This document shows, in pieces, positions 1 through 64,000 of a DNA stretch of 64,000 nucleotides (position 1 is the first letter of the stretch; the number at the start of each line of letters is the position of its first letter). The notes below the pieces were generated by a model, which was given only the letters and a program-made list of their open reading frames with translations, ran no database searches and was not told the origin of the DNA. The position numbers and the translations under genes are program-made. Location: NCBI RefSeq assembly GCF_032714495.1, contig NZ_JAWDKB010000005.1:62001-126000 (forward strand), in the 5' to 3' direction. The stretch is from Methanorbis rubei (GTDB lineage Archaea > Halobacteriota > Methanomicrobia > Methanomicrobiales > Methanocorpusculaceae).

Positions 1-921
1 AGGCCGGGAGCAGCGCTCGAGGAGGGATACGTTGTTGACGCATTTGTGGAGAAGCCCGATGCACCGACAGCCGAGCGGTATCTTGCGGAAAAGTATCTCT
101 GGAATGCAGGAATGTTTTGCTTTGGTGTTCCAATCTTTCTTGAGGAGTGTAAAAAACTCAGTCCGGAAGTCTACGCCGCATTCCAAAAACCGACAGACGA
201 GGCATACAACCTGACACCGAAGATCTCAATGGACTACGGGATCATGGAAAAAACCGATAAAGCGGCAGTTGTGCCTCTGATATCGTCATGGAGCGATCTC
301 GGCAGTTTTGAGGCACTCTACTCGGTAATGGACAAGGACTCGCTCGGAAATGTTGTGGAAGGCGAGTATCTGTCTCCGGACGGCAAAAACAATCTGATAA
401 TTTCCGACAAGCTGGTGGCGACACTTGGCCTGTCAAATGTCGCCGTGATCGACACGCCTGATGTTCTTCTGGTCTGTCCGAAAGATCAGTCCCAGAATGT
501 CGGAGAGATCACGGCGCTTCTGCAGAAAAACGGCGACAGTCGTGCATCTGTTCACACGACGGTGCACCGACCATGGGGAAGCTATTCGGTGCTTCTCAAA
601 GGGAAAGCGTATCTGATCAAGCGGCTGACGGTGAAGCCGCATGCGCGCTTGTCTCTGCAGTACCACCATCACCGCAGTGAACACTGGATTGTAGTAAGCG
701 GTATGGCTGAGGTTGTGAACGGAGATACGACGTTTTTCGTCAGAAACGGCGAGAGTACCTTTGTTCCGGCAGGAACGATGCATCGCCTGTCAAATCCGGG
801 AATTTTGCCGCTTGAGGTAATTGAGGTACAGTTGGGTGAGATTCTTACGGAGGAGGATATTGTCAGATGTGATGATGATTACCTGAGATACTCTGAGGAG
901 TCTCCCAAAAATATTGAATAA
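1..921 (+). CDS. manC: Mannose-1-phosphate guanylyltransferase / mannose-6-phosphate isomerase, 5' end missing
   Basis: The gene runs in from the left edge; 306 residues are visible, so the nucleotide-binding N-terminus is outside. The visible part begins near the FVEKPD motif of sugar nucleotidyltransferases, followed by LWNAGMF and the WSDLGSF motif. The last 120 residues are a type II phosphomannose isomerase cupin (RPWGSY, YHHHRSEHW, VPAGTMHRL). Proteins of this bifunctional family make GDP-mannose from mannose-6-phosphate in the cytoplasm. Its position before a glycosyltransferase and AglB suggests that it feeds N-glycan synthesis (inference). It converges with the glycosyltransferase gene, with a 6-base gap. 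Confidence 0.9.
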   Translation, partial: RPGAALEEGYVVDAFVEKPDAPTAERYLAEKYLWNAGMFCFGVPIFLEECKKLSPEVYAAFQKPTDEAYNLTPKISMDYGIMEKTDKAAVVPLISSWSDLGSFEALYSVMDKDSLGNVVEGEYLSPDGKNNLIISDKLVATLGLSNVAVIDTPDVLLVCPKDQSQNVGEITALLQKNGDSRASVHTTVHRPWGSYSVLLKGKAYLIKRLTVKPHARLSLQYHHHRSEHWIVVSGMAEVVNGDTTFFVRNGESTFVPAGTMHRLSNPGILPLEVIEVQLGEILTEEDIVRCDDDYLRYSEESPKNIE

Positions 922-927
922 ATTACT

Positions 928-2055
928 CTATTTTTCAACACGATCCCACAACTGAATATTTTTCCGTCTGAGGAGTCCTATCAGCAAGTAAAACTGGTTG
1001 AGGACAAAACTGCTCAGGAGATTGTCCGGTTTTATCAGAGAAAACATCAGCACCGCAATAACAAGTGCTACAATTGCCAGACAGTACAACACTGACCAGA
1101 GAAAGAAGCCTGCACAAAGAAGTACTGTAGAAACTACAAACAGCAACGGTGAGTAGAGCAGCATCCATCGTCGAAGAGGAAATATCTGTTTCCAGAACAG
1201 TTTTCTCTTTTCACTATATGATGACTGAAAATGACGGGTGCTGTTTATCAGACCGTCAGCACGGCGAATTTTCTGATGATACTGTTCGCGAAATGACACT
1301 GGCTGCAACTCGTATGCTACTGCATCGACCGCATATATCGCCCGATATCCGTTTGTAATGCAGGTCAGCGCAAGATTTGCATCATCTGCACCGGTAGTCT
1401 CTTCAATATGCGGCACGGCAGATTTTTTGAAAGCAATCAACGGGCCGTTGAAGTTGTATGTTGAATCAATCAGACTGTCGTACTCGCACATTTTTCCGTA
1501 GACGGAACGGTAAGCTCCTTCAGAACCGGTCACACTCCGGGTTGAGCCGACCGGAACCAGATCAGCACACACTGCACCAACTTCAGGATTCTGGAGATGG
1601 GCCACGAGTTTTACAAGAGCATCAGGTTTTGTAGTGATGTCTGCGTCAGTGAAAACAATGATCTCATCCTCAATTGCTGAGAGCATCATATTCTGACATC
1701 GTATTTTTCCAAGTCGCATTTCCGGTTCGATCAACTGTGACTTAACCGGACTGTGTACCAAGGACTCTTTTGCGGCAACACTTGTTGCAGGGTCAGCCCC
1801 GTCATTAACCACATACAGAGTAAGCCGGTCCTTGGGATACTGAGATTGAAATACGTTCTCAATACGCGTTTTAACGAGAGGACCCTCTTTATATGCATTG
1901 ATCACAACACTGATCGATGGATAGACAATGATCTCCGGAGCAGAAACAGAGGGCAGTGTTCGGATCTTCAAAAGATAGGAGATGTAAGGATATACTGCAG
2001 CACATCCGATGCCAAGTCCGCATATTATCAGGAGGAGGGAGGGTACAGATATCAT
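928..2055 (-). CDS. Membrane-bound family 2 glycosyltransferase
   Basis: This 375-residue protein has an N-terminal membrane helix (about 5-28), a GT-A fold GT2 domain and two hydrophobic C-terminal helices. Visible motifs are the nucleotide-binding start (ISVVINAYKEG), VVNDGAD, the metal-binding FTDADI, the acidic ADDANLAL and a QKIRRADG segment resembling the QxxRW motif. The family transfers sugars from nucleotide donors, here probably on the cytoplasmic face of the membrane. The flanking manC and aglB make lipid-linked N-glycan assembly the likely role. The donor and acceptor sugars cannot be read from the sequence. Confidence 0.88.
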   Translation of the reverse strand: MISVPSLLLIICGLGIGCAAVYPYISYLLKIRTLPSVSAPEIIVYPSISVVINAYKEGPLVKTRIENVFQSQYPKDRLTLYVVNDGADPATSVAAKESLVHSPVKSQLIEPEMRLGKIRCQNMMLSAIEDEIIVFTDADITTKPDALVKLVAHLQNPEVGAVCADLVPVGSTRSVTGSEGAYRSVYGKMCEYDSLIDSTYNFNGPLIAFKKSAVPHIEETTGADDANLALTCITNGYRAIYAVDAVAYELQPVSFREQYHQKIRRADGLINSTRHFQSSYSEKRKLFWKQIFPLRRWMLLYSPLLFVVSTVLLCAGFFLWSVLYCLAIVALVIAVLMFSLIKPDNLLSSFVLNQFYLLIGLLRRKNIQLWDRVEK

Positions 2056-2130
2056 ATCTCATTGTTATTGCAGGTTGAATGAAATGATTGTTCCGCTTTT
2101 CCCAACTACTTTATCTAATGAGACACTCAG

Positions 2131-2143
2131 ATTATAGATATAA
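2131..2143 (+). promoter_or_regulatory. Putative TATA box of aglB
   Basis: An A/T-rich TTATAGATATAA stretch lies about 25-30 bases before the ATG at 2163. That is archaeal TATA spacing for a leaderless transcript. It supports the 2163 start over the in-frame TTG at 2088, which lies upstream of this box. Confidence 0.5.
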
Positions 2144-2162
2144 TTCACCCTCAGTGATAAGT

Positions 2163-4760
2163 ATGGATATGAGCTTTTGGAACGATCGTCGATATCGTTA
2201 TGGAATCCTTGGAGGAATAGTACTCATCCTTACAGTACTTGCCTTCTGGATACGTATACTGCCGTTTCCGGATCTGGCTGGAACCGGCGATATGATCGCA
2301 GGACCGGACGCATGGTACAACCTCCGGCTTATCGAGGCAGCACTTGCAAACAACTTTGGATTTATCCATTTTGAACCGATGACCCTGTACCCGACCGGTC
2401 AGGACATCGTCTGGGGTCCTCTGTTCACTTGGATTGCAGCGGCAGTTGCAGCAGTTGCAGGAGCAGCAACGCGCCCAGAAGTAATTGATGCAGCCGGATG
2501 GGTCCCGGCCCTGATGGGTGCTGCAATGGTTCCGGTTATGTACTGGTTTGGTGCAAGAATCGGCAACTGGAAGACAGGACTTGTCTCTGCACTGTTTATT
2601 GCCGTGATCGGAGGGCAGTATCTGTCCAGATCTCTTTACGGACACTTGGACCACCATATTGCAGAAACGCTGTTTTCAACACTGTTCTGTCTCCTGTATG
2701 TGGTCGCCCTCTATGCTCTGAAGGATCATAAAATTGACTTCAAAGAGTATGCGACCCTGAAAATACCAGTGTTGTACGGAATAATCTGCGGTATTGCCTA
2801 CCTGCTCAGTCTGTTGACCATGTCAACCATGGTCGTGTTCGGGCTGTTTGTTGCACTCTTCACCCTGATTCAGTTCATTATTGATCATCGTGCCGGAAAG
2901 CCAACAGAATATCTGCTTGTTCTGAATGTGATCGCATTTACTATTGTTGTAATTGGCATGCTGATCTATGGAGTACAGGATACCAGTTTCAGTTTTGTGT
3001 CATACTCGCTTGGAGTACTCTGTGCTCATATCGGCTTGATCATTGGAACGATCGTCCTCTATGCGATATCGAAGATACTGGCAAAGAAGAGCATGCCATG
3101 GTATTACTTCCCGGCAGCACTTGCGGCCATTGTAATAGTCGGAGTCGGCATCGTGGCAATTGCTCTTCCGACTCTCTTCAGTTCGGCAATGGGATCTCTC
3201 AGTATGTTCTTCTCCCAAGGAGCAGCCCAGTCCACCATCGCCGAGATGGCCTCCTGGTCCATGGAAGGAGCATTCAACTCCTATAACTGGGGCATCCTGC
3301 TCGCAGCAGGCGGATTTATCTACCTCCTCTACCGTGTATGGAAACATGAGGAGCCAGGAGCACTGTTTGTTCTCATCTGGTCCATTCTCATGATCTTTGC
3401 AACCATCCAGCATGTCCGCTGGGAGTATTATGTCGCAGCAAACATTGCACTTCTTGCAGCAGTCGCAGTCGGATGGACAATTGATTTCGCGCAAAAGGAT
3501 CTTCTCAAGATAGTCGGAAAGCAGGAGAGCAAAACCTCAGACGAAACTCCGGCAAAGAAAGGCAAAAAAACTGCGGCAAAAGCAGCAACAGGGCCTGACT
3601 GGATCAAAGTCGGCGTCTTTGCAATTGTAGCAGTCATTGCCATAGCATTTGTGGCAACCTCAGCCGCAGCCGCGGTGCAGACCGGCTCAAACTACGGCAA
3701 GTACGGTGGAACCGAGAAGGACTGGATCTCAGAAACCACCTGGATGCTGAATGGAACTCCAGAGACCGGTGTTGATTATCTGACCATCTATGAAAAAGAC
3801 GGTTTCGTGTACCCTGAAGAGTCCTATGGTGTTATGTCCTGGTGGGACTATGGCCATTACATCACCACAATCGCAGAACGCATTCCAAACAGCAATCCCT
3901 TCCAGTCAGGAGTTGCCGGTGAGTACGGTGCTGCAGCAGTACTGACAAGCACCAACGAGTCGGCAGTCATGGAAAAACTGGATTACCTTGGCACCAGGTA
4001 CGTCATGACCGACTACCAGATGGCAGGCGGCAAATTCGGTGCAATGGCAATCTGGAACGACTCGGTTGCACAGCTGAGCCCGTACTTCTACACAATGTTG
4101 CAGAACAGCAACGGCCAGCTCTCCTATGTGCAGGCATACACGCCCGAGTACTATAACACGCTGACGGTGCGGCTGCAGAACTTTGACGGATCCATGACAA
4201 GCCCCGGAGACGTGGCATATGTTGAGACCGACTCATCAGGAGGCTACGGCTACCCGGTCATCACCAACATGAAAGCATACACTAATGCAGCAGATGCATG
4301 GGCAGCGGCTGATCAGTACAATTCGGTCACGGCCTCGGCAACAAAGCATGCCTATGTTGTTGCAAACCCGTCAAGTGTGACCAAAGGATATCTTCCGAGT
4401 GTGACCGTTCCTGCACTGCAGCATTTCCGCCTCGTGCACGAGTCCCCGACCTATGTGATGACCAACGGTCAGGCCGCAAGCCAGCCGATCGAAGGCGGTA
4501 ACGCATGGGTCAAGAGCTTTGAGTACGTGCCGGGAGCTGTCATCAAAGGAGACGGCATCATTGAAGTGAACGTTGTCACGAACAATGGAAGAACCTTCAC
4601 CTACCGTCAGGAAAGTGTGGACGGACAGTTCATTGTTCCATACTCCACCTCCGGCAGCAGCTACGATGTGAAGACGACCGGACCCTACACGATTGTTGGT
4701 ACCGGCAAGACCTTTGAGGTCTCTGAGGAAGCCGTGATGAACGGCCTTTCCATCAACTAA
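2163..4760 (+). CDS. aglB: Dolichyl-phosphooligosaccharide-protein glycotransferase (STT3/AglB)
   Basis: This is the 865-residue catalytic oligosaccharyltransferase of archaeal N-glycosylation. It moves the lipid-linked glycan to Asn in N-X-S/T sequons on the outer face of the membrane. The N-terminal two thirds hold about a dozen membrane helices; the first external loop carries the acidic GPDAWYN motif (Asp49). The family hallmark WWDYG is at residues 560-564, at the start of the soluble C-terminal domain. A Lys/Ala-rich segment (ESKTSDETPAKKGKK) interrupts the last helices. An in-frame TTG at 2088 would add 25 residues; the ATG at 2163 is preferred because of the TATA spacing. A T-run follows the stop. 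Confidence 0.96.
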   Translation: MDMSFWNDRRYRYGILGGIVLILTVLAFWIRILPFPDLAGTGDMIAGPDAWYNLRLIEAALANNFGFIHFEPMTLYPTGQDIVWGPLFTWIAAAVAAVAGAATRPEVIDAAGWVPALMGAAMVPVMYWFGARIGNWKTGLVSALFIAVIGGQYLSRSLYGHLDHHIAETLFSTLFCLLYVVALYALKDHKIDFKEYATLKIPVLYGIICGIAYLLSLLTMSTMVVFGLFVALFTLIQFIIDHRAGKPTEYLLVLNVIAFTIVVIGMLIYGVQDTSFSFVSYSLGVLCAHIGLIIGTIVLYAISKILAKKSMPWYYFPAALAAIVIVGVGIVAIALPTLFSSAMGSLSMFFSQGAAQSTIAEMASWSMEGAFNSYNWGILLAAGGFIYLLYRVWKHEEPGALFVLIWSILMIFATIQHVRWEYYVAANIALLAAVAVGWTIDFAQKDLLKIVGKQESKTSDETPAKKGKKTAAKAATGPDWIKVGVFAIVAVIAIAFVATSAAAAVQTGSNYGKYGGTEKDWISETTWMLNGTPETGVDYLTIYEKDGFVYPEESYGVMSWWDYGHYITTIAERIPNSNPFQSGVAGEYGAAAVLTSTNESAVMEKLDYLGTRYVMTDYQMAGGKFGAMAIWNDSVAQLSPYFYTMLQNSNGQLSYVQAYTPEYYNTLTVRLQNFDGSMTSPGDVAYVETDSSGGYGYPVITNMKAYTNAADAWAAADQYNSVTASATKHAYVVANPSSVTKGYLPSVTVPALQHFRLVHESPTYVMTNGQAASQPIEGGNAWVKSFEYVPGAVIKGDGIIEVNVVTNNGRTFTYRQESVDGQFIVPYSTSGSSYDVKTTGPYTIVGTGKTFEVSEEAVMNGLSIN

Positions 4761-4790
4761 TCTTTTTTGAAAAATATCGCAGAACCACAT

Positions 4791-4800
4791 CTTTATACCC
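4791..4800 (+). promoter_or_regulatory. Putative TATA box of the DUF2098 gene
   Basis: CTTTATACCC is centred about 27 bases before the ATG at 4823, consistent with a leaderless archaeal transcript. Confidence 0.5.
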
Positions 4801-4822
4801 CGCAAGTATCCAACATAGTATC

Positions 4823-5104
4823 ATGAGCATGCTTGCAATCGGGCAGACAGTGCGATACGGAAGGACAGGAACGGTGGGAAAAATTGTTGCTCTAATAGAG
4901 GAGGACAACTCCACATTTGCCGAGCTTGACAGCACCGGACTCTACTATCGTGTCGACCAGCTCACTGCAATCAGTGATATTGTCCACAAAGAAACCGAAA
5001 GCAGGGACTTCAGAAAAGATCTCGAACAGGAACAGGAAAGAGTCCGCGAGATGAATGAAAGTGCCTGGCAAAATACCGACCAGAGTTGTGAAGGCGGAGG
5101 ATAA
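4823..5104 (+). CDS. DUF2098 family protein
   Basis: A 93-residue soluble protein. The pattern IGQTVRYGRTGTVGKI...AELDSTGLYYRVDQL matches DUF2098, a small family of methanogenic archaea with no assigned function as far as I know. The first 60 residues look like a small beta-barrel; the C-terminus is a charged, probably helical tail rich in Glu and Arg. It stands alone, with its own TATA box and a terminator hairpin. Confidence 0.75.
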   Translation: MSMLAIGQTVRYGRTGTVGKIVALIEEDNSTFAELDSTGLYYRVDQLTAISDIVHKETESRDFRKDLEQEQERVREMNESAWQNTDQSCEGGG

Positions 5105-5115
5105 AACTGGAGCCA

Positions 5116-5141
5116 GGGCCTTTTGGCCCGTGCATTTTTTT
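5116..5141 (+). terminator. Terminator hairpin after the DUF2098 gene
   Basis: GGGCC-TTTT-GGCCC (5116-5129) is followed by a run of seven T (5135-5141). It sits between the convergent DUF2098 and nikR genes. Confidence 0.65.
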
Positions 5142-5143
5142 AA

Positions 5144-5563
5144 TTAGTTGACCGGAATGGTGGTCAGCTTTACTGACTCAACGCCTTTGAGGGCCATCAG
5201 CTTCTCTGCGACCTCTTTGAGCTTCACACCGTCACCGCGGACAAGGATAACCTCAAGGCACCGTTCGTCATTTACGTGTGCATGCAGGGTGGACTGGATG
5301 GTTTCGCGGTGTTCATGCTGTATCTCCGTAATCGTCTGCATGAGACCGCGGTGATCATGATCATAGACCATGGTGATAACGCCCTGGCGTTCGCCTTTCA
5401 CATCAGACATCCATTCATAATACGTGATATAACTGCGAATTGCATCGCGGATGCCTTCCGACCTTGAGGAGTAACCGCGAAGTCCGATAATTCCGTCGAA
5501 TTTATCCAGAAGATTCTGTGGAAGGGATATTCCTATGCGTGAAAGATCCGAGTCTCCAACCAT
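5144..5563 (-). CDS. nikR: Nickel-responsive transcriptional regulator
   Basis: This 139-residue protein has an N-terminal ribbon-helix-helix DNA-binding domain (RIGISLPQNLLDKFD) and a C-terminal ACT-like metal-sensing domain. The E. coli nickel ligands His76, His87, His89 and Cys95 correspond here to His83, His94, His96 and Cys102 with identical spacing (HEH...HAHVNDERC). NikR represses nickel uptake genes when nickel is plentiful. No transporter is adjacent, so its targets lie outside, although the nickel enzyme Mcr is encoded in this window. It is transcribed divergently from the aIF2 gamma gene. Confidence 0.93.
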   Translation of the reverse strand: MVGDSDLSRIGISLPQNLLDKFDGIIGLRGYSSRSEGIRDAIRSYITYYEWMSDVKGERQGVITMVYDHDHRGLMQTITEIQHEHRETIQSTLHAHVNDERCLEVILVRGDGVKLKEVAEKLMALKGVESVKLTTIPVN

Positions 5564-5572
5564 AATATACTA

Positions 5573-5592
5573 TCATATCGGGCTGTTCATAT
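5573..5592. promoter_or_regulatory. Direct repeat TCATAT-N8-TCATAT in the nikR promoter
   Basis: Two TCATAT hexamers (5573-5578 and 5587-5592) lie 10-30 bases upstream of the nikR start, over its A/T-rich promoter. They could be an autoregulatory NikR site. They are direct repeats rather than the inverted repeat known for E. coli NikR, so this is tentative. Confidence 0.25.
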
Positions 5593-5683
5593 TTTATTCT
5601 TCTTACGTAATCTTATGCAGATGATGGTTTTTTCATACGAAGTCTGCTGATGGTCACTCATGCGGCATTCACTGGTTTATCAC

Positions 5684-5693
5684 ACAAATATAT
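5684..5693 (+). promoter_or_regulatory. Putative TATA box of the aIF2 gamma cluster
   Basis: CAAATATATC lies about 50 bases before the TTG at 5739. With start about 25 bases downstream it gives a short leader containing the GGAGGT ribosome-binding site at 5723-5728. Confidence 0.5.
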
Positions 5694-5738
5694 CTGTTGG
5701 AAAGTCGATTATATAAGGTTGAGGAGGTTTTGGTTTCT

Positions 5739-6974
5739 TTGCATGATCCTACAATACCAAACGTAAATATCGGCGTGGTAGGCCACGTTGACCACGGGAA
5801 GACCACCCTGGTCAGCCAGCTTACCGGCTCATGGACAGACCGCCACAGTGAAGAACTGAAGCGCGGTATCTCCATCCGCCTCGGCTATGCCGACGCGACA
5901 TTTTACAAATGCTCGAAATGCCAGGGCCCGGAGTCCTGGTCGAATACTGATACATGCCAAATCTGCGGCGGAAAACTTGAACCGGTACGGTCCGTCTCCT
6001 TTGTGGACGCCCCGGGTCACGAAACCCTGATGGCAACCATGCTTTCCGGTTCTGCAATCATGGACGGCGCAATGCTGGTCATTGCCGCCAACGAGCCGTG
6101 CCCGCAGCCGCAGACAAAAGAGCACCTGATGGCGCTTGAGCTGACCGGCATCAAGAACATCATCATCGTTCAGAATAAGATTGACGTGGTGCCCCAGAAG
6201 CAGGCGATTGAAAACTACAAACAGATCAAAGCGTTTGTGAAAGGAACGGTTGCGGAAAACGCACCGATCATTCCGGTGTCAGCCCAGAAAAAGATCAACT
6301 TCGGTGTCTTGATCGATGCGCTGAACACCACGATCCCTGATATGGAACGTGAGGCAGATGTTCCGCCGATCATGCTGATCGCACGATCCTTTGATGTCAA
6401 CCGTCCGGGAAGTTCCTGGCGCGACATCAAAGGCGGTGTCATTGGCGGGTCCTTGATCCGCGGTGAGTTCCGTGAGGGCGACGATATGGAGATCCGTCCG
6501 GGCAGACAGTACATGTCTGAGAACAAGGCAAAATGGGAGCCGATTACAACCAAGATTACCTCCATGAACAAGGCGTCCCACAAAGTTGCCGTAGCAACTC
6601 CGGGCGGTCTTTCAGCAATTGGTACAAAACTTGATCCTGCTATTACGAAAAGCGATACGCTTGTCGGACAGGTAGCCGGAGCGGTCGGATCCCTTCCGCC
6701 GGTCTGGGAGAAGATGAAGTTTGACATGACGTTAATGGACCGCGTGGTAGGTTCTGCATCCGAGCAGAACATTGAGCCGCTACGGTTGAAAGAGCCGCTG
6801 ATGCTGTCTGTCGGGACAGCCGTCACCGTCGGTATTGTCATGGCAGCAAAGAAAAATCAGGCAGAGGTTATTCTCAAGCGGCCGGTTTGTGCGGAACTTG
6901 GTTCCCGGATTGCAATCAGCCGGCAGGTTGGTGGCAGATGGCGTCTGATCGGCATGGGCATCCTGACCGAGTAA
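5739..6974 (+). CDS. eif2g: Translation initiation factor aIF2 subunit gamma
   Basis: A 411-residue GTPase, the core of the heterotrimer that brings initiator Met-tRNA to the small ribosomal subunit. Visible are GHVDHGKT (G1), a Cys4 zinc knuckle (CSKC...CQIC), DAPGHE (G3), NKID (G4) and the two beta-barrel domains. The start chosen is TTG at 5739: it lies 10 bases after GGAGGT and gives the usual family N-terminus. An upstream in-frame TTG at 5697 sits on the TATA box. The gene heads a plus-strand information-processing cluster and overlaps the PIN gene by 37 bases. Confidence 0.95.
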
Positions 6975-7351
6975 CGGTTGTTCTGGACACCAATGCTCTG
7001 ATGATGCCTGCACAGTTTGGCGTGGACCTCTTTGAAGGTCTGCGCGAACTGCTTGGAGGATGCGATGTCTTCGTACCTGCCGAGGTGGTGTACGAGCTGC
7101 GCGGTCTGATGCAGGGATGCGGGAAAAATGCGGCGGCGGCACGGTTTGGTCTGACGGTTGCCGGACGCTGCACGGTCCTTCCTCCGATTGAAGAGGACAT
7201 CCCGGTGGATGACAAAATAATCCGAACAGCAGAGATGTTTAATGCTGTTGTAGTGACCAATGATAGAAAGTTAAAAGACCGTCTGCTCAGTCTCCGCATT
7301 CCGGTTGTTGTACTCCGGTCGCGGACAAGGCTTGAGCTGATAGGAAAATGA
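6938..7351 (+). CDS. PIN-domain protein (Fcf1/VapC-like nuclease)
   Basis: About 137 residues from the ATG at 6938, which lies inside the end of the aIF2 gamma gene. The PIN acidic residues are present: [11 protein letters not shown] near the start, [19 protein letters not shown] and [12 protein letters not shown]. The family contains Mg-dependent ribonucleases; single copies next to aIF2 gamma resemble rRNA-processing Fcf1-type proteins more than toxins, and no antitoxin gene is beside it. Substrate unknown. The exact start is uncertain because of the overlap. Confidence 0.8.
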
Positions 7352-7372
7352 TTTCGACGAGGAGCTAAGGAT

Positions 7373-7945
7373 ATGTATTATAAGCTGAAATTAAACGATA
7401 AGGTCAGAGTTCCGCCGGAGCGCATGGGCGAGGATCTGAACACCGTTATTCTTGATGTTCTGCAGGAGCAGTTCGAGGGAAGCGTTGACAAGGAGATGGG
7501 TATCTTCATCGCAGTGACCGGTGTGAACCGTGTCGGCGACGGCGAGATCATCTACAGCGACGGCGGCGTGTATTATGATGTGGACTTTGAGGCAGTGACG
7601 CTTCGTCTGTCTCTGCAGGAAGTTCTCGAAGGTATTGTCGTGGAGACGACGAGCTTTGGCGCGTTCATCTCGCTTGGACCGATCGATGCAATGCTGCACA
7701 TGAGTCAGATAACCGATGAATACATCGATTATGATGAGAAGAACTCCCGGCTTGTCTGTAAGGACACCGGCAGAACGCTCGCGGTGGGCGACACGGTGCG
7801 CGCACGCGTGGTTGCTCTGTCACTGAACGAACGCGAGCCGCGTGAGTCAAAGATCGGTCTGACGATGCGTCAGCCGGGTCTTGGAACGCTTGCGTGGATT
7901 GCGGATGAGCACAACCGCGAGCAGGCTGAGAAGGAGCGGAAGTAA
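7373..7945 (+). CDS. rpoE1: RNA polymerase subunit E' (Rpb7 homologue)
   Basis: 190 residues: an N-terminal tip domain (MYYKLKLNDKVRVPPE...) and a C-terminal S1 RNA-binding domain (EGIVVETTSFGAFISLG...AMLHMSQI). With RpoF, encoded in this window at 52,783, it forms the stalk of the archaeal polymerase, helps open promoters and binds nascent RNA. A GAGGAG ribosome-binding site lies 8-12 bases before ATG. The stop overlaps the spt4 start (TAATG). Confidence 0.96.
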   Translation: MYYKLKLNDKVRVPPERMGEDLNTVILDVLQEQFEGSVDKEMGIFIAVTGVNRVGDGEIIYSDGGVYYDVDFEAVTLRLSLQEVLEGIVVETTSFGAFISLGPIDAMLHMSQITDEYIDYDEKNSRLVCKDTGRTLAVGDTVRARVVALSLNEREPRESKIGLTMRQPGLGTLAWIADEHNREQAEKERK

Positions 7946-8160
7946 TGGCACCGAAGCGGACGTCGAAGAAGATGCTGCAGGCATGCCGCAACTGCCACAA
8001 GGTGCTGGAGGCCGATAAGGTCCAGTGTCCGGAGTGTCAGGGTAATGCACTGACAACCGAGTGGTTCGGGTATATGGTTATCATCGACTCCCGTCACTCG
8101 GATGTTGCAAAAAAGATGAATATCGACTATAACGGCCGCTACGCCCTTAAGGTCAGATAA
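7945..8160 (+). CDS. spt4: Transcription elongation factor Spt4 (RpoE'')
   Basis: 71 residues with a Cys4 zinc ribbon (CRNC...CPEC) and the Spt4 core (TTEWFGYMVIIDSRHSDVAKKM). Spt4 binds the NGN domain of Spt5 and keeps RNA polymerase processive. Its start and stop codons overlap those of both neighbours by one base, implying translational coupling with rpoE1 and the dephospho-CoA kinase gene. Confidence 0.96.
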   Translation: MAPKRTSKKMLQACRNCHKVLEADKVQCPECQGNALTTEWFGYMVIIDSRHSDVAKKMNIDYNGRYALKVR

Positions 8161-8645
8161 TGCTTGTTCTCCCGTCGGAGCACCGAGGGCTGTTCAAACA
8201 GCCTTTTGGAACCCTTTTTCCCGAATTTTCTGATATTGTTCCAATGGTTTCCGGCAGAATGCTGTGCACGGTCGGCGATGTGGTGACGCACTCCGCACTT
8301 TCGCGCGGAATTATTCCTGCGGTCGGAGTTATCGATGGTCTGACGATGCGATCACCATATCTTGCGATGCCGGAGATTTCCCAGCATATCCTTCATGTGA
8401 AAAATCCTGCCGGAACGATCACTGACGAGCTGGTGGCAACGCTTAAAGAAGCAGTGGCACTCACTCCGTGTGTGATTATGGTGGACGGCGAGGAGGATCT
8501 CGCGGTTCTTCCGCTGATAAAGCTCCTGCCTGATGATGCACTGGTGGTTTACGGCCAGCCGAACGAAGGCGTGGTGCTCTGCCTAGTAACGCCAGAGCTG
8601 CGGCAGCGTGCGGATTATCTTCTGTCCTGTTTTGTTCGCTGCTGA
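8160..8645 (+). CDS. GTP-dependent dephospho-CoA kinase (DUF359)
   Basis: 161 residues of the archaeal DUF359 family, which phosphorylates dephospho-CoA with GTP in the last step of CoA synthesis and is unrelated to bacterial CoaE. Motifs seen are TVGDVVT, IPAVGVIDGLTMR, KNPAGTI, VDGEEDL and VYGQPNEGVV. The Asp residues in GDVV, DGEED and the PNEG loop are those expected at the active site. It is commonly found between spt4 and the S24e gene, as here. Confidence 0.93.
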   Translation: MLVLPSEHRGLFKQPFGTLFPEFSDIVPMVSGRMLCTVGDVVTHSALSRGIIPAVGVIDGLTMRSPYLAMPEISQHILHVKNPAGTITDELVATLKEAVALTPCVIMVDGEEDLAVLPLIKLLPDDALVVYGQPNEGVVLCLVTPELRQRADYLLSCFVRC

Positions 8646-8694
8646 GAATGCACCAGTATTAAATATCCTGCATTCCAATAATTGTGGGATATCG

Positions 8695-8988
8695 ATGGAG
8701 ATTAAGATCACCTCAAATACCAGAAACGAGCTTTTAAGCCGTAATGAGGTTGCGTTCACCGCAGTATATGACGGCGCAACCCCAGCCCGTGCAGACATCG
8801 GAGCAAAAATTGCAGCGATGCAGAATACCCCGGTCGAAAAACTCATCCTCTCTTCACTGAAAGGACGCTTCGGAACCAAAGCCGTTACCGGCGTTGCACG
8901 CATCTACGACTCAGTTGACGCACTGAACGCAACTGAGCGTGCATTCCTGATTGCCCGCGGAAAGCCAAAGGCAGAAAAGGAGGAGTAA
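8695..8988 (+). CDS. rps24e: Ribosomal protein eS24
   Basis: 97 residues from ATG 8695 ([19 protein letters not shown]...). It shows the S24e pattern: N-terminal beta strands, [18 protein letters not shown], and a basic C-terminal tail. A TTAAATAT box about 35 bases upstream suggests that a promoter restarts transcription here. The longer in-frame extension into the previous gene is rejected because it is not family-like. Confidence 0.95.
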
Positions 8989-8992
8989 AACC

Positions 8993-9178
8993 ATGGCAGC
9001 AAAGAAGAAGGTAGCAAAGGAAACCCCAAAACGCAGCGAGCTCTATGCAGTTGACGGACAGGGAAAAGCAACCACCACTCACCGCCACTGCCCGCGCTGC
9101 GGCCCGGGTGTCTTTATGGGCGAGCACTCTGACCGCTTCGCCTGCGGAAAATGCGGATATACTGAGTTTAAGCAATAA
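8993..9178 (+). CDS. rps27ae: Ribosomal protein eS31 (S27ae)
   Basis: 61 residues from ATG 8993, four bases after the S24e stop, with a GGAGGAG ribosome-binding site inside the end of that gene. It has a Lys-rich N-terminus and one zinc ribbon (HCPRCG...CGKCGYTEF). This is the archaeal form without fused ubiquitin. The pairing with eS24 is conserved in archaea. Confidence 0.95.
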
Positions 9179-9189
9179 AATACATTATT

Positions 9190-10767
9190 ATGCCCGAAGC
9201 AAGGGTCCTTGGCATTGAAGGAACGGCATGGAACTTCAGTGCCGCTGTTTTTGATGAGGATTTGGTATGTCTCGAATCCTCGCCTTACGTACCTCCGCAC
9301 GGAGGAATTCATCCGCGGGAAGCTGCCCAGCATCATGCAGCGGTCGCTGCTGACGTGATCGGAAAAGTTCTTGAGAAAGCTGGACCAGAGATCGATGCAG
9401 TTGCATTTTCGATCGGCCCGGGCCTTGGCCCGTCGCTGCGAACAGCTGCGACTGCGGCACGGTCTCTTGCACTGAAATTCGGTGTTCCGTTAATCGGCGT
9501 GAACCATTGTGTCGCTCATGTGGAGATCGGGCGCTGGTACACAAAGTTTGCCGACCCGATTGTGCTCTATGCGTCCGGTGCGAACACGCAGGTTCTCGGA
9601 TTTTTGAACGGACGCTACAGAATCTTCGGCGAGACGCTGGACATCGGGCTAGGCAATGCGCTGGACAAGTTTGCCCGCAGCCATGACCTCCCGCATCCGG
9701 GAGGACCGATCATTGAGGAGATGGCAAAGAAAGGATCCTATCTTCCGCTTCCCTATACGGTGAAAGGAATGGACCTGGCTTTCTCCGGTCTGATGAGCGC
9801 GGCAAAGGAGGCTACCGCGCGCGGCGAGTCGATGGAGGATGTCTGCTGCGGATTTCAGGAGACTGCGTTTGCGATGTGCGTTGAGGTCACGGAACGTGCG
9901 CTCGCCCACACCGGTAAAGACGAGGTGATTCTGGTTGGTGGTGTCGGTGCAAACAGCCGTCTTCAGGAGATGCTTAAAATCATGTGCGAGGAACGCGGGG
10001 CACGGTTTATGGCGCCGCCGCGGGTCTACATGGGCGACAACGGTGCGATGATCGCCTACACCGGCAAAATCATGCTGGAGGCAGGTTCCACGATCGCGGT
10101 TGCAGACTCGATGGTCAATCCCGGATTCAGATCCGATCAGGTTGAGGTGACCTGGCGGAGCGATGCAGGGAAGCTGTTTGCCCCCGGCCAGTCAGAGACT
10201 GCGGAGCGCGGAGCGGAGGCCGCCGTGGACCTGACCGGCGTTGACGCAGTAAAGACGCGGCTGCCAAAAGGATACCGCGTGCCAAAGCTGGACGCAGCCC
10301 TCATCACGGAGCGGACACGGGCCGAAGCGCGCTGCATTGCTGCCGCGCGCAGAGGGGGTGTGCCGGTGCCGGTCATTCGTGATGTTACGGAACGCACAAT
10401 TGTGATGGAAAAGCTGCACGGCGATGTGCTGAAGTACGTGATCAGCGATGCATACGCATACGCGGCAGGCGTTACGGTCGGTAAACTGCACAAGACCGGA
10501 ATCGTGCACGGAGATCTGACGACCTCGAACATGATCTGGCAGAACGGACGCGTGTATCTCATCGACTTTGGTCTCGCACAGATGGCCGATGAGATTGAGC
10601 CGCGCGGCGTTGATCTGCATGTGCTGTTCCAGACACTGGAGAGTACGACTGCTTCGCCGGCATCGCTGAAGCAGGCGTTCTGTGATGGATATCGCTCTGC
10701 GTTTGCCGGTGCAGACGCTGTGATCGAACGCGAGGTTGAGATTGAACTGCGGGGGCGGTACCTGTGA
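9190..10767 (+). CDS. Kae1-Bud32 fusion: tRNA threonylcarbamoyladenosine synthase with its kinase
   Basis: 525 residues joining two KEOPS subunits. Residues 1-325 are Kae1/TsaD: metal-binding HxxxH in NHCVAHVEI, ASGANTQVLG, GGVGANSRLQ and the second metal Asp in MGDNGAMI. Residues from about 345 on are the atypical kinase Bud32 (GDLTTSNMI catalytic loop, IDFGLAQ metal site). Together they add threonylcarbamoyl to A37 of ANN-decoding tRNAs. The same fusion is known in several euryarchaea. The stop overlaps the next start codon (GTGA). Confidence 0.96.
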   Translation: MPEARVLGIEGTAWNFSAAVFDEDLVCLESSPYVPPHGGIHPREAAQHHAAVAADVIGKVLEKAGPEIDAVAFSIGPGLGPSLRTAATAARSLALKFGVPLIGVNHCVAHVEIGRWYTKFADPIVLYASGANTQVLGFLNGRYRIFGETLDIGLGNALDKFARSHDLPHPGGPIIEEMAKKGSYLPLPYTVKGMDLAFSGLMSAAKEATARGESMEDVCCGFQETAFAMCVEVTERALAHTGKDEVILVGGVGANSRLQEMLKIMCEERGARFMAPPRVYMGDNGAMIAYTGKIMLEAGSTIAVADSMVNPGFRSDQVEVTWRSDAGKLFAPGQSETAERGAEAAVDLTGVDAVKTRLPKGYRVPKLDAALITERTRAEARCIAAARRGGVPVPVIRDVTERTIVMEKLHGDVLKYVISDAYAYAAGVTVGKLHKTGIVHGDLTTSNMIWQNGRVYLIDFGLAQMADEIEPRGVDLHVLFQTLESTTASPASLKQAFCDGYRSAFAGADAVIEREVEIELRGRYL

Positions 10768-11306
10768 TTACGGTTGTTACCGGCAACAAAAACAAGGCAG
10801 CCGAGGTCGCGGCATTCTTCGCAGGCATTACCGAAGTGACGCATGTCGACTTCACCTGCATTGAGCCGCAGGCCGAAACAGTGGAGGAGATTGCACGCGC
10901 GAAGGCAGAGCAGGCATACGCCGCGCTTGGAACACCGTTGATCGTGGATGATACCGGACTCTTCATCGATGCGCTGTCCGGGTTTCCCGGACCCTATGCT
11001 GCATATGTGCAGGACACAATAGGCAACACGGGTGTTCTCCAGCTGATGAGCGGTATCGCCGACAGGCGTGCATATTTTGAAACGGCTGTTGCCTACGCTG
11101 ATACGGACGGCATCAGTGTATTCTCCGGGGTCGTGGAGGGGGAGATAACAGCAGCCGAACGCGGGACAGACGGATTTGGTTACGACCCGATATTCGCTGT
11201 AGGCGTTCGAACTCTCGCCGAAATGTCCATGGAGGAAAAGAACAAACTCTCCCACCGCGCCCGTGCCCTTGCAGCTTTTCGCGACTGGTACATAACCTCG
11301 CGGTGA
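10764..11306 (+). CDS. XTP/dITP pyrophosphatase (RdgB/HAM1 family)
   Basis: 180 residues. It hydrolyses XTP, ITP and dITP to monophosphates and removes them from the nucleotide pool. Family motifs present are VVTGNKNKAAEV (phosphate binding), VDDTGLFIDAL, GFPGPYAAY, GFGYDPIF and LSHRARAL. It starts with GTG overlapping the stop of the Kae1-Bud32 gene by three bases, so the two are almost certainly co-translated. Confidence 0.95.
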   Translation: MITVVTGNKNKAAEVAAFFAGITEVTHVDFTCIEPQAETVEEIARAKAEQAYAALGTPLIVDDTGLFIDALSGFPGPYAAYVQDTIGNTGVLQLMSGIADRRAYFETAVAYADTDGISVFSGVVEGEITAAERGTDGFGYDPIFAVGVRTLAEMSMEEKNKLSHRARALAAFRDWYITSR

Positions 11307-11370
11307 GCGGAATGGTTAATAGGACCCAGCACCCACATTATAGAACTCAATATAACGGGGTTATTCATAG

Positions 11371-11514
11371 ATGAGATTCCCAGAAGCAGAGGCAAGACTT
11401 CTTAATGTACAAGTTTGCATGAAATGCAACGCACGTAACGCTTCCCGCGCAACCAGCTGCCGCAAGTGCGGCTCAAAGGCACTTCGCCCGAAGAACAAGG
11501 AACGCAAAGCATAA
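11371..11514 (+). CDS. rpl40e: Ribosomal protein eL40
   Basis: Only 47 residues ([15 protein letters not shown]...NKERKA). One zinc ribbon, Cys16-x2-Cys19 and Cys30-x2-Cys33, followed by a basic tail ([12 protein letters not shown]). This matches archaeal eL40, free of ubiquitin. ATTATAG at about 11,337 could be its TATA box, so it may be transcribed apart from the XTPase gene 64 bases upstream. Confidence 0.93.
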
Positions 11515-11526
11515 TATGCAATATTT

Positions 11527-11566
11527 CGGTGCGGATTTTTTCCGTCACCGGTTCACTTTTTCTTCC
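11527..11566 (+). terminator. Terminator after the eL40 gene
   Basis: Stem CGGTG-CGGA ... TCCG-CACCG (11527-11550) with a T-rich loop and a second T-run (CTTTTTCTT) just after. It closes the plus-strand cluster that begins at aIF2 gamma. Confidence 0.5.
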
Positions 11567-11590
11567 AGACTGTTTTGAAAATGTTTTTTT

Positions 11591-11830
11591 AATAGGACTT
11601 ACGCGACGTGATTCTGATGCATGTAGTTATTTCGAGTGAATTCTATTAAAATAGGACTTACGCGGTATGAAATAACATAAGGAAAAGGAATTTTCTGTCC
11701 TTGGTTTTATTTGGGGCAACCACGGAACACACGGAATTCAGTGTGTTCAGTGTGTTCCGTGGTTACTCCAAGCAAGACCACCTACAGAAAAATCCCAAAC
11801 AATGAAAATCATCACCGTGTAAGTCCTATT
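11591..11830. mobile_element. MITE-like inverted-repeat element, copy 1
   Basis: Non-coding. The left end AATAGGACTTACGCGG is at 11650-11665; the right end at 11814-11830 is its reverse complement with one change. The similarity continues inward (GGAATTTTCTGT, then GGGGCAACCACGGAAC), giving arms of about 80 bases. A second, partial left end (AATAGGACTTACGCG) at 11591-11605 suggests that two copies met here. No transposase is present. Related copies lie at 13790-14098 and 29489-29661. It fills the convergent gap between the eL40 and Bles03-like genes. Confidence 0.7.
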
Positions 11831-11840
11831 AAAAAAAATT

Positions 11841-12515
11841 TTAGACCGAGTAGTAGGTCACGCGCTTTCCCTTTTCCCGGTACTCGCCTGCATACGTGTC
11901 GAGGTTGCGCTTGTAGCCGATCCGGTCAACAAAACCGAGCTGTTTCAACTCCTCGCGCACCCGCATCACGTCCGCCTCGTCAGCCCAATTCTCAGTGAAC
12001 ACATAGATCACTTTGCGTTCGTCGCGCGAGTCCTCATTCTCTTTTGCAGTGCTGACCTTTGCACCGATACCAAGAGTCCCGAGAACCATTGCGTTGCGGA
12101 CCTTCTGCCATGCGGCGTCAACGTCTTCGGGCAGTAAAAAGATCAGCCACTTCCCTGCCTCCTCAGCACCCGAAACACCGGTGGCAACGCCGGGGCGGTC
12201 CTGCTGTATCCAATAGGACCGAGTGGTTTTTGTTGGAACGATGCCTTCGCCTGCGGCATAGAGTCCAGCAATATCTGCGGCTGTTCCAAGAGAGGAGAGC
12301 GCCGGAACAAGCGGAGGATACGCGTCCTCAAAGACAGGCAGACAGGATGCACAGCGGTCGGTCAGATCCGCGCCGGCCTCTACCTCACGGTAAAGGCAGG
12401 TCTGTTCCTTTTCCAGCTGCTGCTCCATGAAGATGGTAAACATCCCGAACGCCAGATCAGTCAGTTCCTCTGTCATGATCTCTTCTTCGGTCTCGGTGAC
12501 TTCGTCCTCGAACAT
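11841..12515 (-). CDS. Bles03-like (DUF1917) protein, function unknown
   Basis: 224 residues, soluble and acidic. The first 90 residues are helical and include a Cys-x2-Cys pair (RCASCLPVF). The C-terminal 120 residues have GKWLIFLLPEDVDAAW, AKVSTAKEN, VIYVFTENWADEADVMRVREEL and GFVDRIGYKRNLDTYAGEY. These resemble the Bles03/DUF1917 fold, which has been annotated as a phosphothreonine-lyase-like domain. The assignment is from memory of the family pattern. It lies divergent to htpX. Confidence 0.5.
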   Translation of the reverse strand: MFEDEVTETEEEIMTEELTDLAFGMFTIFMEQQLEKEQTCLYREVEAGADLTDRCASCLPVFEDAYPPLVPALSSLGTAADIAGLYAAGEGIVPTKTTRSYWIQQDRPGVATGVSGAEEAGKWLIFLLPEDVDAAWQKVRNAMVLGTLGIGAKVSTAKENEDSRDERKVIYVFTENWADEADVMRVREELKQLGFVDRIGYKRNLDTYAGEYREKGKRVTYYSV

Positions 12516-12574
12516 GATTTGTGAATTATTGTATCATTTCTATACACTTTAGATTTCGTATTGCGAAGACACGA

Positions 12575-12585
12575 AGCATATTATC
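12575..12585 (+). promoter_or_regulatory. Putative TATA box of htpX
   Basis: GCATATTATCC lies about 30 bases before ATG 12611. It argues against the in-frame ATG at 12521, which lies upstream of it. Confidence 0.45.
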
Positions 12586-12610
12586 CAGAGCGTTCTATTA
12601 CTTAGATACA

Positions 12611-13531
12611 ATGATATGGAAGCGTGACTATGGTCTCATCGCCCGTCAGATCGTGGCATGGGTCATTATAGGCCTTATCTACGTGGTACTGTTCTCCGTG
12701 ATCGGCTGGTGGCTTGCCGGAACCGGCATGTTCGGCTCGTACTACCTGTATATGATCATCGGTATGGCGGCAGTAATGGCGCTTGTTCAGTACTTCCTTT
12801 CCGACAAACTGGTGCTGATGTCAACGAAGGCCAAGGTTGTCACCGAGGATGAGGAGCCGAAGCTGTATGCAATGGTGAAGAAACTCGCCGATGAAGCAGG
12901 TCTGCCGATGCCGCGCGTGGCAATTATGCCTTCGCCGGTACCGAACGCATTTGCAACCGGCAGAAGCCCGAAACATGCGGTTGTTGCCGTGACCCAGGCG
13001 ATCAGAGGTATCCTGACTGATGATGAGCTTGAGGCGGTGCTTGCTCATGAACTGGCACACGTGAAAAACCGTGACATGCTGACGATGACGATCGGAAGTT
13101 TCCTGGTTTCAGTCGCAGCAATGATCATCAACAATGCCTTCATCATGGCACTTCTGAGCAGCAACCGCAACAGCGAGAACGGCGGCGGCATTATTGTCTT
13201 TATTGTGGCGATGGTAGTGGTTGTTATTGTGTATGTTGTGGGAACGATGATTACGATGGCAATCTCCCGGTACCGCGAGTTCTCCGCAGACCGCGGCAGT
13301 GCCTACATCACCCGCGACCCGGACGCACTGATTCGTGCGCTGAAAAAGATCTCGGGCAAGATGGAGACGATCCCGCCGGACAAGAAGCGCGAGATCTCAG
13401 CAGAGAACTCATTCTATATTATTCCGGCAATCTCCGGCGAGTCGGTGATGGAGCTGTTCTCCACTCACCCGCCTCTTGAGAAGCGGATTGCAAACCTTGA
13501 GAAGGTTAAGATGGAGATGCAGGGATACTAA
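12611..13531 (+). CDS. htpX: HtpX-like membrane zinc metalloprotease
   Basis: 306 residues from ATG 12611 (MIWKRDYGLIARQ). Two N-terminal membrane helices precede a cytoplasmic M48 peptidase domain with HELAH (zinc ligands and catalytic Glu) and the third ligand in REFSADRGSAYI. Two more hydrophobic segments lie between these motifs. The end carries STHPPLEKRI, typical of M48B. HtpX degrades misfolded membrane proteins. The stop is followed by the palindrome TTTTTCTC-TTA-GAGAGAAAAA at 13539-13559, a possible terminator. Confidence 0.94.
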   Translation: MIWKRDYGLIARQIVAWVIIGLIYVVLFSVIGWWLAGTGMFGSYYLYMIIGMAAVMALVQYFLSDKLVLMSTKAKVVTEDEEPKLYAMVKKLADEAGLPMPRVAIMPSPVPNAFATGRSPKHAVVAVTQAIRGILTDDELEAVLAHELAHVKNRDMLTMTIGSFLVSVAAMIINNAFIMALLSSNRNSENGGGIIVFIVAMVVVVIVYVVGTMITMAISRYREFSADRGSAYITRDPDALIRALKKISGKMETIPPDKKREISAENSFYIIPAISGESVMELFSTHPPLEKRIANLEKVKMEMQGY

Positions 13532-13604
13532 TCCCTCATTTTTCTCTTAGAGAGAAAAATCCGGCAGATTTAATTACTTCAAATATACACCTATATAACG
13601 CAAG

Positions 13605-13675
13605 GCACTGATGGTCTAGAGGCATGACTTTGGCCTTCCAAGCCAATAGCCCGGGTTCGAATCCCGGTCGGTGCA
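13605..13675 (+). tRNA. tRNA-Gly (TCC)
   Basis: 71 bases. Acceptor GCACTGA pairs with TCGGTGC, and the discriminator is A. The anticodon loop CTTCCAA reads TCC. The T arm is CCGGGTTCGAATCCCGG. CCA is not encoded. A/T-rich AAATATAC at 13581-13588 is a plausible TATA box about 25 bases upstream. Confidence 0.95.
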
Positions 13676-13699
13676 CTCCCTTTTTGTGGGTTTTTTCTT

Positions 13700-13771
13700 G
13701 GACTCGTGGTCTAGTGGTATGACGTCTCCTTCACACGGAGAAGGTCAGGAGTTCGAATCTCCTCGGGTCCA
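13700..13771 (+). tRNA. tRNA-Val (CAC)
   Basis: 72 bases. Acceptor GGACTCG pairs with CGGGTCC, and the discriminator is A. The anticodon loop TTCACAC reads CAC. The T arm is AGGAGTTCGAATCTCCT. It lies 24 bases after tRNA-Gly and was probably transcribed with it. CCA is not encoded. Confidence 0.95.
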
Positions 13772-13789
13772 TTCGATATTATATTTCTT

Positions 13790-14098
13790 CAATAGGAATT
13801 ACGCGGTGATGAGTTTCATCGTTTGAGATTTTTCTGTCCTTGATCTCACTTAGAGTACCACGGAATGGACTGAGCACACAGAGCTTCACGGAAAAAAATG
13901 AAATGCACGGAGAACGCCTGCGGCACCATATCGCATGCCTTTGGCCTGCTCACCGCTTCGCGGGAATGCACGGAATATATTTTTTCATATTTTGAGAGAA
14001 TAAGAGGAAATAAATTACCTCGGAAATCTTTTCGTGCATTCCGTGGTTATTTCAAGCAAAACCACATGTCGCAAAACCCCACCGCGTAACTCCTATTC
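13790..14098. mobile_element. MITE-like inverted-repeat element, copy 2
   Basis: The left end is AATAGGAATTACGCGG (13791-13806), and the right end ACCGCGTAACTCCTATT (14081-14097) is its inverse. The interior holds CACGGA words, the mini-hairpin module at 13933-13966 and an inner inverted repeat ending in GTGCATTCCGTGGTTA. It has no coding capacity and lies between tRNA-Val and the end of the purL gene. Confidence 0.7.
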
Positions 14099-14151
14099 AA
14101 AAAAAAATTCTGAATTTTATTTTTCTTCGAGCCGCTGTGTTGAAAAACGCT

Positions 14152-17100
14152 TCACTGGTAGTATGCCACCAGCGACTCAAACAGCTGCATCATGAACTTA
14201 TCAGGAACATTGCGGTACAGTCCCTCGCCCACGCGTTCAGAGTGTCCCATTTTACCGAGCACACGACCGTCCGGCGAGGTGATCGCTTCAATTGCCATGA
14301 AGGAGTTGTTCGGGTTGAAGTGAATGTCAGATGTCGGTTGGTTGTCGAGGTCGACATACTGCGCAGCAACCTGACCGTTTGCGATGAGGTCTGCGACAGT
14401 GTCGGCGCCCGCGAGGAAGCGTCCCTCGCCGTGGGAGATCGGAACAGCGAAGACATCATCCACATTCACGCGCGACAGCCACGGCGACTTCACCGAGGCG
14501 ACACGCGTCCGTACAATCCTTGACTGGTGGCGGCCGATGGTGTTGAAGGTGAGCGTCGGCGAGTTCTCGTCCACGTCAACGATCTCGCCGTAGGGAACAA
14601 GGCCCAGTTTGATCAGTGCCTGGAACCCGTTGCAGATGCCGCACATGAGGCCGTCGCGATTCTTGAGAAGGTCATGCACGGCATCCTTGATTTTTGCGTT
14701 GCGGAAGAATGCAGTGATGAACTTGCCAGAGCCATCCGGTTCGTCGCCGCCGGAGAAGCCGCCGGGGATAAAGATGGCATGCGAGCGGCGGATGGCGTCA
14801 GCTATGGCGTCAACAGAATTTGCAATGTCTTCTGCGGTCATGTTGTTGATGACGATAACCTCGGGAACAGCGCCGGCACGTGCGACAGCCTTCGCGCTGT
14901 CGTACTCACAGTTCGTTCCCGGAAACACCGGAATAAGAACGCGGGGCTGTGACACACGGACACGCGGCTTTGCGGTGTTTCGGTCGCTGAACGTAATCTT
15001 TGGAATCGCTGCAGACTCTTGAGAGATGTTGCAGGGGAACACCGACTCAAGCTTTGCCTCATACACCTGCCGGAGGTTTGCGAGCGAAATTGTTTCGCTG
15101 CCAAGCCGTAGTTCGGGAACGGATGTTGTTGTGCCGAGAAGCGTGCCAACCGCTTCAGCATCAGCGTCAAGCTCAAGAATGAACGATCCGTAGCGGTAGG
15201 AGAACAGATCATCGAGGGGGACGTCGTTTGTGTACGTAAGACCGATGTTGTTGCCAAGAGCCATCTTGAAAACTCCCTCGGCAATACCGCCGGCAACCGG
15301 CGTCCAGCAGGAGAGGACCTGACCTTTTCGCATCAGCTCTGTCACACGAGAGAATGTTTCCAGAAGCGAGGGGGTTGGCGGCAGGCCGCCCTCTAAGTCA
15401 TAGGCAGGAGAGAGAAGGACCACACGGTGGTCCGGGCCTTTGAACTCGTTTGAGATGATGTTCTGGATCTTTTCTGTGGTAACCGCAAACGATATCAGGG
15501 TGGGCGGGACATTGAGCTGCTCAAACGAGCCGCTCATCGAGTCCTTGCCGCCAATCGCACCGATGCCAAGACCCATCTGAGCTGAGAGTGCGCCAAGCAG
15601 GGCAGAGACCGGTTTGCCCCAGCGTTTCGGATCAAGCCCTAATCGTTCAAAATACTCCTGAAACGACAGGTAGACATCAGAAAATGCGGCACCGGTTGCG
15701 ACAAGCTTTGCAACACTTTCGACGACCGCGAGGTACGCGCTGTGATACGGACTCTTCTCTGCGATTGCAGGATTATAGCCCCATGCCATTAAGGAACAGT
15801 CATCGGTGTCTCCGTGTTCAACGGAAATCTTTGTGACCATCGCCTGCACCGGCGTCTGTTGATATTTTCCGCCGAACGGCATCAGAACAGCGCCGGCACC
15901 AATGGTTGAGTCAAATCTCTCCGAGAGGCCGCGCTTTGAACAGATGTTCAGGTCGCCCGCAAGAGCTGAGTAGTTTTCCGTGAAGGTTCCGGAGAACGGT
16001 TTTGAGAATGGTTCCGGTGCGGCAAGTTCAGCAGAGATGTGTTTTTCTACGCCGTTTGAGTTCAGGAACTCGCGGGAGATGTCAACGATCACGTCATCGT
16101 TCCATGTCATTACGACCCTGGGCTCGGCAGTCACCTCGGCAACGACTGTGGCCTCGAGATTTTCCGCATGGGAAAGAGCGATGAATTTTTCTGCGTCAGC
16201 TGCGGCAACGACGACCGCCATTCGTTCCTGCGACTCGCTGATAGCAAGCTCGGTGCCATCGAGACCGTCGTATTTTTTCGGGACCGCATTGAGATTGATT
16301 GAGACGCCGTCGGCGAGTTCACCGATCGCAACCGAGACGCCGCCTGCACCAAAGTCATTGCAGCGTTTGATGAGGATAGATGCAGCCGGGTTTCTGAACA
16401 GACGCTGAATTTTTCGCTCCTCGGGAGCGTTTCCTTTCTGCACTTCAGCACCGCAGGACTCAAGCGAGTCAGCTGTGTGGGATTTGGAGGAGCCGGTCGC
16501 ACCGCCGCAGCCGTCCCTGCCGGTCCTTCCACCGAGAAGAATTATTTTGTCGCTCGGAATAGGGGACTCGCGGCGGACGTTTGATGCCGGTGCCGCACCG
16601 ATGACGGCTCCGACCTCCATGCGTTTTGCGACATATCCCGGATGATAGAGTTCGTCCACCATGCCGGTTGCAAGACCGATCTGGTTGCCGTAGGAGCTGT
16701 AGCCGGCTGCCGCAGTGGTGACAATTTTTCTCTGAGGAAGTTTACCGGGGAGGGTCTGGTCGACTGGTGCAAGCGGATTTCCTGCACCGGTGAGCCGCAT
16801 GGCAGCGTATACATATGCTCTGCCGGAGAGCGGGTCGCGGATTGCGCCGCCGATGCAGGTTGCAGCACCGCCGAATGGTTCGATCTCGGTCGGGTGGTTG
16901 TGGGTCTCGTTTTTGAATAAGAGCAGCCAGTTTTCGTCTTTGCCGTCAACAGCGACGGTTATCCTGACGGTGCAGGCATTGACCTCTTCGGACTCGTCAA
17001 GTTTTTCGAGCTTTCCTTGTGAGCGCAGATATTTGACGGCGATGGTGCCGATGTCCATGAGGTTGACCGGCTTAGTGCGGTTGATCTTTTTGCGCACGGC

Positions 17101-17850
17101 AAGGTAGTCGTCGAATGCTTTTTGAAGAAGCGGGCTTTTCGTTTTTACGGAGTCGAGGGTTGTCAGGAAGGTGGTGTGGCGGCAGTGGTCAGACCAGTAG
17201 GTGTCGATCATCTTAATTTCGGTGATGGTCGGGTCGCGGCCTGTGGTCTTGAAGTACTGCTGGCAAAATGCGATGTCGCCTGCATCCATCGCAAGCCCGA
17301 AGGACTTCGCGAAGTCTGCAAGGCCTGCGGTGTCGAGGCTGCAGAAGCCGGTCATGACGGATACTTTTTTTGGGGCTGCGCAGACAAGCGCAAGGGTTGC
17401 AGGGAGTTCGAGTGATGCTTCGCGGCTTTCAACCTGGTTGATAACGTATTTTTTGATCGCGGTGAGGTCGTCGTTGGTGATTTTTCCGCCGATGACGTAG
17501 ACGCGTGCGGTTTTGATGATGGCACGTTCCTTCTGGGAGATGAGCTGAATGCACTGGGCGGCGCTGTCGGCACGCTGGTCAAACTGACCGGGGAGGAACT
17601 CGACGGCGAACATACGTTCGCCGTCACGAAGGGTGACGGCGTCAGAGACGATGTCAAGCTGGGGTTCGGAGAAAACGGTGTGTTTGGCGTACTCGAAGAG
17701 ATCTTTTTCGATGTTGTCTGCGTCGTAGCGGTTTATGATTCGAAGCGTTGTGATGTTTTGTATGCCAAGCAGTGTGCGAAGCTCGCCAAGAACTGCATTT
17801 GCTTCGTTGGCAAGAGCCGGTTTTTTCTCAACGAATACTCTGAAAACCAT
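14152..17850 (-). CDS. purL: Phosphoribosylformylglycinamidine synthase, fused synthetase and glutaminase
   Basis: 1232 residues. It converts FGAR to FGAM in purine synthesis using ATP and glutamine. The N-terminal 950 residues are the two-fold PurM-like synthetase (THNHPTEIEPFGGAAT, GGRTGRDGCGGATGSS, GGKDSMSGSF). The C-terminal 260 residues are the PurQ-type amidotransferase (FPGTNCEYD, nucleophile Cys in CGICNGFQAL, catalytic His-Glu in SHGEGRF). Most archaea use separate PurS, PurL and PurQ; this one-chain form of about 1230 residues resembles clostridial and Bacteroidetes enzymes, so acquisition from bacteria is likely (inference). AATAATATGT about 37 bases upstream may be the TATA box. 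Confidence 0.95.
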   Translation of the reverse strand: MVFRVFVEKKPALANEANAVLGELRTLLGIQNITTLRIINRYDADNIEKDLFEYAKHTVFSEPQLDIVSDAVTLRDGERMFAVEFLPGQFDQRADSAAQCIQLISQKERAIIKTARVYVIGGKITNDDLTAIKKYVINQVESREASLELPATLALVCAAPKKVSVMTGFCSLDTAGLADFAKSFGLAMDAGDIAFCQQYFKTTGRDPTITEIKMIDTYWSDHCRHTTFLTTLDSVKTKSPLLQKAFDDYLAVRKKINRTKPVNLMDIGTIAVKYLRSQGKLEKLDESEEVNACTVRITVAVDGKDENWLLLFKNETHNHPTEIEPFGGAATCIGGAIRDPLSGRAYVYAAMRLTGAGNPLAPVDQTLPGKLPQRKIVTTAAAGYSSYGNQIGLATGMVDELYHPGYVAKRMEVGAVIGAAPASNVRRESPIPSDKIILLGGRTGRDGCGGATGSSKSHTADSLESCGAEVQKGNAPEERKIQRLFRNPAASILIKRCNDFGAGGVSVAIGELADGVSINLNAVPKKYDGLDGTELAISESQERMAVVVAAADAEKFIALSHAENLEATVVAEVTAEPRVVMTWNDDVIVDISREFLNSNGVEKHISAELAAPEPFSKPFSGTFTENYSALAGDLNICSKRGLSERFDSTIGAGAVLMPFGGKYQQTPVQAMVTKISVEHGDTDDCSLMAWGYNPAIAEKSPYHSAYLAVVESVAKLVATGAAFSDVYLSFQEYFERLGLDPKRWGKPVSALLGALSAQMGLGIGAIGGKDSMSGSFEQLNVPPTLISFAVTTEKIQNIISNEFKGPDHRVVLLSPAYDLEGGLPPTPSLLETFSRVTELMRKGQVLSCWTPVAGGIAEGVFKMALGNNIGLTYTNDVPLDDLFSYRYGSFILELDADAEAVGTLLGTTTSVPELRLGSETISLANLRQVYEAKLESVFPCNISQESAAIPKITFSDRNTAKPRVRVSQPRVLIPVFPGTNCEYDSAKAVARAGAVPEVIVINNMTAEDIANSVDAIADAIRRSHAIFIPGGFSGGDEPDGSGKFITAFFRNAKIKDAVHDLLKNRDGLMCGICNGFQALIKLGLVPYGEIVDVDENSPTLTFNTIGRHQSRIVRTRVASVKSPWLSRVNVDDVFAVPISHGEGRFLAGADTVADLIANGQVAAQYVDLDNQPTSDIHFNPNNSFMAIEAITSPDGRVLGKMGHSERVGEGLYRNVPDKFMMQLFESLVAYYQ

Positions 17851-18007
17851 TATGAAATCCCTTCACTCATCTCCGATATGGTACATATTATTGGGAGAGA
17901 GAGGAGTTATTTGTTTGCTGTTGGGTGGAGCGGGAAAAGAAAAAAATGAAATTTGGGCAGGATGATAATCAGAAATGTGAAGAAAAAATTATTCGAAAAC
18001 GAACCGC

Positions 18008-18847
18008 TCATCCAAAGCAGACCCAGCGATCATAGATCGGATCGCGCTCATTCTCCCATATCTCAAGATCGCGATCAACCTCACGCGCCCAGGACCTCAC
18101 CCACTGCGCCTCCTCTTCGGTTGCAACCGTAATAAGCGTCTCCGCAGTAATCCCTGCAAGCTCCTCAACAATAGGCCGCCACAGATCCTGCGTATACACA
18201 TACATCTGACCAAACATAATTCCAAGGCCCCGGTCAGCATCCGGCAGATACGCAGACGCAACCGTCCCGTCAATACAGACCGTCCCTTCCGGCGTCAGGC
18301 GGCCGGACGAAAGACCGAGCGCGAGCAGAGCCGGATCATTATCATACGCAAGAGGAACGCCGCCCATCTCGCGGATGATCATCGAACCAATGCCTGAGCC
18401 CGCACACGCATCAAGACACAGCCCGGGAGCAGAAGCTCCCCAGACCTCATGCAGCAGATCACGGACCTTCTCAATCCGGTCGGCTGGAAGATCCTCGCGG
18501 GCAGGGGCAACCTCCTCAACAAGAATATTGGAAAAATGCGCACGCAGCGCATCATCAATCACCGAACGCGGTTCCTGATAGATATCCCCGTCAGTCGCAG
18601 AAAACAACGCGAACTCCTGCTCGGTCGGGCTCCGGAAACTCCAGCTCGTACCAACCCACTCATCACCCGCACGAACAGCAAAAAGCACCGGATTCTCCTC
18701 ATCATCAATCAGCATCCGTGCGCCGCCGGAAGTCGGTTCTGCCTCACAGATCAGAATGCCCGGCTCCCCGTTGTTCACCAGCGACGCATAGTCAGGCTCC
18801 AAAAACCGGAGAGAGTCCAGCTCCAGCATCGAAGAAATACTCTTCAT
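18008..18847 (-). CDS. Methyltransferase-like protein of unknown substrate
   Basis: 279 residues. The middle contains a Rossmann-type motif I (CLDACAGSGIGSMII) and an acidic strand end (PLAYDNDPALLALGL), as in SAM-dependent methyltransferases. The usual catalytic DPPY/NPPY motif is not visible. The N-terminal 110 residues form a separate domain without a recognisable motif. The start overlaps the stop of the bactofilin-like gene by 4 bases (ATGA), so the two are co-translated. Substrate unknown. Confidence 0.55.
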   Translation of the reverse strand: MKSISSMLELDSLRFLEPDYASLVNNGEPGILICEAEPTSGGARMLIDDEENPVLFAVRAGDEWVGTSWSFRSPTEQEFALFSATDGDIYQEPRSVIDDALRAHFSNILVEEVAPAREDLPADRIEKVRDLLHEVWGASAPGLCLDACAGSGIGSMIIREMGGVPLAYDNDPALLALGLSSGRLTPEGTVCIDGTVASAYLPDADRGLGIMFGQMYVYTQDLWRPIVEELAGITAETLITVATEEEAQWVRSWAREVDRDLEIWENERDPIYDRWVCFG

Positions 18848-19833
18848 CCCTTCTTCTCCTCAAACCGTCCGATCGTGAGACCCCCGGGAGAGCGGATGAT
18901 ACCGCTCACCAGAGCATCCTCATGCAGCCAGACTTTGTCGCCCGAAACATCGCCGAGGATGTCGGCACCGCGCTCAATTCGAACACTGTTGGCAACCACA
19001 TCACCGTGGACCGCAGTCCGCTCGCCGACCTTCACGCGGCGAATCGCATGAACACCACCGAACAGCGTCACATCATTGTGCAGAACAAGAGACTTCGCCT
19101 TGATGTTTCCATGCAGACGCGAGCTTGAACCAACCTCCATCGGGGTTGTGACCGAAAAATAACGAAGATCCATCGTCGTCCGCGGCGGAAGCACAAGCGG
19201 CTCGCTGTTCGCTTCCGAGATCATCGCATTCACCGTCTTCTCCACCTCGGCCTCATTGTCGAGGTGAAGCATCGTCATCACATACAGCAGAAGGTAGAGA
19301 ATCACCGGCATCGGATTTCTGATGCTGATGTCGCCGAACGCCTTGAACTCCTTTTCGATGAAAACATTATCGCCGATGTCAAGATTGCCGCCGACCGTCA
19401 GCTTGCCGTGAACCTTCACGCCCTCGCCGAGATACGCGTCGCCGTTGCAGATGACGGTCCCGCTGATCTCACAGAAGTTATCGATCCTGAGATCGCCTTC
19501 GGCAACAACATCGCCCGTGAGTTTGCAGAACTCACAGATCACGATGTCATTGCCGTAAAGGCCGTAGCCGATGTCGCAGTGATCGCCCACGAGGATATCG
19601 TTCTTTGTCTTGAGAATGCGTTCCTGCAGCTCGGTCTTATTGGGCAGGATGCATTTCTTGAACAGTTCAGCCGTTGCAATCGCCGCAACCGCAGACTCCT
19701 CACGGTGCGGAATCTCAAGCTCCGGAATGGACTCTGCAAGAATTTCCTCTGCCGCCGGCATCTCGGCATCCTGGGAAAGCTCCGCTTCAGGAATGGGTTC
19801 TGCGACGATGATTCGTTTTTTTCCTTCTGCCAT
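18844..19833 (-). CDS. Polymer-forming, bactofilin-like beta-helix protein
   Basis: 329 residues. After an acidic Glu/Ala/Pro-rich N-terminus (1-60) come hexapeptide-like beta-helix turns (GDHCDIGYGLYGNDI, GDVVAEGDLRIDNF, GDAYLGEGVKVHGKLTVGG). A hydrophobic segment (MPVILYLLLYVMTML) follows, then a second block (LHGNIKAKSLVLHNDV, VHGDVVANSVRI). Such repeats occur in bactofilins, which polymerise into filaments, often at the membrane. The central hydrophobic segment could be a membrane anchor. It is the first gene of a two-gene unit with the methyltransferase-like protein. Confidence 0.7.
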   Translation of the reverse strand: MAEGKKRIIVAEPIPEAELSQDAEMPAAEEILAESIPELEIPHREESAVAAIATAELFKKCILPNKTELQERILKTKNDILVGDHCDIGYGLYGNDIVICEFCKLTGDVVAEGDLRIDNFCEISGTVICNGDAYLGEGVKVHGKLTVGGNLDIGDNVFIEKEFKAFGDISIRNPMPVILYLLLYVMTMLHLDNEAEVEKTVNAMISEANSEPLVLPPRTTMDLRYFSVTTPMEVGSSSRLHGNIKAKSLVLHNDVTLFGGVHAIRRVKVGERTAVHGDVVANSVRIERGADILGDVSGDKVWLHEDALVSGIIRSPGGLTIGRFEEKKG

Positions 19834-19863
19834 TGCTCCACCAGTGTCTTGTAAGTAATATCG

Positions 19864-21087
19864 TTATGCGCCGTACTTATGGGTTTTGTCAATGAGATCC
19901 AGAAGGATCGGCATGAGATCTCCACCGGAAATCCGGCACAGAGCACCGGCAGCGCAGGAAATTTCATCGTACGCGGTGACGCGGTCAACTCTCGTGCCGT
20001 CACCGCGGATGATCAGCGGCACCGGGTCTGCGCTGTGCTCTTTGATGCTGCACGGCGTTGAGTGGTCGCCGCAGACTGCGATCATGAGGCTAGGCATCTC
20101 CATGAACGGCCGAAGTTCTTTGTCAAGCTTTTCAAGGAAGTCCTTCTTCTCGGCAGCCTTGCCATCATGGCCGTACTCGTCAGCATTTTTGATGTTGAAG
20201 AGCACGAAGTCCTGAGTTTTGAACTCGTCAAGGACGAGGTCAACCTGATCATTAAGGGGAGTGTCAGGGTCAACCGGAACGCGTTTCAGACCGACCGAGC
20301 TTCCGATGCCGGCAATGAGGGCAGCTGCCGCAATAACGCTGCCGGAGAGTCCGTGACGTTCCTCGAACGGCTCGTAGGCTCCCATGACTCCGCTTCCCCG
20401 GATGAGAACGGTGTTTGCCGGGTTCTCTCCTGCGGCTTTGCGGGCAAGGTTAACCGGATGATTCTTCAGAATGTTTTCTGCCTGACGGCAGAACTCGTTG
20501 CAGACCTCTGCGGTAAATCGTGCAGAATCAGTGTCCGCACCTTCGGGATGGATGGTTTTTGGCGGGATGCCGGTGGTCTTCGGATCGTTGCTGGAAACAT
20601 CAGCCGAAAGACCCTTGCCGCGGAGGGCAAGGGCCGCACGGTGACCGGTGCCAGGCTCGAACTCGATGGTTACTCCGTATTTGCTGAGGTCAACGCCGTC
20701 ACGGACCGCGGCAGATATCTCGGTGGTGTCGGCGATTCGTCCGGCACGGCGGTCGATCACATTGCCCGCATCGTCAAGAGTCGCGTAGTTGGCGCGGAAC
20801 CCGACCATGCCCGGTTCCATTTTGATGCCGCAGCCTGCCGCCTCCAGAGGTCCGCGGCCGGTATAGTATTGTTGGGGAGGATAGCCGAGAATGCTTAAGT
20901 GGGAGGTGTCCGAGCCCGCACGGATTCCCGGGGCTACCGGATCCATGATGCCGCAGATGCCGGTTGCGGCGAGTTCGTCAAGGTTAGGAATCTTAGCCGC
21001 CTCAAGCGGTGTTTTTCCGCCCAGACATTCGCAGGGACGGTCCCCCACGCCGTCGATGATGAGAAGAAGTATTTTGGATGCTGTCAT
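19864..21087 (-). CDS. apgM: 2,3-bisphosphoglycerate-independent phosphoglycerate mutase, archaeal type
   Basis: 407 residues from ATG 21087 (MTASKILLLIIDGVGDRP). It interconverts 3- and 2-phosphoglycerate. Alkaline-phosphatase-superfamily metal residues are visible: IIDGVGDRP, the nucleophile Ser in AGSDTSHLSILGYPP, NADEYGHDGK and CGDHSTPCSIKEHS. A 31-residue in-frame extension is possible but runs towards the tRNA-Met gene and is not family-like. Confidence 0.94.
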   Translation of the reverse strand: MTASKILLLIIDGVGDRPCECLGGKTPLEAAKIPNLDELAATGICGIMDPVAPGIRAGSDTSHLSILGYPPQQYYTGRGPLEAAGCGIKMEPGMVGFRANYATLDDAGNVIDRRAGRIADTTEISAAVRDGVDLSKYGVTIEFEPGTGHRAALALRGKGLSADVSSNDPKTTGIPPKTIHPEGADTDSARFTAEVCNEFCRQAENILKNHPVNLARKAAGENPANTVLIRGSGVMGAYEPFEERHGLSGSVIAAAALIAGIGSSVGLKRVPVDPDTPLNDQVDLVLDEFKTQDFVLFNIKNADEYGHDGKAAEKKDFLEKLDKELRPFMEMPSLMIAVCGDHSTPCSIKEHSADPVPLIIRGDGTRVDRVTAYDEISCAAGALCRISGGDLMPILLDLIDKTHKYGA

Positions 21088-21156
21088 TACCAGAATTGTT
21101 GGACGGATAAGACTAAGTGCATTGTGTTGTGTGTGAAAAGTGTCTCGAAAAAACAG

Positions 21157-21231
21157 TAGCGAGGAATGGATTTGAACCATCGGTCTACGGGTTATGAGCC
21201 CGTCGGGATCTCCTGACTACCCCACCTCGCT
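21157..21231 (-). tRNA. tRNA-Met (CAT), initiator type
   Basis: 75 bases on the minus strand. Acceptor AGCGAGG pairs with CCTCGCT, and the discriminator is A. The anticodon loop CTCATAA reads CAT and is flanked by the three G-C pairs (GGG/CCC) typical of initiator tRNAs. The 5' A with AGCG is also initiator-like. CCA is not encoded. CTATTTATC at about 21,265-21,273 may be the promoter TATA box. Confidence 0.93.
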
Positions 21232-21286
21232 TCTAATGCTTGGGATAACATATCTGCCGTGCGCAGATAAATAGGTTTCTGTTTTA

Positions 21287-21823
21287 TGAGTCGCCCACGA
21301 TTCGCATGTCTTCGTCATAGCTCCGTTCACGAGGCGTATGCCTTCATCATAGCTCCGCCCACGGAACACACTGAACGCACGGAGTTTCAAGGAAAAACAT
21401 CACGGAGCAGACGTGAACATCACGGAAATTTAAAAAAAATTTCAAAAATTATTTTGCGAGAGTTCGAAAATATTTTTTGAGTGAGAGTTCTGTGGTCGCC
21501 CACGCTCACAAAATATTTCTGAAAAAAATTTCAAAAATTATTTCGTGAGAGTCTAAAAATATTTTTTTGAGTAAGAGTTCCGTGATGTTTTTTCAGTGAA
21601 ATTTTGTGACCTACCACATTCACAAAATATTTCTGAAAAAAGTTTTAAAAATTATTTCGTGGGAGTTCGAAAATATTTTTTTGAGTGAGAGTTTCGTGAT
21701 GTTCACGTCTGCTCCGTGATGTTTTTTCTGTGAAATTTCCGTGTGTTCAGTGTGTTCCGTGGGCGGAGCTATGATGAAGGCATACGCCTCGTGAACGGAG
21801 CTACGACGAAGGCATGCGACTCA
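21287..21823. repeat. Long inverted-repeat element, CCCACGGA family, copy 1
   Basis: Non-coding and 537 bases long. The left arm 21287-21427 is the imperfect reverse complement of 21690-21823, including the shared CACGGAGCAGACGTGAACAT. The centre holds three imperfect direct copies of an A/T-rich unit (starting near 21,428, 21,515 and 21,628; core ATTTCAAAAATTATTT then GAGAGTTC). Related copies are at 50207-50563 and 55384-55767. It lies between the divergent tRNA-Met and thioredoxin genes. Confidence 0.85.
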
Positions 21824-21872
21824 GAAATATCTTAGCATACACTCATTAAGATAATCTGCCCATATTTTCTGT

Positions 21873-22283
21873 ATGGACGATCCCGAACTGGAACAGCTGA
21901 GAAAAAAACGGCTCGAGGAACTCGCGGCAACGGTTCCGCCGCCGGAAGGATGGCCGGTAGTGCACCTCACCGAGTACAACTTCAATCAGGTAACCCTGCA
22001 GAGACCAAAAATCGTGATCGACTTCTGGGCGGAATGGTGCGGCCCCTGCCGGTACTTCGGACCGATCTTTGAAGAGATGTCAACAGAGTTTCCGGAGGTT
22101 CAGTTCTGCAAATGCGACACAGACCGCAATCACGGCATCGCAACCCAGCTGCACATCACCAACATCCCCCTCGTCATGTACATCCGTGACGGCACAGCCG
22201 TTCGGATGCGGGCAGGAGCAATGTCTGCGGAAAAATTCCGCGAAGAGCTGATACAGGTATTCAGAACTGATGACACTGTTTGA
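21873..22283 (+). CDS. Thioredoxin-like protein
   Basis: 136 residues. A charged N-terminal extension (about 40 residues, LRKKRLEELAATVPPPEGWP) precedes a thioredoxin fold with the redox motif WAEWCGPCR and the cis-proline in TNIPLVMY. It is likely a cytoplasmic disulphide reductase or a helper protein; no signal peptide is present. Its end overlaps the helicase gene by 14 bases, so the two form an operon, an unusual partnership. Confidence 0.9.
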   Translation: MDDPELEQLRKKRLEELAATVPPPEGWPVVHLTEYNFNQVTLQRPKIVIDFWAEWCGPCRYFGPIFEEMSTEFPEVQFCKCDTDRNHGIATQLHITNIPLVMYIRDGTAVRMRAGAMSAEKFREELIQVFRTDDTV

Positions 22284-24414
22284 GTCCTTTCACCCGACAC
22301 TGCAGGAGGTGCTTCTCTCAGGACTTGGCTGGAGCGACCTCAGACCCGTGCAGGAAGAGACCTGCCGCGCCGTAGCTGACGGCGCAGACGTCGTGGTGCT
22401 CGCGCCGACCGCAGGAGGAAAAACCGAGTCAGCATTCATACCGGCAATCGACGCCCTGCTCAAATCAGGGTCCCGGGGCCTTGGGATAATCTACATCTCG
22501 CCCCTCAAAGCACTCATCAATGATCAGGAGGATCGAATCCGGATGATGTGCGAACGTGCAGGCCTCATGGTCGCCTCACAGCACGGAGATGTTGCAGCAC
22601 GCGACCGGTGGAAGTTTTCCGGCGAAGGCGACCTGCCGAACATTCTTCTCACAACCCCTGAGTCGCTTGAAGTACTGCTCGGCGACCCTGACTCGCGGCC
22701 CGCATTTTCTGCGGTCCGGTTTGTGATAATCGATGAGATTCACGCATTCATGGAAACGGATCGCGGCGTTCACCTCCGCTGCCTTTTGGACAGGATTGAG
22801 TTTTCCAAAAACCGTGTACAGCGGATCGGACTTTCGGCAACGGTCGGCAACCCTGCGGAGCTCCTTGGATGGATGTCAGGCCCTGCAAGAAAACAGCGGC
22901 TGATACATATCCCGTCTGAGAAAAAACCAAAACAGTTCACGTTTGTCGTGGAGGAGGATTTCTCCTTACAGGTGAGGGCTGTTGCATCAGCTGTCCGGGG
23001 AAAGAAAGCACTCGTGTTTGTGGACAGCAGGAGTTTTGCCGAGCGACTGATGGGCCCTCTTGCAGAGCTGGTGCCAAACGTGCATATTCACCACTCCTCA
23101 GTCTCGGCTGATGACCGGGCTGTGGCCGAGGCCGCGTTCGATCAGAGCGGCGGAACCTGCGTCATCTGCACAAGCACGATGGAACTTGGAATCGACATCG
23201 GCGATCTCGATCTCGTCGTGCAGTACGGGCCGCCAAAAACCGTCGCCTCATTTTTGCAGAGGCTGGGGCGCACCGGTAGGCGGGGACGGCCTGCGACGAT
23301 GACCTTTGTGCTGGAAAGACCATGCGACCTGCTGATCAGCGCAGCAGCAATCGAGTCTGCGATGCTGCATGAGGCAGAACCGCTGCATGCACCGGCGCAT
23401 GCATACCATGTCATGGTGCAGCAGCTGTTTCTTCTTCTGAAAAGCAGGTACGGCAGTCTCAGCAGGAAAACAATTTTTTCGGCACTGCACTCGCTCTCAC
23501 CGTTTGCAGCGGTTCCACTGGAAAAAATCTCAGAGCTCTTGGAGTACCTTGCAGACTCAGATTATCTGAGCAGGGACGGAGATCTCTTCTCTGCAGGCCC
23601 CCGTGCCGAGCGGGAGCTTGGCAAGTCCAACTGGTTAGCACTCATCTCGGTTATCCATGATGCCGGAGGATTTCTTGCCGTCCTTCCGGACGGGACGGTT
23701 GTCGGGACCTTGGACCCGCGGTTCGTCGGCAGTGAGCCGGGAAAAACATTCTCCTTCACCGGCAAAAGCTGGCGTCTGCTCTTTCGTGACGATGTCCACA
23801 AACGTGCCCTTGTGGAGCCTGCGGCGCATCCGGGGGATGCAAAGCGGCCGTTCTGGAGCGGCAGCGGAAGCGGTCGCGCCGGGGACGCGTCGCCCACGGT
23901 GTGCAGAGCAGTATGTCGGATTCTTGAGCGGGGTGCAACCATTCTTCCGTTGCCAAATGATCAGAAGGAGATGCTCAGTGACCTCATCCGCATGCTGCCT
24001 GATGACTTTGGGCCCGGCATAGTTCACGTGCGTGCGGAGCCTGAGGTCGCCGGATGGTCGGTGGTGATCGCAACGTTCCTTGGCGCACGGGCCAACATGG
24101 TTCTTGCACGGCTGTTGAAGAACCGGCTTGACGGCGGCGGGCGCCATACTCTTCGCTATGATCAGTTTGCAATCCGCATCTTTGACTGGGAGGGAGCGGA
24201 CGCCGCGGAGAAAGTCGCGAAAATTCTTTTGGAGATTTCAGAGGCTGATTTGTCTGCACTCGCGGCCGAGCTGCCTGAGCTGCCGGACACAACATGGAAG
24301 TTCGGCAGCATGCTGCCAAAGGAGATGATCGCAGAGATGACGGCTGATGAGTACTACCGGCTCCCCGAAGTTGTTGCCGGGATCTCTTCGGTGAGAGTGA
24401 GTGATGGTCATTGA
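22270..24414 (+). CDS. Lhr-type DEAD/DEAH-box helicase
   Basis: 714 residues. Superfamily 2 helicase motifs are in order: Q-motif region (LRPVQEETCRAV), Walker A variant APTAGGKTES, TTPESLEVLL, DEIH (IIDEIHAF), LSATVGNP, TSTMELGIDIGD and QRLGRTGRRG. The C-terminal 250 residues match the Lhr accessory region rather than a nuclease. Lhr enzymes unwind 3'-tailed DNA or RNA-DNA hybrids in repair. It overlaps the thioredoxin gene by 14 bases. Confidence 0.9.
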   Translation: MTLFESFHPTLQEVLLSGLGWSDLRPVQEETCRAVADGADVVVLAPTAGGKTESAFIPAIDALLKSGSRGLGIIYISPLKALINDQEDRIRMMCERAGLMVASQHGDVAARDRWKFSGEGDLPNILLTTPESLEVLLGDPDSRPAFSAVRFVIIDEIHAFMETDRGVHLRCLLDRIEFSKNRVQRIGLSATVGNPAELLGWMSGPARKQRLIHIPSEKKPKQFTFVVEEDFSLQVRAVASAVRGKKALVFVDSRSFAERLMGPLAELVPNVHIHHSSVSADDRAVAEAAFDQSGGTCVICTSTMELGIDIGDLDLVVQYGPPKTVASFLQRLGRTGRRGRPATMTFVLERPCDLLISAAAIESAMLHEAEPLHAPAHAYHVMVQQLFLLLKSRYGSLSRKTIFSALHSLSPFAAVPLEKISELLEYLADSDYLSRDGDLFSAGPRAERELGKSNWLALISVIHDAGGFLAVLPDGTVVGTLDPRFVGSEPGKTFSFTGKSWRLLFRDDVHKRALVEPAAHPGDAKRPFWSGSGSGRAGDASPTVCRAVCRILERGATILPLPNDQKEMLSDLIRMLPDDFGPGIVHVRAEPEVAGWSVVIATFLGARANMVLARLLKNRLDGGGRHTLRYDQFAIRIFDWEGADAAEKVAKILLEISEADLSALAAELPELPDTTWKFGSMLPKEMIAEMTADEYYRLPEVVAGISSVRVSDGH

Positions 24415-24439
24415 GGTTTGTCTCCTATGAGACACAAAG

Positions 24440-24781
24440 TGGTCTCGTTTGGAGTAACCACAGATCACACGGAAATTTCACGGAGCTCCACGGAAAAATG
24501 AAATCACATTCCTTCCACACGCCGTCCCGTCGTGTTCAACTCCTCCTTTCAGGAGTCGTTTCGGCCTGCTCATCATCTCGTGAAAATGCACGGAGAATGC
24601 CTGCGGCACCGGAACGCACGGAAAATTATTTTTTCATTTTTTCAAACATAAAAGAAAAGCAAAAAAATCTTAGGATATCTTTCCGTGCATTCCGGCGCCG
24701 CAGGCATTCTCCGTGCATTCAGTGAAGCTCTGTGTGCTCTGTGCATTCCGTGGTTACTCAAAGCGAGACCACAGACAAAAA
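24440..24781. repeat. Inverted-repeat element between convergent genes
   Basis: Non-coding. The left part GTCTCGTTTGGAGTAACCAC is mirrored at the right (GTGGTTACTCAAAGCGAGAC). The interior has CACGGA words, part of the mini-hairpin module (CGGCCTGCTCATC) and a second inverted pair (GCACGGAGAATGCCTGCGGC against GCCGCAGGCATTCTCCGTGC). It shares the inner arms of the MITE-like family but lacks the AATAGGACTTACGCGG ends, so it is probably an eroded copy. Confidence 0.7.
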
Positions 24782-24785
24782 AACG

Positions 24786-25622
24786 TTAGAGAGAGCGTAT
24801 CGAAAGTTCCGCGGCGATCCGTTCCTCGGCAATTTTTTTGTAGCCCTCATCGATCTCAAACCCGATGAAGGGAATGCCAAGCCGCACCGCGGCAACAGCA
24901 GTGCTGCCGATTCCCATGAACGGATCCATCACCAGACCGCACCGGTCGGTACCGTGATCCAGAATACACATCTCCGGTAACCGGACGGGAAACACCGCCG
25001 GGTGGGGACGTTCCTCGCGGATGGTTTCATAGGGAATGAACCAGGTATTTCCGCGATCGCGGAGATCCTGTTTCTTCTTCACCCACCGCTTCACATTGCT
25101 TTTGTCCTGATAAGGGACGCCGGTTGCCAGCCGGTCGATTGGAACCTCGCCGGTTTTCGTGAAATGGAAGATAAACTCATGGCAGTCGTTGTGAAACCGG
25201 AGACTGTTGATCGGTTTGTAGTGGCCGACCGCAACGCCGTTTTCAGGAATGCCTGAGGTGTAAAACCTTCCCATGTCTGCCTTCGGAAGAGCGATCGATT
25301 TGATCCAGTGGATCATGTTCTGGAGAACAAAACCATTGTTCCGAAACTGCATCGCAACATCCATCGGAATCCAGGGGTCTTTGAGACTCCCGCCGACATT
25401 GAGGTAAAAGGATCCGGCATCAGAGAGAACCCTTGCAGACGCCCTGGCAACATCCTCCATCCAGAGAAGATACCCGTTGCGGGGAACGGTGTCGTCGTAG
25501 GTTGTGTAGGGTTTGCCGATATTGTAGGGGGGTGAAGTGACGATAACGTCAACCGAACCGGCAGGGAGCCTGTTCATGCCGGTGATGCAGTCGCACAGAT
25601 GAATTACCCCTGGTTCATTCAT
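24786..25622 (-). CDS. DNA methyltransferase, beta class, probably N4-cytosine
   Basis: 278 residues. The catalytic motif [10 protein letters not shown] is near residue 30 and the SAM-binding motif [11 protein letters not shown] near residue 235, the order of beta-class enzymes. TSPPY is more typical of N4-cytosine than of N6-adenine methylases. A variable central region (100-200) probably reads the target. No restriction endonuclease is next to it, so it looks like a solitary methylase. The start overlaps the FKBP stop (ATGA). Confidence 0.88.
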
Positions 25623-26050
25623 GGTTCAAGAATTTTTACGATGGTTATCTCATAGGTGATCGTCTCGCCGGCAAGCGGGTGGTTGGCATCAACCGTGACG
25701 CTTGTGCCGGTCACGCTGACAACCGTCACAAGGCATGGCTTGTTCATGACCTCGACCTTGATGATCTCGCCCGGGATTGGTTCATGATCAAGGCTGATCT
25801 TTTTTCGCTTCACGGTGACGACAAGTTTCCGGTGATATCTCCCGTAGGCTTTCTCCGGCGGCAGGACGACGGTGACGATCTCGCCCTCGGCTCTGCCAAG
25901 CAAGGCCTCCTCAAAAGCAGGATTGATCTGTTTTTTGCCGAGAGTGATTTGCACGGGATCACTTGAGCTGGTATCCTCAAATACTTCACCGTCCGGACGC
26001 CTGCTGATGAAGTGAAGCAGCAACGTACTGTCGGGAAGAACACCGGTCAT
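25619..26050 (-). CDS. FKBP-type peptidyl-prolyl isomerase (SlyD-like)
   Basis: 143 residues from ATG 26050. The FKBP half-domains flank an inserted-flap region ([15 protein letters not shown]...) with the SlyD-like end [20 protein letters not shown]. Several usual SlyD residues are replaced ([14 protein letters not shown] in place of YTL..DG.V.D.T), so activity may be reduced. The family speeds proline isomerisation and acts as a chaperone. It is co-translated with the DNA methylase gene. An in-frame extension to 26170 is only repeat sequence. Confidence 0.85.
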
Positions 26051-26131
26051 GGATATTTGTATGTCTGGTATGGTACAATTAGGTTTTGCATGGATGAGAT
26101 CTCGAAACGCGAACAGCATGCATGTGGCCTT

Positions 26132-26297
26132 ATGTAAAAAACGCGAATGACGCGAATAAAAAATCGCCAATGGCGATTTTTACGAAATTACTAAAATTAC
26201 TTTTTTGGCCATATCTATTCGTTAAAAGATGCACAAATTGTTTTTTGAAAAATCGCCATTGGCGATTTTTTATTCGCGCTATTCGCGTTTTTTACAT
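26132..26297. repeat. Inverted-repeat element, CGCGAAT family, copy 1
   Basis: Left arm 26132-26181 and right arm 26248-26297 are near-perfect inverse copies. Each arm contains CGCGAAT words and the palindrome AAAATCGCCAATGGCGATTT, and ends in ATGTAAAAA. The 66-base loop has no feature. A fragment of the mini-hairpin module (GCCGAAGGCATGCGA) follows at 26300. It lies between the DUF475 stop and the FKBP start. Confidence 0.85.
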
Positions 26298-26344
26298 AAC
26301 GCCGAAGGCATGCGATTCGCGTTTCAAATTTCTATTTCAGATAT

Positions 26345-27313
26345 CTACTGTTCTCTCGGAACAACACAAACGCCGAAGTCGCCCTTCTTGATTCTCCGAA
26401 GAGACAGCCAGAAGAAGAATGACACAATACCGATCGTCAGAATCGGAGCAATCCAGATCGGGATATCAATACCGAATCCTTCACTGCACATGATAAGACC
26501 AAGCGTAAAGATCGAGTACATCGCACCGTTTTTCAGATACGCGTATTTGCGGATGTTGTCGATGTTGCGGACCGTAAGCTCACGCACGATAACAGCGCCG
26601 ATACCATTACCGATCAAAATCAACGGAACCGACATCGTAAACGCGAAAGCACCGATAACACCGTCGATCGAAAACGTCGCATCAATCACTTCAAGAAGCA
26701 TCAACTTACTGATATCGGATTTATTCGAGGTCCCGCTCTCAAGCTCGGCCGACTTTTTATCGGCAAACAGCCGGAACCCCTGCATAATGAAAAAGATCGC
26801 AGACCCGCCCACCGCAGCAACCGCCAGAAGAGCATTGATCTGCGCTGCACTGTAGCAGAGAATGAATAAAATGATCGCAGCAACCGCATAAAACCATGGT
26901 CCCTGGCGGGACATTGCACGCTCTCCCGGAACAATACAGTTTTTCTCCTCCGCCATCAGCCAGTGGAGGAACAAAAATATCATAAAAATTCCTCCGGCCA
27001 AAAGCAGGAATGGAGCACTCTGCTCAATCGCAGCAGCAGCGGTCGCATCATCTGAAAACGTCGCGGTCAGTGCACCGATCGGGCCAAGCGAGGGCGTCGA
27101 AAACCAGATGATAAGCCATGGCAGAACACCGCGGATACCAAAAACCGCGATGATGATACCCCAGGTCAGGAACCAACGCCTGGCCCAGGCCTTCATCGTG
27201 GCCAGAATATCTGCATTGATGATTGCATTATCGATACTTGCCACCGTCTCAAAGGCAACAAGACCGACAATAACCAGTATGGCATATGCAATCTCCATGG
27301 TAAATAGGGACAT
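26345..27313 (-). CDS. DUF475 family membrane protein (TerC superfamily)
   Basis: 322 residues with about eight membrane helices. Paired acidic motifs in the membrane, FETVASIDNAIINA near the start and LEVIDATFSIDGVIGAFAF later, are the hallmark of the TerC/DUF475 group, thought to handle metal ions. The cytoplasmic loop (ADKKSAELESGTSNKS) is hydrophilic. Transport substrate unknown. ATG 27313 is used because an A/T-rich AAGTATTAATTAC lies about 20-25 bases upstream; ATG 27298 is the alternative. It is divergent to the PEGA genes. Confidence 0.85.
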   Translation of the reverse strand: MSLFTMEIAYAILVIVGLVAFETVASIDNAIINADILATMKAWARRWFLTWGIIIAVFGIRGVLPWLIIWFSTPSLGPIGALTATFSDDATAAAAIEQSAPFLLLAGGIFMIFLFLHWLMAEEKNCIVPGERAMSRQGPWFYAVAAIILFILCYSAAQINALLAVAAVGGSAIFFIMQGFRLFADKKSAELESGTSNKSDISKLMLLEVIDATFSIDGVIGAFAFTMSVPLILIGNGIGAVIVRELTVRNIDNIRKYAYLKNGAMYSIFTLGLIMCSEGFGIDIPIWIAPILTIGIVSFFFWLSLRRIKKGDFGVCVVPREQ

Positions 27314-27367
27314 GTTTGGGCTGATGAGTAATTAATACTTTTATCCTCCTCTTGTCACGTGCGATCC

Positions 27368-27376
27368 CTTTATCAG
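27368..27376 (+). promoter_or_regulatory. Putative TATA box of the PEGA operon
   Basis: CTTTATCAG lies about 27 bases before ATG 27400, suggesting a leaderless transcript. Confidence 0.4.
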
Positions 27377-27399
27377 CATAGGCTCCTGATCTAATCTTC

Positions 27400-28059
27400 A
27401 TGAAGCTACCTCTTATCTGTCTGACACTTTGCCTGATTCTGCTTGCCGTACCAGCCGTAATGGCTGACGAAACAGTCAGCAAACTTACCGTTGACTCGAT
27501 TCCCGGAGGGGCCGACCTCAGAATATCAGACCAATTCGTCGGCTATACGCCGACGACAGTCGAAGTCCCCGGAGGATCAACCGTCTCGGTCATGATCCAG
27601 CGGCATGGGGGATCCTATGACATCTGGCGGGGATCGGTCTATGTGCCCAAAGGCGAACACGTCACCTACACCGCAAAACTCTACAAAACCGAGGACAAAA
27701 TCCGCACCACCGGCTACTTAGTCGTCACCTCCAACGCCGAAGGCGCTGAGGTGTATCTTGACAACGGATATATCGGCGTGATCACCGACGGAAGGCTCGC
27801 CAAAGATGAAATCCGGCTCGGACTGCATCAGGTGCTGGTGCAAAAACCAGGCTACACCACCTACACCAATCTTGTCGAAGTGCTGCCGAAAAATATTGCC
27901 ACCACAACCGTTGAAGCAGACTTAACACCGCTTGCAACAGCCGCAACGCCGATTCCGACAACAGAGACTGCACCTCCCGCACCAACCAGAACACCTGCCC
28001 CCCTCATCGGTCTGGCAGCCTTCGGGCTTGCAGCAGTGGCCCTGGGACTGAGACGATGA
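27400..28059 (+). CDS. Secreted PEGA-domain protein, copy 1
   Basis: 219 residues: signal peptide (LICLTLCLILLAVPAVMA), two PEGA domains (SIPGGADLRISDQFVGYTPTTVEVPGG and NAEGAEVYLDNGYIGVI), a Thr/Pro-rich linker and a C-terminal hydrophobic anchor ending in LGLRR. PEGA domains are cell-surface beta-sandwiches of unknown binding partner. The Pro/Thr linker, hydrophobic stretch and basic end recall surface-protein C-terminal anchors. Its paralogue follows 30 bases on. Confidence 0.85.
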   Translation: MKLPLICLTLCLILLAVPAVMADETVSKLTVDSIPGGADLRISDQFVGYTPTTVEVPGGSTVSVMIQRHGGSYDIWRGSVYVPKGEHVTYTAKLYKTEDKIRTTGYLVVTSNAEGAEVYLDNGYIGVITDGRLAKDEIRLGLHQVLVQKPGYTTYTNLVEVLPKNIATTTVEADLTPLATAATPIPTTETAPPAPTRTPAPLIGLAAFGLAAVALGLRR

Positions 28060-28089
28060 GTTTAATAGATCCAAAGATGAGGTGTTAGT

Positions 28090-28764
28090 ATGAGAAAACA
28101 GATATTTGTGATGGTAATCTGTCTCTGCATCCTGACTGCCGTTGGGACGGCAGCGGTTGCAGCAATGGAAAGCAATGAAGGAAGACTCACCATCAACTCA
28201 GAACCAAACGGAGCTGATGTCTGGGTGTCAGGCAACTTCGCGGGATACGCTCCGGTATCAGTGATCGTCCCGGGTGACGCGATGATCAATCTCCGCGTCG
28301 AGATTCCGGGGAACACGTATGATGTGTGGAGAGGCTCGGCATATGTTCCGGCAGGACAGGACGTCAGCATGACGGTTCCGGTCAGCAAGAAGACGGAACA
28401 CTCCAAAGAGTTTGGTATTGTGGTGGTCAGCTCAGGTGTTGAGGATGCCGAGGTCTACATGGACAACAGCTATTACGGAACGATCTCCGGCGGATCCTTG
28501 TCCATGGACAACACGAAACTTGGTCTGCATTATGTGCAGGTGAAGAAGAACGGGTACGAGGATTATGCGACGATGGTTGATGTGAAACCGAAAAATCTCG
28601 CAACTGCAAACGTTGTTGCCGACCTCAAACTAACAAGCTCCGCAGTGGTCACGAGCGCAACGACCGGCTCAACGGTTCCTGTTGCCCCGACTAAAGCACC
28701 GGTCTGTGTGCTTTTGCCGGCACTCGCACTGCTTGGTGCAGCAGCAGCAGTCGTGCGCAGATGA
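28090..28764 (+). CDS. Secreted PEGA-domain protein, copy 2
   Basis: 224 residues with the same layout as its neighbour: signal peptide to about residue 25, PEGA domain (SEPNGADVWVSGNFAGYAPVSVIVPG), second repeat (VEDAEVYMDNSYYGTI), Thr/Val-rich linker and an anchor ending in AAAVVRR. It is clearly a tandem duplicate that has diverged. The DUF2115 gene overlaps its stop by 4 bases. Confidence 0.85.
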   Translation: MRKQIFVMVICLCILTAVGTAAVAAMESNEGRLTINSEPNGADVWVSGNFAGYAPVSVIVPGDAMINLRVEIPGNTYDVWRGSAYVPAGQDVSMTVPVSKKTEHSKEFGIVVVSSGVEDAEVYMDNSYYGTISGGSLSMDNTKLGLHYVQVKKNGYEDYATMVDVKPKNLATANVVADLKLTSSAVVTSATTGSTVPVAPTKAPVCVLLPALALLGAAAAVVRR

Positions 28765-29363
28765 ATCTGCTGTCCTTCTCGGACAGCGAGTCCAGATTTT
28801 TTATTGAGAAGACGGTCCGGGACCTTATCGTGGCAAAGGGGACTGCAGAGGCAGCAAGAGAGATAGGCTCGGCCCTTGGTAGCTACACGATTTTTGATCT
28901 GCAGTACATCGGCGGCGGCATTCAGCGAGAGGTGGGAAAACTCCCGAACCCGTACCGGAGGTGCTACCAGCCGTTCAGTTCTGATCTGCTGAATCAGTAT
29001 CATGCGTTCATGACAAAGTACCGGATCGGCGGTTTTGCGGATACCCGGATCAAAGATCCGGAGCTTTGGCACATTTACTGGGATATAACACCGGCTCAGT
29101 GTTTTGTCAAACACCGGTCGCCCCATGATCCGTTTCCGCAGCTTGAGCATCCGATGACGAAACTGTTTTACCGGTTGGTTTACGGGTATGTGATGCTGAT
29201 TGAAGGGGGATACGGCCATCCGGTAGGAATGCCGTTTCCGGGAGGGGCGGTTATCAGACGCGAGGGCAATCATGTGCTCTGTCCGATCCGCGATAAGGAG
29301 AAGGATTTTCCAACAGCGTTGTGTAATTTCTGTCCTGCTGAGCAGGACTCTGAGTACCGGTGA
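28761..29363 (+). CDS. DUF2115 (UPF0305) family protein
   Basis: 200 residues, probably cytoplasmic. The archaeal family pattern GHPVGMPFPGG...VLCPIRDKEKD...CNFCPAEQD is present near the end. The four conserved Cys (two in CNFC, one in VLCP, one earlier) suggest metal binding. Function unknown. It is translationally coupled to the second PEGA gene (ATGA overlap), so it may act in the same surface-related process. Confidence 0.8.
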   Translation: MNLLSFSDSESRFFIEKTVRDLIVAKGTAEAAREIGSALGSYTIFDLQYIGGGIQREVGKLPNPYRRCYQPFSSDLLNQYHAFMTKYRIGGFADTRIKDPELWHIYWDITPAQCFVKHRSPHDPFPQLEHPMTKLFYRLVYGYVMLIEGGYGHPVGMPFPGGAVIRREGNHVLCPIRDKEKDFPTALCNFCPAEQDSEYR

Positions 29364-29382
29364 GTGGCATGTCTGCGGATTT

Positions 29383-29790
29383 ATGTAGAAAAACGCGAAT
29401 AGCGCGAATTGCGCGAATAAACGCGAATAAACGCGAATAAAAAATCGCCAATGGCGATTTTTCAAAGAAAATAAAAAGTCTTTTTTTGAATAGGACTTAC
29501 GCGAAATGAAATAGCATAAGAAAAAGGGATTCTCTGTCCTTGGTTTTATTAGGGGCAACCACGTATCGCAGGCCAAAGGCATGCGATACGTGGTTACTCC
29601 AAGCGAGACCACCTACAGAAAAATCCAAAACAATGAAACTCATCACCGCGTAACTCCTATTGAAATAGATAATCACCATAGAATGATGCAACGTTATTAA
29701 TATTTCAAAAATCGCCATTGGCGATTTTTTATTCCGCGAAGCGGTGAGCAGGCCGAAGGCATGCGATTCGCGCTATTCGCGTTTTTACAT
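29383..29790. repeat. Inverted-repeat element, CGCGAAT family, copy 2, interrupted
   Basis: Left arm 29383-29462 (five CGCGAAT-type words, then AAAATCGCCAATGGCGATTT) and right arm 29707-29790 are inverse copies. The loop contains a complete MITE-like element (29489-29661). The right arm also holds the mini-hairpin module in reverse (29732-29764). It lies between the convergent DUF2115 and copA genes. Confidence 0.85.
29489..29661. mobile_element. MITE-like inverted-repeat element, copy 3, nested
   Basis: Left end AATAGGACTTACGCG (29489-29503); right end CGCGTAACTCCTATT at 29648-29661. Arms of about 80 bases match copy 1 (GGATTCTCTGTCC, TGGTTTTATTAGGGGCAACCACG). The centre contains GCAGGCCAAAGGCATGC. 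No open frame of interest. It sits in the loop of the CGCGAAT element. Confidence 0.75.
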
Positions 29791-29799
29791 AAAATCTTA

Positions 29800-32232
29800 T
29801 CACTCACCAAAAGACAACGCCGGCGGCGTGTATCTCCGCAGGAGAAGCGACAGGCTCACCACCGTCACCGAACTCAGCACCATTGCCGCAGCCGCATACT
29901 CGGGCCGGAACATCACCTGCGTAAAAGGATACAAAACACCTGCTGCGAGCGGGATTAAAACCGCATTGTAGGCAAATGCCCAGAACAGATTCATCCGGAT
30001 CCTGCCGAACACTTTCTTCGCAAGCTGCACCGCGGCAACCGCACCGATCAGATCATTTCTCAGCAGCACAATGCCGCCGGACGCAACCGCAGCATCCGTC
30101 CCGCTGCCGACCGCAATACCGACATCTGCCTGCGTCATCGCAGGAGTATCATTGATGCCGTCGCCCACAAACACCACCGCGTTTCCTTTCTCCTGCATCT
30201 TCTGAATGAACGAACGCTTATCATCAGGCATAAGACCTGCTTCAACATGAGAAATACCGGCAGCAGCTGCCATAACCTCTGCCGCACGGGCATTGTCGCC
30301 CGTAAGCATCGTCACCGGAAGACCCATCCGTTCAAACTCCGCGACCGCCGACTTCGCATCAGGCCGGAGCGTGTCAGACACACCGATCGCACCAGCGAGA
30401 ATTCCAGCGACCGCAACAAAAACAACCGAAGCACCGGTCGAGCGGAATGTCTCGGCAGCGGTAACCACGCTCTCATTCATGGAGACGCTCTTCTCACTCA
30501 TGAACTCAGCCGAGCCCATCAGAATCTCCTGACGGTTCACCCGTGCCGTCATTCCCCGTCCCGGAATGGTCTCGACCCGGGCCGCCGGAAGATCAGCAAG
30601 ACTACGGGCATCTGCGGCAGAAACAATCGCCCCGTCAAGAGGATGCAGCGACCTGCGGCCAAGAGCAGACGCGGTCGTCAAAAGGTCGTCCTCAGAGACT
30701 CCTTCGGCAACCGCAATGCCCGAGACCGCCGGCGTTCCAAGCGTCAGCGTGCCGGTCTTGTCCACAGCCACCGCCTTCAGCTTGCCGGAACGTTCCAGCA
30801 CCTCGCCGTTTCTGATCAGAATACCAAGACTTGCCGCACGCCCGATGCCGACCGTGACCGCGGTCGGCGTCGCAAGCCCGAGAGCACACGGACATGCCAC
30901 CACAATAACCGCAATAAAACTGGAAAGGGCGACAAGCAGAGTCTCTGCGGCGAAGAAGTACCAGTAGACAAATGCGATGACCGCAACCAGAAGAACGAAC
31001 GGAATAAAGTACCGGACCGCCGTATCAGCCACACGCTGCACCGAAGGTTTGGTCTCCTGCGCCTCACGGACCATTCTGATGATGCCGGCAAGAACCGTGT
31101 CGGTGCCGATCTTCTCCACTTCCATGGTCAGTACACCCTGCGAAACGACCGTGCCGCCGATGACACCGGTTCCGGGCATCTTGATCACCGGCACCGACTC
31201 GCCGGTGATCGCCGATTCGTTGACTGTAACCGGATTTTCAAGAACAATGCCGTCGGACGGAATCTGACCGCCGGTCTTCACAATAACCGTGTCGCCTGCA
31301 ACCAACTCACCGACCCTGACCTCCTGTTCAATCCCGCCGCGAATCACGGTTGCAACCGGCGGACGCAGGTGTAAAAGCGCCATGATGGCGTCCGACGTCT
31401 TCCCCCGGGCCCGTGTCTCAAGATATCTGCCAAGACCAAGGAACGCGGTAAGCATGACTGCGGTCTCGAACAACAGAAAGTCCGGCGACGGTAAAACTCC
31501 CGCAACCGCTCCAAGGCCTGCGATGTAGGATGTCGCAATGCCCAGCATGTACATGACCTCCATGCCGAGCATGCCGCCGCGGAGTTGCGTAATCCCCTGT
31601 TTGAAGATCGGATATGCACAAACGATCAGAATCGGGGTTGCGATGACGAGCATGGTGAAATCCATTGCAAACATGTTGTCGCCGAACAGTGAGTGTCCGA
31701 AGAACATGAGTGCCATCAGAACGATTGAGCCGGCGAATCCGAGGATTGTTCTGTTGCGAATTCCCGACAGCTCATCCTTTTCCGATTCAGGGATATAGAA
31801 CAGATCGTCAAATCCGCTGTTCACCGTCACCGAGGAGAAGCCGACTTTCTTCAGAACCGGCACGAACTGGGAGGAGTCGGCAAGCAGCGGATGGTATCTG
31901 ATGGTGATGATGTCGTCCTCAGTTGAGACCTCCAGAACTCCCGGGAGTGCACGGACAGCGGCGGAGCCTTTCTCCAGCAGTTCTGTATTCGGAGGTGCAA
32001 CGATAAAAGATATCGGAACCGGTGTTACGGTAAATCCTGCGCCGAGAACTGCTTCATCGATCTTTTTCGGCGTGGTGATATTCGTATCAATATTGACGCT
32101 TGCTGTTCCGTCAGAGAGATTTACCGTTACCTCAGACACACCGGGAAGAAGCTTCAGGGTGGATTCAAGGTGGGCGGAGCATGCGCTGCAGTGCATGCCG
32201 CCAACCAAAAAACGGAGGTATCGGGTTGCCAT
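29800..32232 (-). CDS. copA: Copper-transporting P1B-type ATPase
   Basis: 810 residues. One good heavy-metal domain has GMHCSAC (residues 12-18), and a second domain (about 75-140) has lost its Cys pair. Then come eight membrane helices with the ion-binding CPCALG, the TGES phosphatase motif, DKTGTLT phosphorylation site, SLHPLDGA nucleotide motif and GDGINDTPA. It exports Cu(I) with ATP. A matching copper chaperone is encoded at 55,141. GGAGAGG and a TATA-like TTCTATATC (32257-32267) precede the start. Confidence 0.95.
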   Translation of the reverse strand: MATRYLRFLVGGMHCSACSAHLESTLKLLPGVSEVTVNLSDGTASVNIDTNITTPKKIDEAVLGAGFTVTPVPISFIVAPPNTELLEKGSAAVRALPGVLEVSTEDDIITIRYHPLLADSSQFVPVLKKVGFSSVTVNSGFDDLFYIPESEKDELSGIRNRTILGFAGSIVLMALMFFGHSLFGDNMFAMDFTMLVIATPILIVCAYPIFKQGITQLRGGMLGMEVMYMLGIATSYIAGLGAVAGVLPSPDFLLFETAVMLTAFLGLGRYLETRARGKTSDAIMALLHLRPPVATVIRGGIEQEVRVGELVAGDTVIVKTGGQIPSDGIVLENPVTVNESAITGESVPVIKMPGTGVIGGTVVSQGVLTMEVEKIGTDTVLAGIIRMVREAQETKPSVQRVADTAVRYFIPFVLLVAVIAFVYWYFFAAETLLVALSSFIAVIVVACPCALGLATPTAVTVGIGRAASLGILIRNGEVLERSGKLKAVAVDKTGTLTLGTPAVSGIAVAEGVSEDDLLTTASALGRRSLHPLDGAIVSAADARSLADLPAARVETIPGRGMTARVNRQEILMGSAEFMSEKSVSMNESVVTAAETFRSTGASVVFVAVAGILAGAIGVSDTLRPDAKSAVAEFERMGLPVTMLTGDNARAAEVMAAAAGISHVEAGLMPDDKRSFIQKMQEKGNAVVFVGDGINDTPAMTQADVGIAVGSGTDAAVASGGIVLLRNDLIGAVAAVQLAKKVFGRIRMNLFWAFAYNAVLIPLAAGVLYPFTQVMFRPEYAAAAMVLSSVTVVSLSLLLRRYTPPALSFGE

Positions 32233-32342
32233 ACTGGTAGTTTACCTCTCCAACCGGATATAGAATGTGTTTGGAGCAGCGTTCGTCTGAGTCGCCCACG
32301 GAAAAACGGAGCACACGGAAATGAATGGTTACACCCGCACAA

Positions 32343-32502
32343 TGTGATGCCACGAAAAGATTTAGCCGCTTTTTTTGGGAAAAGTAAGCGGATCAGTGGT
32401 GAGCGTGGATTTGCGGTTTTCTTTCCTCATCATGCCCATTCGCCACTGACCCGCTTACTTTTTCCAGAAAAAAAATAGACTAAATCTTTTCGTGGTATCA
32501 CA
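32343..32502. repeat. Long hairpin repeat, 63-base arms
   Basis: Left arm 32343-32405 and right arm 32441-32502 are about 85 percent inverse copies, each with CCACGAAAAGATTTAG at the outer end and AAGTAAGCG inside. The loop is 35 bases. Upstream at about 32,286-32,320 is a fragment of the CCCACGGA family. It is non-coding and unlike the other families except for the CACGAA word. Confidence 0.8.
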
Positions 32503-32582
32503 TGCATGTGTGAGGTTTTACGTATAGTTGAAATCATTGTATTTTGCATATTTTTGGATTCTGTTCTGTTTGGTTGTTATTT

Positions 32583-32688
32583 CGTATAGTGCGTATAGTT
32601 GGAGTGTATTTTGTCTGGATTTTCTATGGGCTACTAATTTCTATTCAGATATAGAGAGAATTTTCGTTTTCACTATACGCACTATACG
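32583..32688. repeat. Hairpin repeat with CGTATAGT words
   Basis: CGTATAGTGCGTATAGT at 32583-32599 is perfectly inverted at 32672-32688. A further CGTATAGTT is at 32522-32530. The loop is A/T-rich. After it, a single CGCGAAT-family arm (palindrome AATCGCCATTGGCGATT at 32838-32856, then CGCGAATATTCGCG) reaches almost to the stop of the receptor gene at 32,894. Confidence 0.7.
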
Positions 32689-32893
32689 AACTTTCGATAT
32701 ACTGCGTTGAATTTCGATTTGGATGAAAATGAATGCGTTAAGGTTAGCGCATAGTCAGCGCAAAGGTCAGCGCAGGCATCTGATGTATGTAAAAAAATCC
32801 GAGTTGCACGCACCACTCTACAGAACAGAACAAAGAAAAATCGCCATTGGCGATTTTTTATTCGCGAATATTCGCGTTTCAAAAAAAAAGCGG

Positions 32894-35008
32894 CTACATC
32901 TGCCGCTCGGCTGCCGAGATAAGATCGCCTGCACCAAGAACAACCCTCGTTATCCCTCCCTGACTCTGGAGCAGCATCGTGTTAGGGCCAACAGCATTCC
33001 CCAACTCATCAAAAGATATCCCAGACCCCGAGAAAATACTCTGATCAGCTGAGTACCGGAGATTCTTCAGAGCCGAACCGACCGCGGCCGGCGTAGTAGA
33101 ACCTGACACACTCATCGCATCCGCAAGCATCACCACCGCCTCAAACGATCTCGCCGAAACACCGGTCATCGACTGACCCGGATGAACCTTGGAATAGAAC
33201 AGAGAAACATCCCTGATTACAGGCTTTGACTTGCCAAGCTCAGAAGACCAGATGTCTGATGCCGTGAGATAATCATAAATGAGGACGCTCTGCACAACCT
33301 TTGGATCGCCAAGTATCGTATCGCCCGCCACATACCAGACTGAAGGCAGGGAGTTTGACATGCGTGCAGCATCCAAAAGGAGCGTCAGATCATCTGCACC
33401 GTCAGGAAAACTCAGGATGACCTCACCGGGACGGGTCTGACCGGAGAAGAGAGCATCAGCCCCGGCCTTGGTCAGAGGAAGTGAATAGGAAACGGTCTCA
33501 ACCGAGTAGCCGTGCTCCTCCAGCAGGGACGCAGCAGAGGACGGCAGAACAAACCCTTCGGGCGCCAGCACCGTGATGTTCGTAGAGTGTCCATATGACT
33601 TTCTCGCATCAAGAACCGTGACCAGCTGCGCAATTCCCGCCTCTTCGTCCGGGGAAAGAGAGACCGACCAGTCGCCGGCACGGTACTCACTGCCCGACAC
33701 CGTCTGAACCGCAGGACGGTTCGTGACAACACCGCTCAGATCCCCCATAACAGCAACAACATCGCTTGGAACCGGAGAACCGGACTCAAGCGGCAGAATA
33801 CGGACCTTCGCACCATAGATACCGGAGATACCACTCGTTGCCGCTCCCGGAAGAGCAATCTGGTTCGCCGTATTGATGAACTCAGCGGCCGCGGTTGCCC
33901 CTCTGACCACCTCAACATTGCCGTAGACACCGATCACCACCTCAGACGGCGGAGGAGCATACGTATCAACCAGAACCACAGACCCTGACCGGAACTGCGC
34001 AATCTGCATCAGAATTCGTCCGCATCCGCTGATATCAAACTCATAGGATCCCGCAGCACCTTCATAGGTCTTGTCCATGTACCATCCTGAAATGTAGACC
34101 GTATTCCCGTTGCTCTGAGGCACCAGACGCGACAGCGTCATCATCGCATCATACCCTTCCGCAGCATACACCGACGCAGACGTGTCGAATCTGACAGAGT
34201 AGACATTGTAAAACGGATGAGACGAGATGTCAGAGATACGTTTTGCCGTGTAGACTCCTTCCATTCGGGAATCATTCATAGTGCCTGCATCCTCCCCTAC
34301 CCACGAAGAAACCAGAACCGGACCGGTCAGACCAAGCTCACGGGCCTTTGCAACAATCGCCGGAACATCTGACCCGCCGGTGACAATCAGAAGACCAGGC
34401 TTCTGATCAAGAAGCGACCGGAGACTTGCAAGCTCTCCCGACGGTGATGAGTAAGTGCCGGAGACCACACGTCCGCTGACAGAGTCTTCAAGCGCCTGAA
34501 TATATGCAGCCGTGTACGAGTTGTCCGGGCCAAGCACCGCGATTGCATCATGCTGACGAAGGAGCGACTTCAGCGAGGCGACCTCATAGTACGGCGGCGT
34601 GCTGAACGTGACAACTCCGTCAGGAGCAACGGTGGCATAGCCGGGGGATGCAACCGCCAGATGCACAATGTTGGATGAGCCAAGTGCCGCGTCCCATTCT
34701 TCGCTGACAGAGTCGGTCGCAGTAATGACTGCTACCATATCAGAAGGAACATCCTCTGTGCTGTTGAGGTACACGAGCGACGGACGGGTTGCCGCATCCT
34801 GCAAGAGGTATGCGGTATCAATACCGTTTCGCACCTGTGTTCCGACAACAGAGTCGGTCGGCAGAAGCACACCGATGGTTTCGCGGTGCTGGGGCGGATC
34901 AATCACCGGCGTTGGCGGTTGAACCTCGTCTCCCCCGCCTCCGGTAAGAACAGCAAATGCAACCACCAGCGTGAGGGCTATCAGGAGAAGGGCAACTACC
35001 TGTTTCAT
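32894..35008 (-). CDS. Membrane-anchored receptor with two periplasmic-binding domains
   Basis: 704 residues. An N-terminal hydrophobic segment (3-22) without a lipobox Cys, then a Gly/Pro linker, then two tandem type I periplasmic-binding (leucine-binding-like) domains: ETIGVLLPTDSVVGTQVRNGIDTAYLL starting near residue 44 and EVVIGVYGNVEVVRGATAAAEFIN near 355. It resembles branched-chain amino acid receptors, but no ABC permease or ATPase is adjacent. It lies 6 bases after the TPR gene. Ligand unknown; it might sense rather than transport. Confidence 0.75.
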   Translation of the reverse strand: MKQVVALLLIALTLVVAFAVLTGGGGDEVQPPTPVIDPPQHRETIGVLLPTDSVVGTQVRNGIDTAYLLQDAATRPSLVYLNSTEDVPSDMVAVITATDSVSEEWDAALGSSNIVHLAVASPGYATVAPDGVVTFSTPPYYEVASLKSLLRQHDAIAVLGPDNSYTAAYIQALEDSVSGRVVSGTYSSPSGELASLRSLLDQKPGLLIVTGGSDVPAIVAKARELGLTGPVLVSSWVGEDAGTMNDSRMEGVYTAKRISDISSHPFYNVYSVRFDTSASVYAAEGYDAMMTLSRLVPQSNGNTVYISGWYMDKTYEGAAGSYEFDISGCGRILMQIAQFRSGSVVLVDTYAPPPSEVVIGVYGNVEVVRGATAAAEFINTANQIALPGAATSGISGIYGAKVRILPLESGSPVPSDVVAVMGDLSGVVTNRPAVQTVSGSEYRAGDWSVSLSPDEEAGIAQLVTVLDARKSYGHSTNITVLAPEGFVLPSSAASLLEEHGYSVETVSYSLPLTKAGADALFSGQTRPGEVILSFPDGADDLTLLLDAARMSNSLPSVWYVAGDTILGDPKVVQSVLIYDYLTASDIWSSELGKSKPVIRDVSLFYSKVHPGQSMTGVSARSFEAVVMLADAMSVSGSTTPAAVGSALKNLRYSADQSIFSGSGISFDELGNAVGPNTMLLQSQGGITRVVLGAGDLISAAERQM

Positions 35009-35014
35009 ATCACA

Positions 35015-37174
35015 CTAAACCCGTAAGGAAGCAACCTCCTCAAGTGTTGCAACATTCCACACCTCAGGCGGGCATGAAGATGTTTTTTTGATCATGTACT
35101 CAGCAGCCGCAGCCTCAAGGTATCCGGGTTCCGGCAGGACAAACAGCCGGTCGATTACCGGGTCTACCGGCGCTGAAGAGACGATCTGCAAAGCGGAGCG
35201 CAGGTACTGGTAGGATTCGTTTGCAGGGTTCTGCACGACCGCACGTTTTGCGGCCAGAAGGGCATCATCATACTTTTCCATGCAGGTAAGGGCACGGGCC
35301 ATGCATCCCCATACGGCAGGGAACTGATCATTGATCTTCAGTGCAGACTCGCAGGCATCGACCGCGTCAGAGTAGAGACCTGACTCATACTCGAGCCATC
35401 CAAGCTCGGCAAAGAGGCGGGACCGTGTTTCGCGACCCGGATTTGCACGAAGAGCCGTCCTGAGCATGGAACGTGCTTCGTCTGCAAACCCTGCGGTAAG
35501 CAGTGCACGCGACGCAGCAGAGCAAACGGTGGCACGCTCGTCATCGCGGGTGGATCTGTTGGTGACGTCGGTCAGAACAACAGACCGTTTTACAGCGTCG
35601 AGGTAGGGGAGGATCATCTCAAGGACAGGGGCAATATCAGCATTGTTCTGCCAGGCGTGAGTGACCGCAGCGTTCAGTTCGCGGACGATCAAAGCTGACG
35701 GTGCGTCGGCAGCTGCAAGGAGAACTGCTTTTTCTGCAAAGGTCTCTGCATACGCTGCCGCGTCAACGCCTGCGGCCATTGCTGCTTTGAACTGAAGCTG
35801 CATAATTTCGGGCGCGGAAGAACGGCTGTACCAGTCAAGGGCACAGGATGGATCAAAACCGAAGTAGGCTGCACTGCCGCGGGTTGCGGCAACCGCAGAC
35901 TCAACCGAATCATCGAATGTTTTGAGAGAGGCTGCGTCAGGGCGACCGTCTGCGGTCAGGTGCGAGTTCATCTCTGACAGGCGCGACATTGCAGTGTCAA
36001 CGAGCTCCGAATCACCATTCTCTTCACTGATGATGAGTTCAAGGTGATGATACTCATCCTCATAGGCATGGCGTCTGCGGCTGGATGCGGCAAGTTCCAG
36101 ATACAGCCGCAGTTTGTCGGTGACCGGAAGCATTGCGGCGATGCCTGCAATGCGGGCATAGTACTCGCTCATGTCTTCGCCTAAATCCTCGCCAACTTCG
36201 CAGAGATTTTTCAGACCGATCGCGGTCTGGTATGAGGAGCCGCCGCGGGAGGCCATGAAGGCATTTTTGTATGCTTCAAACGCGTTGTCGAAGTCTCCGG
36301 AGCGGCGAAGGATGGTGCCGATCAGTTCAAACGCTGCGGTCTCGGCAGGAGTTGCAGGGAATGCAAGGGTGATATTTGCGTAGAGATCAAGAGCAGGTTC
36401 GTTGTTTCCCGAGGCATACAGCCAGTTCGCGGTGGAGAGAGCCGCATCCGGCGTCTCGCAGTCCAGCAGGGGAGAGCAGAGAGCGTCCCACTCGGTAAGA
36501 GAAGGCTGGGGCATATTGAGCCAGGTGATCATCTCTTCGCGGGTCAGGGACGAGAACCATGCTCCGGCAATGCAGACGACACAGTCATAGATGTCCTGCG
36601 GAGGAAGGGAAGGAACACCGGCACGAACAGCCGCGTACCGGTCGAGAGGGAACTCATGCCAGAACGGGCGGCGGCCGACACCGAAGTACATATCTGAGTT
36701 GCGGACTTCAGACGTGGTGATGGCACGGGTTTTGAACTGCCACCAGCTCTGCGGGTGGGCGTCACCGAATGACGCAATGATCTCTGCTGCCTGATTTGTT
36801 CCTGAGATGTAAGATCTGATCAAGGCAGTCAGGGCAAGTTTTCGGGAGGGTTCTGCATGTTCGACTGCGGATGCATACTCTGATTTCAGCCACTCTTCCA
36901 CCGGTAAAACATCGTCGGTGATATTTTCTGCGGCATGGAGAAGATCCAGCAGGACACGGCTGTCATCAGGCTGCTGAAGAATAGCAGCAAGCACTCTTGC
37001 ATGGAATCCGCCGTCAACACTCATCCGGTGTAAAAACAGATTTCGAAACACAATATTTTCGTGGACTCCGAGACGAACGTCGTCGGTAGCTGGATGAGAT
37101 AGTATCTCTTCGGCAAGAATCGTCAGATAATCCGTGTAATACTGTTGGGTCAGATTTCCCTCGCTGACTCGCAT
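35015..37174 (-). CDS. Large tetratricopeptide-repeat protein
   Basis: 719 residues, soluble and alpha-helical. TPR-type pairs are clearest near 250-340 (ALDLYANITLAFPATPAETAAFELIG, NAFEAYKNAF) and 570-660 (EARSMLRTALRANPGRETRSRLF, SDAVDACESALKINDQFPAVWG, DDALLAAKRAVVQNP). No enzymatic motif or membrane segment is visible. It is the first gene of a two-gene unit with the double-domain receptor, so it may be its cytoplasmic or assembly partner (inference). Confidence 0.75.
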   Translation of the reverse strand: MRVSEGNLTQQYYTDYLTILAEEILSHPATDDVRLGVHENIVFRNLFLHRMSVDGGFHARVLAAILQQPDDSRVLLDLLHAAENITDDVLPVEEWLKSEYASAVEHAEPSRKLALTALIRSYISGTNQAAEIIASFGDAHPQSWWQFKTRAITTSEVRNSDMYFGVGRRPFWHEFPLDRYAAVRAGVPSLPPQDIYDCVVCIAGAWFSSLTREEMITWLNMPQPSLTEWDALCSPLLDCETPDAALSTANWLYASGNNEPALDLYANITLAFPATPAETAAFELIGTILRRSGDFDNAFEAYKNAFMASRGGSSYQTAIGLKNLCEVGEDLGEDMSEYYARIAGIAAMLPVTDKLRLYLELAASSRRRHAYEDEYHHLELIISEENGDSELVDTAMSRLSEMNSHLTADGRPDAASLKTFDDSVESAVAATRGSAAYFGFDPSCALDWYSRSSAPEIMQLQFKAAMAAGVDAAAYAETFAEKAVLLAAADAPSALIVRELNAAVTHAWQNNADIAPVLEMILPYLDAVKRSVVLTDVTNRSTRDDERATVCSAASRALLTAGFADEARSMLRTALRANPGRETRSRLFAELGWLEYESGLYSDAVDACESALKINDQFPAVWGCMARALTCMEKYDDALLAAKRAVVQNPANESYQYLRSALQIVSSAPVDPVIDRLFVLPEPGYLEAAAAEYMIKKTSSCPPEVWNVATLEEVASLRV

Positions 37175-37322
37175 GATTATGTAGAATTTTGTGTGTTAAC
37201 ACTATGTATGCCTTCTGATAGAACTGATGCTTCAGAATTATGTTTGAGATACCCCCTAGGTTCTGCTTGTTCTGCTCCACCCACGGAAAAACGAAACAGG
37301 ACAGAGTAAACAAAATCGATCT

Positions 37323-37354
37323 AAAAAAAATAGCGCCGCAGATTTCTCTGCGGC
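37323..37354 (-). terminator. Terminator of the mtr operon
   Basis: Read on the minus strand: an 8-bp stem GCCGCAGA-GAAA-TCTGCGGC (37354-37335) with a GAAA tetraloop, followed by a run of eight T (37330-37323). A second small hairpin (TCGGAT...ATCCGA) lies just before it. Confidence 0.8.
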
Positions 37355-37377
37355 ATCGGATATATTCCAATCCGAAT

Positions 37378-38397
37378 TTAAACCAGCTTGAACAGCGGGC
37401 CGTTGTGGTCTGCGACTTCGCCGCCGAGTTCCTTTAAGGCCTCGGACAGAACGATGTCAGAGAAGGCTGCCGCGGTTGCGATACCTTCCATGTTCTCAAT
37501 CGGGCCGAACATGATAAGGTCTGCACCAAGGGTCATTGCCATAATGTTACAGCCAATGTCAGGGGAAGACCATGCAATCTGGCGGATACCCTCGATACCA
37601 CCATAGTGGTGGTGGAACATCTGCTCTGCAAGGACATCCTTACCCTTGTACTGCTCGTGAATGTTCTTTCTCCAGCGTTTCAGCCAGGTCCAGGACACCG
37701 TCATGTTGTGGTATGCACCACCGGTCGGCAGACCGTGGATTGCCTTGCATGCAAGAATCTCACGGAAGGAACCGGCAGAGCCGAGACCGAGCGGAGTTGC
37801 TGCAGTGTCGAGAATCGGGCGTTTAATACCGCACTCTTCTGCAATCTGAATCATACCCTTGGACTGACCTGCAACGCCACCCTCGGAGAGAACCTTCTCA
37901 CGACCGGCAACAGAACCATCTCCCGGGTTGAACGCAAGAACAATTGCGGAGTCAACGTCGGACTCTGCAAGTGCCTGAATGTTCTCCGGTGCAATGGATC
38001 CATTGATGGAGTTGTAGATTGCACGGTCTGCAAGGCCGACTTCCGTAACGTACTTCGTTGCATGGGCAAGTGCTGCCGGTGCAGAAGAGTCCATCAGGAA
38101 TGCCGTCTTGTTGTCGATGCTGTCGAACCACTGGAAGTAAGACTCGAAAGCCTCTCCGTGCTCGGCAATGATCTGAAGGAAGAAGTGGTTTCCAGTCTCG
38201 TCCGTCAGTTCCTGACAGCGGTTCCAGAGTGCTTCTGCTTTCGCCTTGTCGATCTTACCAGTGTGGTCATCAAGAACACACTCGTGTTTGTTGTAGAAGA
38301 TGGAAGCGCCGAGAACACGCGGGTACTCTCCGGGCTGTCCACCAATTTTAGTTCCGTTAAAGTCAAAGACCTGCTGTTCCTTTTCGAACTTGAACAT
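37378..38397 (-). CDS. mtrH: Tetrahydromethanopterin S-methyltransferase subunit H
   Basis: 339 residues, cytoplasmic. MtrH moves the methyl group from methyl-tetrahydromethanopterin (or the sarcinapterin form) to the corrinoid on MtrA. It is a TIM barrel of the methyltransferase family; visible are FNGTKIGGQPGEYP, MDSSAPAALAHA, AFNPGDGS, LDTAATPLGLGSAG and GADLIMFGPIEN. It is the last gene of the mtr operon, 14 bases after the MtrA-MtrG fusion. Confidence 0.97.
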   Translation of the reverse strand: MFKFEKEQQVFDFNGTKIGGQPGEYPRVLGASIFYNKHECVLDDHTGKIDKAKAEALWNRCQELTDETGNHFFLQIIAEHGEAFESYFQWFDSIDNKTAFLMDSSAPAALAHATKYVTEVGLADRAIYNSINGSIAPENIQALAESDVDSAIVLAFNPGDGSVAGREKVLSEGGVAGQSKGMIQIAEECGIKRPILDTAATPLGLGSAGSFREILACKAIHGLPTGGAYHNMTVSWTWLKRWRKNIHEQYKGKDVLAEQMFHHHYGGIEGIRQIAWSSPDIGCNIMAMTLGADLIMFGPIENMEGIATAAAFSDIVLSEALKELGGEVADHNGPLFKLV

Positions 38398-38411
38398 ATT
38401 GGCACCTCAAT

Positions 38412-39146
38412 TTACATTATCCTCGGGAGGAACATCATAATCACCATAAAGGCGATACATCCTGCTACGAGACCGTAGAGGATACCGATGTCACGGCCGA
38501 TTTTTCTTCCGACACGCATTGCGATTTCAGCATCAGTGAACTCGACCTTCTTCTCGATCGCGTCAAGACGCTTTTCAATCTCAAGGAACTGCGGGTTTGC
38601 ACTGGCAACCGTAGAGCCTGCACCGCTTCCCCCTGCATCATCAGAGATCTGAATGACGATCGGGTCAGCACCGAATGCTCCGGGATCCCTTGTTTTGAGC
38701 TCGTTAATCTTTGCAGAGATCTGACCAACGTCTTCGCTCTCCATAATGTTAACGATCTCAACCTGCTCCTGGAACCGCTTAATGTGTTCTGCCGTCAGGT
38801 TCTCAAGGAACGGAATTGCTCCGCCGGAACCGACAATCTTACCGCCCTCAACACCGTTTTTGTGCATCGCATCGATACTCTGACCACTGAGGTGACCTTT
38901 CACTTCAGTACCGCAGAGGAGAACGAAACGAATGTTCGGGTTTGAGATGATGTTGGCGACAATCTTTTCAATACCGAGGTTTTCGGTCTTACAGGATCCT
39001 GCGAGGGCAGCTCCTGCAGCACAGATTGCCGTCTCGTCGAGGTGGGAACCCATGGTGATAACAGCCACTGGGCTGTTTGCGTCACCGGTGTGGTAGTCAC
39101 CCTGGACAATTGGCCATCCGCTTGCTGGTGATTTCTTATCTGCCAT
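38412..39146 (-). CDS. MtrA-MtrG fusion: second corrinoid domain joined to subunit G
   Basis: 244 residues. Residues 1-170 are a full MtrA corrinoid domain, differing from the neighbouring MtrA at only about four positions and keeping the cobalt-ligand His85 ([10 protein letters not shown]). A Gly/Ser/Ala linker (171-183) then joins MtrG (184-244: [33 protein letters not shown], one membrane helix). No separate mtrG exists in the operon, and this frame sits exactly where mtrG is expected, between mtrF and mtrH. So subunit G here carries its own corrinoid-binding domain. The MtrA-specific membrane helix is absent from it. Confidence 0.93.
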
Positions 39147-39157
39147 TCTTCTTCACC

Positions 39158-39349
39158 TCAGGGCATCAGCACCAGTACCGGGACAAGGATCATAACAAGG
39201 GCAAGAACAAGACCTGCACCGAATCCGACAAGACCGGAGTCCATAATTGCGGACTCGACTTTGTGGGTACGGGCAAGAATCTGTCCCTTGTATCTGATGT
39301 CATCTACCATCTTATCGATGGCAGCCATTCTGATAATTGAACCTGCCAT
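39158..39349 (-). CDS. mtrF: Tetrahydromethanopterin S-methyltransferase subunit F
   Basis: 63 residues. The pattern MVDDIRYKGQILARTHKVESAI followed by one membrane helix (GLVGFGAGLVLALVMILVPV) matches MtrF, a small single-helix subunit of the sodium-pumping complex. It lies 2 bases after mtrA and 11 bases before the MtrA-MtrG fusion. Confidence 0.9.
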   Translation of the reverse strand: MAGSIIRMAAIDKMVDDIRYKGQILARTHKVESAIMDSGLVGFGAGLVLALVMILVPVLVLMP

Positions 39350-39351
39350 TT

Positions 39352-40086
39352 TTACATCACTCCATAGAAGAGAGCACCGAGGATGACGAAGGACACGATA
39401 AGACCAATCATCAGACCCTCAATTTTACCTCCGTAGAGACCGGAAGAGAATCTGGTGCGGTAACCGATGTCGGTAACCATCATCTGGATAAATTTCATGC
39501 GGGCAGTGATGAGTGCCATCTCACCGGTCAGAGGTTCTTCCTCGCCGGCTTCTGCGCCTCCGGCGGATCCGCCGTCATCATCAGAGATCTGGATGACGAT
39601 CGGGTCAGCACCGAATGCTCCCGGATCTTTTGCTTTGAGCTCGTTAATCTTTGCAGAGATCTGACCAACGTCTTCGCTCTCCATAATGTTAACGATCTCA
39701 ACCTGTTCCTGGAACCGCTTGATGTGTTCTGCCGTCAGGTTCTCAAGGAACGGAATTGCTCCGCCGGAACCGACAATCTTACCGCCCTCAACACCGTTCT
39801 TGTGCATTGCTTCGATACTCTGACCACTGAGGTGACCTTTCACTTCAGTACCGCAGAGGAGAACGAAACGAATGTTCGGATTTGAGATGATGTTGGCGAC
39901 AATCTTTTCAATACCGAGATTTTCGGTCTTACAGGATCCTGCGAGGGCAGCTCCTGCAGCGCAGATTGCCGACTCGTCAAGGTGGGAACCCATAGTGATA
40001 ACAGCCACTGGGCTGTTTGCGTCACCGGTGTGGTAGTCACCCTGGACAATTGGCCATCCGCTTGCTGGTGATTTCTTATCTGCCAT
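39352..40086 (-). CDS. mtrA: Tetrahydromethanopterin S-methyltransferase subunit A
   Basis: 244 residues from ATG 40086. The corrinoid domain fills residues 1-170, with cobalt ligand His85 in [10 protein letters not shown]; an acidic linker ([11 protein letters not shown]) and one C-terminal membrane helix (222-242) follow. The methyl group passes from MtrH to the cobalt here, then to coenzyme M through MtrE, with sodium export. Its first half kilobase is about 97 percent identical in DNA to the downstream MtrA-MtrG gene. The upstream ATG at 40095 would add three residues. Confidence 0.97.
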
Positions 40087-40091
40087 GTATC

Positions 40092-40385
40092 TCACATCCC
40101 AACAAGTAACGCGATTGCGACGAGACCGGCGATGAACAGTCCAACAGCGAGACCATACCAGAGTGAAGTGACGGTTCCTGCGTACAGGAGAGTCTTCTCA
40201 CGTCCGGGGTAGCTGTTGAGGAAGCTTCCTTCTCCGGAGAGCATTCCAACCAGATCATCTGCAATCTTTTCAAGTTCAGCAACCTGGTCAATAACCGGCT
40301 GGTAAGAGATACCTGCGGTCGTGACAATGCCTGCGATAGGGTCAGCTACGAGGCCAAATTCAGGTAATACTAATATATATCCCAT
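40092..40385 (-). CDS. mtrB: Tetrahydromethanopterin S-methyltransferase subunit B
   Basis: 97 residues. A soluble N-terminal part ([29 protein letters not shown]) is followed by one membrane helix ([20 protein letters not shown]). It is in the standard operon position between mtrC and mtrA. A GGAGGAA ribosome-binding site precedes the ATG. Its end overlaps the longest possible mtrA start. Confidence 0.96.
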
Positions 40386-40403
40386 TTTGATTCCTCCTAA
40401 AGC

Positions 40404-41261
40404 TTATTCCTCCGCATCGCTGAACGGCTTTGCGTCGAGCCATGCTGCTGCATCACGCTTGGATAAGGCGAAGTATTTCTTGTAGGACACAAACCATCCG
40501 ATAAGTGCAATGACGAGAGAGATCCAGGCTGCAACGAGAGAAACGAATGCAAAGGAAATGACTGCCATAACAATCATGGAAAGGAATCCACACTCAATAG
40601 CGAGCATGTTGGTTCTGTCCTGCTTCTCGCCTGGACCAAGACAGGCATTGAAGGGGTGCTGCAGTGCGATTGCACCAAGCATGAATGAGACTGCAATGAG
40701 ACCTGCACCAATGTAGGACACATCGTAGAAGCTCACCGTGATACCGAAGATATCAAGGTTGAACGCCGTGATCTCAGAGAAGGCAACGTGGCCGGTTGCA
40801 ACAACGGTGAGACCCATAAGGGCGACACAGCCGACTGCTGCAAGTTCTGCGATACTGCGGGTCATGACCGGGATCTTCATGTTCAGGACAGAGTTAGAGA
40901 TCCATCCAAGGACGAGACCGACGATCAGAGCGATGATTAATCCTGCGATTGGTACGAGGAACACGTTGATTACAGCAAGTTTTGCTGCAAACAGCATTGC
41001 AAGAACACCAGAACCGAATGCGAGCATACCCGCGGACGGAACTCCGGTACCGATACCATAGCTGCAGAGTTTCTTGATGGTGCTGTTACCCCAGATCAGG
41101 GCGCCAACAGCTGCGATTCCGCCAAAGAATGCAAGGTAATCATATCCTGCATAAGCTCCGGCGACTGCGATGTAAAGGGAGACCAGTGCAAGGATCAGGC
41201 CCATTGCCATAACCTTGTTGTGTGGAATGCCATCGTGTGATGCTTCAACTTTTACTGACAT
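40404..41261 (-). CDS. mtrC: Tetrahydromethanopterin S-methyltransferase subunit C
   Basis: 285 residues with about seven to eight membrane helices and short loops (CLGPGEKQDRTNMLAIECGF is the most polar). MtrC, D and E form the membrane core of the sodium-translocating methyltransferase. The gene lies 10 bases after mtrD. Confidence 0.96.
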   Translation of the reverse strand: MSVKVEASHDGIPHNKVMAMGLILALVSLYIAVAGAYAGYDYLAFFGGIAAVGALIWGNSTIKKLCSYGIGTGVPSAGMLAFGSGVLAMLFAAKLAVINVFLVPIAGLIIALIVGLVLGWISNSVLNMKIPVMTRSIAELAAVGCVALMGLTVVATGHVAFSEITAFNLDIFGITVSFYDVSYIGAGLIAVSFMLGAIALQHPFNACLGPGEKQDRTNMLAIECGFLSMIVMAVISFAFVSLVAAWISLVIALIGWFVSYKKYFALSKRDAAAWLDAKPFSDAEE

Positions 41262-41271
41262 TTTTTACACC

Positions 41272-42132
41272 TCAGAGTACTGCCACCACCAGCATTGCAA
41301 CGAGTCCGCAGATACCGCTTGCACAGATTGCTGCGACGATTGCACGGGGGAAACGTTTGAACTTCGGGTCGTGCGGGCCTTCAATGGTTCCGGTAATGTT
41401 GTATGCAGAAAGTACTGCGATAACAAGGAACATACCGATTGCAAAGATGCCTGCAAGGCCTACTGCGAGAACCGGGGCGTCTTCGCCGACGATTCCGACA
41501 GCTGCGAAACTTGCGTTGTAGAAGTTCAGAAGCTGAACGTAGATGAGTGTTCCGCCAAGACCGCCGAAGAGACCGCCAATGACACCGCCAACGTAAGAGA
41601 TAAACGGAAGTCCGTGACCTTCGGTTCCCTGGGATTTATACTCAGCCTGAGAGTCACCGGTGATCGGGTCTTTTGCGACCTTACCGGATGCTGCGGGGAT
41701 ACCCATGCCGTAGACATAGGAGATGTTCACCATTAAACAGGTGACTGCCATCATTAAACCGCCGCCGATTGCACCACCGGCGAGAGCGACTCCAAAGCCT
41801 AAACTTGCTGCCCATGCTCCTCCGAACAGTCCTGCGAGACCTGCACCGGTCGCAAGCATTGCGACACCGGTTGCGATACCCGGAGACTGTCCCATTGCTG
41901 CCGGCGCACCGCCGACTGGAACGAAGTGGACACCAAATGCAATCAGTGCTGCACCAACGATGATACCAACCAGGGTCATCATCGGTACCATTGCACCGCC
42001 GGAGAAAATTCCCATGTTACCAAGGAGGTAGGCGACGCCAATGAAGACGATTGCAAGGATAATTGCGATTACGGATGCGACAGGCTGGAATGCTCCTGCA
42101 TTGCCTGCCGGTTTTGCTGCGATTGCGCTCAT
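41272..42132 (-). CDS. mtrD: Tetrahydromethanopterin S-methyltransferase subunit D
   Basis: 286 residues, a polytopic membrane protein very rich in Gly and Ala (GGAIGGGLMMAVTCLMVNISY). A polar loop (KDPITGDSQAEYKSQGTEGHGLPFI) is conserved in the family. It is part of the sodium channel core, and follows mtrE by 3 bases. Confidence 0.96.
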   Translation of the reverse strand: MSAIAAKPAGNAGAFQPVASVIAIILAIVFIGVAYLLGNMGIFSGGAMVPMMTLVGIIVGAALIAFGVHFVPVGGAPAAMGQSPGIATGVAMLATGAGLAGLFGGAWAASLGFGVALAGGAIGGGLMMAVTCLMVNISYVYGMGIPAASGKVAKDPITGDSQAEYKSQGTEGHGLPFISYVGGVIGGLFGGLGGTLIYVQLLNFYNASFAAVGIVGEDAPVLAVGLAGIFAIGMFLVIAVLSAYNITGTIEGPHDPKFKRFPRAIVAAICASGICGLVAMLVVAVL

Positions 42133-42135
42133 AAT

Positions 42136-43032
42136 TTAGGCCTCCGTAGCTGCCGCGGTGTAGGGTCCGTAGTTCTTGCGTGCCCATACCTCAACATAGC
42201 GATCGATGATCATGAAGATGAGGATGATAACAACACCTGCAACTACTGCTCCCCATCCGTTTGCGATAGGCTCAAAGAGAACGGTACGCCACAGTTCAAA
42301 GAACACAATTAAACCAAAGCAGAGACCAGATGCTGGTCCGCCGAGTTTTGCGGTGAAGAAACCGTTGTCGATAGAGCTTCTCTGACCGGCTTCTGCGTAA
42401 CGAACGATGTTACCGGATGCAGAGATTGGCACACCAGCACCGAACTTCTGGTTCTGGTACTGACGCTCCTTACCATAGTACGGGTTTCCGGTTGCAGAAC
42501 CTGCTGCACCAAGAGCGAGACCCCATACCACGCCGAGAAGCGGAAGTGCGAACGGGTGGTGAAGCACTGTTGACATCAGGTAACAAGCGGTTACCGTAGT
42601 GAAGATTGCAACGAATGCGTGACCCATGGTTACAGTCGTTACTGATTTTAAGACATCAATAAAGACCGGCTGTCCGAACTTGGAAAGACTTGCGGTTCTT
42701 CCAAGGTATGCAGTGGTAGCATAGATACCCTGCACGAAGGTTGCGAGAACTGCGCCGAAGATGATTGCCAGTACTGCATTAACATTCATCATAATGAATG
42801 CCCATGCAACACCGCAAGCAAGGGTTACCCACAGCGTGTATGCTGGGGGTTCACCGGATATTGCTTTGTTGTATATACGGTGAGTATAACCCATCTGAGG
42901 TGCAAGCTGGACCTGAGAGTTCGGGTCACCCTGTGAACCGATGTTAGACTCAGTATCCTCGGCTGCACCTGCAACCGCTGCGAGAGCTCCCGCAAGGGCA
43001 GTTACTCCAATGCCGATGATAATTTCTTGCAT
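42136..43032 (-). CDS. mtrE: Tetrahydromethanopterin S-methyltransferase subunit E
   Basis: 298 residues from ATG 43032 (MQEIIIGIGVTALAG), with about six membrane helices. The family loop DTESNIGSQGDPNSQVQLAPQMGYTHR-type region and GNPYYGKERQYQ are visible. MtrE is thought to carry the site for methyl transfer to coenzyme M. An AAGGGAGA ribosome-binding site lies 7 bases upstream. A longer in-frame reading to 43236 passes through the hairpins of the leader and is rejected. First gene of mtrEDCBAF-(A-G)-H. Confidence 0.96.
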   Translation of the reverse strand: MQEIIIGIGVTALAGALAAVAGAAEDTESNIGSQGDPNSQVQLAPQMGYTHRIYNKAISGEPPAYTLWVTLACGVAWAFIMMNVNAVLAIIFGAVLATFVQGIYATTAYLGRTASLSKFGQPVFIDVLKSVTTVTMGHAFVAIFTTVTACYLMSTVLHHPFALPLLGVVWGLALGAAGSATGNPYYGKERQYQNQKFGAGVPISASGNIVRYAEAGQRSSIDNGFFTAKLGGPASGLCFGLIVFFELWRTVLFEPIANGWGAVVAGVVIILIFMIIDRYVEVWARKNYGPYTAAATEA

Positions 43033-43320
43033 GTAAGATTCTCCCTTGAGTTTAGCGTGCACGAACTTTTTTCGTGCAAAACCTGACACCCCACAGGCAT
43101 CAGGCTGACGTTTCCGACAGTTCGGAAACGAACGTTGTGTTTCAGTGTGGAACTGAAACGAAGGATGCGTCTCAAGTAGCCGCACGAAATAGATCCGTGC
43201 AGACGTCACAGGAGTCGTATTTTGACTCATGGACAATTCACGATTTTACCCACACGTGAGATAAGCGTGAATGTTCGATTAACGTTACCACTCTAAAGAA
43301 TGGAGTACAAAGTGTGGACA
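43033..43320 (-). promoter_or_regulatory. Structured 5' leader of the mtr operon
   Basis: About 285 bases between the likely start of transcription and mtrE. At least seven consecutive stem-loops are visible. The best are 43109-43130 (9-bp stem CGTTTCCGA/TCGGAAACG), 43139-43159 (8 bp), 43059-43077 (7 bp, GCACGAA/TTCGTGC) and 43236-43272 (7 bp). The word at 43071-43077 can pair either with 43059-43065, next to the ribosome-binding site, or with 43182-43188. That is the layout of an attenuator or riboswitch, but it matches no class I know. Confidence 0.5.
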
Positions 43321-43342
43321 GTAACTTGTTTGCCCCATGAGG

Positions 43343-43356
43343 TATATTAATGTATA
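43343..43356 (-). promoter_or_regulatory. Putative TATA box of the mtr operon
   Basis: On the minus strand TATACATTAATATA. Start of transcription would be about 25 bases downstream, near 43,318-43,325. The rest of the gap up to the mcrA stop (43,357-43,794) holds no convincing gene. Just after mcrA is a T-rich tract (about 43,760-43,775, read on the minus strand) that probably ends the mcr transcript. Confidence 0.5.
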
Positions 43357-43794
43357 CGAAAATCGTCGAAGAGGCGTTCTTTGATCAAAGATTATTCCTG
43401 TTTTTTTGCCGGAATTGCCAATGTAATTTGCATTATAAACAATAAATATTCATAACACAAGTAAGCATTACTTCATCTCAATTTTATTGGCGCAAATGCA
43501 CCGGCATAATACCTTTGTCGTCAGAGAAAAGAAAGCATGCGGCAGAGGTCAGGAGAAAAAACAGGATATGTATTGATATAGGTCAGGGATTTTTTTCGAA
43601 AGGAGGGAATGTTCTCTGCGCGGATGAGAAGGGAGAGAGCACCCCAATCAGCTGCACTGATACCTGTACAGCCTTCGCCACCCTATCTGAAATACATGAA
43701 TTCAATCTGAAAAAAAAATCAGCAAAAGAAAATTTTTCAAAAATTTTGAAAGCGAAAAAGAAAAAAATTGGGTTTAACCACCCATGGAACAGAA

Positions 43795-45501
43795 TTACTG
43801 TGCCGGGATGATAAGCGAGCGCTCGCCTGCTGGCATGAACTCGCGGATAGCTCCCTTTGCGAACTCTTTTCTCGGGTTTGCAAAGTCGAACGTAAGTGCC
43901 GGATCTGCGAAACAGATCTTGATAAGCGGGGACAGTGCCCATGCATCGCCGCGGCCGAGGTGAGCTGCTGCTGCAATTGCTGCATACTCGCCCTGGTGAC
44001 CGACGTTCATTGCATAGTTCGGGTAGTTCGGTCCACGGAACTCACCAATACAACCCTCGTCGGGTCTCATGGAGAGAGAGTTTGCGGAACCGCACTGGTC
44101 CTGAAGGTCGTAGCCGAAGAATCCAAGTCTGGACCATCCATCCTTGTGCATAAGCATGGACAGGTACCAGGCGTTGAGACCAGCGTTAGAGTTACCGGTT
44201 GCAATAGAGGTGGTTGTACCACATGCTGCTGCAAGAACGGATGCACGCTGGGATCCACCGAAGTGGTCTTCAAGCATGGTCGGGAACTGTTCGTACTGTT
44301 CCATACCGTAAAGGTTGACTTCAGTACCGATGTCGTTGACAACTTCCTGAGTTGCTTTGACTTTGTCTGACGGGTTCGGGTTCTTCCAGTCGATCTTGTA
44401 CTTGTCGTGGATGTAGTCCATACCGTGGTAGACGAAGTCGTCGAGGATGTTATCGGTGTATGCTGCTGTTGCATACTGAGTGAAACCGACACCACCAGAC
44501 ATATACGAGCCGAGCCAGATCTGATCGAAGAGGACTGCACCTGCACCGACAACCTCAAGGGTTGACTTTGCGGGGTCATTCGGGTTCAGGCGGTCTGCCT
44601 GGATCATATCGGCGAAGTTGCCGAAGAGAATTCCTCCTGGCTCGTTCGGTCCACGTGCACGGCGTGCCGGCAGGTGGGATGCCATGTTGATGACACCAGC
44701 GTGCTTTGCTGCGAAGGACAGGTCTGCGACTGCTGCTTCACCAGCGCACATGCGGTATGCTGCAATGAAGGACATACCAATCTGCATTGCAGACCAGCGG
44801 GAGGTGGTTCCGCCATCGCAGGTACGGCCAACAATGGTCGGCATGTGGACACACTGCCACAGGGATTTGCCTACTGCTGCCTGAAGTGCCTCTGCCTGTT
44901 TCTTCGGGAAGAGTTTCTCGACATCAATAACGAACTGGGACTCGATAGAGTCTGCGAGTTCCTGGTCACCAGTGAAGACACGGACGTAACAGTCATCGGT
45001 TAAAGCCGGGTGGGTCTCAACCATGTGTTCCTGAACGACTGCTCCTCCTGGCATTGCGTGGTTGACGATGTGGAGGTACTCGGAGATAGTTTCCGGAGTA
45101 ACTTCCTTGCCAAGACGCTTCTGCAGGGTTGCGTGTGCCATATCCATGGACACGATAACGGTTCTGCGGATATCATCCCAGAACTGCTGCATTGCTGCAT
45201 TGTTAACGAAGTGCAGGTCATCACCCTCAACGAAGGTTCCGGTTCCGGAGACTTCGTAGGTCATGAGCTGACGCTGACCCATCGGGATACCACCAAGGTG
45301 GCAGCGTTCGGGGTCGTACATGGAGATTCCACGTTTTGCGACGATGGCCTCGTTCTCTTTCATGAACTCCAGCTTACGTGCGGACTGACGAACACCGTTG
45401 AACTTATAGAATTCAGTGGTGGTGGACTCGACGTCCTGCTTGGGGAACTTCTGCTTGAGTGCATCAAGGAAAAGTTTCTGAGTCTTCTCTACTTTTGCCA
45501 T
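43795..45501 (-). CDS. mcrA: Methyl-coenzyme M reductase subunit alpha
   Basis: 568 residues. This is the catalytic subunit of the nickel F430 enzyme that makes methane from methyl-CoM and coenzyme B. Sites of the known modified residues are present: AAKHAGVI (methyl-His), [12 protein letters not shown] (methyl-Arg), FGGSQRAS (methyl-Gln), and [13 protein letters not shown] (thioglycine, didehydro-Asp and S-methyl-Cys). The F430-binding Gln region and the GHQGEY segment are also intact. Last gene of mcrBDCGA, 3 bases after mcrG. Confidence 0.98.
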
Positions 45502-45504
45502 AGT

Positions 45505-46269
45505 TTAGGCCTCCTTGGGCATGAATCCGTACTTGGTACGAAGTGCGTGGATGCGCTGGACGTATTTGACGTACTCTGCGTCACTGCGGAATGCAGTGCC
45601 GACGAGAGAGTTGAACATAGTAGTGTTGTCCTTGAGCCACTTTGCGTCCATCGGCTTGCCGACGGCAACTTTGCGGTCAAGTGGGACACCAACCTGATCC
45701 TTAACGTATTTGACGATACCGTCTGCGTCGAGGATACAGCGCTGGAGCATATCGAACATCATGCCGTTCTCTGCGAGACGCAGGGAGTGACCGTGAACAG
45801 TTGCACCGCGGATACCACAGGTTGCTGGGTCGAAGAGGTTGGTCTCAACGAGCTCGCGTGCGTATCCTTCAAGGTCACGCTCACGGCACTCAACAATCTG
45901 ACGGCCAGAGAGTGTTCCCGGGTCAATACCACGGTAGCGGTACATCTCAAGGTACGTTCTCTGGTACGGCTGACACGGTGCATTCAGCATCGAGTCTGCG
46001 AACTGGATGTAGCGGACGCGGTCACCAGCTTTGGCTCCCTCGGTCGGCTTCACGATCTTTCTGATCGGGCAGTCAGGTTCTCCCTGCTCTGCGAGTGGTG
46101 GGTGTGCGGACGGGTATGCCTGTCCTGGTGCACGGTGTCCCATAATAAGGACAAGGTCCTCATCAGTGACGCTGCGAATCTTTTCGAGCTTCACGGTCGG
46201 GTTCATCTGGTTGCGGCGGTTTTCTGCAACTTTGGACGTTCCCGGTCCATACTGTGGTTTGTATGCCAT
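45505..46269 (-). CDS. mcrG: Methyl-coenzyme M reductase subunit gamma
   Basis: 254 residues starting MAYKPQYGPGTSKVAENRR, with the family segments LVLIMGHRAPGQAYPSAHPPL, RGIDPGTLSGRQIVECRE and RGATVHGHSLRLAENGMMFD. One of the three structural subunits of the (alpha beta gamma)2 enzyme; it helps form the coenzyme and F430 pocket. It lies 11 bases after mcrC. Confidence 0.98.
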   Translation of the reverse strand: MAYKPQYGPGTSKVAENRRNQMNPTVKLEKIRSVTDEDLVLIMGHRAPGQAYPSAHPPLAEQGEPDCPIRKIVKPTEGAKAGDRVRYIQFADSMLNAPCQPYQRTYLEMYRYRGIDPGTLSGRQIVECRERDLEGYARELVETNLFDPATCGIRGATVHGHSLRLAENGMMFDMLQRCILDADGIVKYVKDQVGVPLDRKVAVGKPMDAKWLKDNTTMFNSLVGTAFRSDAEYVKYVQRIHALRTKYGFMPKEA

Positions 46270-46280
46270 AGTTTGTTCAC

Positions 46281-46904
46281 CTAGTTGTTTGATTTGATAA
46301 TTCGTAGTACTTCATGAATGACATCAGACATTGCGACACGACTCGGAGTCTGACCCCGGGTAATGCCGGTCACAATCCCCATAACTGTTCCTTTCGTTCT
46401 GATCTTCTCAGGCTTAGGCATGACGTATGCGGTTTTGACGCCTTCCTTTGCGAGGTCCTCATAATCAACCGGTGCCTGACAGACAACAACGGCGTTGACG
46501 TTGCATTCCTGTAAGATCTTCCGGGATTTGTGGACCACGTGCGAACGGATGTTGCCGTGGTGAAGAACTGCCACTTTGTGGCGTTCGATTTGTTCAATTT
46601 CACGCTCTAATATACCAAAATTGGAACCAAGCGCTACACCGCCGATTTCTGCGTCTGGTGGGACTCCGCTGCCCGCGTTCAGCACCAAGGTACTTACGCT
46701 GTATTCGATCCCCTGCTGCCGCAGTGCTGACGTGATATCGCAGACGGGTTTTGTTATGTGCCTCCTGCCGGGAGACATTCCCACGATAATGACATCAGGA
46801 TTTTTACATTCAGAGATGGTTCCCCTCTGAGCAAGAGAGCCTCCCTTGCCCATACCCATACTCTGTCTGCAGTCGACTAATTGTGTAACACGTCCAAGAG
46901 GCAT
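46281..46904 (-). CDS. mcrC: Methyl-coenzyme M reductase operon protein C
   Basis: 207 residues. The conserved McrC pattern is visible (PLGRVTQLVDCRQSMGMGKGG, VGMSPGRRHITKP, LVLNAGSGVPPDAEIGG). McrC is a component of the ATP-dependent complex that reductively activates Mcr. It lies 3 bases after mcrD, in the standard order. Confidence 0.96.
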   Translation of the reverse strand: MPLGRVTQLVDCRQSMGMGKGGSLAQRGTISECKNPDVIIVGMSPGRRHITKPVCDITSALRQQGIEYSVSTLVLNAGSGVPPDAEIGGVALGSNFGILEREIEQIERHKVAVLHHGNIRSHVVHKSRKILQECNVNAVVVCQAPVDYEDLAKEGVKTAYVMPKPEKIRTKGTVMGIVTGITRGQTPSRVAMSDVIHEVLRIIKSNN

Positions 46905-46907
46905 AGG

Positions 46908-47381
46908 TTATCTATTCCCCTGAAGGATGATCGGGCGTTGCTTGCTCTTTGGATCGGACATTCCAAGAATGCGCTCGTCCTCGATAATACCATATTTGGC
47001 ATAATCAGTAGTCGTCATATTGGAACGCATATAGGTACCTTCGGAAATTCCGTACGGGAATTTGTCGGCAAACACTTCATCGCATACCAATTTCACCTGG
47101 GAAATTACCTCCTTTGACTCCAGTTCGACGAGGATTGTTCCAACATGTATGTGGAGGACGAACTCTTCTCCGCAGACCAGTATGGAGCGCCTGTAGCTTG
47201 TTTCGTTCGGCATGCCACGTGCAGGACCATAAGGAATGAGTGCGGGAAGGTTCGGACCGTTCAGTACAAGTCTTCGAATACCGTCTATTCCACAGAGTTC
47301 ACCAAGAAGTTTCTCGGTAGTTTCCGGGTTCAGGAATCGGGTTGGTACGATTCTCAGTTGGGGATATGTTGCTTCTGTCAT
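46908..47381 (-). CDS. mcrD: Methyl-coenzyme M reductase operon protein D
   Basis: 157 residues from ATG 47381 (MTEATYPQLRIVPTRFLNPET). The McrD core GPNLPALIPYGPARGMPN...RRSILVCGEEFVLHIHVGTILVE is present. It is thought to assist Mcr assembly or F430 loading. The start is set by an AGAGGTGG sequence about 12 bases upstream; the in-frame extension into mcrB is rejected. Confidence 0.95.
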   Translation of the reverse strand: MTEATYPQLRIVPTRFLNPETTEKLLGELCGIDGIRRLVLNGPNLPALIPYGPARGMPNETSYRRSILVCGEEFVLHIHVGTILVELESKEVISQVKLVCDEVFADKFPYGISEGTYMRSNMTTTDYAKYGIIEDERILGMSDPKSKQRPIILQGNR

Positions 47382-47421
47382 TCTGTCATCCACCTCTCTG
47401 GTGGTAGTAAGATTGCCAGGC

Positions 47422-48729
47422 TTATACTGCCTTTGCAATTGCCTGGATCGGGTTTGCGAACTCGTCGATCTGACCGAAGGTGTCACCATATACTTTGGAG
47501 GTTCCTTCTGGGGAGAACATCTGAGTTCCTGCATCAAGTGCACAAGCTGCAACGATACAGGGCATACCGACACCTGCGGCGTGACGGGTCACGACGTGGT
47601 TGCCGTTGAAGATACCCGGTCCGCCTCCACCATAGATAGAGTGGCTGAAGAAGGAGAAACCGACTGCAACACCCATGGTTCTTCCGAAGTCAGATCCCGG
47701 AAGTCCGGTTTCGTGCTCAAGAAGGTCGTTGAAGTAGAGCAGAGTCGAAGAGACTGCCTGTGCGAAACGTCCTGCACCACAGTTGACCATGGTTGCTGCA
47801 AGAGTTCCTGCGGATGCGTATGCATTCCACAGCATCGGGTCTTTGGTCTCGTATGCTTTGAAGGTTGCACTGCCAGCACCCTGGGTGATGACTTTGTCTT
47901 CAATTGCACGCTCGACAAGAGACTGGACGACGGTACCAACAGTTCCGGTCTGGCCGTTTTTCTTGACAAGGTCGTAGACGATGTTGTTTGCATTGAGACC
48001 CTGGTAGGCGAAGAGAAGAAGCTGTGCACGCTCGAATGGGCCGATTGCGTTACCCATCTCAAACTGACCTGCCTGCTCGAAGGTTGCTGCGAGTGCTGCA
48101 CCCTGCATTGCATTGCGGTGGGTCATCATAACAGACTGGTTTGCCGGAATGTTACGGAGTGCGTAACCGAGGGACTCGTTGTTCTGCGGGATGGACATGA
48201 TCATAGAACATGCTCCACCTGCCATATCCATGGTAACCGGGTAGGAACCGAATGCTGCTGCTTTGACGGTGTTTGCGTTGAACATGTCAACGTTGAACTG
48301 CTCGACAACTGCATAGGTGGTTGCTGCTGCGACGGAGGTAAGTGCTGCGTCGTAGGTTGCGGCTGCTGCAATACGGGAGGACGGAACTTTGACTAAGAGA
48401 AGTTTTCCGCCGTTGAAGCGCTTGACTTCGGTGTCGTCGCCTGCGGTGACAGAGACGTACTCCTTAATCTTTGCTTCGATTGCATCGACGTTGCCGACGA
48501 TGTCAAGGTTGAGCTCACGGCCGAGGATCTGCTGGTGTTTGCCGATCTTTCCGGTCTTGAGTGCATCCTGCATACCGCCGAGGTTGACTGCGACGGTTCT
48601 CTTGGTGTCGTCGATGATCTTCTTTACTGCCGGGTTGACCAGCGGGCTGATCTTCTCGAGTGCAACGTTGCTCTTCAGGAGCTTGCCGTTGTCATCATAG
48701 AGATCAATGACATCCTTGTATTTTGCCAT
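47422..48729 (-). CDS. mcrB: Methyl-coenzyme M reductase subunit beta
   Basis: 435 residues (MAKYKDVIDLYDDNGKLL...). Near the C-terminus are the conserved SFFSHSIYGGGGPGIFNGNHVVTRHAAG residues that bind coenzyme B and line the channel. First gene of mcrBDCGA. Dense use of a few preferred codons produces long false frames on the opposite strand, as expected of a very highly expressed gene. Confidence 0.98.
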   Translation of the reverse strand: MAKYKDVIDLYDDNGKLLKSNVALEKISPLVNPAVKKIIDDTKRTVAVNLGGMQDALKTGKIGKHQQILGRELNLDIVGNVDAIEAKIKEYVSVTAGDDTEVKRFNGGKLLLVKVPSSRIAAAATYDAALTSVAAATTYAVVEQFNVDMFNANTVKAAAFGSYPVTMDMAGGACSMIMSIPQNNESLGYALRNIPANQSVMMTHRNAMQGAALAATFEQAGQFEMGNAIGPFERAQLLLFAYQGLNANNIVYDLVKKNGQTGTVGTVVQSLVERAIEDKVITQGAGSATFKAYETKDPMLWNAYASAGTLAATMVNCGAGRFAQAVSSTLLYFNDLLEHETGLPGSDFGRTMGVAVGFSFFSHSIYGGGGPGIFNGNHVVTRHAAGVGMPCIVAACALDAGTQMFSPEGTSKVYGDTFGQIDEFANPIQAIAKAV

Positions 48730-48946
48730 AATGTTTCCTCTGAATAATGTTGTTCATTGGCTTTGCATCAGATGCATTGCTGCATTTGGTGCATTGGTTT
48801 TCCGTTACTTTCACTGAAAATTCTGAGAGTCGCTAATAGAAGTTGCTGATACTGTCAGTGACGGTCGTTTTGGCACATTGCGCAAACAGTTTCTGATGGA
48901 TTGCCTAAGCTTTCCGAAAATGTTCACACGTCCCCCTCTCGGGACA
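48730..48946 (-). promoter_or_regulatory. 5' leader of the mcr operon
   Basis: About 215 bases from the likely start of transcription to mcrB. Near the gene is a tract with ATGCA/TGCAT words at 48764, 48772, 48781 and 48790 at spacings of about 9 bases. A small hairpin GTCCC...GGGAC lies near the 5' end. No riboswitch class is recognised. Confidence 0.4.
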
Positions 48947-48970
48947 TTGAAATGTTTCTTTGTGTCGGGA

Positions 48971-48978
48971 TATAAGTA
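48971..48978 (-). promoter_or_regulatory. Putative TATA box of the mcr operon
   Basis: TACTTATA on the minus strand, within an A/T-rich stretch. From here to the S-layer-type gene end (48,979-49,203) I see no gene; minus-strand T-run CTTTTTT at about 49,194-49,200 probably terminates the S-layer-type transcript. Confidence 0.5.
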
Positions 48979-49203
48979 TTCTCTTTGATGAGAGATATTC
49001 AGGGGAATTGCTTCGTTTGGTGTATGGCGGCAGGAGTTTAGAAATTGGTAAATATAACTCCTGATTTTTCGCGAAAGATTTGGCCAAGTGTGACGGAAGT
49101 CGGCACTGAGTAATACTTCGTGCGTTTAAGACCGAGACAAATGATAATTCCGCATGCGCCGATACAATCTGTGGACAGATTACCGCGCACAGGAAAAAAG
49201 AGA

Positions 49204-50121
49204 TTATTTCCGGAGGAGAAGTACTCCAGCAAGGATTGCGAGCGGGGCAAGTGCGAATGGAATGGACGACTGGGTTGGGGCAGGGGTCGGGGTTTCCGTG
49301 GTGGGGATGAGTGTTGGTTCAGTTGTCGGAACAGTTGTCCGAACAGTGGTGGGGATATGAGTTTCTCTGGTGGTTACCGGAGCTATGGTTTTTGTCACGG
49401 TGGGGTTGAAGGTGATGTGGGTTCCTGAGTTTCCGACATCATCATAGTTCATGGTGATGGAGTTGGATTTTGATGCATAGTTGTGGAAGGATGCAGGGGT
49501 GTTCCACTCAGCATAGATGGTGGTGGTCTGGCGGAGATCTTCGGGCCGGAACGACTGCGTGGTCAGGACCTGAGCGCTGTCTATTGGAATGTCGGCGAAG
49601 CTGTTGCCTGAGGCATAGGTGGTCTCTGCGCCGTCAATTCCTTTGAAGACAACGTTGGCAGTCGCCCCGACACCACTCGGTCCTACCTGCGGGGCGTTGA
49701 TTTTGACTTTGTAGTACTCGGTGTCGACAAATCCGTACTCCTGAACAGAGGAGTACCCATCTTTTGCAAGGACGATGTCGATGGAAATTTCAGGATAATA
49801 GATCATGACGATGCCAAGCTGAGTTCCGCTTGCATCAACTGCATTCCATGATCCTGTGTAGGTGCCAACCGAGGCTGCAAGGAGATTGAAGTTTGCCGGA
49901 TCCTGTACCGGAATGGTGTTTAAGACATTGTTGTTCTGGGTGTACTGGAGCTGTGTAATAGTGAAAAGATCACCGGTGAAGTCAAGGCCGTCTTCGTAGA
50001 CGAAGATGGTGGTGCCCGAAGTTACAGGGCGGGCAGCCGCAGGAGCTGCGATGAGGCTGACGGCGACAATGCCGATCAGCAGTATGAGAAGTGTACGTTT
50101 GGATAGCATGATTTTCCTCAA
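49204..50121 (-). CDS. DUF3821 S-layer-type surface protein
   Basis: 305 residues: signal peptide (ILLIGIVAVSLIAAPAAA), a beta-rich DUF3821 domain (VTSGTTIFVYEDGLDFTGD...) to about residue 235, a Thr/Pro-rich stalk (TVRTTVPTTEPTLIPTTETP) and a C-terminal hydrophobic anchor ending in LLLRK. DUF3821 proteins are surface or S-layer-type proteins of Methanomicrobiales. The stalk is probably O-glycosylated; N-sequons such as NNNVL are few. ATG 50109 is an alternative start. It is a single gene. Confidence 0.8.
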   Translation of the reverse strand: MRKIMLSKRTLLILLIGIVAVSLIAAPAAARPVTSGTTIFVYEDGLDFTGDLFTITQLQYTQNNNVLNTIPVQDPANFNLLAASVGTYTGSWNAVDASGTQLGIVMIYYPEISIDIVLAKDGYSSVQEYGFVDTEYYKVKINAPQVGPSGVGATANVVFKGIDGAETTYASGNSFADIPIDSAQVLTTQSFRPEDLRQTTTIYAEWNTPASFHNYASKSNSITMNYDDVGNSGTHITFNPTVTKTIAPVTTRETHIPTTVRTTVPTTEPTLIPTTETPTPAPTQSSIPFALAPLAILAGVLLLRK

Positions 50122-50206
50122 ATACGAGGATATGAGTTTTCATTACATAGATTGTTTACGGAAAGAACAAAGTGGAGGGGATGGACCGGGCTTCGGTCGT
50201 GAGCAG

Positions 50207-50563
50207 CCCACGGAAAAGCGGAACGCATGCCTTCGGCCTGCTTACTGCTTCGCAGGAACACACTGAGCAGACACGGAAAAACATCACGGAGCAGACGTGA
50301 ACATCACGGAACTTTTCAAAAAAAATTTTAAAGATTAATTTTGTAAGAGTGCGAAAATATTTTTTTGAATGAAAGTTCCGTGGTGTTTTTTCTGTGAAAT
50401 TTTTTTGGTGATTCTGTTCGTAAAATATTTTTGCAAAAAAAAGTTTCAAAAATTATTTTCTAAAAGATAAAAAAAATATTTTTCGAATGAGAGTTCCGTG
50501 ATGTTCTCGTCTGCTCCGTGATGTTTTTCTGTGAAATTTCCGTGTGTTCTGTTTTTCCGTGGG
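50207..50563. repeat. Long inverted-repeat element, CCCACGGA family, copy 2
   Basis: Begins CCCACGGAAAAGCGG and ends TTTTTCCGTGGG. Contains the mini-hairpin module (50225-50258), CACGGAGCAGACG words on the left mirrored by CGTCTGCTCCGTG on the right, and A/T-rich units like those of copy 1. It lies between the divergent S-layer-type and trmY genes. Confidence 0.8.
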
Positions 50564-50637
50564 CTACCAGGATTAAAGATACAAATCCAAGACAGGCGAA
50601 CTCCTTATGCTAATCAACTACCAATAGATGATCTCAC

Positions 50638-51207
50638 ATGCCCCGGTTTGCAATTGTCGGCCACAAGGCCGTAACAACTCCCGACTTTTCCTTAAATGAT
50701 ATGCCGGGAGCCGCAGGAAGAATGGACGTCCTCTGCCGCTGCGTCAACGCATCCTTCTTCCTCAGCCATGATCTCCGCCGCGATACCGAATGTTATCTTA
50801 TTCTCAAAGGAGGAGACATTCCAAAAACACTCAGCTTCTCAGGAGACACCATCCGGTCCCTGAACCCTGACGAGAGAAGCGCCGGAGCACTCATCAAAAA
50901 AGGACTCACCACCGCAGCAGAGCCTGAGTTCAAAAAAGCTGCCGACGGCATTGCAATCCGCAGCAGCGGACTCGCAGAACTTCTGGCAGATTTTTCGTTT
51001 GCCGTGCTTGATGAAAACGGCGAAGACATCAGGGATGCAGAAACACTGCCGGAGAATTATATTCTGAGTGATCACATGAACTTCACCGAAGAAGAAGAGG
51101 CACTTCTTGCAGACCTTCCGCGCTACTCGGTAGGTCCCCGCGTGCTGCATGCAGACCATACCATCACCGTCATCCTGAATGAGTTCGACCGGAGGCAGAA
51201 ACAGTGA
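50638..51207 (+). CDS. trmY: tRNA (pseudouridine(54)-N1)-methyltransferase
   Basis: 189 residues of the DUF358/SPOUT family: FAIVGHKAVTTPDFSLNDMPG, GRMDVLCRCVNASFFLSHDLR, and the SAM-knot region with LNPDERSAGALIKKGL. TrmY methylates N1 of pseudouridine-54 in archaeal tRNA. The next gene encodes Pus10, which makes that pseudouridine; its GTG start overlaps the trmY stop, so the two successive steps are co-translated. Confidence 0.93.
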   Translation: MPRFAIVGHKAVTTPDFSLNDMPGAAGRMDVLCRCVNASFFLSHDLRRDTECYLILKGGDIPKTLSFSGDTIRSLNPDERSAGALIKKGLTTAAEPEFKKAADGIAIRSSGLAELLADFSFAVLDENGEDIRDAETLPENYILSDHMNFTEEEEALLADLPRYSVGPRVLHADHTITVILNEFDRRQKQ

Positions 51208-52445
51208 CGGAAATTTTGGAAACCGTTCACAACATCCTTGAGTACGGAGACATCTGTGATCACTGTCTGGGAAGATTATTTGCAAAACGATCGTTCGGTC
51301 TCACCAACGAACAGCGCGGCAACGCGCTGCGCATCGCGCACGCACTTGCCTACAACATTCCGTTCGTCCCCTACGAAAAAGGAACCTGCTGGATCTGCAA
51401 TGATCTCTTTGATCAGATTCCCTACTGGGCGGAAAAAGTTGCGGTGGCCCTCAAAGACATCGACTACGAAACCTTTGTGATCGGAACACGCGTTCCCCCC
51501 ATGATGACCGAGTCTGAAGAGATGATCTGGTCTGACCTCTCTCTTGAAAAACCAGAACCGCTGAAGTCTGAGATGAACCGCGAGGTCGGAAAAGCAGTAT
51601 CCGCTCTCACCGGAAAGAAAGGAGACCCGAAAAATCCCGAAGTAACCGCAGTGCTCAACATCGCAGACGACTGCGTGGAACTTCAGATCGCATCAGTCTA
51701 CTTTTACGGCAGATACCTCAAACTCGAACGGGGAATTCCCCAGACACACTGGGACTGCCGCGCATGCCGCGGAAGAGGATGTGAAAAATGCAATTTCACC
51801 GGAAAACAGTACCCGACCTCTGTCGAAGAACTCATCGCAGAAGTCCCGATACAACTGTTCTCCGCAGAAAAAGGCGTATTGCATGGATCAGGGCGCGAAG
51901 ACATTGATGCGGTCATGATTGGAACCGGCAGACCGTTTGTCATGGAGATGCAAAATCCGCTGAATCGCAAAGTAAATCTGCAGGAGTTGGAATCCGCAAT
52001 CAATGCATCCGCCGGCCCACGCGTTCAGGTAAAACTCGAAAGCTGGTCTGACAAAAAAATGGTGGAAATGCTTAAATCACACAAAGGGCATAAAACATAC
52101 AGGATTCTAGTCGATATAGACGACAGTATCTCTCTTGATAAGGTTCAGAATGCGGTATCAAAGCTGAAAGGAGCTTTGATTCATCAGCGCACGCCCGAAC
52201 GCGTAGCTCACCGCAGAGCAGATCTTGTGCGAGAGAGGTCAGTTGTTGATATCGAGTGTCTCGGAATAGAAGATTCCCTCTACCGCATTGAGGTTGTTGG
52301 AGAAGGAGGACTCTATATCAAGGAACTCGTATCAGGAGACGGAGGTCGAACAACCCCGAGTCTCGCTGAAATCCTCGCCGTCCCCGCCAAGGTTGTCGCA
52401 TTAGACGTGGTGCAGGTCGACGGAATTAATAATGGAGATGAGTAA
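51204..52445 (+). CDS. pus10: tRNA pseudouridine synthase Pus10
   Basis: 413 residues. The N-terminal part has zinc-binding Cys pairs ([33 protein letters not shown]) and a THUMP-like region. The C-terminal catalytic domain shows [25 protein letters not shown], whose Asp is the expected nucleophile, and [23 protein letters not shown]. It makes pseudouridine-54 (and 55) in tRNA. GTG start overlapping trmY. Confidence 0.95.
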
Positions 52446-52447
52446 CA

Positions 52448-52741
52448 ATGGCAAAACATAATGGTATTAAGAAACGGACACGGTATAAGCTTCAGAAGGG
52501 TCTCCGCGAGCGCGGAATGCCGAATGTAACTTCTGTCATCCAGCACTTCGAAGAAGGACAGAAAGTTCACATCGTGCTTGAGCCGAGCGTGCAGAAGGGT
52601 ATGCCCCACCCGCGTTTCCACGGCAGAACCGGTACTATTCTCGGTCAGCGCGGACGTGCGTGGATCCTTGAGATCAAAGACGGCAATGCAACCAAAGTGG
52701 TCATCTCCCGTCCCCAGCACCTCAAGGCGCAGAAATATTAA
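52448..52741 (+). CDS. rpl21e: Ribosomal protein eL21
   Basis: 97 residues ([23 protein letters not shown]...). The SH3-like core has [29 protein letters not shown], typical of eL21. It starts 2 bases after the pus10 stop, so it is in the same operon. The next gene, rpoF, follows after 41 A/T-rich bases. Confidence 0.96.
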
Positions 52742-52782
52742 CCCCCAAATACTAATTTTACAACTATTCAGGAGTCATAAGC

Positions 52783-53154
52783 ATGAAAGTGAAAAAAGTT
52801 ATCAGCGAAGAAATGATGTCGCTGCCCGAACTCCGTGAGGTCCTGATCTCAATTCGTGATCAGCGGTCAGGCGGAGACAGCGAGACGGAAACGTCTGCAC
52901 GCACGATGTCGTATGAGCTGCGCAAGAGTATCGATCATGCTGACAGTCTCGGAAAATGCGATGCGGTAACCGCAAAAGCTCTTGTCGGTGAGTTGAGCAA
53001 ACTTGAGAAGATCAGACCGGAGATTGCATGCCGGATTGTCAACATCATGCCAGAAAGCCGTGATGAACTCCGCGCAATCTATGCAAAGGAGCGGTACACG
53101 CTTCTTCCGGAAGATTTGGATCAGATTCTTGACATTCTCCGCCAGCATGCGTGA
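52783..53154 (+). CDS. rpoF: RNA polymerase subunit F (Rpb4 homologue)
   Basis: 123 residues, helical. VKKVISEEMMSLPELREVL and the HRDC-like C-terminal part (IMPESRDELRAIYAKERYTLLPEDLDQILDIL) match archaeal RpoF. It pairs with RpoE' (7,373-7,945) as the polymerase stalk. The order eL21-rpoF-DUF655-ksgA is conserved in Euryarchaeota. Confidence 0.95.
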   Translation: MKVKKVISEEMMSLPELREVLISIRDQRSGGDSETETSARTMSYELRKSIDHADSLGKCDAVTAKALVGELSKLEKIRPEIACRIVNIMPESRDELRAIYAKERYTLLPEDLDQILDILRQHA

Positions 53155-53166
53155 GAGGTGGAAACC

Positions 53167-53745
53167 ATGCCTCCAAAAACCGAGAGAACCGATAAGAAGG
53201 AAGTCGAAGCTGTCGTTTTAGATTTTCTCCAGTGGGGATATGCCGACGATAAGCGCCCGTTAAACCAGCGCGAGCCGATCATCCTCGCAGTCGGTACTGA
53301 TCAGTTTAAACTGCTTGAGCTGATTCCCAAACGCAATCTCGCAATCAATCTGCACGACAAAGTCTACATCGGAGACGGCGAGCGAAAGGTGGTTGAGCGG
53401 GTGAAGCGCAGGGTATCCTACGCTGAACTGTCCAACACCGCGAAAGGCGAGGTTGAGCCGGTAATTGCAGAGATCATTGCGGAAAATGAACCGCGGTTCA
53501 TTAAGTTTTACAATGAAGCGGTGCCGATCAGTCTGAAGCTGCATATGCTGAACCTTCTTCCCGGCTTTGGGAAAAAGACGCTGACCGACACGCTGACCGA
53601 GCGGCAGAAAAAACCCTTTGAGAGCTTTGATGATATCCGGTCGCGCGTCAAGACGCTGCAGAAGCCTGAGAAGTTCATTCTTGAACGGATCATGCTGGAG
53701 CTGGAAAATCCTGACGAGAAGTATCATCTGTTTACTTCAAAATGA
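53167..53745 (+). CDS. DUF655 RNA-binding-type protein
   Basis: 192 residues from ATG 53167, placed after a GAGAGGTGG ribosome-binding site; GTG 53158 is the alternative. The N-terminal OB-like part (PIILAVGTDQFKLLELIP, VYIGDGERKVVERVKRR) and a helix-hairpin-helix-like segment (LLPGFGKKTLTDTL) suggest nucleic acid binding. The exact role is unknown; its fixed place before ksgA suggests ribosome assembly. Confidence 0.88.
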   Translation: MPPKTERTDKKEVEAVVLDFLQWGYADDKRPLNQREPIILAVGTDQFKLLELIPKRNLAINLHDKVYIGDGERKVVERVKRRVSYAELSNTAKGEVEPVIAEIIAENEPRFIKFYNEAVPISLKLHMLNLLPGFGKKTLTDTLTERQKKPFESFDDIRSRVKTLQKPEKFILERIMLELENPDEKYHLFTSK

Positions 53746-54518
53746 AGGCTCCCAAAGATCAACATTTTTTGGTTGATGCAGAGGCTGTTGCATTGATCGC
53801 CGAAACAGTTCCGATATCGGGAAGAAAAGTTCTCGAGATTGGACCGGGCGGCGGTGTGCTAACAGATGCTCTGCTTTCACGCGGGGCAGTGGTTCGTGCG
53901 GTTGAGCTGGACGGAACTCTTCTCCCGAATCTTGAACAACGTTTTTCTGATCAGCTGGCATCCGGTCAGCTGGAGATCATCCGCGGCGACGCATCCAAAG
54001 TGCCGCTGCCTGAGTTTGAGATAGTGGTTGCAAATCTGCCGTACTCGATCTCGTCGAAGATAACCTTCAGGCTGCTTGAGGCAGGGTTCGAGTCGGCTGT
54101 GCTGATGTACCAGCTGGAGTTCGGCGAGCGGATGATTGCTCCGCCGGGTGACGGCGAGTACGGAAGGCTTTCGGTGATGACCCAGACGTTTGCGGATGTG
54201 GAGATGGTCCTGAGACTTCCGCCGGAAGCGTTCTCGCCGCCGCCTGAGGTCTGGTCGATTGTGGTGAAGATTACGCCGCGGGATCCTCCGATGCCGATCG
54301 CAGACCGCGAGGTGCATGCAGTCCTTGTAAGAGAGTTGTTCTCCCACCGGAGAAAAACGATCCGAAACGGCCTGAAAGGAATGAAAAGCATCTATGATGA
54401 TGCAGCCCTCTCGCTTATTGATGCGCTGCCCAAGGAGTTGCTCGACAAGCGGCCGGAGATGCTGTCGATTGTTGATTTTATTGATCTCTCCAACCGCCTC
54501 GCTCTTTTGATACGATGA
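53742..54518 (+). CDS. ksgA: 16S rRNA dimethyladenosine transferase
   Basis: 258 residues. KsgA/Dim1 methylates two adenines at the 3' end of 16S rRNA during late small-subunit assembly. Visible are DQHFLVD, motif I (LEIGPGGGVLTDALL), AVELDGTL and the catalytic NLPYSISSK. It overlaps DUF655 by 4 bases (ATGA) and the following methylase by 4 bases. Confidence 0.96.
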   Translation: MKAPKDQHFLVDAEAVALIAETVPISGRKVLEIGPGGGVLTDALLSRGAVVRAVELDGTLLPNLEQRFSDQLASGQLEIIRGDASKVPLPEFEIVVANLPYSISSKITFRLLEAGFESAVLMYQLEFGERMIAPPGDGEYGRLSVMTQTFADVEMVLRLPPEAFSPPPEVWSIVVKITPRDPPMPIADREVHAVLVRELFSHRRKTIRNGLKGMKSIYDDAALSLIDALPKELLDKRPEMLSIVDFIDLSNRLALLIR

Positions 54519-55114
54519 TCATTGATACGAACCAGATCTATTTTCCTGCTGAAGACACGTTTCTTCTGATGCATGCCGCACTGCGTGAGGTGAAGCCCGA
54601 GGATCGTGTTCTTGAAGTGGGGACAGGTTCAGGAGCAGTTGCAAAAGCGATGATGGATGTTGCACCACAAACGGTCGCAACAGAGATCAATCCCCATGCC
54701 GCTCAGTACGCGGGCGAACAGGGTGTGAATGTCGTCAGGGGAAATCTTTTGGATCCTCTCTCGGGAGAATTTGATCTGATTTTGTTCAATGCTCCCTATC
54801 TTCCGACGATGCCTGAAGAAAAATTAAACGACTGGCTGGAGTTTGCGCTGGACGGGGGAGTTACCGGACGAGAGGTGATTGAAAAGTTTCTGCCTGATGC
54901 AGTTCTGCATCTTGCAAAGTTCGGGCGAATACTTTTGCTCATCTCTTCGGCAACGGGACTTGCAGAAATCCAGGAGTTGTGCAGAAAATATGCAACGATC
55001 TGTATAGTTGCCGACACAGAAAAGATGGAGGATGGCGAGATGCTGTATGTGCTCCGCATCTCACGCGATCTCTGTTGTTTCCCGGACGGGGCGTGTCAGA
55101 GTAGAAGGGCATAA
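54515..55114 (+). CDS. HemK2/N6AMT1-type methyltransferase
   Basis: 199 residues. Motif I VLEVGTGSGAVAKAM, ATEINPHAA and the catalytic FNAPYLP (NPPY variant with Ala) place it with HemK2/Mtq2 enzymes. In eukaryotes and archaea these act with Trm112 on the GGQ glutamine of the release factor and other targets. The Ala in the NPPY motif is unusual. The last 15 residues (CCFPDGACQSRRA) add a Cys-containing tail not typical of the family. Overlaps ksgA by 4 bases. Confidence 0.85.
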   Translation: MIIDTNQIYFPAEDTFLLMHAALREVKPEDRVLEVGTGSGAVAKAMMDVAPQTVATEINPHAAQYAGEQGVNVVRGNLLDPLSGEFDLILFNAPYLPTMPEEKLNDWLEFALDGGVTGREVIEKFLPDAVLHLAKFGRILLLISSATGLAEIQELCRKYATICIVADTEKMEDGEMLYVLRISRDLCCFPDGACQSRRA

Positions 55115-55140
55115 GTGGACCAAGGCCCCAATTATTTGTC

Positions 55141-55377
55141 ATGACAGCCAAAAAAGTTGAGTTCGATGTTACCGGCATGCACTGCGGCGGATGCTCGGGC
55201 CATCTCACCACCATGCTTGCCGGACTTCCGGGAGTCACTGATGTGAAAGCAGATCATGTCTCAGGCAAAGTTTCGCTTTCGGTCGAAGGGGATGCAACAA
55301 CATTCGATGATATTCGTGAGTGCGTTCTGGACGCAGGATTCGATGTTGTGCCGGACTCTCTGAAAAATATTTCGTGA
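55141..55377 (+). CDS. copZ: Copper chaperone, heavy-metal-associated domain
   Basis: 78 residues, one ferredoxin-like HMA domain with GMHCGGC at residues 12-18 and a conserved end (DDIRECVLDAGFDVV). It probably hands Cu(I) to the ATPase encoded at 29,800-32,232, whose metal site has the same GMHC variant. It stands 26 bases after the HemK2-type gene. Confidence 0.92.
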   Translation: MTAKKVEFDVTGMHCGGCSGHLTTMLAGLPGVTDVKADHVSGKVSLSVEGDATTFDDIRECVLDAGFDVVPDSLKNIS

Positions 55378-55383
55378 GCTCGG

Positions 55384-55767
55384 GTCGCCCACGGAAAAGC
55401 GGAACGCATGCCTTCGGCCTGCTTACTGCTTCGCAGGAACACACGGAAATTTCACGGAAAAAAAACAGCACGGAACTCTCGTTCAAAAAAATATTTTAGG
55501 ACTCTCACAAAATAATTTTTGAAATTTTTTTTTTACAAAAATATTTTGTGAATCGAATCGCCAAAAAAATTTCAAAGAAAAAAAACATCAAGGAACTCTC
55601 ATTCAAAAAAAAATATTTTCGAACTCTCACGAAATAATTTTTGAAACTTATTTATTTAATTTCCGTGATGTTCACGTCTGCTCCGTGATATTTTTCCGTG
55701 AAATTTCCGTGTAGTCCCGCGAAGCGGTAAGCAGGCCGAAGGCATGCGTCTCGTTTTTCCGTGGGCT
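55384..55767. repeat. Long inverted-repeat element, CCCACGGA family, copy 3
   Basis: Starts GTCGCCCACGGAAAAGCGG and ends TTTTTCCGTGGGC. The mini-hairpin module is at 55406-55440 and, reversed, at 55715-55747, making an obvious outer inverted repeat. The centre is A/T-rich, with several inverse copies of the AAAATTATTT/GAGAGTTC unit. Non-coding. Confidence 0.85.
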
Positions 55768-55839
55768 CCTCAAAAATACCACAAAAAAAACCATCCCCCA
55801 TCGACAAGTAATTACGCCGGAATGGCACAATGGTACATA

Positions 55840-56184
55840 ATGGCCAGGACACTTTCCGAACACGACATCTCACTGCTCCTCAAACTTGCACCTGAATGCG
55901 ACACACTCGTCTGCAAAGGATCCGAAAACACCTACCGGTCCATACTCCCTCCCGTAGCCAACCATTACGCCAAAGACGCAGACGACTTCGCCGCACGACT
56001 CAACAGACTCAGTGACGACGAATTCATCAGACTCGTCGACATGATTCGGGAAGGAAAAGAAGGAATCGGATGCATCCCGGTAGAATGTGCCGAAGTCTTA
56101 ATCGAACAGGCACTGCGTCGTGCGGGTCCTAACGCAGGCAACGAACTCTACGCACTCTACGAAGCAGGCAGCCAGTGCCACTAA
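55840..56184 (+). CDS. Unknown small protein
   Basis: 114 residues from ATG 55840 (MARTLSEHDISLLLKLAPECD). It is soluble, mostly helical and acidic, with three to four Cys and no membrane segment (NHYAKDADDFAARLNRLSDDEFIRLVDMI). Codon use is like that of neighbouring genes, so it is probably real. I do not recognise the family. ATG 55822 is an alternative start. It converges with cmk. Confidence 0.65.
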   Translation: MARTLSEHDISLLLKLAPECDTLVCKGSENTYRSILPPVANHYAKDADDFAARLNRLSDDEFIRLVDMIREGKEGIGCIPVECAEVLIEQALRRAGPNAGNELYALYEAGSQCH

Positions 56185-56201
56185 TACAAAAAAATATTTT
56201 T

Positions 56202-56744
56202 TTACTCTTCCTTCAGCTTCTTCGAAGTCACCGCAATTGCTGCCTCAGCAAGAACAACGACCTCCTCCTGACGGAAAGTTTCTGAGTTAATTATCAGATC
56301 GTACGGTGAAATATCAAAGATATCAATCTCATAATACTCCATATACCGCACTTTCTCGCTTGCCTCGCGGGCAATCGTCTGCTGGTAAGCCTCTTTCGGC
56401 GAAACATTCTCGCGCTCGGCAATGCGTTCCGAGCGGCAGCCCGCAGAAGCATACAGCAGAAGTTTCAGATCAGCATTCTCAACCATCCATCCGGCAAGAC
56501 GGCCTTCCAGAATGATATCATCACTTGCCTCGCCAATCTCTTTTTGTCTCGCATCAATCTTGAGATCAATCTCAGGATTTTCCTCAGCAAGTTTTCCAAA
56601 GGAAGCAAGGTCCATACCATGCTCCTTCGCAAGACTGCGGAAAACCTCTCCGGCAGACAAGTAGCGGAGATTATATTTCTCGGCAAGCGCCTTACCCAGA
56701 GACGTGGTCCCCGAACCCGGAGACCCGCTGATCGTGATCCGCAT
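56202..56744 (-). CDS. cmk: Cytidylate kinase, archaeal type
   Basis: 180 residues. P-loop ITISGSPGSGTTSLGKALA, CMP-binding YLSAGEVFR, EGRLAGWM and the lid RIAERENVSPKEA. It phosphorylates CMP and dCMP. It is the last gene of the adk-DUF106-cmk unit, 3 bases after DUF106. Confidence 0.94.
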   Translation of the reverse strand: MRITISGSPGSGTTSLGKALAEKYNLRYLSAGEVFRSLAKEHGMDLASFGKLAEENPEIDLKIDARQKEIGEASDDIILEGRLAGWMVENADLKLLLYASAGCRSERIAERENVSPKEAYQQTIAREASEKVRYMEYYEIDIFDISPYDLIINSETFRQEEVVVLAEAAIAVTSKKLKEE

Positions 56745-56747
56745 TGG

Positions 56748-57377
56748 TTACAAGCCTCCGATATTGAGAGCTTTGCGGATTACCTGACTGACCGTAAGCG
56801 AACACAGCATGTACCAGAGAATCCAGAGAGGGAAGAACCAGAGATAAATATCAAAATAACTGGCAAGACCTGCGAACGGCAGGACGATCGCATTACTCAG
56901 ATTCGCATTGGCCATGATCAGATCAGTGGTCTGCGGAATGTGTTCGATCAGCCAGAAGAAGATCGGCACCGTCAGTACGAGAATGTATGCCATTGGCTTG
57001 AACTGCTGCTGGCTCATCTCCATCTGTTCAGACATCATTGCCTGCTGACGTGCCTGCATCTTTTTGATGGCTTTTTCGTCGCCGGATTTCTGGGCTTCGC
57101 GGAACATTGCGTTGAAGTCCTTGAATTTCTCCTGATTGTCCCGCATCTTCTCGTAGTCGATGGTGTACTTCTGAATGAGCGAGGAGTACAGACCCGTAAA
57201 GGTTGCGAGAATTAAGACCAGCGCAAAGAACGGCAGGCCGAGAGCTGCGAACGGACCGATCACGATATCGACCAGACCGGCAATGAACGCACGTGCCTCA
57301 GGCCATCCGTAGAGCAGCATCATGCCGAACACGACGACTAAGGCGATGTACATTCCGTACTTTTTACCGATTTCCAT
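56748..57377 (-). CDS. DUF106 membrane protein (archaeal Oxa1/YidC/EMC3-like)
   Basis: 209 residues: three membrane helices and a charged coiled-coil loop (EKMRDNQEKFKDFNAMFREAQKSGDEKAIKKMQARQQAMMSEQMEM) with a Met-rich end. This is the Oxa1-superfamily layout. It is thought to help insert membrane proteins together with SecY. Encoded 4 bases after adk. Confidence 0.93.
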   Translation of the reverse strand: MEIGKKYGMYIALVVVFGMMLLYGWPEARAFIAGLVDIVIGPFAALGLPFFALVLILATFTGLYSSLIQKYTIDYEKMRDNQEKFKDFNAMFREAQKSGDEKAIKKMQARQQAMMSEQMEMSQQQFKPMAYILVLTVPIFFWLIEHIPQTTDLIMANANLSNAIVLPFAGLASYFDIYLWFFPLWILWYMLCSLTVSQVIRKALNIGGL

Positions 57378-57381
57378 GAGG

Positions 57382-57957
<576 letters not shown>

Positions 57958-58008
57958 TTAGATCACTTTTCCTTTGTGAGAATTGTCTAAAGGTTGGAGC
58001 GGCAGGAT

Positions 58009-58018
58009 AATAAATCTA
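58009..58018 (-). promoter_or_regulatory. Putative TATA box of adkA
   Basis: AGATTTATTATC on the minus strand about 55-63 bases before the adkA start, leaving a leader of about 30 bases. It would let adkA-DUF106-cmk be transcribed independently of the ribosomal operon. Confidence 0.5.
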
Positions 58019-58182
58019 CTTTTCATTGTGTCTATGAGTCTGAATTCGTTTATTGACGGAGGTCGTTCGTCATTGAGCGTATTCTCATCAGAGGAGAAAT
58101 ATCATCTGATGCTGTGAAAAAATTTCATTGGATTTTTTTCTGAAAAGTTTTCGAGAGAGCTCACATAGAGATGAACATTTTG

Positions 58183-58423
58183 GAAACACGAACCACACGA
58201 AAAATCACGAAATAGTTAACTCACCAAACAATACAAAAAACACGAAATATCTTTTTCGATTAAAATTCAGTCATCGCATGTCTTGTGAGGGCTGAGGATA
58301 AAGAGAACATGTTGCGGCCAAAGTCACTCAGAATCAATTGATGTGTCGAAGTTCTTATTTCGTGTTTTTTTGTATTATTTGGTGAGTTAACTATTTCGTG
58401 ATTTTTCGTGTGGTTCGTGTTTC
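58183..58423. repeat. Long hairpin repeat between secY and adkA
   Basis: Left arm 58183-58248 (66 bases) and right arm 58357-58423 are almost perfect inverse copies, differing by one substitution and a one-base insertion. The outer word is GAAACACGAACCACACGAAA, and CACGAA recurs. The 108-base loop shows nothing recognisable. Confidence 0.9.
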
Positions 58424-58571
58424 TCTCAAAAAAATATCACTCGTCACTCACCAGTACACATTTGCCCGACAAAATATTTTCAGACCGAAACATCATTTGA
58501 TCTGAAAAAAATCTCAAAACAAAAAAATTCCAACAACGCGAAGGATACGCCCCTTGCAACTTACAAAACGT

Positions 58572-58599
58572 AAAACAAAAAAAAAGAATGTTATTCTTT
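58572..58599 (-). terminator. Terminator after secY
   Basis: On the minus strand the hairpin AAAGAAT-AAC-ATTCTTT spans the secY stop codon and runs into a long T-tract. It would end the ribosomal protein-secY transcript. Confidence 0.6.
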
Positions 58600-60033
58600 G
58601 CCGCCGAAGAAGCCCCGCATAAACGGATACATCTCCATGATCTGCTCGTTTGCAATCTGTTCATACAGACGATAAACGATCGAGACCGTAAGCAGAAGAC
58701 CAGTACCTCCGACGAAGCCGATGATACCAAGCATGTTTGCGAGAATACTTAATATTCCGATAAACACACCACCAATCACCGTCACACGCGGAATGTATCT
58801 GTCCAGATACCGTTCCAGCACCGCAGGGCTGCGGCGATAGCCCGGAATCTGCATACCAGAGTTCTGGATCTGGCGGGCAACATGTTTCGAATCAAGACCA
58901 GCGGTCTTAACCCAGAAGATTGCAAACAGGGCACCACCTGCAATCATAACGATTGCATCAATACCAACACGAATACCAACCTCCCATGCTGCATGGCCGG
59001 CACCCGTAAACTGCGGGAGCCACCACATCCAGTCCTGCGGCTGGTTAATCGGTGCAAGATACCACATCAGACCATTGATCGGCGTAGAACCGTTGTACTC
59101 TCCAAGGAAGGTAATACCAACACTGGAAAGGAACATACCAATCATCTGAATGTTTGCCTGCAGAACACGGACCAAGATCATCGGCAGAACACTTGCATAC
59201 ACAAGTTTCACCGGGAATCTGGCACGAGCACCACGCACATTTGCGTGGGCAAGCGGAATCTCGATACGGGTTGCCTCAACGTACACAATAAGGAAGAACA
59301 ACCCTATTGTCGTAACAAGTGCGAGCGCCTCAAGACCGAAGTACTCAATAAAGTTCGCACCCGAGCCGATGACCTCAAACAGTCTGGGGAAGAAACCCAC
59401 CGCAAACTGATCAGTCGTCGCCTCCCAATTAAGGAAACCGTTCACGAGACCCTGGGCAACTCCTGCAACGATGAAGATACCAACACCAGAACCAATACCC
59501 CATTTCGAGACGACCTCGTCCATGAACACAACCAGCAGACCGCCTAAACAGATCTGCAGGAAAATCATGAGCATCACGATCATCGTATTGCCGCCAAACA
59601 CAGCAGCAACCGACATGTCAGGAGTCATCCATCCGCCCAGCACATTCGGCAGAGCTTCAAGAATGATCATCACAAAGATCAGCAGCTTCTGCAGACCCAT
59701 GTAAATAACCTGGCCACGCTCATCAGAGGTATTGATCTTAATCAGGTCGGCACCACGAAGCAGCTGCAGTACGATAGATGCGGTCACAATCGGTCCGATA
59801 CCAAGGTGCAGAATTGTTCCGGATGCACCGGCAAGTAATGCACGGTAGTATTGGAAAACATCCAGAGAAGTTGCACTCAGACCAAAAACCGGAATGTTCG
59901 TCAGTATAAAATACAACAGCAGCACCGCGGCAGTCCACATCAACTTATTTTTGAAATGAACGTGACCCTCCGGTGGCCTGACCGCCGGCATCTTTGCCAG
60001 CAGTGGTTCCATTCGATCCAGCAGTTCTCCCAT
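58591..60033 (-). CDS. secY: Preprotein translocase subunit SecY
   Basis: 480 residues with ten membrane helices. It is the channel of the Sec translocon. Family segments are visible: RALLAGASGTILHLGIGPIVTASIVLQLL (helix 2 and plug region), TSDERGQVIYMGLQK, EATRIEIPLAHANVRGARARFPVKLVYASVLPMI and KHVARQIQNSGMQIPGYR. It is the last gene of the spc-type operon, 24 bases after the L15 gene. Confidence 0.97.
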   Translation of the reverse strand: MGELLDRMEPLLAKMPAVRPPEGHVHFKNKLMWTAAVLLLYFILTNIPVFGLSATSLDVFQYYRALLAGASGTILHLGIGPIVTASIVLQLLRGADLIKINTSDERGQVIYMGLQKLLIFVMIILEALPNVLGGWMTPDMSVAAVFGGNTMIVMLMIFLQICLGGLLVVFMDEVVSKWGIGSGVGIFIVAGVAQGLVNGFLNWEATTDQFAVGFFPRLFEVIGSGANFIEYFGLEALALVTTIGLFFLIVYVEATRIEIPLAHANVRGARARFPVKLVYASVLPMILVRVLQANIQMIGMFLSSVGITFLGEYNGSTPINGLMWYLAPINQPQDWMWWLPQFTGAGHAAWEVGIRVGIDAIVMIAGGALFAIFWVKTAGLDSKHVARQIQNSGMQIPGYRRSPAVLERYLDRYIPRVTVIGGVFIGILSILANMLGIIGFVGGTGLLLTVSIVYRLYEQIANEQIMEMYPFMRGFFGGKE

Positions 60034-60057
60034 GAGTGATACACCAAAAAATTAAAT

Positions 60058-60480
60058 TTAGGGGGTCAGTGTCTGACCGCCCTTTTCCTGAACTTTTGCG
60101 ACAGCACGCTCGGAGAAATTCTCTGCGGTGATCTCAAGTTTATGAGTAACCTGGCCTCCGCCGAGAACCTTCTCAACACCAATCTGTGCGGCGTCAAGAA
60201 TAATAACATCTCCGTTTTGTGTGGCAATACCGCGGGCAACAAGATCCGGAATCATTTGGTCAATATCACCAATATCGAGAACTTCATAGGTAACGGAGGT
60301 CTTGCAGACAAATCCGTGTTTACCTTCCGTCTTCCCGAGCAGATAGAACCGGCTGAAATTGTGGTCACGCCATCCTGCCTGTCCACGACCTCCGCGGTTA
60401 CCTGCACCACGGCGGTTCTTATGGGTTCCTCCACCGCAAGTGCGGGTTCCCCGGAACTTTGAACGCTTGTTGACTGGCAT
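60058..60480 (-). CDS. rpl15: Ribosomal protein uL15
   Basis: 140 residues with the basic Gly-rich N-terminus (SKFRGTRTCGGGTHKNRRGAGNRGGRGQAG) and the C-terminal LEITAENFSERAVAKVQEKGG region. Standard position between L30 and secY. Confidence 0.97.
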   Translation of the reverse strand: MPVNKRSKFRGTRTCGGGTHKNRRGAGNRGGRGQAGWRDHNFSRFYLLGKTEGKHGFVCKTSVTYEVLDIGDIDQMIPDLVARGIATQNGDVIILDAAQIGVEKVLGGGQVTHKLEITAENFSERAVAKVQEKGGQTLTP

Positions 60481-60485
60481 ACTTT

Positions 60486-60947
60486 TTACCTCATCTTGAT
60501 CAGAAGGTCGTTAATTTCCTTCCCGTAGTATCCAAGGGCACCGCCCTGATTGTACGTACGCTTCGTGGTCTTGTATCCCTTTCTTGGCGGGTGCATACGA
60601 AGCACCGGCTTAAGTTCGGGAACATCCTTCATCCGGATCTGGCCTGCGACGAGAGCTGCTGCAAGGTCTGCAATGCTTCCATAGGAAGTTGCTTCCTTCA
60701 CATACTCTTCAGTGAGCGGCTTGTTTCCGGTGAGTCTTCCACGGGTAGAGAGGATCGTCTCAAGGGTTGCAGCGTCAACTTCACCGAACGCAATGAAGTC
60801 CTTTGCCTTCCGGATCATACCGAGGTACTCCGGAGTCTCGGGCACGAGGACACAGTGGTTGATGTGGTGAAGACGCAGCATCTTTAAGGTCTCCTTAATG
60901 TCGCGGCGGGTGTTAACGACACCGCGAACCTGCACAACTGCGTACAT
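60486..60947 (-). CDS. rpl30: Ribosomal protein uL30
   Basis: 153 residues, the archaeal length. The core is [36 protein letters not shown], and the C-terminal extension has LRMHPPRKGYKTTKRTYNQGGALGYYG. Its start overlaps the end of the S5 gene by one base. Confidence 0.97.
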   Translation of the reverse strand: MYAVVQVRGVVNTRRDIKETLKMLRLHHINHCVLVPETPEYLGMIRKAKDFIAFGEVDAATLETILSTRGRLTGNKPLTEEYVKEATSYGSIADLAAALVAGQIRMKDVPELKPVLRMHPPRKGYKTTKRTYNQGGALGYYGKEINDLLIKMR

Positions 60948-61564
60948 TACTTTCTACCTCCGATACGAATCAGATTCGTTTCGCGAAGTGCGTTGTAGGT
61001 AGCCTTTGCGAAGTTGAGGGTCGTTCTCGTGTTACCACTCGTGTTGACCCACACATCACGGATACCGGCAAGTGCCAGAACCTTCTTACCAACGTCACCA
61101 GTCACCAGACCGATTCCTTTCGGAGCGGGCTTGAGAGTAACCGTAACAGATCCTGCTTTACCGGTAACTTCCATCGGGACAGAGTGTTTCTGACCGCAGC
61201 CGCATTCCCAGGAACCGCATCCACGGCGGACCTTGACAACGTTGAGCTTTGCATTCACGATTGCTTTCTTAATCGCAGTACCGACCTGAACATCTCTGCC
61301 CTGGCCGAAACCGATGTAACCATCCTTGTTGCCGACAACAACGACCGCTCTGAACTTAATACGGCGACCGGAGTCAGTCATACGCTGCATCATGTCAATG
61401 CAGAGGACTTCGTCAACAAGGTCAGGGAGCATTGCATCAACAATGCCTGCTTCCTTAATCGGGTATCCGCTTGCAAGAATATCATCAAAGCTTGCAAACT
61501 CTCCGGCCATAACTTTTCTGCCAAGACCGGTGATTGGGATCCACTCTTCCTGTTCGTAAGCCAT
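60947..61564 (-). CDS. rps5: Ribosomal protein uS5
   Basis: 205 residues. The RNA-binding loop [28 protein letters not shown] and the C-terminal [35 protein letters not shown] are conserved. A Cys-rich insertion ([18 protein letters not shown]) is typical of archaeal S5. Confidence 0.97.
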
Positions 61565-61565
61565 G

Positions 61566-62090
61566 TTACTCCAGCTCCTTCATGATTGCGTCTTTTGCAG
61601 ACTCGACCTGAGAGACGAGATCTGCATAACGGTCATCGTATTCCGCAATGTGGGCGCCGTTACAGCGGTCCTCATCCGGAAGGATGCTCTCTCCGACGGG
61701 TACGTCGAATCCTGCATCAACTGCTCCTTTCACTGCTGCAAACACACGTGCACCGGTGGATGCAACCTGCAGACCGATATCTGCAATTGCACCATCGTAT
61801 CCTGCCTTCTGGGCACGGACTGCGAACAGCATACCGGTCAGGTATGCAGCCGGGGTGTTTCCAAGGTAGCCCTTGTATCCGTAGTTTGCGAGTTCTTTGC
61901 TGTTCACGTGAACGAGCGTGTAGTCGCCGTCCATCTGTGCAGCGACAAGCTGAATGATGATGTGGCGGTTCGTCTTGCGGACAACCATACGGTTTCTGCC
62001 GGAGACGATCAGCCGCTGGCGCTGGTAGTAATCAGTTCTGCCTTCACGGCGTCTGCGGAACTGAACAAAGTATCTTCCATTTGTTGCCAT
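61566..62090 (-). CDS. rpl18: Ribosomal protein uL18
   Basis: 174 residues, archaeal length. Starts [46 protein letters not shown] and [26 protein letters not shown] follow. It binds 5S rRNA. Spaced 1 base from S5 and 3 bases from L19e. Confidence 0.97.
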
Positions 62091-62093
62091 TGT

Positions 62094-62546
62094 TTAGTCC
62101 CTCCGGGAAGTAACGAGCTCGACCTGAGTCTTCAGGTGAGCGACACTGCGGAACTGACCACCGGCTGCGCGGCGGTAAAGTCTGCGGTACTCGGTTCTGG
62201 TAATGGAACCTGCCTCACGCTGTGCACGGAGCTCTTTGCGCTGTGCACGGATCTTTTTGATCCACTGGGTCTTGGACGGTGTGCGTGCACCTTTTGCACC
62301 ATTGCGGCGTCCCGGGCCTTTACAGTGCCCGTATGCGCGTTTTGCAATGCGTGCCCGTGCACGTCCGCGGGAGATACCTTTCTTCTGATGGGAAGAGATT
62401 GCTCCTTCCTCGATCAGTCTGCGGATATCTTCACGGGACATTGCGCTCTGAACGTCGGAGAGTTTCTCCGGGTTGATCCAGACACGGTTCACACCGCAGC
62501 CGAGAACAGATGCTGCAATACGGCGCTGGGATGCAAGATCACTCAT
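62094..62546 (-). CDS. rpl19e: Ribosomal protein eL19
   Basis: 150 residues from ATG 62546 (MSDLASQRRIAASVLGCGVNRVWINPEKL). The basic middle (GRARARIAKRAYGHCKGPGRRNGAKGARTPSKTQWIKKIR) is characteristic. The start overlaps the L32e end by 8 bases. Confidence 0.97.
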   Translation of the reverse strand: MSDLASQRRIAASVLGCGVNRVWINPEKLSDVQSAMSREDIRRLIEEGAISSHQKKGISRGRARARIAKRAYGHCKGPGRRNGAKGARTPSKTQWIKKIRAQRKELRAQREAGSITRTEYRRLYRRAAGGQFRSVAHLKTQVELVTSRRD

Positions 62547-62961
62547 TGGACTTCGCCTCCTCGACAACCGGTGCAACAACAGTCATTGCCTCTTTCGGGT
62601 TCAGGACCTTGATACCAAGGGTTGCTGCCTTTGTCTGCATAGCAGCACGCTTCTGACCGCCGACGGATCCGCCGATACGAACAGCTGTCGTTGCTGCATC
62701 AATCTCTTCAAGTTCGGCCGGGGTGAACACGAGAACTTCACGGTATCCGCTTGGGTGGAATCCGCGAATTGCTTTCGGTGCTCCAAATCCTGCTTCCGGG
62801 TGTGCACCCTTTGCACGGTAATCTTTGCGCTGCTTGCTGTGCAGACCGCGTGGTCTGCGCCAGGTGTCAGCCAGTTTAACCTTTGCACAGAGACACTGGC
62901 GGGAGAATCTGGCTCTCTTTGCAGCACGTGCACGAATCAGTTTCTTAATTTCGCTCGCCAT
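62539..62961 (-). CDS. rpl32e: Ribosomal protein eL32
   Basis: 140 residues from ATG 62961 (MASEIKKLIRARAAKRARFSRQ). TWRRPRGLHSKQRKDYRAKGAHPEAGFGAPKAIRGFHPSGYREVLVF is the family core. The short C-terminal tail is acidic. An in-frame extension into L6 is rejected. Confidence 0.97.
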   Translation of the reverse strand: MASEIKKLIRARAAKRARFSRQCLCAKVKLADTWRRPRGLHSKQRKDYRAKGAHPEAGFGAPKAIRGFHPSGYREVLVFTPAELEEIDAATTAVRIGGSVGGQKRAAMQTKAATLGIKVLNPKEAMTVVAPVVEEAKSNE

Positions 62962-62962
62962 G

Positions 62963-63487
62963 TTAGTTACCTCTGTTGGTAATGTAGATACCGTCCTGGA
63001 AGACACGCGGGTCACGGTTGCGGACCTTGCAGGCCTGCTCGATGTTTGCTGCGGTGTTTCCGATCTTTTCACGGTCAATACCGGTTAAGATCACTTCGTC
63101 GCCCTGGACTTTTACCTTCACGCCTTCTACGATCTTTGCGTAGCGGGCTTGTTTCTCGCCAAGGAAGTTGGCGATCTCAACGCGTTCGCCTGCAACCTTC
63201 ACCTGAATCGGGAAGTGGTTGTAGACAACTTTCATGTGGTACTCGTAGCCCTCGGCAACGCCTTTTGCCATTACATGCAGAAGTGCGTTGTAGGTGCCGA
63301 CGAGTGCATACACACGGCGTCTGGGAGATTCGGTGGTAATTCTGACACTGCCGTTTTCAGCGACAATGTCAATTGCCGGGTGGTGCATAATGCGTGCAAG
63401 GGTGCCTTTTGCTCCCTTCACAGTCATCAGGTCACCTTCTTTGGTGATGGTTACACCTGTCGGGATCTGGAAAATCATTTCATGCAT
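62963..63487 (-). CDS. rpl6: Ribosomal protein uL6
   Basis: 174 residues with the two L6 repeats: IFQIPTGVTITKEGDLMTVKGAKGTLAR and NHFPIQVKVAGERVEIANFLGEKQARYAKI, then the end QACKVRNRDPRVFQDGIYI. It stabilises the factor-binding region of the large subunit. One base separates it from L32e. Confidence 0.97.
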   Translation of the reverse strand: MHEMIFQIPTGVTITKEGDLMTVKGAKGTLARIMHHPAIDIVAENGSVRITTESPRRRVYALVGTYNALLHVMAKGVAEGYEYHMKVVYNHFPIQVKVAGERVEIANFLGEKQARYAKIVEGVKVKVQGDEVILTGIDREKIGNTAANIEQACKVRNRDPRVFQDGIYITNRGN

Positions 63488-63500
63488 AATTTACCTCTCC

Positions 63501-63893
63501 TTAGAAGACATATCCTAACAGCTCACCGCCGACGCCGAGCTTACGCGCCTGTTCGTGGGACATGACACCCTGGGAAGTGGTCAGAATAATAATTCCAAAA
63601 CCCTTTCCTGGCAGGTATCTCATTTCCCAGGACTCGAGGTCCTCAACTTTTACTGAGAAACGGGGGGTGATAACACCGCACTTGTTGATGCCGCCGGTAA
63701 GGGAAATCTCATACTGACCTCCTCTGCCGTCCTCAACCTTCTCGAAACCGTTAATATATCCGTATTCCTGCATGACTTTAAGCATGTCACCAAAGAGGCG
63801 GCTTGCCGGTTCAACAGCCACTACAAGCTTACCAGTGTCACCGGCATTCTTGATAGCGCTCATTGCGTCTGCAATCGGATTCTGTTTTGTCAT
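63501..63893 (-). CDS. rps8: Ribosomal protein uS8
   Basis: 130 residues (MTKQNPIADAMSAIKNAGDTGK...). It ends GKGFGIIILTTSQGVMSHEQARKLGVGGELLGYVF, the conserved 16S-binding C-terminus. It lies 13 bases after the S14 gene. Confidence 0.97.
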   Translation of the reverse strand: MTKQNPIADAMSAIKNAGDTGKLVVAVEPASRLFGDMLKVMQEYGYINGFEKVEDGRGGQYEISLTGGINKCGVITPRFSVKVEDLESWEMRYLPGKGFGIIILTTSQGVMSHEQARKLGVGGELLGYVF

Positions 63894-63906
63894 TCTCCGT
63901 CACCTC

Positions 63907-64000
63907 TTAGTTCATCTTCTTAAAGCCCATCGTGGGTGCCCACTCACGGAAGCACTGGCGGCAGAAGTAAATGTTGTATCTGCGCACAAGTCCCTGCTTA
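63907..64000 (-). CDS. rps14: Ribosomal protein uS14, N-terminus outside the window
   Basis: The last 30 residues before TAA (63907-63909) are visible: [20 protein letters not shown]...MGFKKMN. The CRQC pair is the second half of the archaeal S14 zinc site. It continues the spc order S14-S8-L6 and runs off the right edge. Confidence 0.93.

Follow-up and report, generated by a model that had tools for sequence, protein, structure and literature searches.

The only MtrG of a Methanomicrobiales methyltransferase operon is fused to a second MtrA corrinoid domain

What use could the methyltransferase Mtr, whose reaction alone conserves energy in methanogens that lack cytochromes, make of a second corrinoid domain carried on its subunit G? 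The question is raised by a gene of 244 codons (38412-39146, minus strand) in the window analysed here, a stretch of 64,000 nucleotides from Methanorbis rubei, a member of the Methanomicrobiales. A sequence-only reading had described its product as a complete MtrA corrinoid domain, including the cobalt-ligand His85, followed by MtrG. Both parts are recovered within one frame: Pfam matches cover residues 4-172 for MtrA (E 7e-84) and residues 184-238 for MtrG (E 1.3e-22), and the NCBIfam equivalog models TIGR01111 (mtrA) and TIGR01149 (MtrG) both score above their cut-offs, confirming a true MtrA-MtrG fusion. The corrinoid domain (residues 1-170, 38637-39146) is joined by a linker of ~13 residues (171-183, 38598-38636) to the MtrG stalk/membrane helix (residues 184-238, 38433-38597), all on the minus strand. 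Translation starts at an ATG 3' of a GAGGTGA ribosome-binding site (39153-39159) that overlaps the stop codon of mtrF. The MtrG part of the fusion has no counterpart of profile positions 1 to ~8, which form part of an N-terminal segment in free MtrG; the MtrG signature and the single stalk/transmembrane helix are present by Pfam, NCBIfam and the structural model. TIGR01111 is a full-length mtrA model, and its use alone gives the name "subunit A", which hides the MtrG part.

The fusion lies in an intact operon, mtrE-D-C-B-A-1-F-(A-G fusion)-H, whose genes are all on the minus strand: mtrE (42136-43032, with an inferred start at MQEIII, from the open reading frame list and Pfam), mtrD (41272-42132), mtrC (40404-41261), mtrB (40092-40385), mtrA-1 (39352-40086), a free mtrF of 63 codons (39158-39349; Pfam and NCBIfam), the fusion and mtrH (37378-38397), with mtrD, mtrC, mtrB and mtrH assigned by Pfam. 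It sits between mtrF and mtrH, the mtrG position as the earlier reading had it, and downstream of a complete mtrA-1, which encodes a canonical MtrA that has an anchor helix of its own and is the source or partner of gene conversion. Directly downstream of mtrH and on the same strand are open reading frames of 719 residues (window 35015-37174) and 704 residues (window 32894-35008), the second with a signal-like start. In a profile search of this 96%-complete genome, the fusion is the sole MtrG. A free mtrG at another site was considered and rejected, as none was found, in line with the earlier statement that no free mtrG is present. MtrA domains number two only, those of mtrA-1 and the fusion.

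The fusion was already known, since Wang et al. 2015 (PMC4632066) described it in the Methanomicrobiales as mtrA-2b, an "mtrA-G fusion" between mtrF and mtrH, in eight of the eight members of the order examined; Methanocorpusculum labreanum Z is named among the species analysed. They inferred long-lasting gene conversion that kept the MtrA domain of the fusion like mtrA-1, and a later genome-wide study (PMC6053082) reports the mtrA result again. Every defining feature of mtrA-2b that we tested was found here: the same domain order, operon place, archaeal order and gene conversion with mtrA-1. There is no difference of substance from the genes described in 2015, and the source genome is one more from that lineage, in which such a fusion is ordinary.

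The two MtrA copies evolve in concert. Over their first 170 codons, mtrA-1 and the fusion share 96.9% DNA identity and differ at four amino acids, and identity collapses abruptly past codon ~170. Across 36 genomes with both copies complete, mean DNA identity is 94.9% between paralogues within a genome versus 73.9% between orthologues of different genomes; in a tree of the same set, paralogues are sisters in 29 genomes, and monophyly of the fusion domains is rejected (AU test, p-AU 1.7e-50). Within the genus of the source organism, some fusion domains instead cluster with one another (e.g. G042, G054, G065), so conversion was not recent there.

The fused domain retains the features of a cobalamin-binding MtrA. 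His85 (codon 38892-38894, minus strand), the predicted cobalt ligand, aligns to His84 of the solved MtrA chains 5laa and 8q3v (cobalt ligand: PMC4915002) and is invariant across 37 fusion domains and 36 domains of mtrA-1; in the fusion alignment the sequence of the window gene lacks its first codon, so that H84 there is His85 here. Asp17, Lys53, Thr54, Glu55, Asn56, Gly58 and Asn65 of the pocket are likewise invariant in both copies. The cobalamin-contact and base-off pocket residues tested, which are those of PMC4915002, vary only at positions 18 and 62, where the exchanges are conservative, and the fusion has the cobalt-ligand His and base-off pocket residues of the MtrA family (TIGR01111, PF04208). 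An AlphaFold2 model built on 32 fusion sequences consists of an MtrA-like fold, a low-confidence disordered segment (169-183) and a single long helix (184-242). Its first part resembles solved MtrA 5l8x (TM 0.92 to target, rmsd 1.5) and also matches 5laa, MtrA with cobalamin. The nearest solved chains by sequence are MtrA and MtrG of Methanosarcina mazei (9qtq) and Methanothermobacter marburgensis (8q3v), and no Mtr complex of the Methanomicrobiales is among the matched solved chains.

Those two complexes are, like the one encoded here, eight-subunit Na+-translocating methyltransferases with a stalk of MtrA, B, F and G, but they have one MtrA per protomer and a free MtrG. In solved Mtr complexes (PMC10998594, PMC12774963), the stalk is trimeric with all N-termini cytoplasmic, the central membrane bundle is made of MtrG helices, and a flexible linker leaves the MtrA corrinoid domain mobile. 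Because the stalk N-termini are cytoplasmic and the MtrA domain is mobile, a corrinoid domain on the N-terminus of MtrG would be on the correct side of the membrane and near the first. We infer that the fused domain most likely serves as an additional methyl carrier, attached to the stalk helix of MtrG, and would bring the corrinoid domains of the trimer from three to six. In the Na+-pumping enzyme, the fusion chain would occupy the MtrG place of the trimeric stalk, where the cytoplasmic N-terminus of MtrG, beside the stalk helix of MtrA, would hang a second mobile carrier from each protomer. Loaded with corrinoid and active, as we expect, this carrier, like MtrA-1, would collect methyl groups at MtrH and deliver them to the MtrCDE site, and gene conversion with mtrA-1 would keep the two domains interchangeable. 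The extra corrinoid sites that the sequence-only reading foresaw are thus plausible, as they fit both the architecture of Mtr and the conservation of the binding residues. We consider it probable that mtrA-2b, as the sole MtrG, replaces MtrG in the stalk and adds a second mobile corrinoid carrier to each protomer.

Conserved residues could have another cause, however, since gene conversion homogenises the second domain whether or not it is used, and by itself could keep its residues conserved. The fused domain might then be a non-catalytic passenger, or a structural cap in the cytoplasmic part of the stalk, that is intact solely through conversion. The literature we searched holds no activity data for the fused domain and no protein-level evidence from any Mtr complex of the Methanomicrobiales, and one metaproteome, in which MtrG is listed near zero, is uninformative. 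The missing start of the MtrG profile in the fusion also counts against the carrier reading. Against a passenger role stands the retention of the domain in all sampled families of the order with its cobalamin-binding residues invariant, and even the few same-genus genomes whose copies have diverged, to 82-84% DNA identity (L033, L053), have invariant pocket residues. The independent mtrA-F fusions of Methanococcales and Methanocellales (PMC4632066) point to a selected benefit, and a Methanococcus screen, as it is cited in PMC4632066, found both mtrA copies to be needed for growth and/or methanogenesis. We therefore regard a passenger or cap as unlikely, and favour a working carrier.

A second alternative makes the fusion a precursor, whose linker is cut to give an ordinary MtrG and a soluble corrinoid protein. 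The linker is predicted to be disordered, and other methanogens have soluble homologues of MtrA (PMC4915002). However, the linker residues adjoining MtrG (A180, P184 and Q185 by alignment position) never vary, as would not be expected of a free cleavable spacer, and the window gene has no usual in-frame start codon between its two parts. We know of no protease that cuts the MtrA-MtrG linker, and we consider a precursor improbable, clearly more so than a passenger. The missing start codon also means that free MtrG could not be made by ordinary internal initiation, and an internal translation start was rejected for the window gene on this ground. In 23 of 38 relatives, there is an in-frame start codon inside or just before the linker, mostly a Met near residue 163, which is inside the MtrA domain; we judge these codons uninformative about free MtrG.

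The fusion, which on our preferred reading is a stalk subunit with its own carrier, is conserved across the order. The earlier reading had suggested a search of related Methanomicrobiales: 108 of 120 genomes of the order have an MtrG match, and all 108 are in fusion-length frames, mostly of 240-300 residues, or are interrupted by a contig end or a gap. Short MtrG frames in the order were considered as unfused cases and rejected, as all are at contig ends or, in G023, at an N gap inside the domain. Eight of the 12 genomes that gave no MtrG match were searched for MtrA, of which five had none, two had fragments and one (G032) had a weaker, partial-length match; in these drafts, the mtr locus appears to be absent or broken. 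In the phylum sample of 147 genomes, every MtrG outside the order is in a short frame of 67-127 residues, and so is free. One Methanocella genome (L073, G148:C212) has two tandem MtrG matches, at 7124-7294 and 7477-7650, in frames of 106 and 67 residues, which are a duplication or an assembly error. Two near-identical mtrA domains do break many draft assemblies, but we dismiss the idea that a tandem repeat was misassembled or miscalled to give the fusion, which is found in genomes of one contig, both within the same genus and in other families (e.g. G042, G054, G001, G040) and in published complete genomes (PMC4632066).

Related fusions have been formed elsewhere. In mtrA-2a, an MtrA-MtrF fusion of Methanococcales and Methanocella, a second MtrA domain is also attached to a small stalk subunit and subject to gene conversion, but the partner is MtrF instead of MtrG, the gene is between mtrA-1 and mtrG, and its origin is independent. 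For the Methanocellales, PMC4632066 reports the mtrA-F fusion in Methanocella arvoryzae only; we see it beside mtrA-1 in three of the four sampled Methanocellales genomes, from two genera (L072, L073 and L074, in G127, G148 and G142, respectively). Likewise, in the EDCB[AF]FGH operons described for TACK archaea, Methanoliparia and ANME-1 (PMC9982363), the stalk helix that carries the corrinoid domain is not that of MtrA, but these operons encode a single corrinoid domain, on an MtrF helix. At all 46 ANME-1 and Methanoliparia loci (L102-L147), an MtrF-type helix comes after the corrinoid domain and scores 28-43 bits with an HMM of Methanomicrobiales MtrF and at most 17 with an MtrA-anchor HMM, and the adjacent frame of 62-94 residues scores 39-54 bits with the anchor HMM and at most 9 with the MtrF HMM (for example, L079, 1217-1951 and 1952-2149, plus strand; L076, 1643-2386 and 1454-1642, minus strand). 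The small neighbouring frame, the "duplicate mtrF" of PMC9982363, thus scores as a free MtrA anchor helix, and the corrinoid domain appears from these profile scores to have swapped stalk helices in ANME-1/Methanophagales and Methanoliparia. Only one MtrA was found in each of three ANME-1 genomes searched (G164, G155, G184). By eye, two TACK loci have the same arrangement: L148 of Thermoprotei archaeon B19_G17 (frames at 0 and 739) and L149 of Nezhaarchaeota WYZ-LMO8 (frames at 2455 and 3233) encode an MtrA with an MtrF-like helix at its end, which is below the listing threshold, and then a 66-77-residue MtrA-anchor-like frame (60-65 bits).

A sole corrinoid domain that is on an MtrF helix in ANME-1 and Methanoliparia makes a working domain on MtrG credible. 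We lean, by a modest degree, towards a broader picture in which the Methanomicrobiales complex would have two working corrinoid carriers per protomer on two stalk helices, with altered turnover or altered coupling of methyl transfer to Na+ transport, and in which the corrinoid domain would be a module portable among the A, F and G helices. If true, a doubled mobile cofactor carrier would bear on the coupling between methyl transfer and Na+ transport, and the Methanomicrobiales are a natural comparison for the solved single-carrier Mtr complexes.

Follow-up and report, generated by a model that had tools for sequence, protein, structure and literature searches.

Translational riboswitches stand before a metabolic operon and consist of a conserved 5' domain, in which conserved bases look single-stranded, and, after it, a stem containing the Shine-Dalgarno (SD) sequence. 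In Methanolobus psychrophilus, long 5' UTRs with predicted stems masking the ribosome-binding site (RBS) have been described; these are single-genome predictions, associated with alternative start sites in the cold and concerning Hsp20 and other genes (PMC5378194). The long 5' UTRs of the mtaA and mtaC mRNAs of a cold-adapted methanogen are reported to add transcript stability, as far as they are presented where cited in PMC5378194. The present analysis concerns the leader of the mtrEDCBAFGH operon in a window of 64,000 nucleotides, this being the whole stretch of DNA that was analysed. Mtr carries out the sodium-pumping methyl-transfer step of methanogenesis, and the Methanomicrobiales are widespread hydrogenotrophic methanogens. 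The mtr leader shares with translational riboswitches the order of its parts and its place before a metabolic operon, but differs from them in having no Rfam match, no known ligand and no conserved alternative pairing found to join the two parts; the covariation of its 5' domain is also weak. Like the leaders of M. psychrophilus, it belongs to a methanogen and has a predicted stem over the RBS, whereas its SD stem is conserved, covaries across families and stands before a single operon. It resembles the mtaA/mtaC leaders, as outlined in the citing paper, in being a long structured leader of a methanogenesis methyltransferase mRNA; the genes and the order are nevertheless different, no shared sequence is known, and the covariation of the mtr SD stem points to translation. 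Our preferred reading, to which we give a probability of roughly 0.55, is that the mtrEDCBAFGH mRNA opens here with a 5' untranslated leader which is a cis-regulatory RNA restricted to Methanomicrobiales and controls translation via occlusion of the SD.

In the window, which comes from a Methanocorpusculum-like genome, mtrE begins at 43032 on the - strand and the upstream mcrBDCGA genes, on the same strand, end at 43795. The features between them are collected in Table 1. The distance from a TATA box to the transcription start is about 23 bp (PMC11409679), and transcription in the window is predicted to start near 43322. Given the BRE/TATA-like promoter, the hairpins of the window should lie within the RNA, and we infer that this RNA is made as predicted. 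In most of the relatives' leaders a TATA-like box stands 32-34 nt before the conserved 5' block (in a minority of rows the spacing script picked up a nearer look-alike word instead), which would place the transcription start about 8 nt ahead of the block. This fixed distance would also suit an element acting at the DNA level, in which a transcription regulator would bind to the 5' block immediately after the start, as would the fact that the block is more conserved than expected for paired RNA tolerating compensatory change. Such an element is improbable, however, as conserved sequence and covarying pairs reach as far as the start codon, and the blocks in Methanocorpusculum are divided by 50-230 nt of inserted sequence. 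Upstream of its start codon the mtrE frame meets no stop over 68 codons of the leader (window 43033-43236, - strand), giving a TTG-started ORF at 42136-43236 by which gene callers could be misled; the differences in leader length among relatives are not multiples of three.

Table 1. Features of the mtr leader and its surroundings (window positions; all on the - strand)
Feature	Position	Strand	Description
Promoter	43343..43358	-	BRE-like CGTATACA 43358-43351 and TATA box TTAATATA 43350-43343, read from the sequence
Conserved 5' block GUCCACACUUUGUACUCCAUUCUUUAGAGUGGUAACGUUAAUCGAACA	43272..43319	-	Hairpin CCAUUC/GAGUGG inside, 43303-43298 with 43293-43288; nearly invariant in genus
Hairpin H2	43237..43271	-	43271-43266 with 43242-43237; long-form leaders only
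Hairpin H3 GAGUC/GACUC	43212..43228	-	43228-43224 with 43216-43212; long-form leaders only
Hairpin H4 GCACGGA/UUCGUGC	43182..43200	-	3' arm is the distal word of the originally predicted switch; long-form leaders only; one pair with two-sided change
Conserved block ACUUGAGACGCAUCCUUCGUUUC	43155..43177	-	CUUGAG 43176-43171 pairs with CUCAAG before the SD; (nearly) invariant in 18 leaders
Hairpin H5 GUUUCAGU/ACUGAAAC	43139..43159	-	Three pairs with two-sided changes in compact leaders
Hairpin H6 CGUUUCCGA/UCGGAAACG	43109..43130	-	Homologous hairpin with two-sided change in compact leaders
Hairpin H7 CCUGA/UCAGG	43082..43104	-	Long-form leaders only
Hairpin H8 GCACGAA/UUCGUGC	43059..43077	-	SD-proximal hairpin of the originally predicted switch; long-form leaders only; two pairs with two-sided changes
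Conserved SD block AACUCAAGGGAGAAUCUUAC	43033..43052	-	SD AAGGGAG 43047-43041; CUCAAG 43050-43045; one base varies, rest invariant
mtrE, first gene of mtr operon	42136..43032	-	Start codon 43032-43030; stop codon ends at 42136; 298 aa

The mtrE loci were gathered from genomes of the family and from GTDB genomes, and their upstream regions were compared; within the order the mtrE orthologues are 69-99% identical. The leader is real and conserved. Across much of the Methanomicrobiales the mtrE leaders have a common 5' block and, after it, a stem that contains the SD, the block being recognisable in Methanocalculus, Methanospirillum and the Methanoregulaceae types. The leader of the Methanoregula and Methanolinea type is about 85 nt long and reads ACCACAAAG-RGU-loop-ACUC-GAUGUGNGUGGCAUUGC-NNNN-UGAAYACUCUCGUGC-loop-GCACGCAGGGAGGAGGCUAA-AUG; Methanocorpusculum retains the 5' block as GUCCACACUUUGUACUCCAUUCUUWAGAGUGGUAACGUU...CGAACA. 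Several other families have shortened the 5' part and lost most of the block while keeping the SD hairpin. Leader identity within the Methanoregulaceae amounts to 79-94%, as compared to 54-68% above the promoter, which is the gapped-alignment baseline, and to 51-66% at third codon positions (the codon values are void for rows with L083, in which the start codon is misplaced). Among 11 representatives, mean leader identity is 0.69 versus 0.59 for the DNA above the promoter, the latter being near the gapped-alignment baseline.

A covariance model (R1) matched 47 of the 150 genomes of the order, once each, and the match stood directly before mtrE in every genome also covered by the mtrE protein search; in G067, which at first looked like an exception, a single mtrE is divided between the ends of two contigs. 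A wider use of the motif before other operons is therefore rejected, with one match per genome located at mtrE wherever this was checked. Across 247 genomes drawn from the whole phylum, R1 gave no credible match outside the order, the single outside match having an E value of 0.066; since the outgroup mtrE leaders are moreover unrelated, the presence of the same leader in other orders is rejected as well. Some mtrE leaders of those orders have hairpins of their own before the SD, in several genomes each: AAUUAUGGAU...AUCCAUAAUU and GCCAAAU...AUUUGGC, in leaders that are Methanocella-like (L135-L137, L143) and Methanothrix-like (L130, L132, L139). Methanocorpusculum scored poorly overall with R1 and the window leader obtained only 16.8 bits (E 0.2), so its homology rests on the aligned 5' block, the place after the promoter and the downstream gene. 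The leader is present once in the window's own genome by nucleotide search, and, used as query against the genus, it recovered three short conserved segments in compact relatives (query 6-54, 149-175 and 273-293).

The 5' block is strongly conserved in sequence, with few changes and weak covariation. Being almost invariant in the genus, its pairing is putative only, and the CCAC:GUGG pairing is broken in some genera. The possibility that the block encodes a leader peptide (M-N-H-K-G-F... in some genera) was also considered, ATG-AAC-CAN-AAA being found at the start of the block in several genera. The corresponding codon is nevertheless ATG, TTG, GTG, CTG, ACT or ACG depending on the genus, and the frame is broken by one-base length changes and by stops in Methanoregula, leaving no common frame. 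A peptide is thus hardly credible and was rejected, as neither start codon nor frame is kept.

In Methanomicrobiales other than Methanocorpusculum, the SD sits in a hairpin whose 5' arms are CUCUCGUGC, CUCUUGUGU and CUCCGGUGC in the Methanoregula, Methanospirillum and Methanoculleus types, facing GCACG+GGGAG, ACGCA+GGAG and GCACC+GGAG respectively, so that one pair of the stem is C-G, U-A or G-C according to the clade. The arms of a given clade pair better with each other than with arms swapped between clades (p 0.005-0.011; one leader per clade, the arms being found by an optimiser and treated alike for own and swapped pairs). A plain MAFFT alignment of the compact leaders gave no excess covariation for the SD-stem structure, because the bulge is not followed by the alignment and most rows are near-identical. 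Modelled SD accessibility is 0.29 at mtrE, not clearly lower than the 0.35 found at other start sites of the same loci, a rough control as most of these are genes inside the operon. An exceptional burial of the SD relative to other genes is thus not borne out; burial as such is unremarkable, and it is the persistence and covariation of the stem which are remarkable. A stem sequestering the SD, as in riboswitches, is conserved in the relatives, in Methanocorpusculum by model only. The GAGUG:CACUC pairing was considered as an anti-anti-SD element and rejected, being broken in Methanoregula. The short, often bulged SD hairpin of many genera, at about -9 to -13 kcal/mol, would be compatible with an RNA thermometer, the stem then opening on warming without any ligand. 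This is quite improbable: some leaders (L149, L150) have uninterrupted 9-bp SD stems, which at about -17 to -18 kcal/mol would probably not melt within the growth range, and the conserved 5' block would stay unexplained.

The window leader (43325-43030, 296 nt) has an MFE of -99.6 kcal/mol versus -75.1 +/- 4.8 in 200 dinucleotide shuffles (z = -5.08), none of which (0/200) was as low. It contains 10 perfect 7-nt complementary word pairs, as compared to a mean of 2.5 in base shuffles, a number reached in 2/500. The original prediction of a cis-acting structured leader is upheld, the structure being kept in relatives with covarying helices, and those helices which vary mostly keep their pairing. 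It had counted seven stem-loops lying end to end with perfect stems of up to 9 bp: the maximum is correct (43130-43122 with 43117-43109), while the count is eight local stem-loops plus a long-range helix between CUUGAG and CUCAAG. A two-way switch had also been proposed, in which GCACGAA (43077-43071) would pair either with UUCGUGC at 43065-43059 or with its second copy at 43188-43182. The three words are present at these positions, and their arms are able to cross-pair simply because GCACG is common to both stems. Pairing probability, energy, covariation and distribution among relatives all lead to the rejection of this switch. The pair probabilities of the local hairpin in the partition function are 0.82-1.00, versus 0.001 for the distal pairing, and forcing the latter by hard constraints yields -93.6 instead of -99.6 kcal/mol, a cost of 6.0 kcal/mol. 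Among six long leaders, the distal pairing displays no two-sided change and its score is reached by all 500 shuffles; in the local stem two-sided changes occur at two pairs, a C-G becoming U-A in L028. Finally, both hairpins involved (H4 and H8) are missing from 12 other Methanocorpusculum leaders. This particular switch is wrong.

In Methanocorpusculum the SD stem is formed by a 5' arm CUUGAGACGCAUCCUU and a 3' side CUCAAGGGAG, and the region enclosed contains two covarying hairpins in compact leaders and four in long ones, the window included; in the long form, further hairpins are inserted between the 5' block and the SD stem. The covariation score of the hairpins is reached by 0/500 shuffles for compact leaders and by 3/500 for long ones. 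With leader lengths of about 147, 196, 284-306 and 381 nt and insertions of 50-230 nt separating the conserved blocks, the loop of the SD stem has apparently grown into a hairpin array, the length series offering a case of a stem-loop apparently expanding into a multi-hairpin domain with fixed ends. Models of the 18 leaders of the genus all give a largely paired SD (75-89% paired, unpaired 0.11-0.25). The UCCUU of the central conserved block could pair with the SD itself, and this UCCUU:AAGGG pairing overlaps the CUUGAG:CUCAAG helix in 18/18 leaders. The helix has a modelled probability of 0.78-0.99 in long leaders, 0.98 in L018 and 0.02-0.67 in compact leaders, where UCCUU:AAGGG attains up to 0.52. 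Both pairings are invariant and hence without covariation evidence; even so, they make a stronger switch candidate than the pair first proposed. In compact leaders, for instance L009 (2386-2533, - strand), the last hairpin bears the loop UUAUCCACA on a variable stem; this loop repeats the 5' word UCCACA, and a long-range contact of it with GUGGUAA of the 5' block is possible. Lineage-specific extra hairpins are inserted at differing places between the blocks (L018 1304-1500, L028 2620-3000): L018 has two of them inside GGUARCG, and the termite-gut lineage an extra region of about 100 nt.

So many strong local hairpins, varying in sequence and number with their pairing kept, might simply protect the message, stems near the 5' end and ahead of the coding sequence slowing nucleases with no switch involved. 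The mtaA/mtaC leaders of a cold-adapted methanogen, reported to be stabilising in the work cited in PMC5378194, offer a partial parallel. A chiefly stabilising role is unlikely though plausible, and would leave unexplained both the nearly invariant, unpaired-looking 5' block and the location of the SD inside a conserved stem in most genera. Most likely, the leader is a translational control element. Its first part would be the conserved 5' block, which starts a few nt past the predicted start of transcription, and its second part the SD-holding stem just before the mtrE start codon, a single local hairpin in other genera. Ribosome access to mtrE would depend on the opening of this stem, and a factor, protein or metabolite, acting via the 5' block would shift the balance between open and closed forms; the block, as the best-conserved part and the first in the RNA, would be the obvious candidate for a sensor or binding site. 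The SD stem would thereby set the translation of mtrE and, through mtrE, that of the rest of the operon. We infer, in this sense, that translation is regulated and that a signal of some kind is sensed. None of the results bears on the corrinoid, methyl-group status or sodium suggested as ligand in the original prediction. To see in the leader a new class of archaeal riboswitch, which would sense a methanogenesis metabolite, cofactor or ion in order to set Mtr translation in Methanomicrobiales and be loop-expanded in Methanocorpusculum, is a doubtful extension of this reading.

At the gathering score, Rfam yielded nothing but tRNAs in the window and no match in 15 related loci; at E <= 5, no credible match was obtained for the window leader or for the leaders of two relatives. 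In agreement with the original prediction, no known riboswitch is matched, and assignment to a described Rfam family, cobalamin and SAM riboswitches included, was rejected as scores fell short of the family thresholds. No description of the leader was found in a literature search outside of which most subscription journals lay, so a published description may exist; the mtr leader RNA is apparently undescribed. A conserved leader which tends to hide the SD and for which no matching RNA family was found may therefore be a hitherto undescribed point at which methane production is controlled, and control of Mtr translation by leader RNA, if true, would represent a regulatory layer for which no description was found. 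At about 85 nt, the compact form lends itself by its small size to direct structure probing and to screens for ligands or proteins. Further down the operon in the window, two adjacent and near-identical mtrA-like genes are present on the - strand at 38412-39146 and 39352-40095, coding for 244 and 247 aa respectively.
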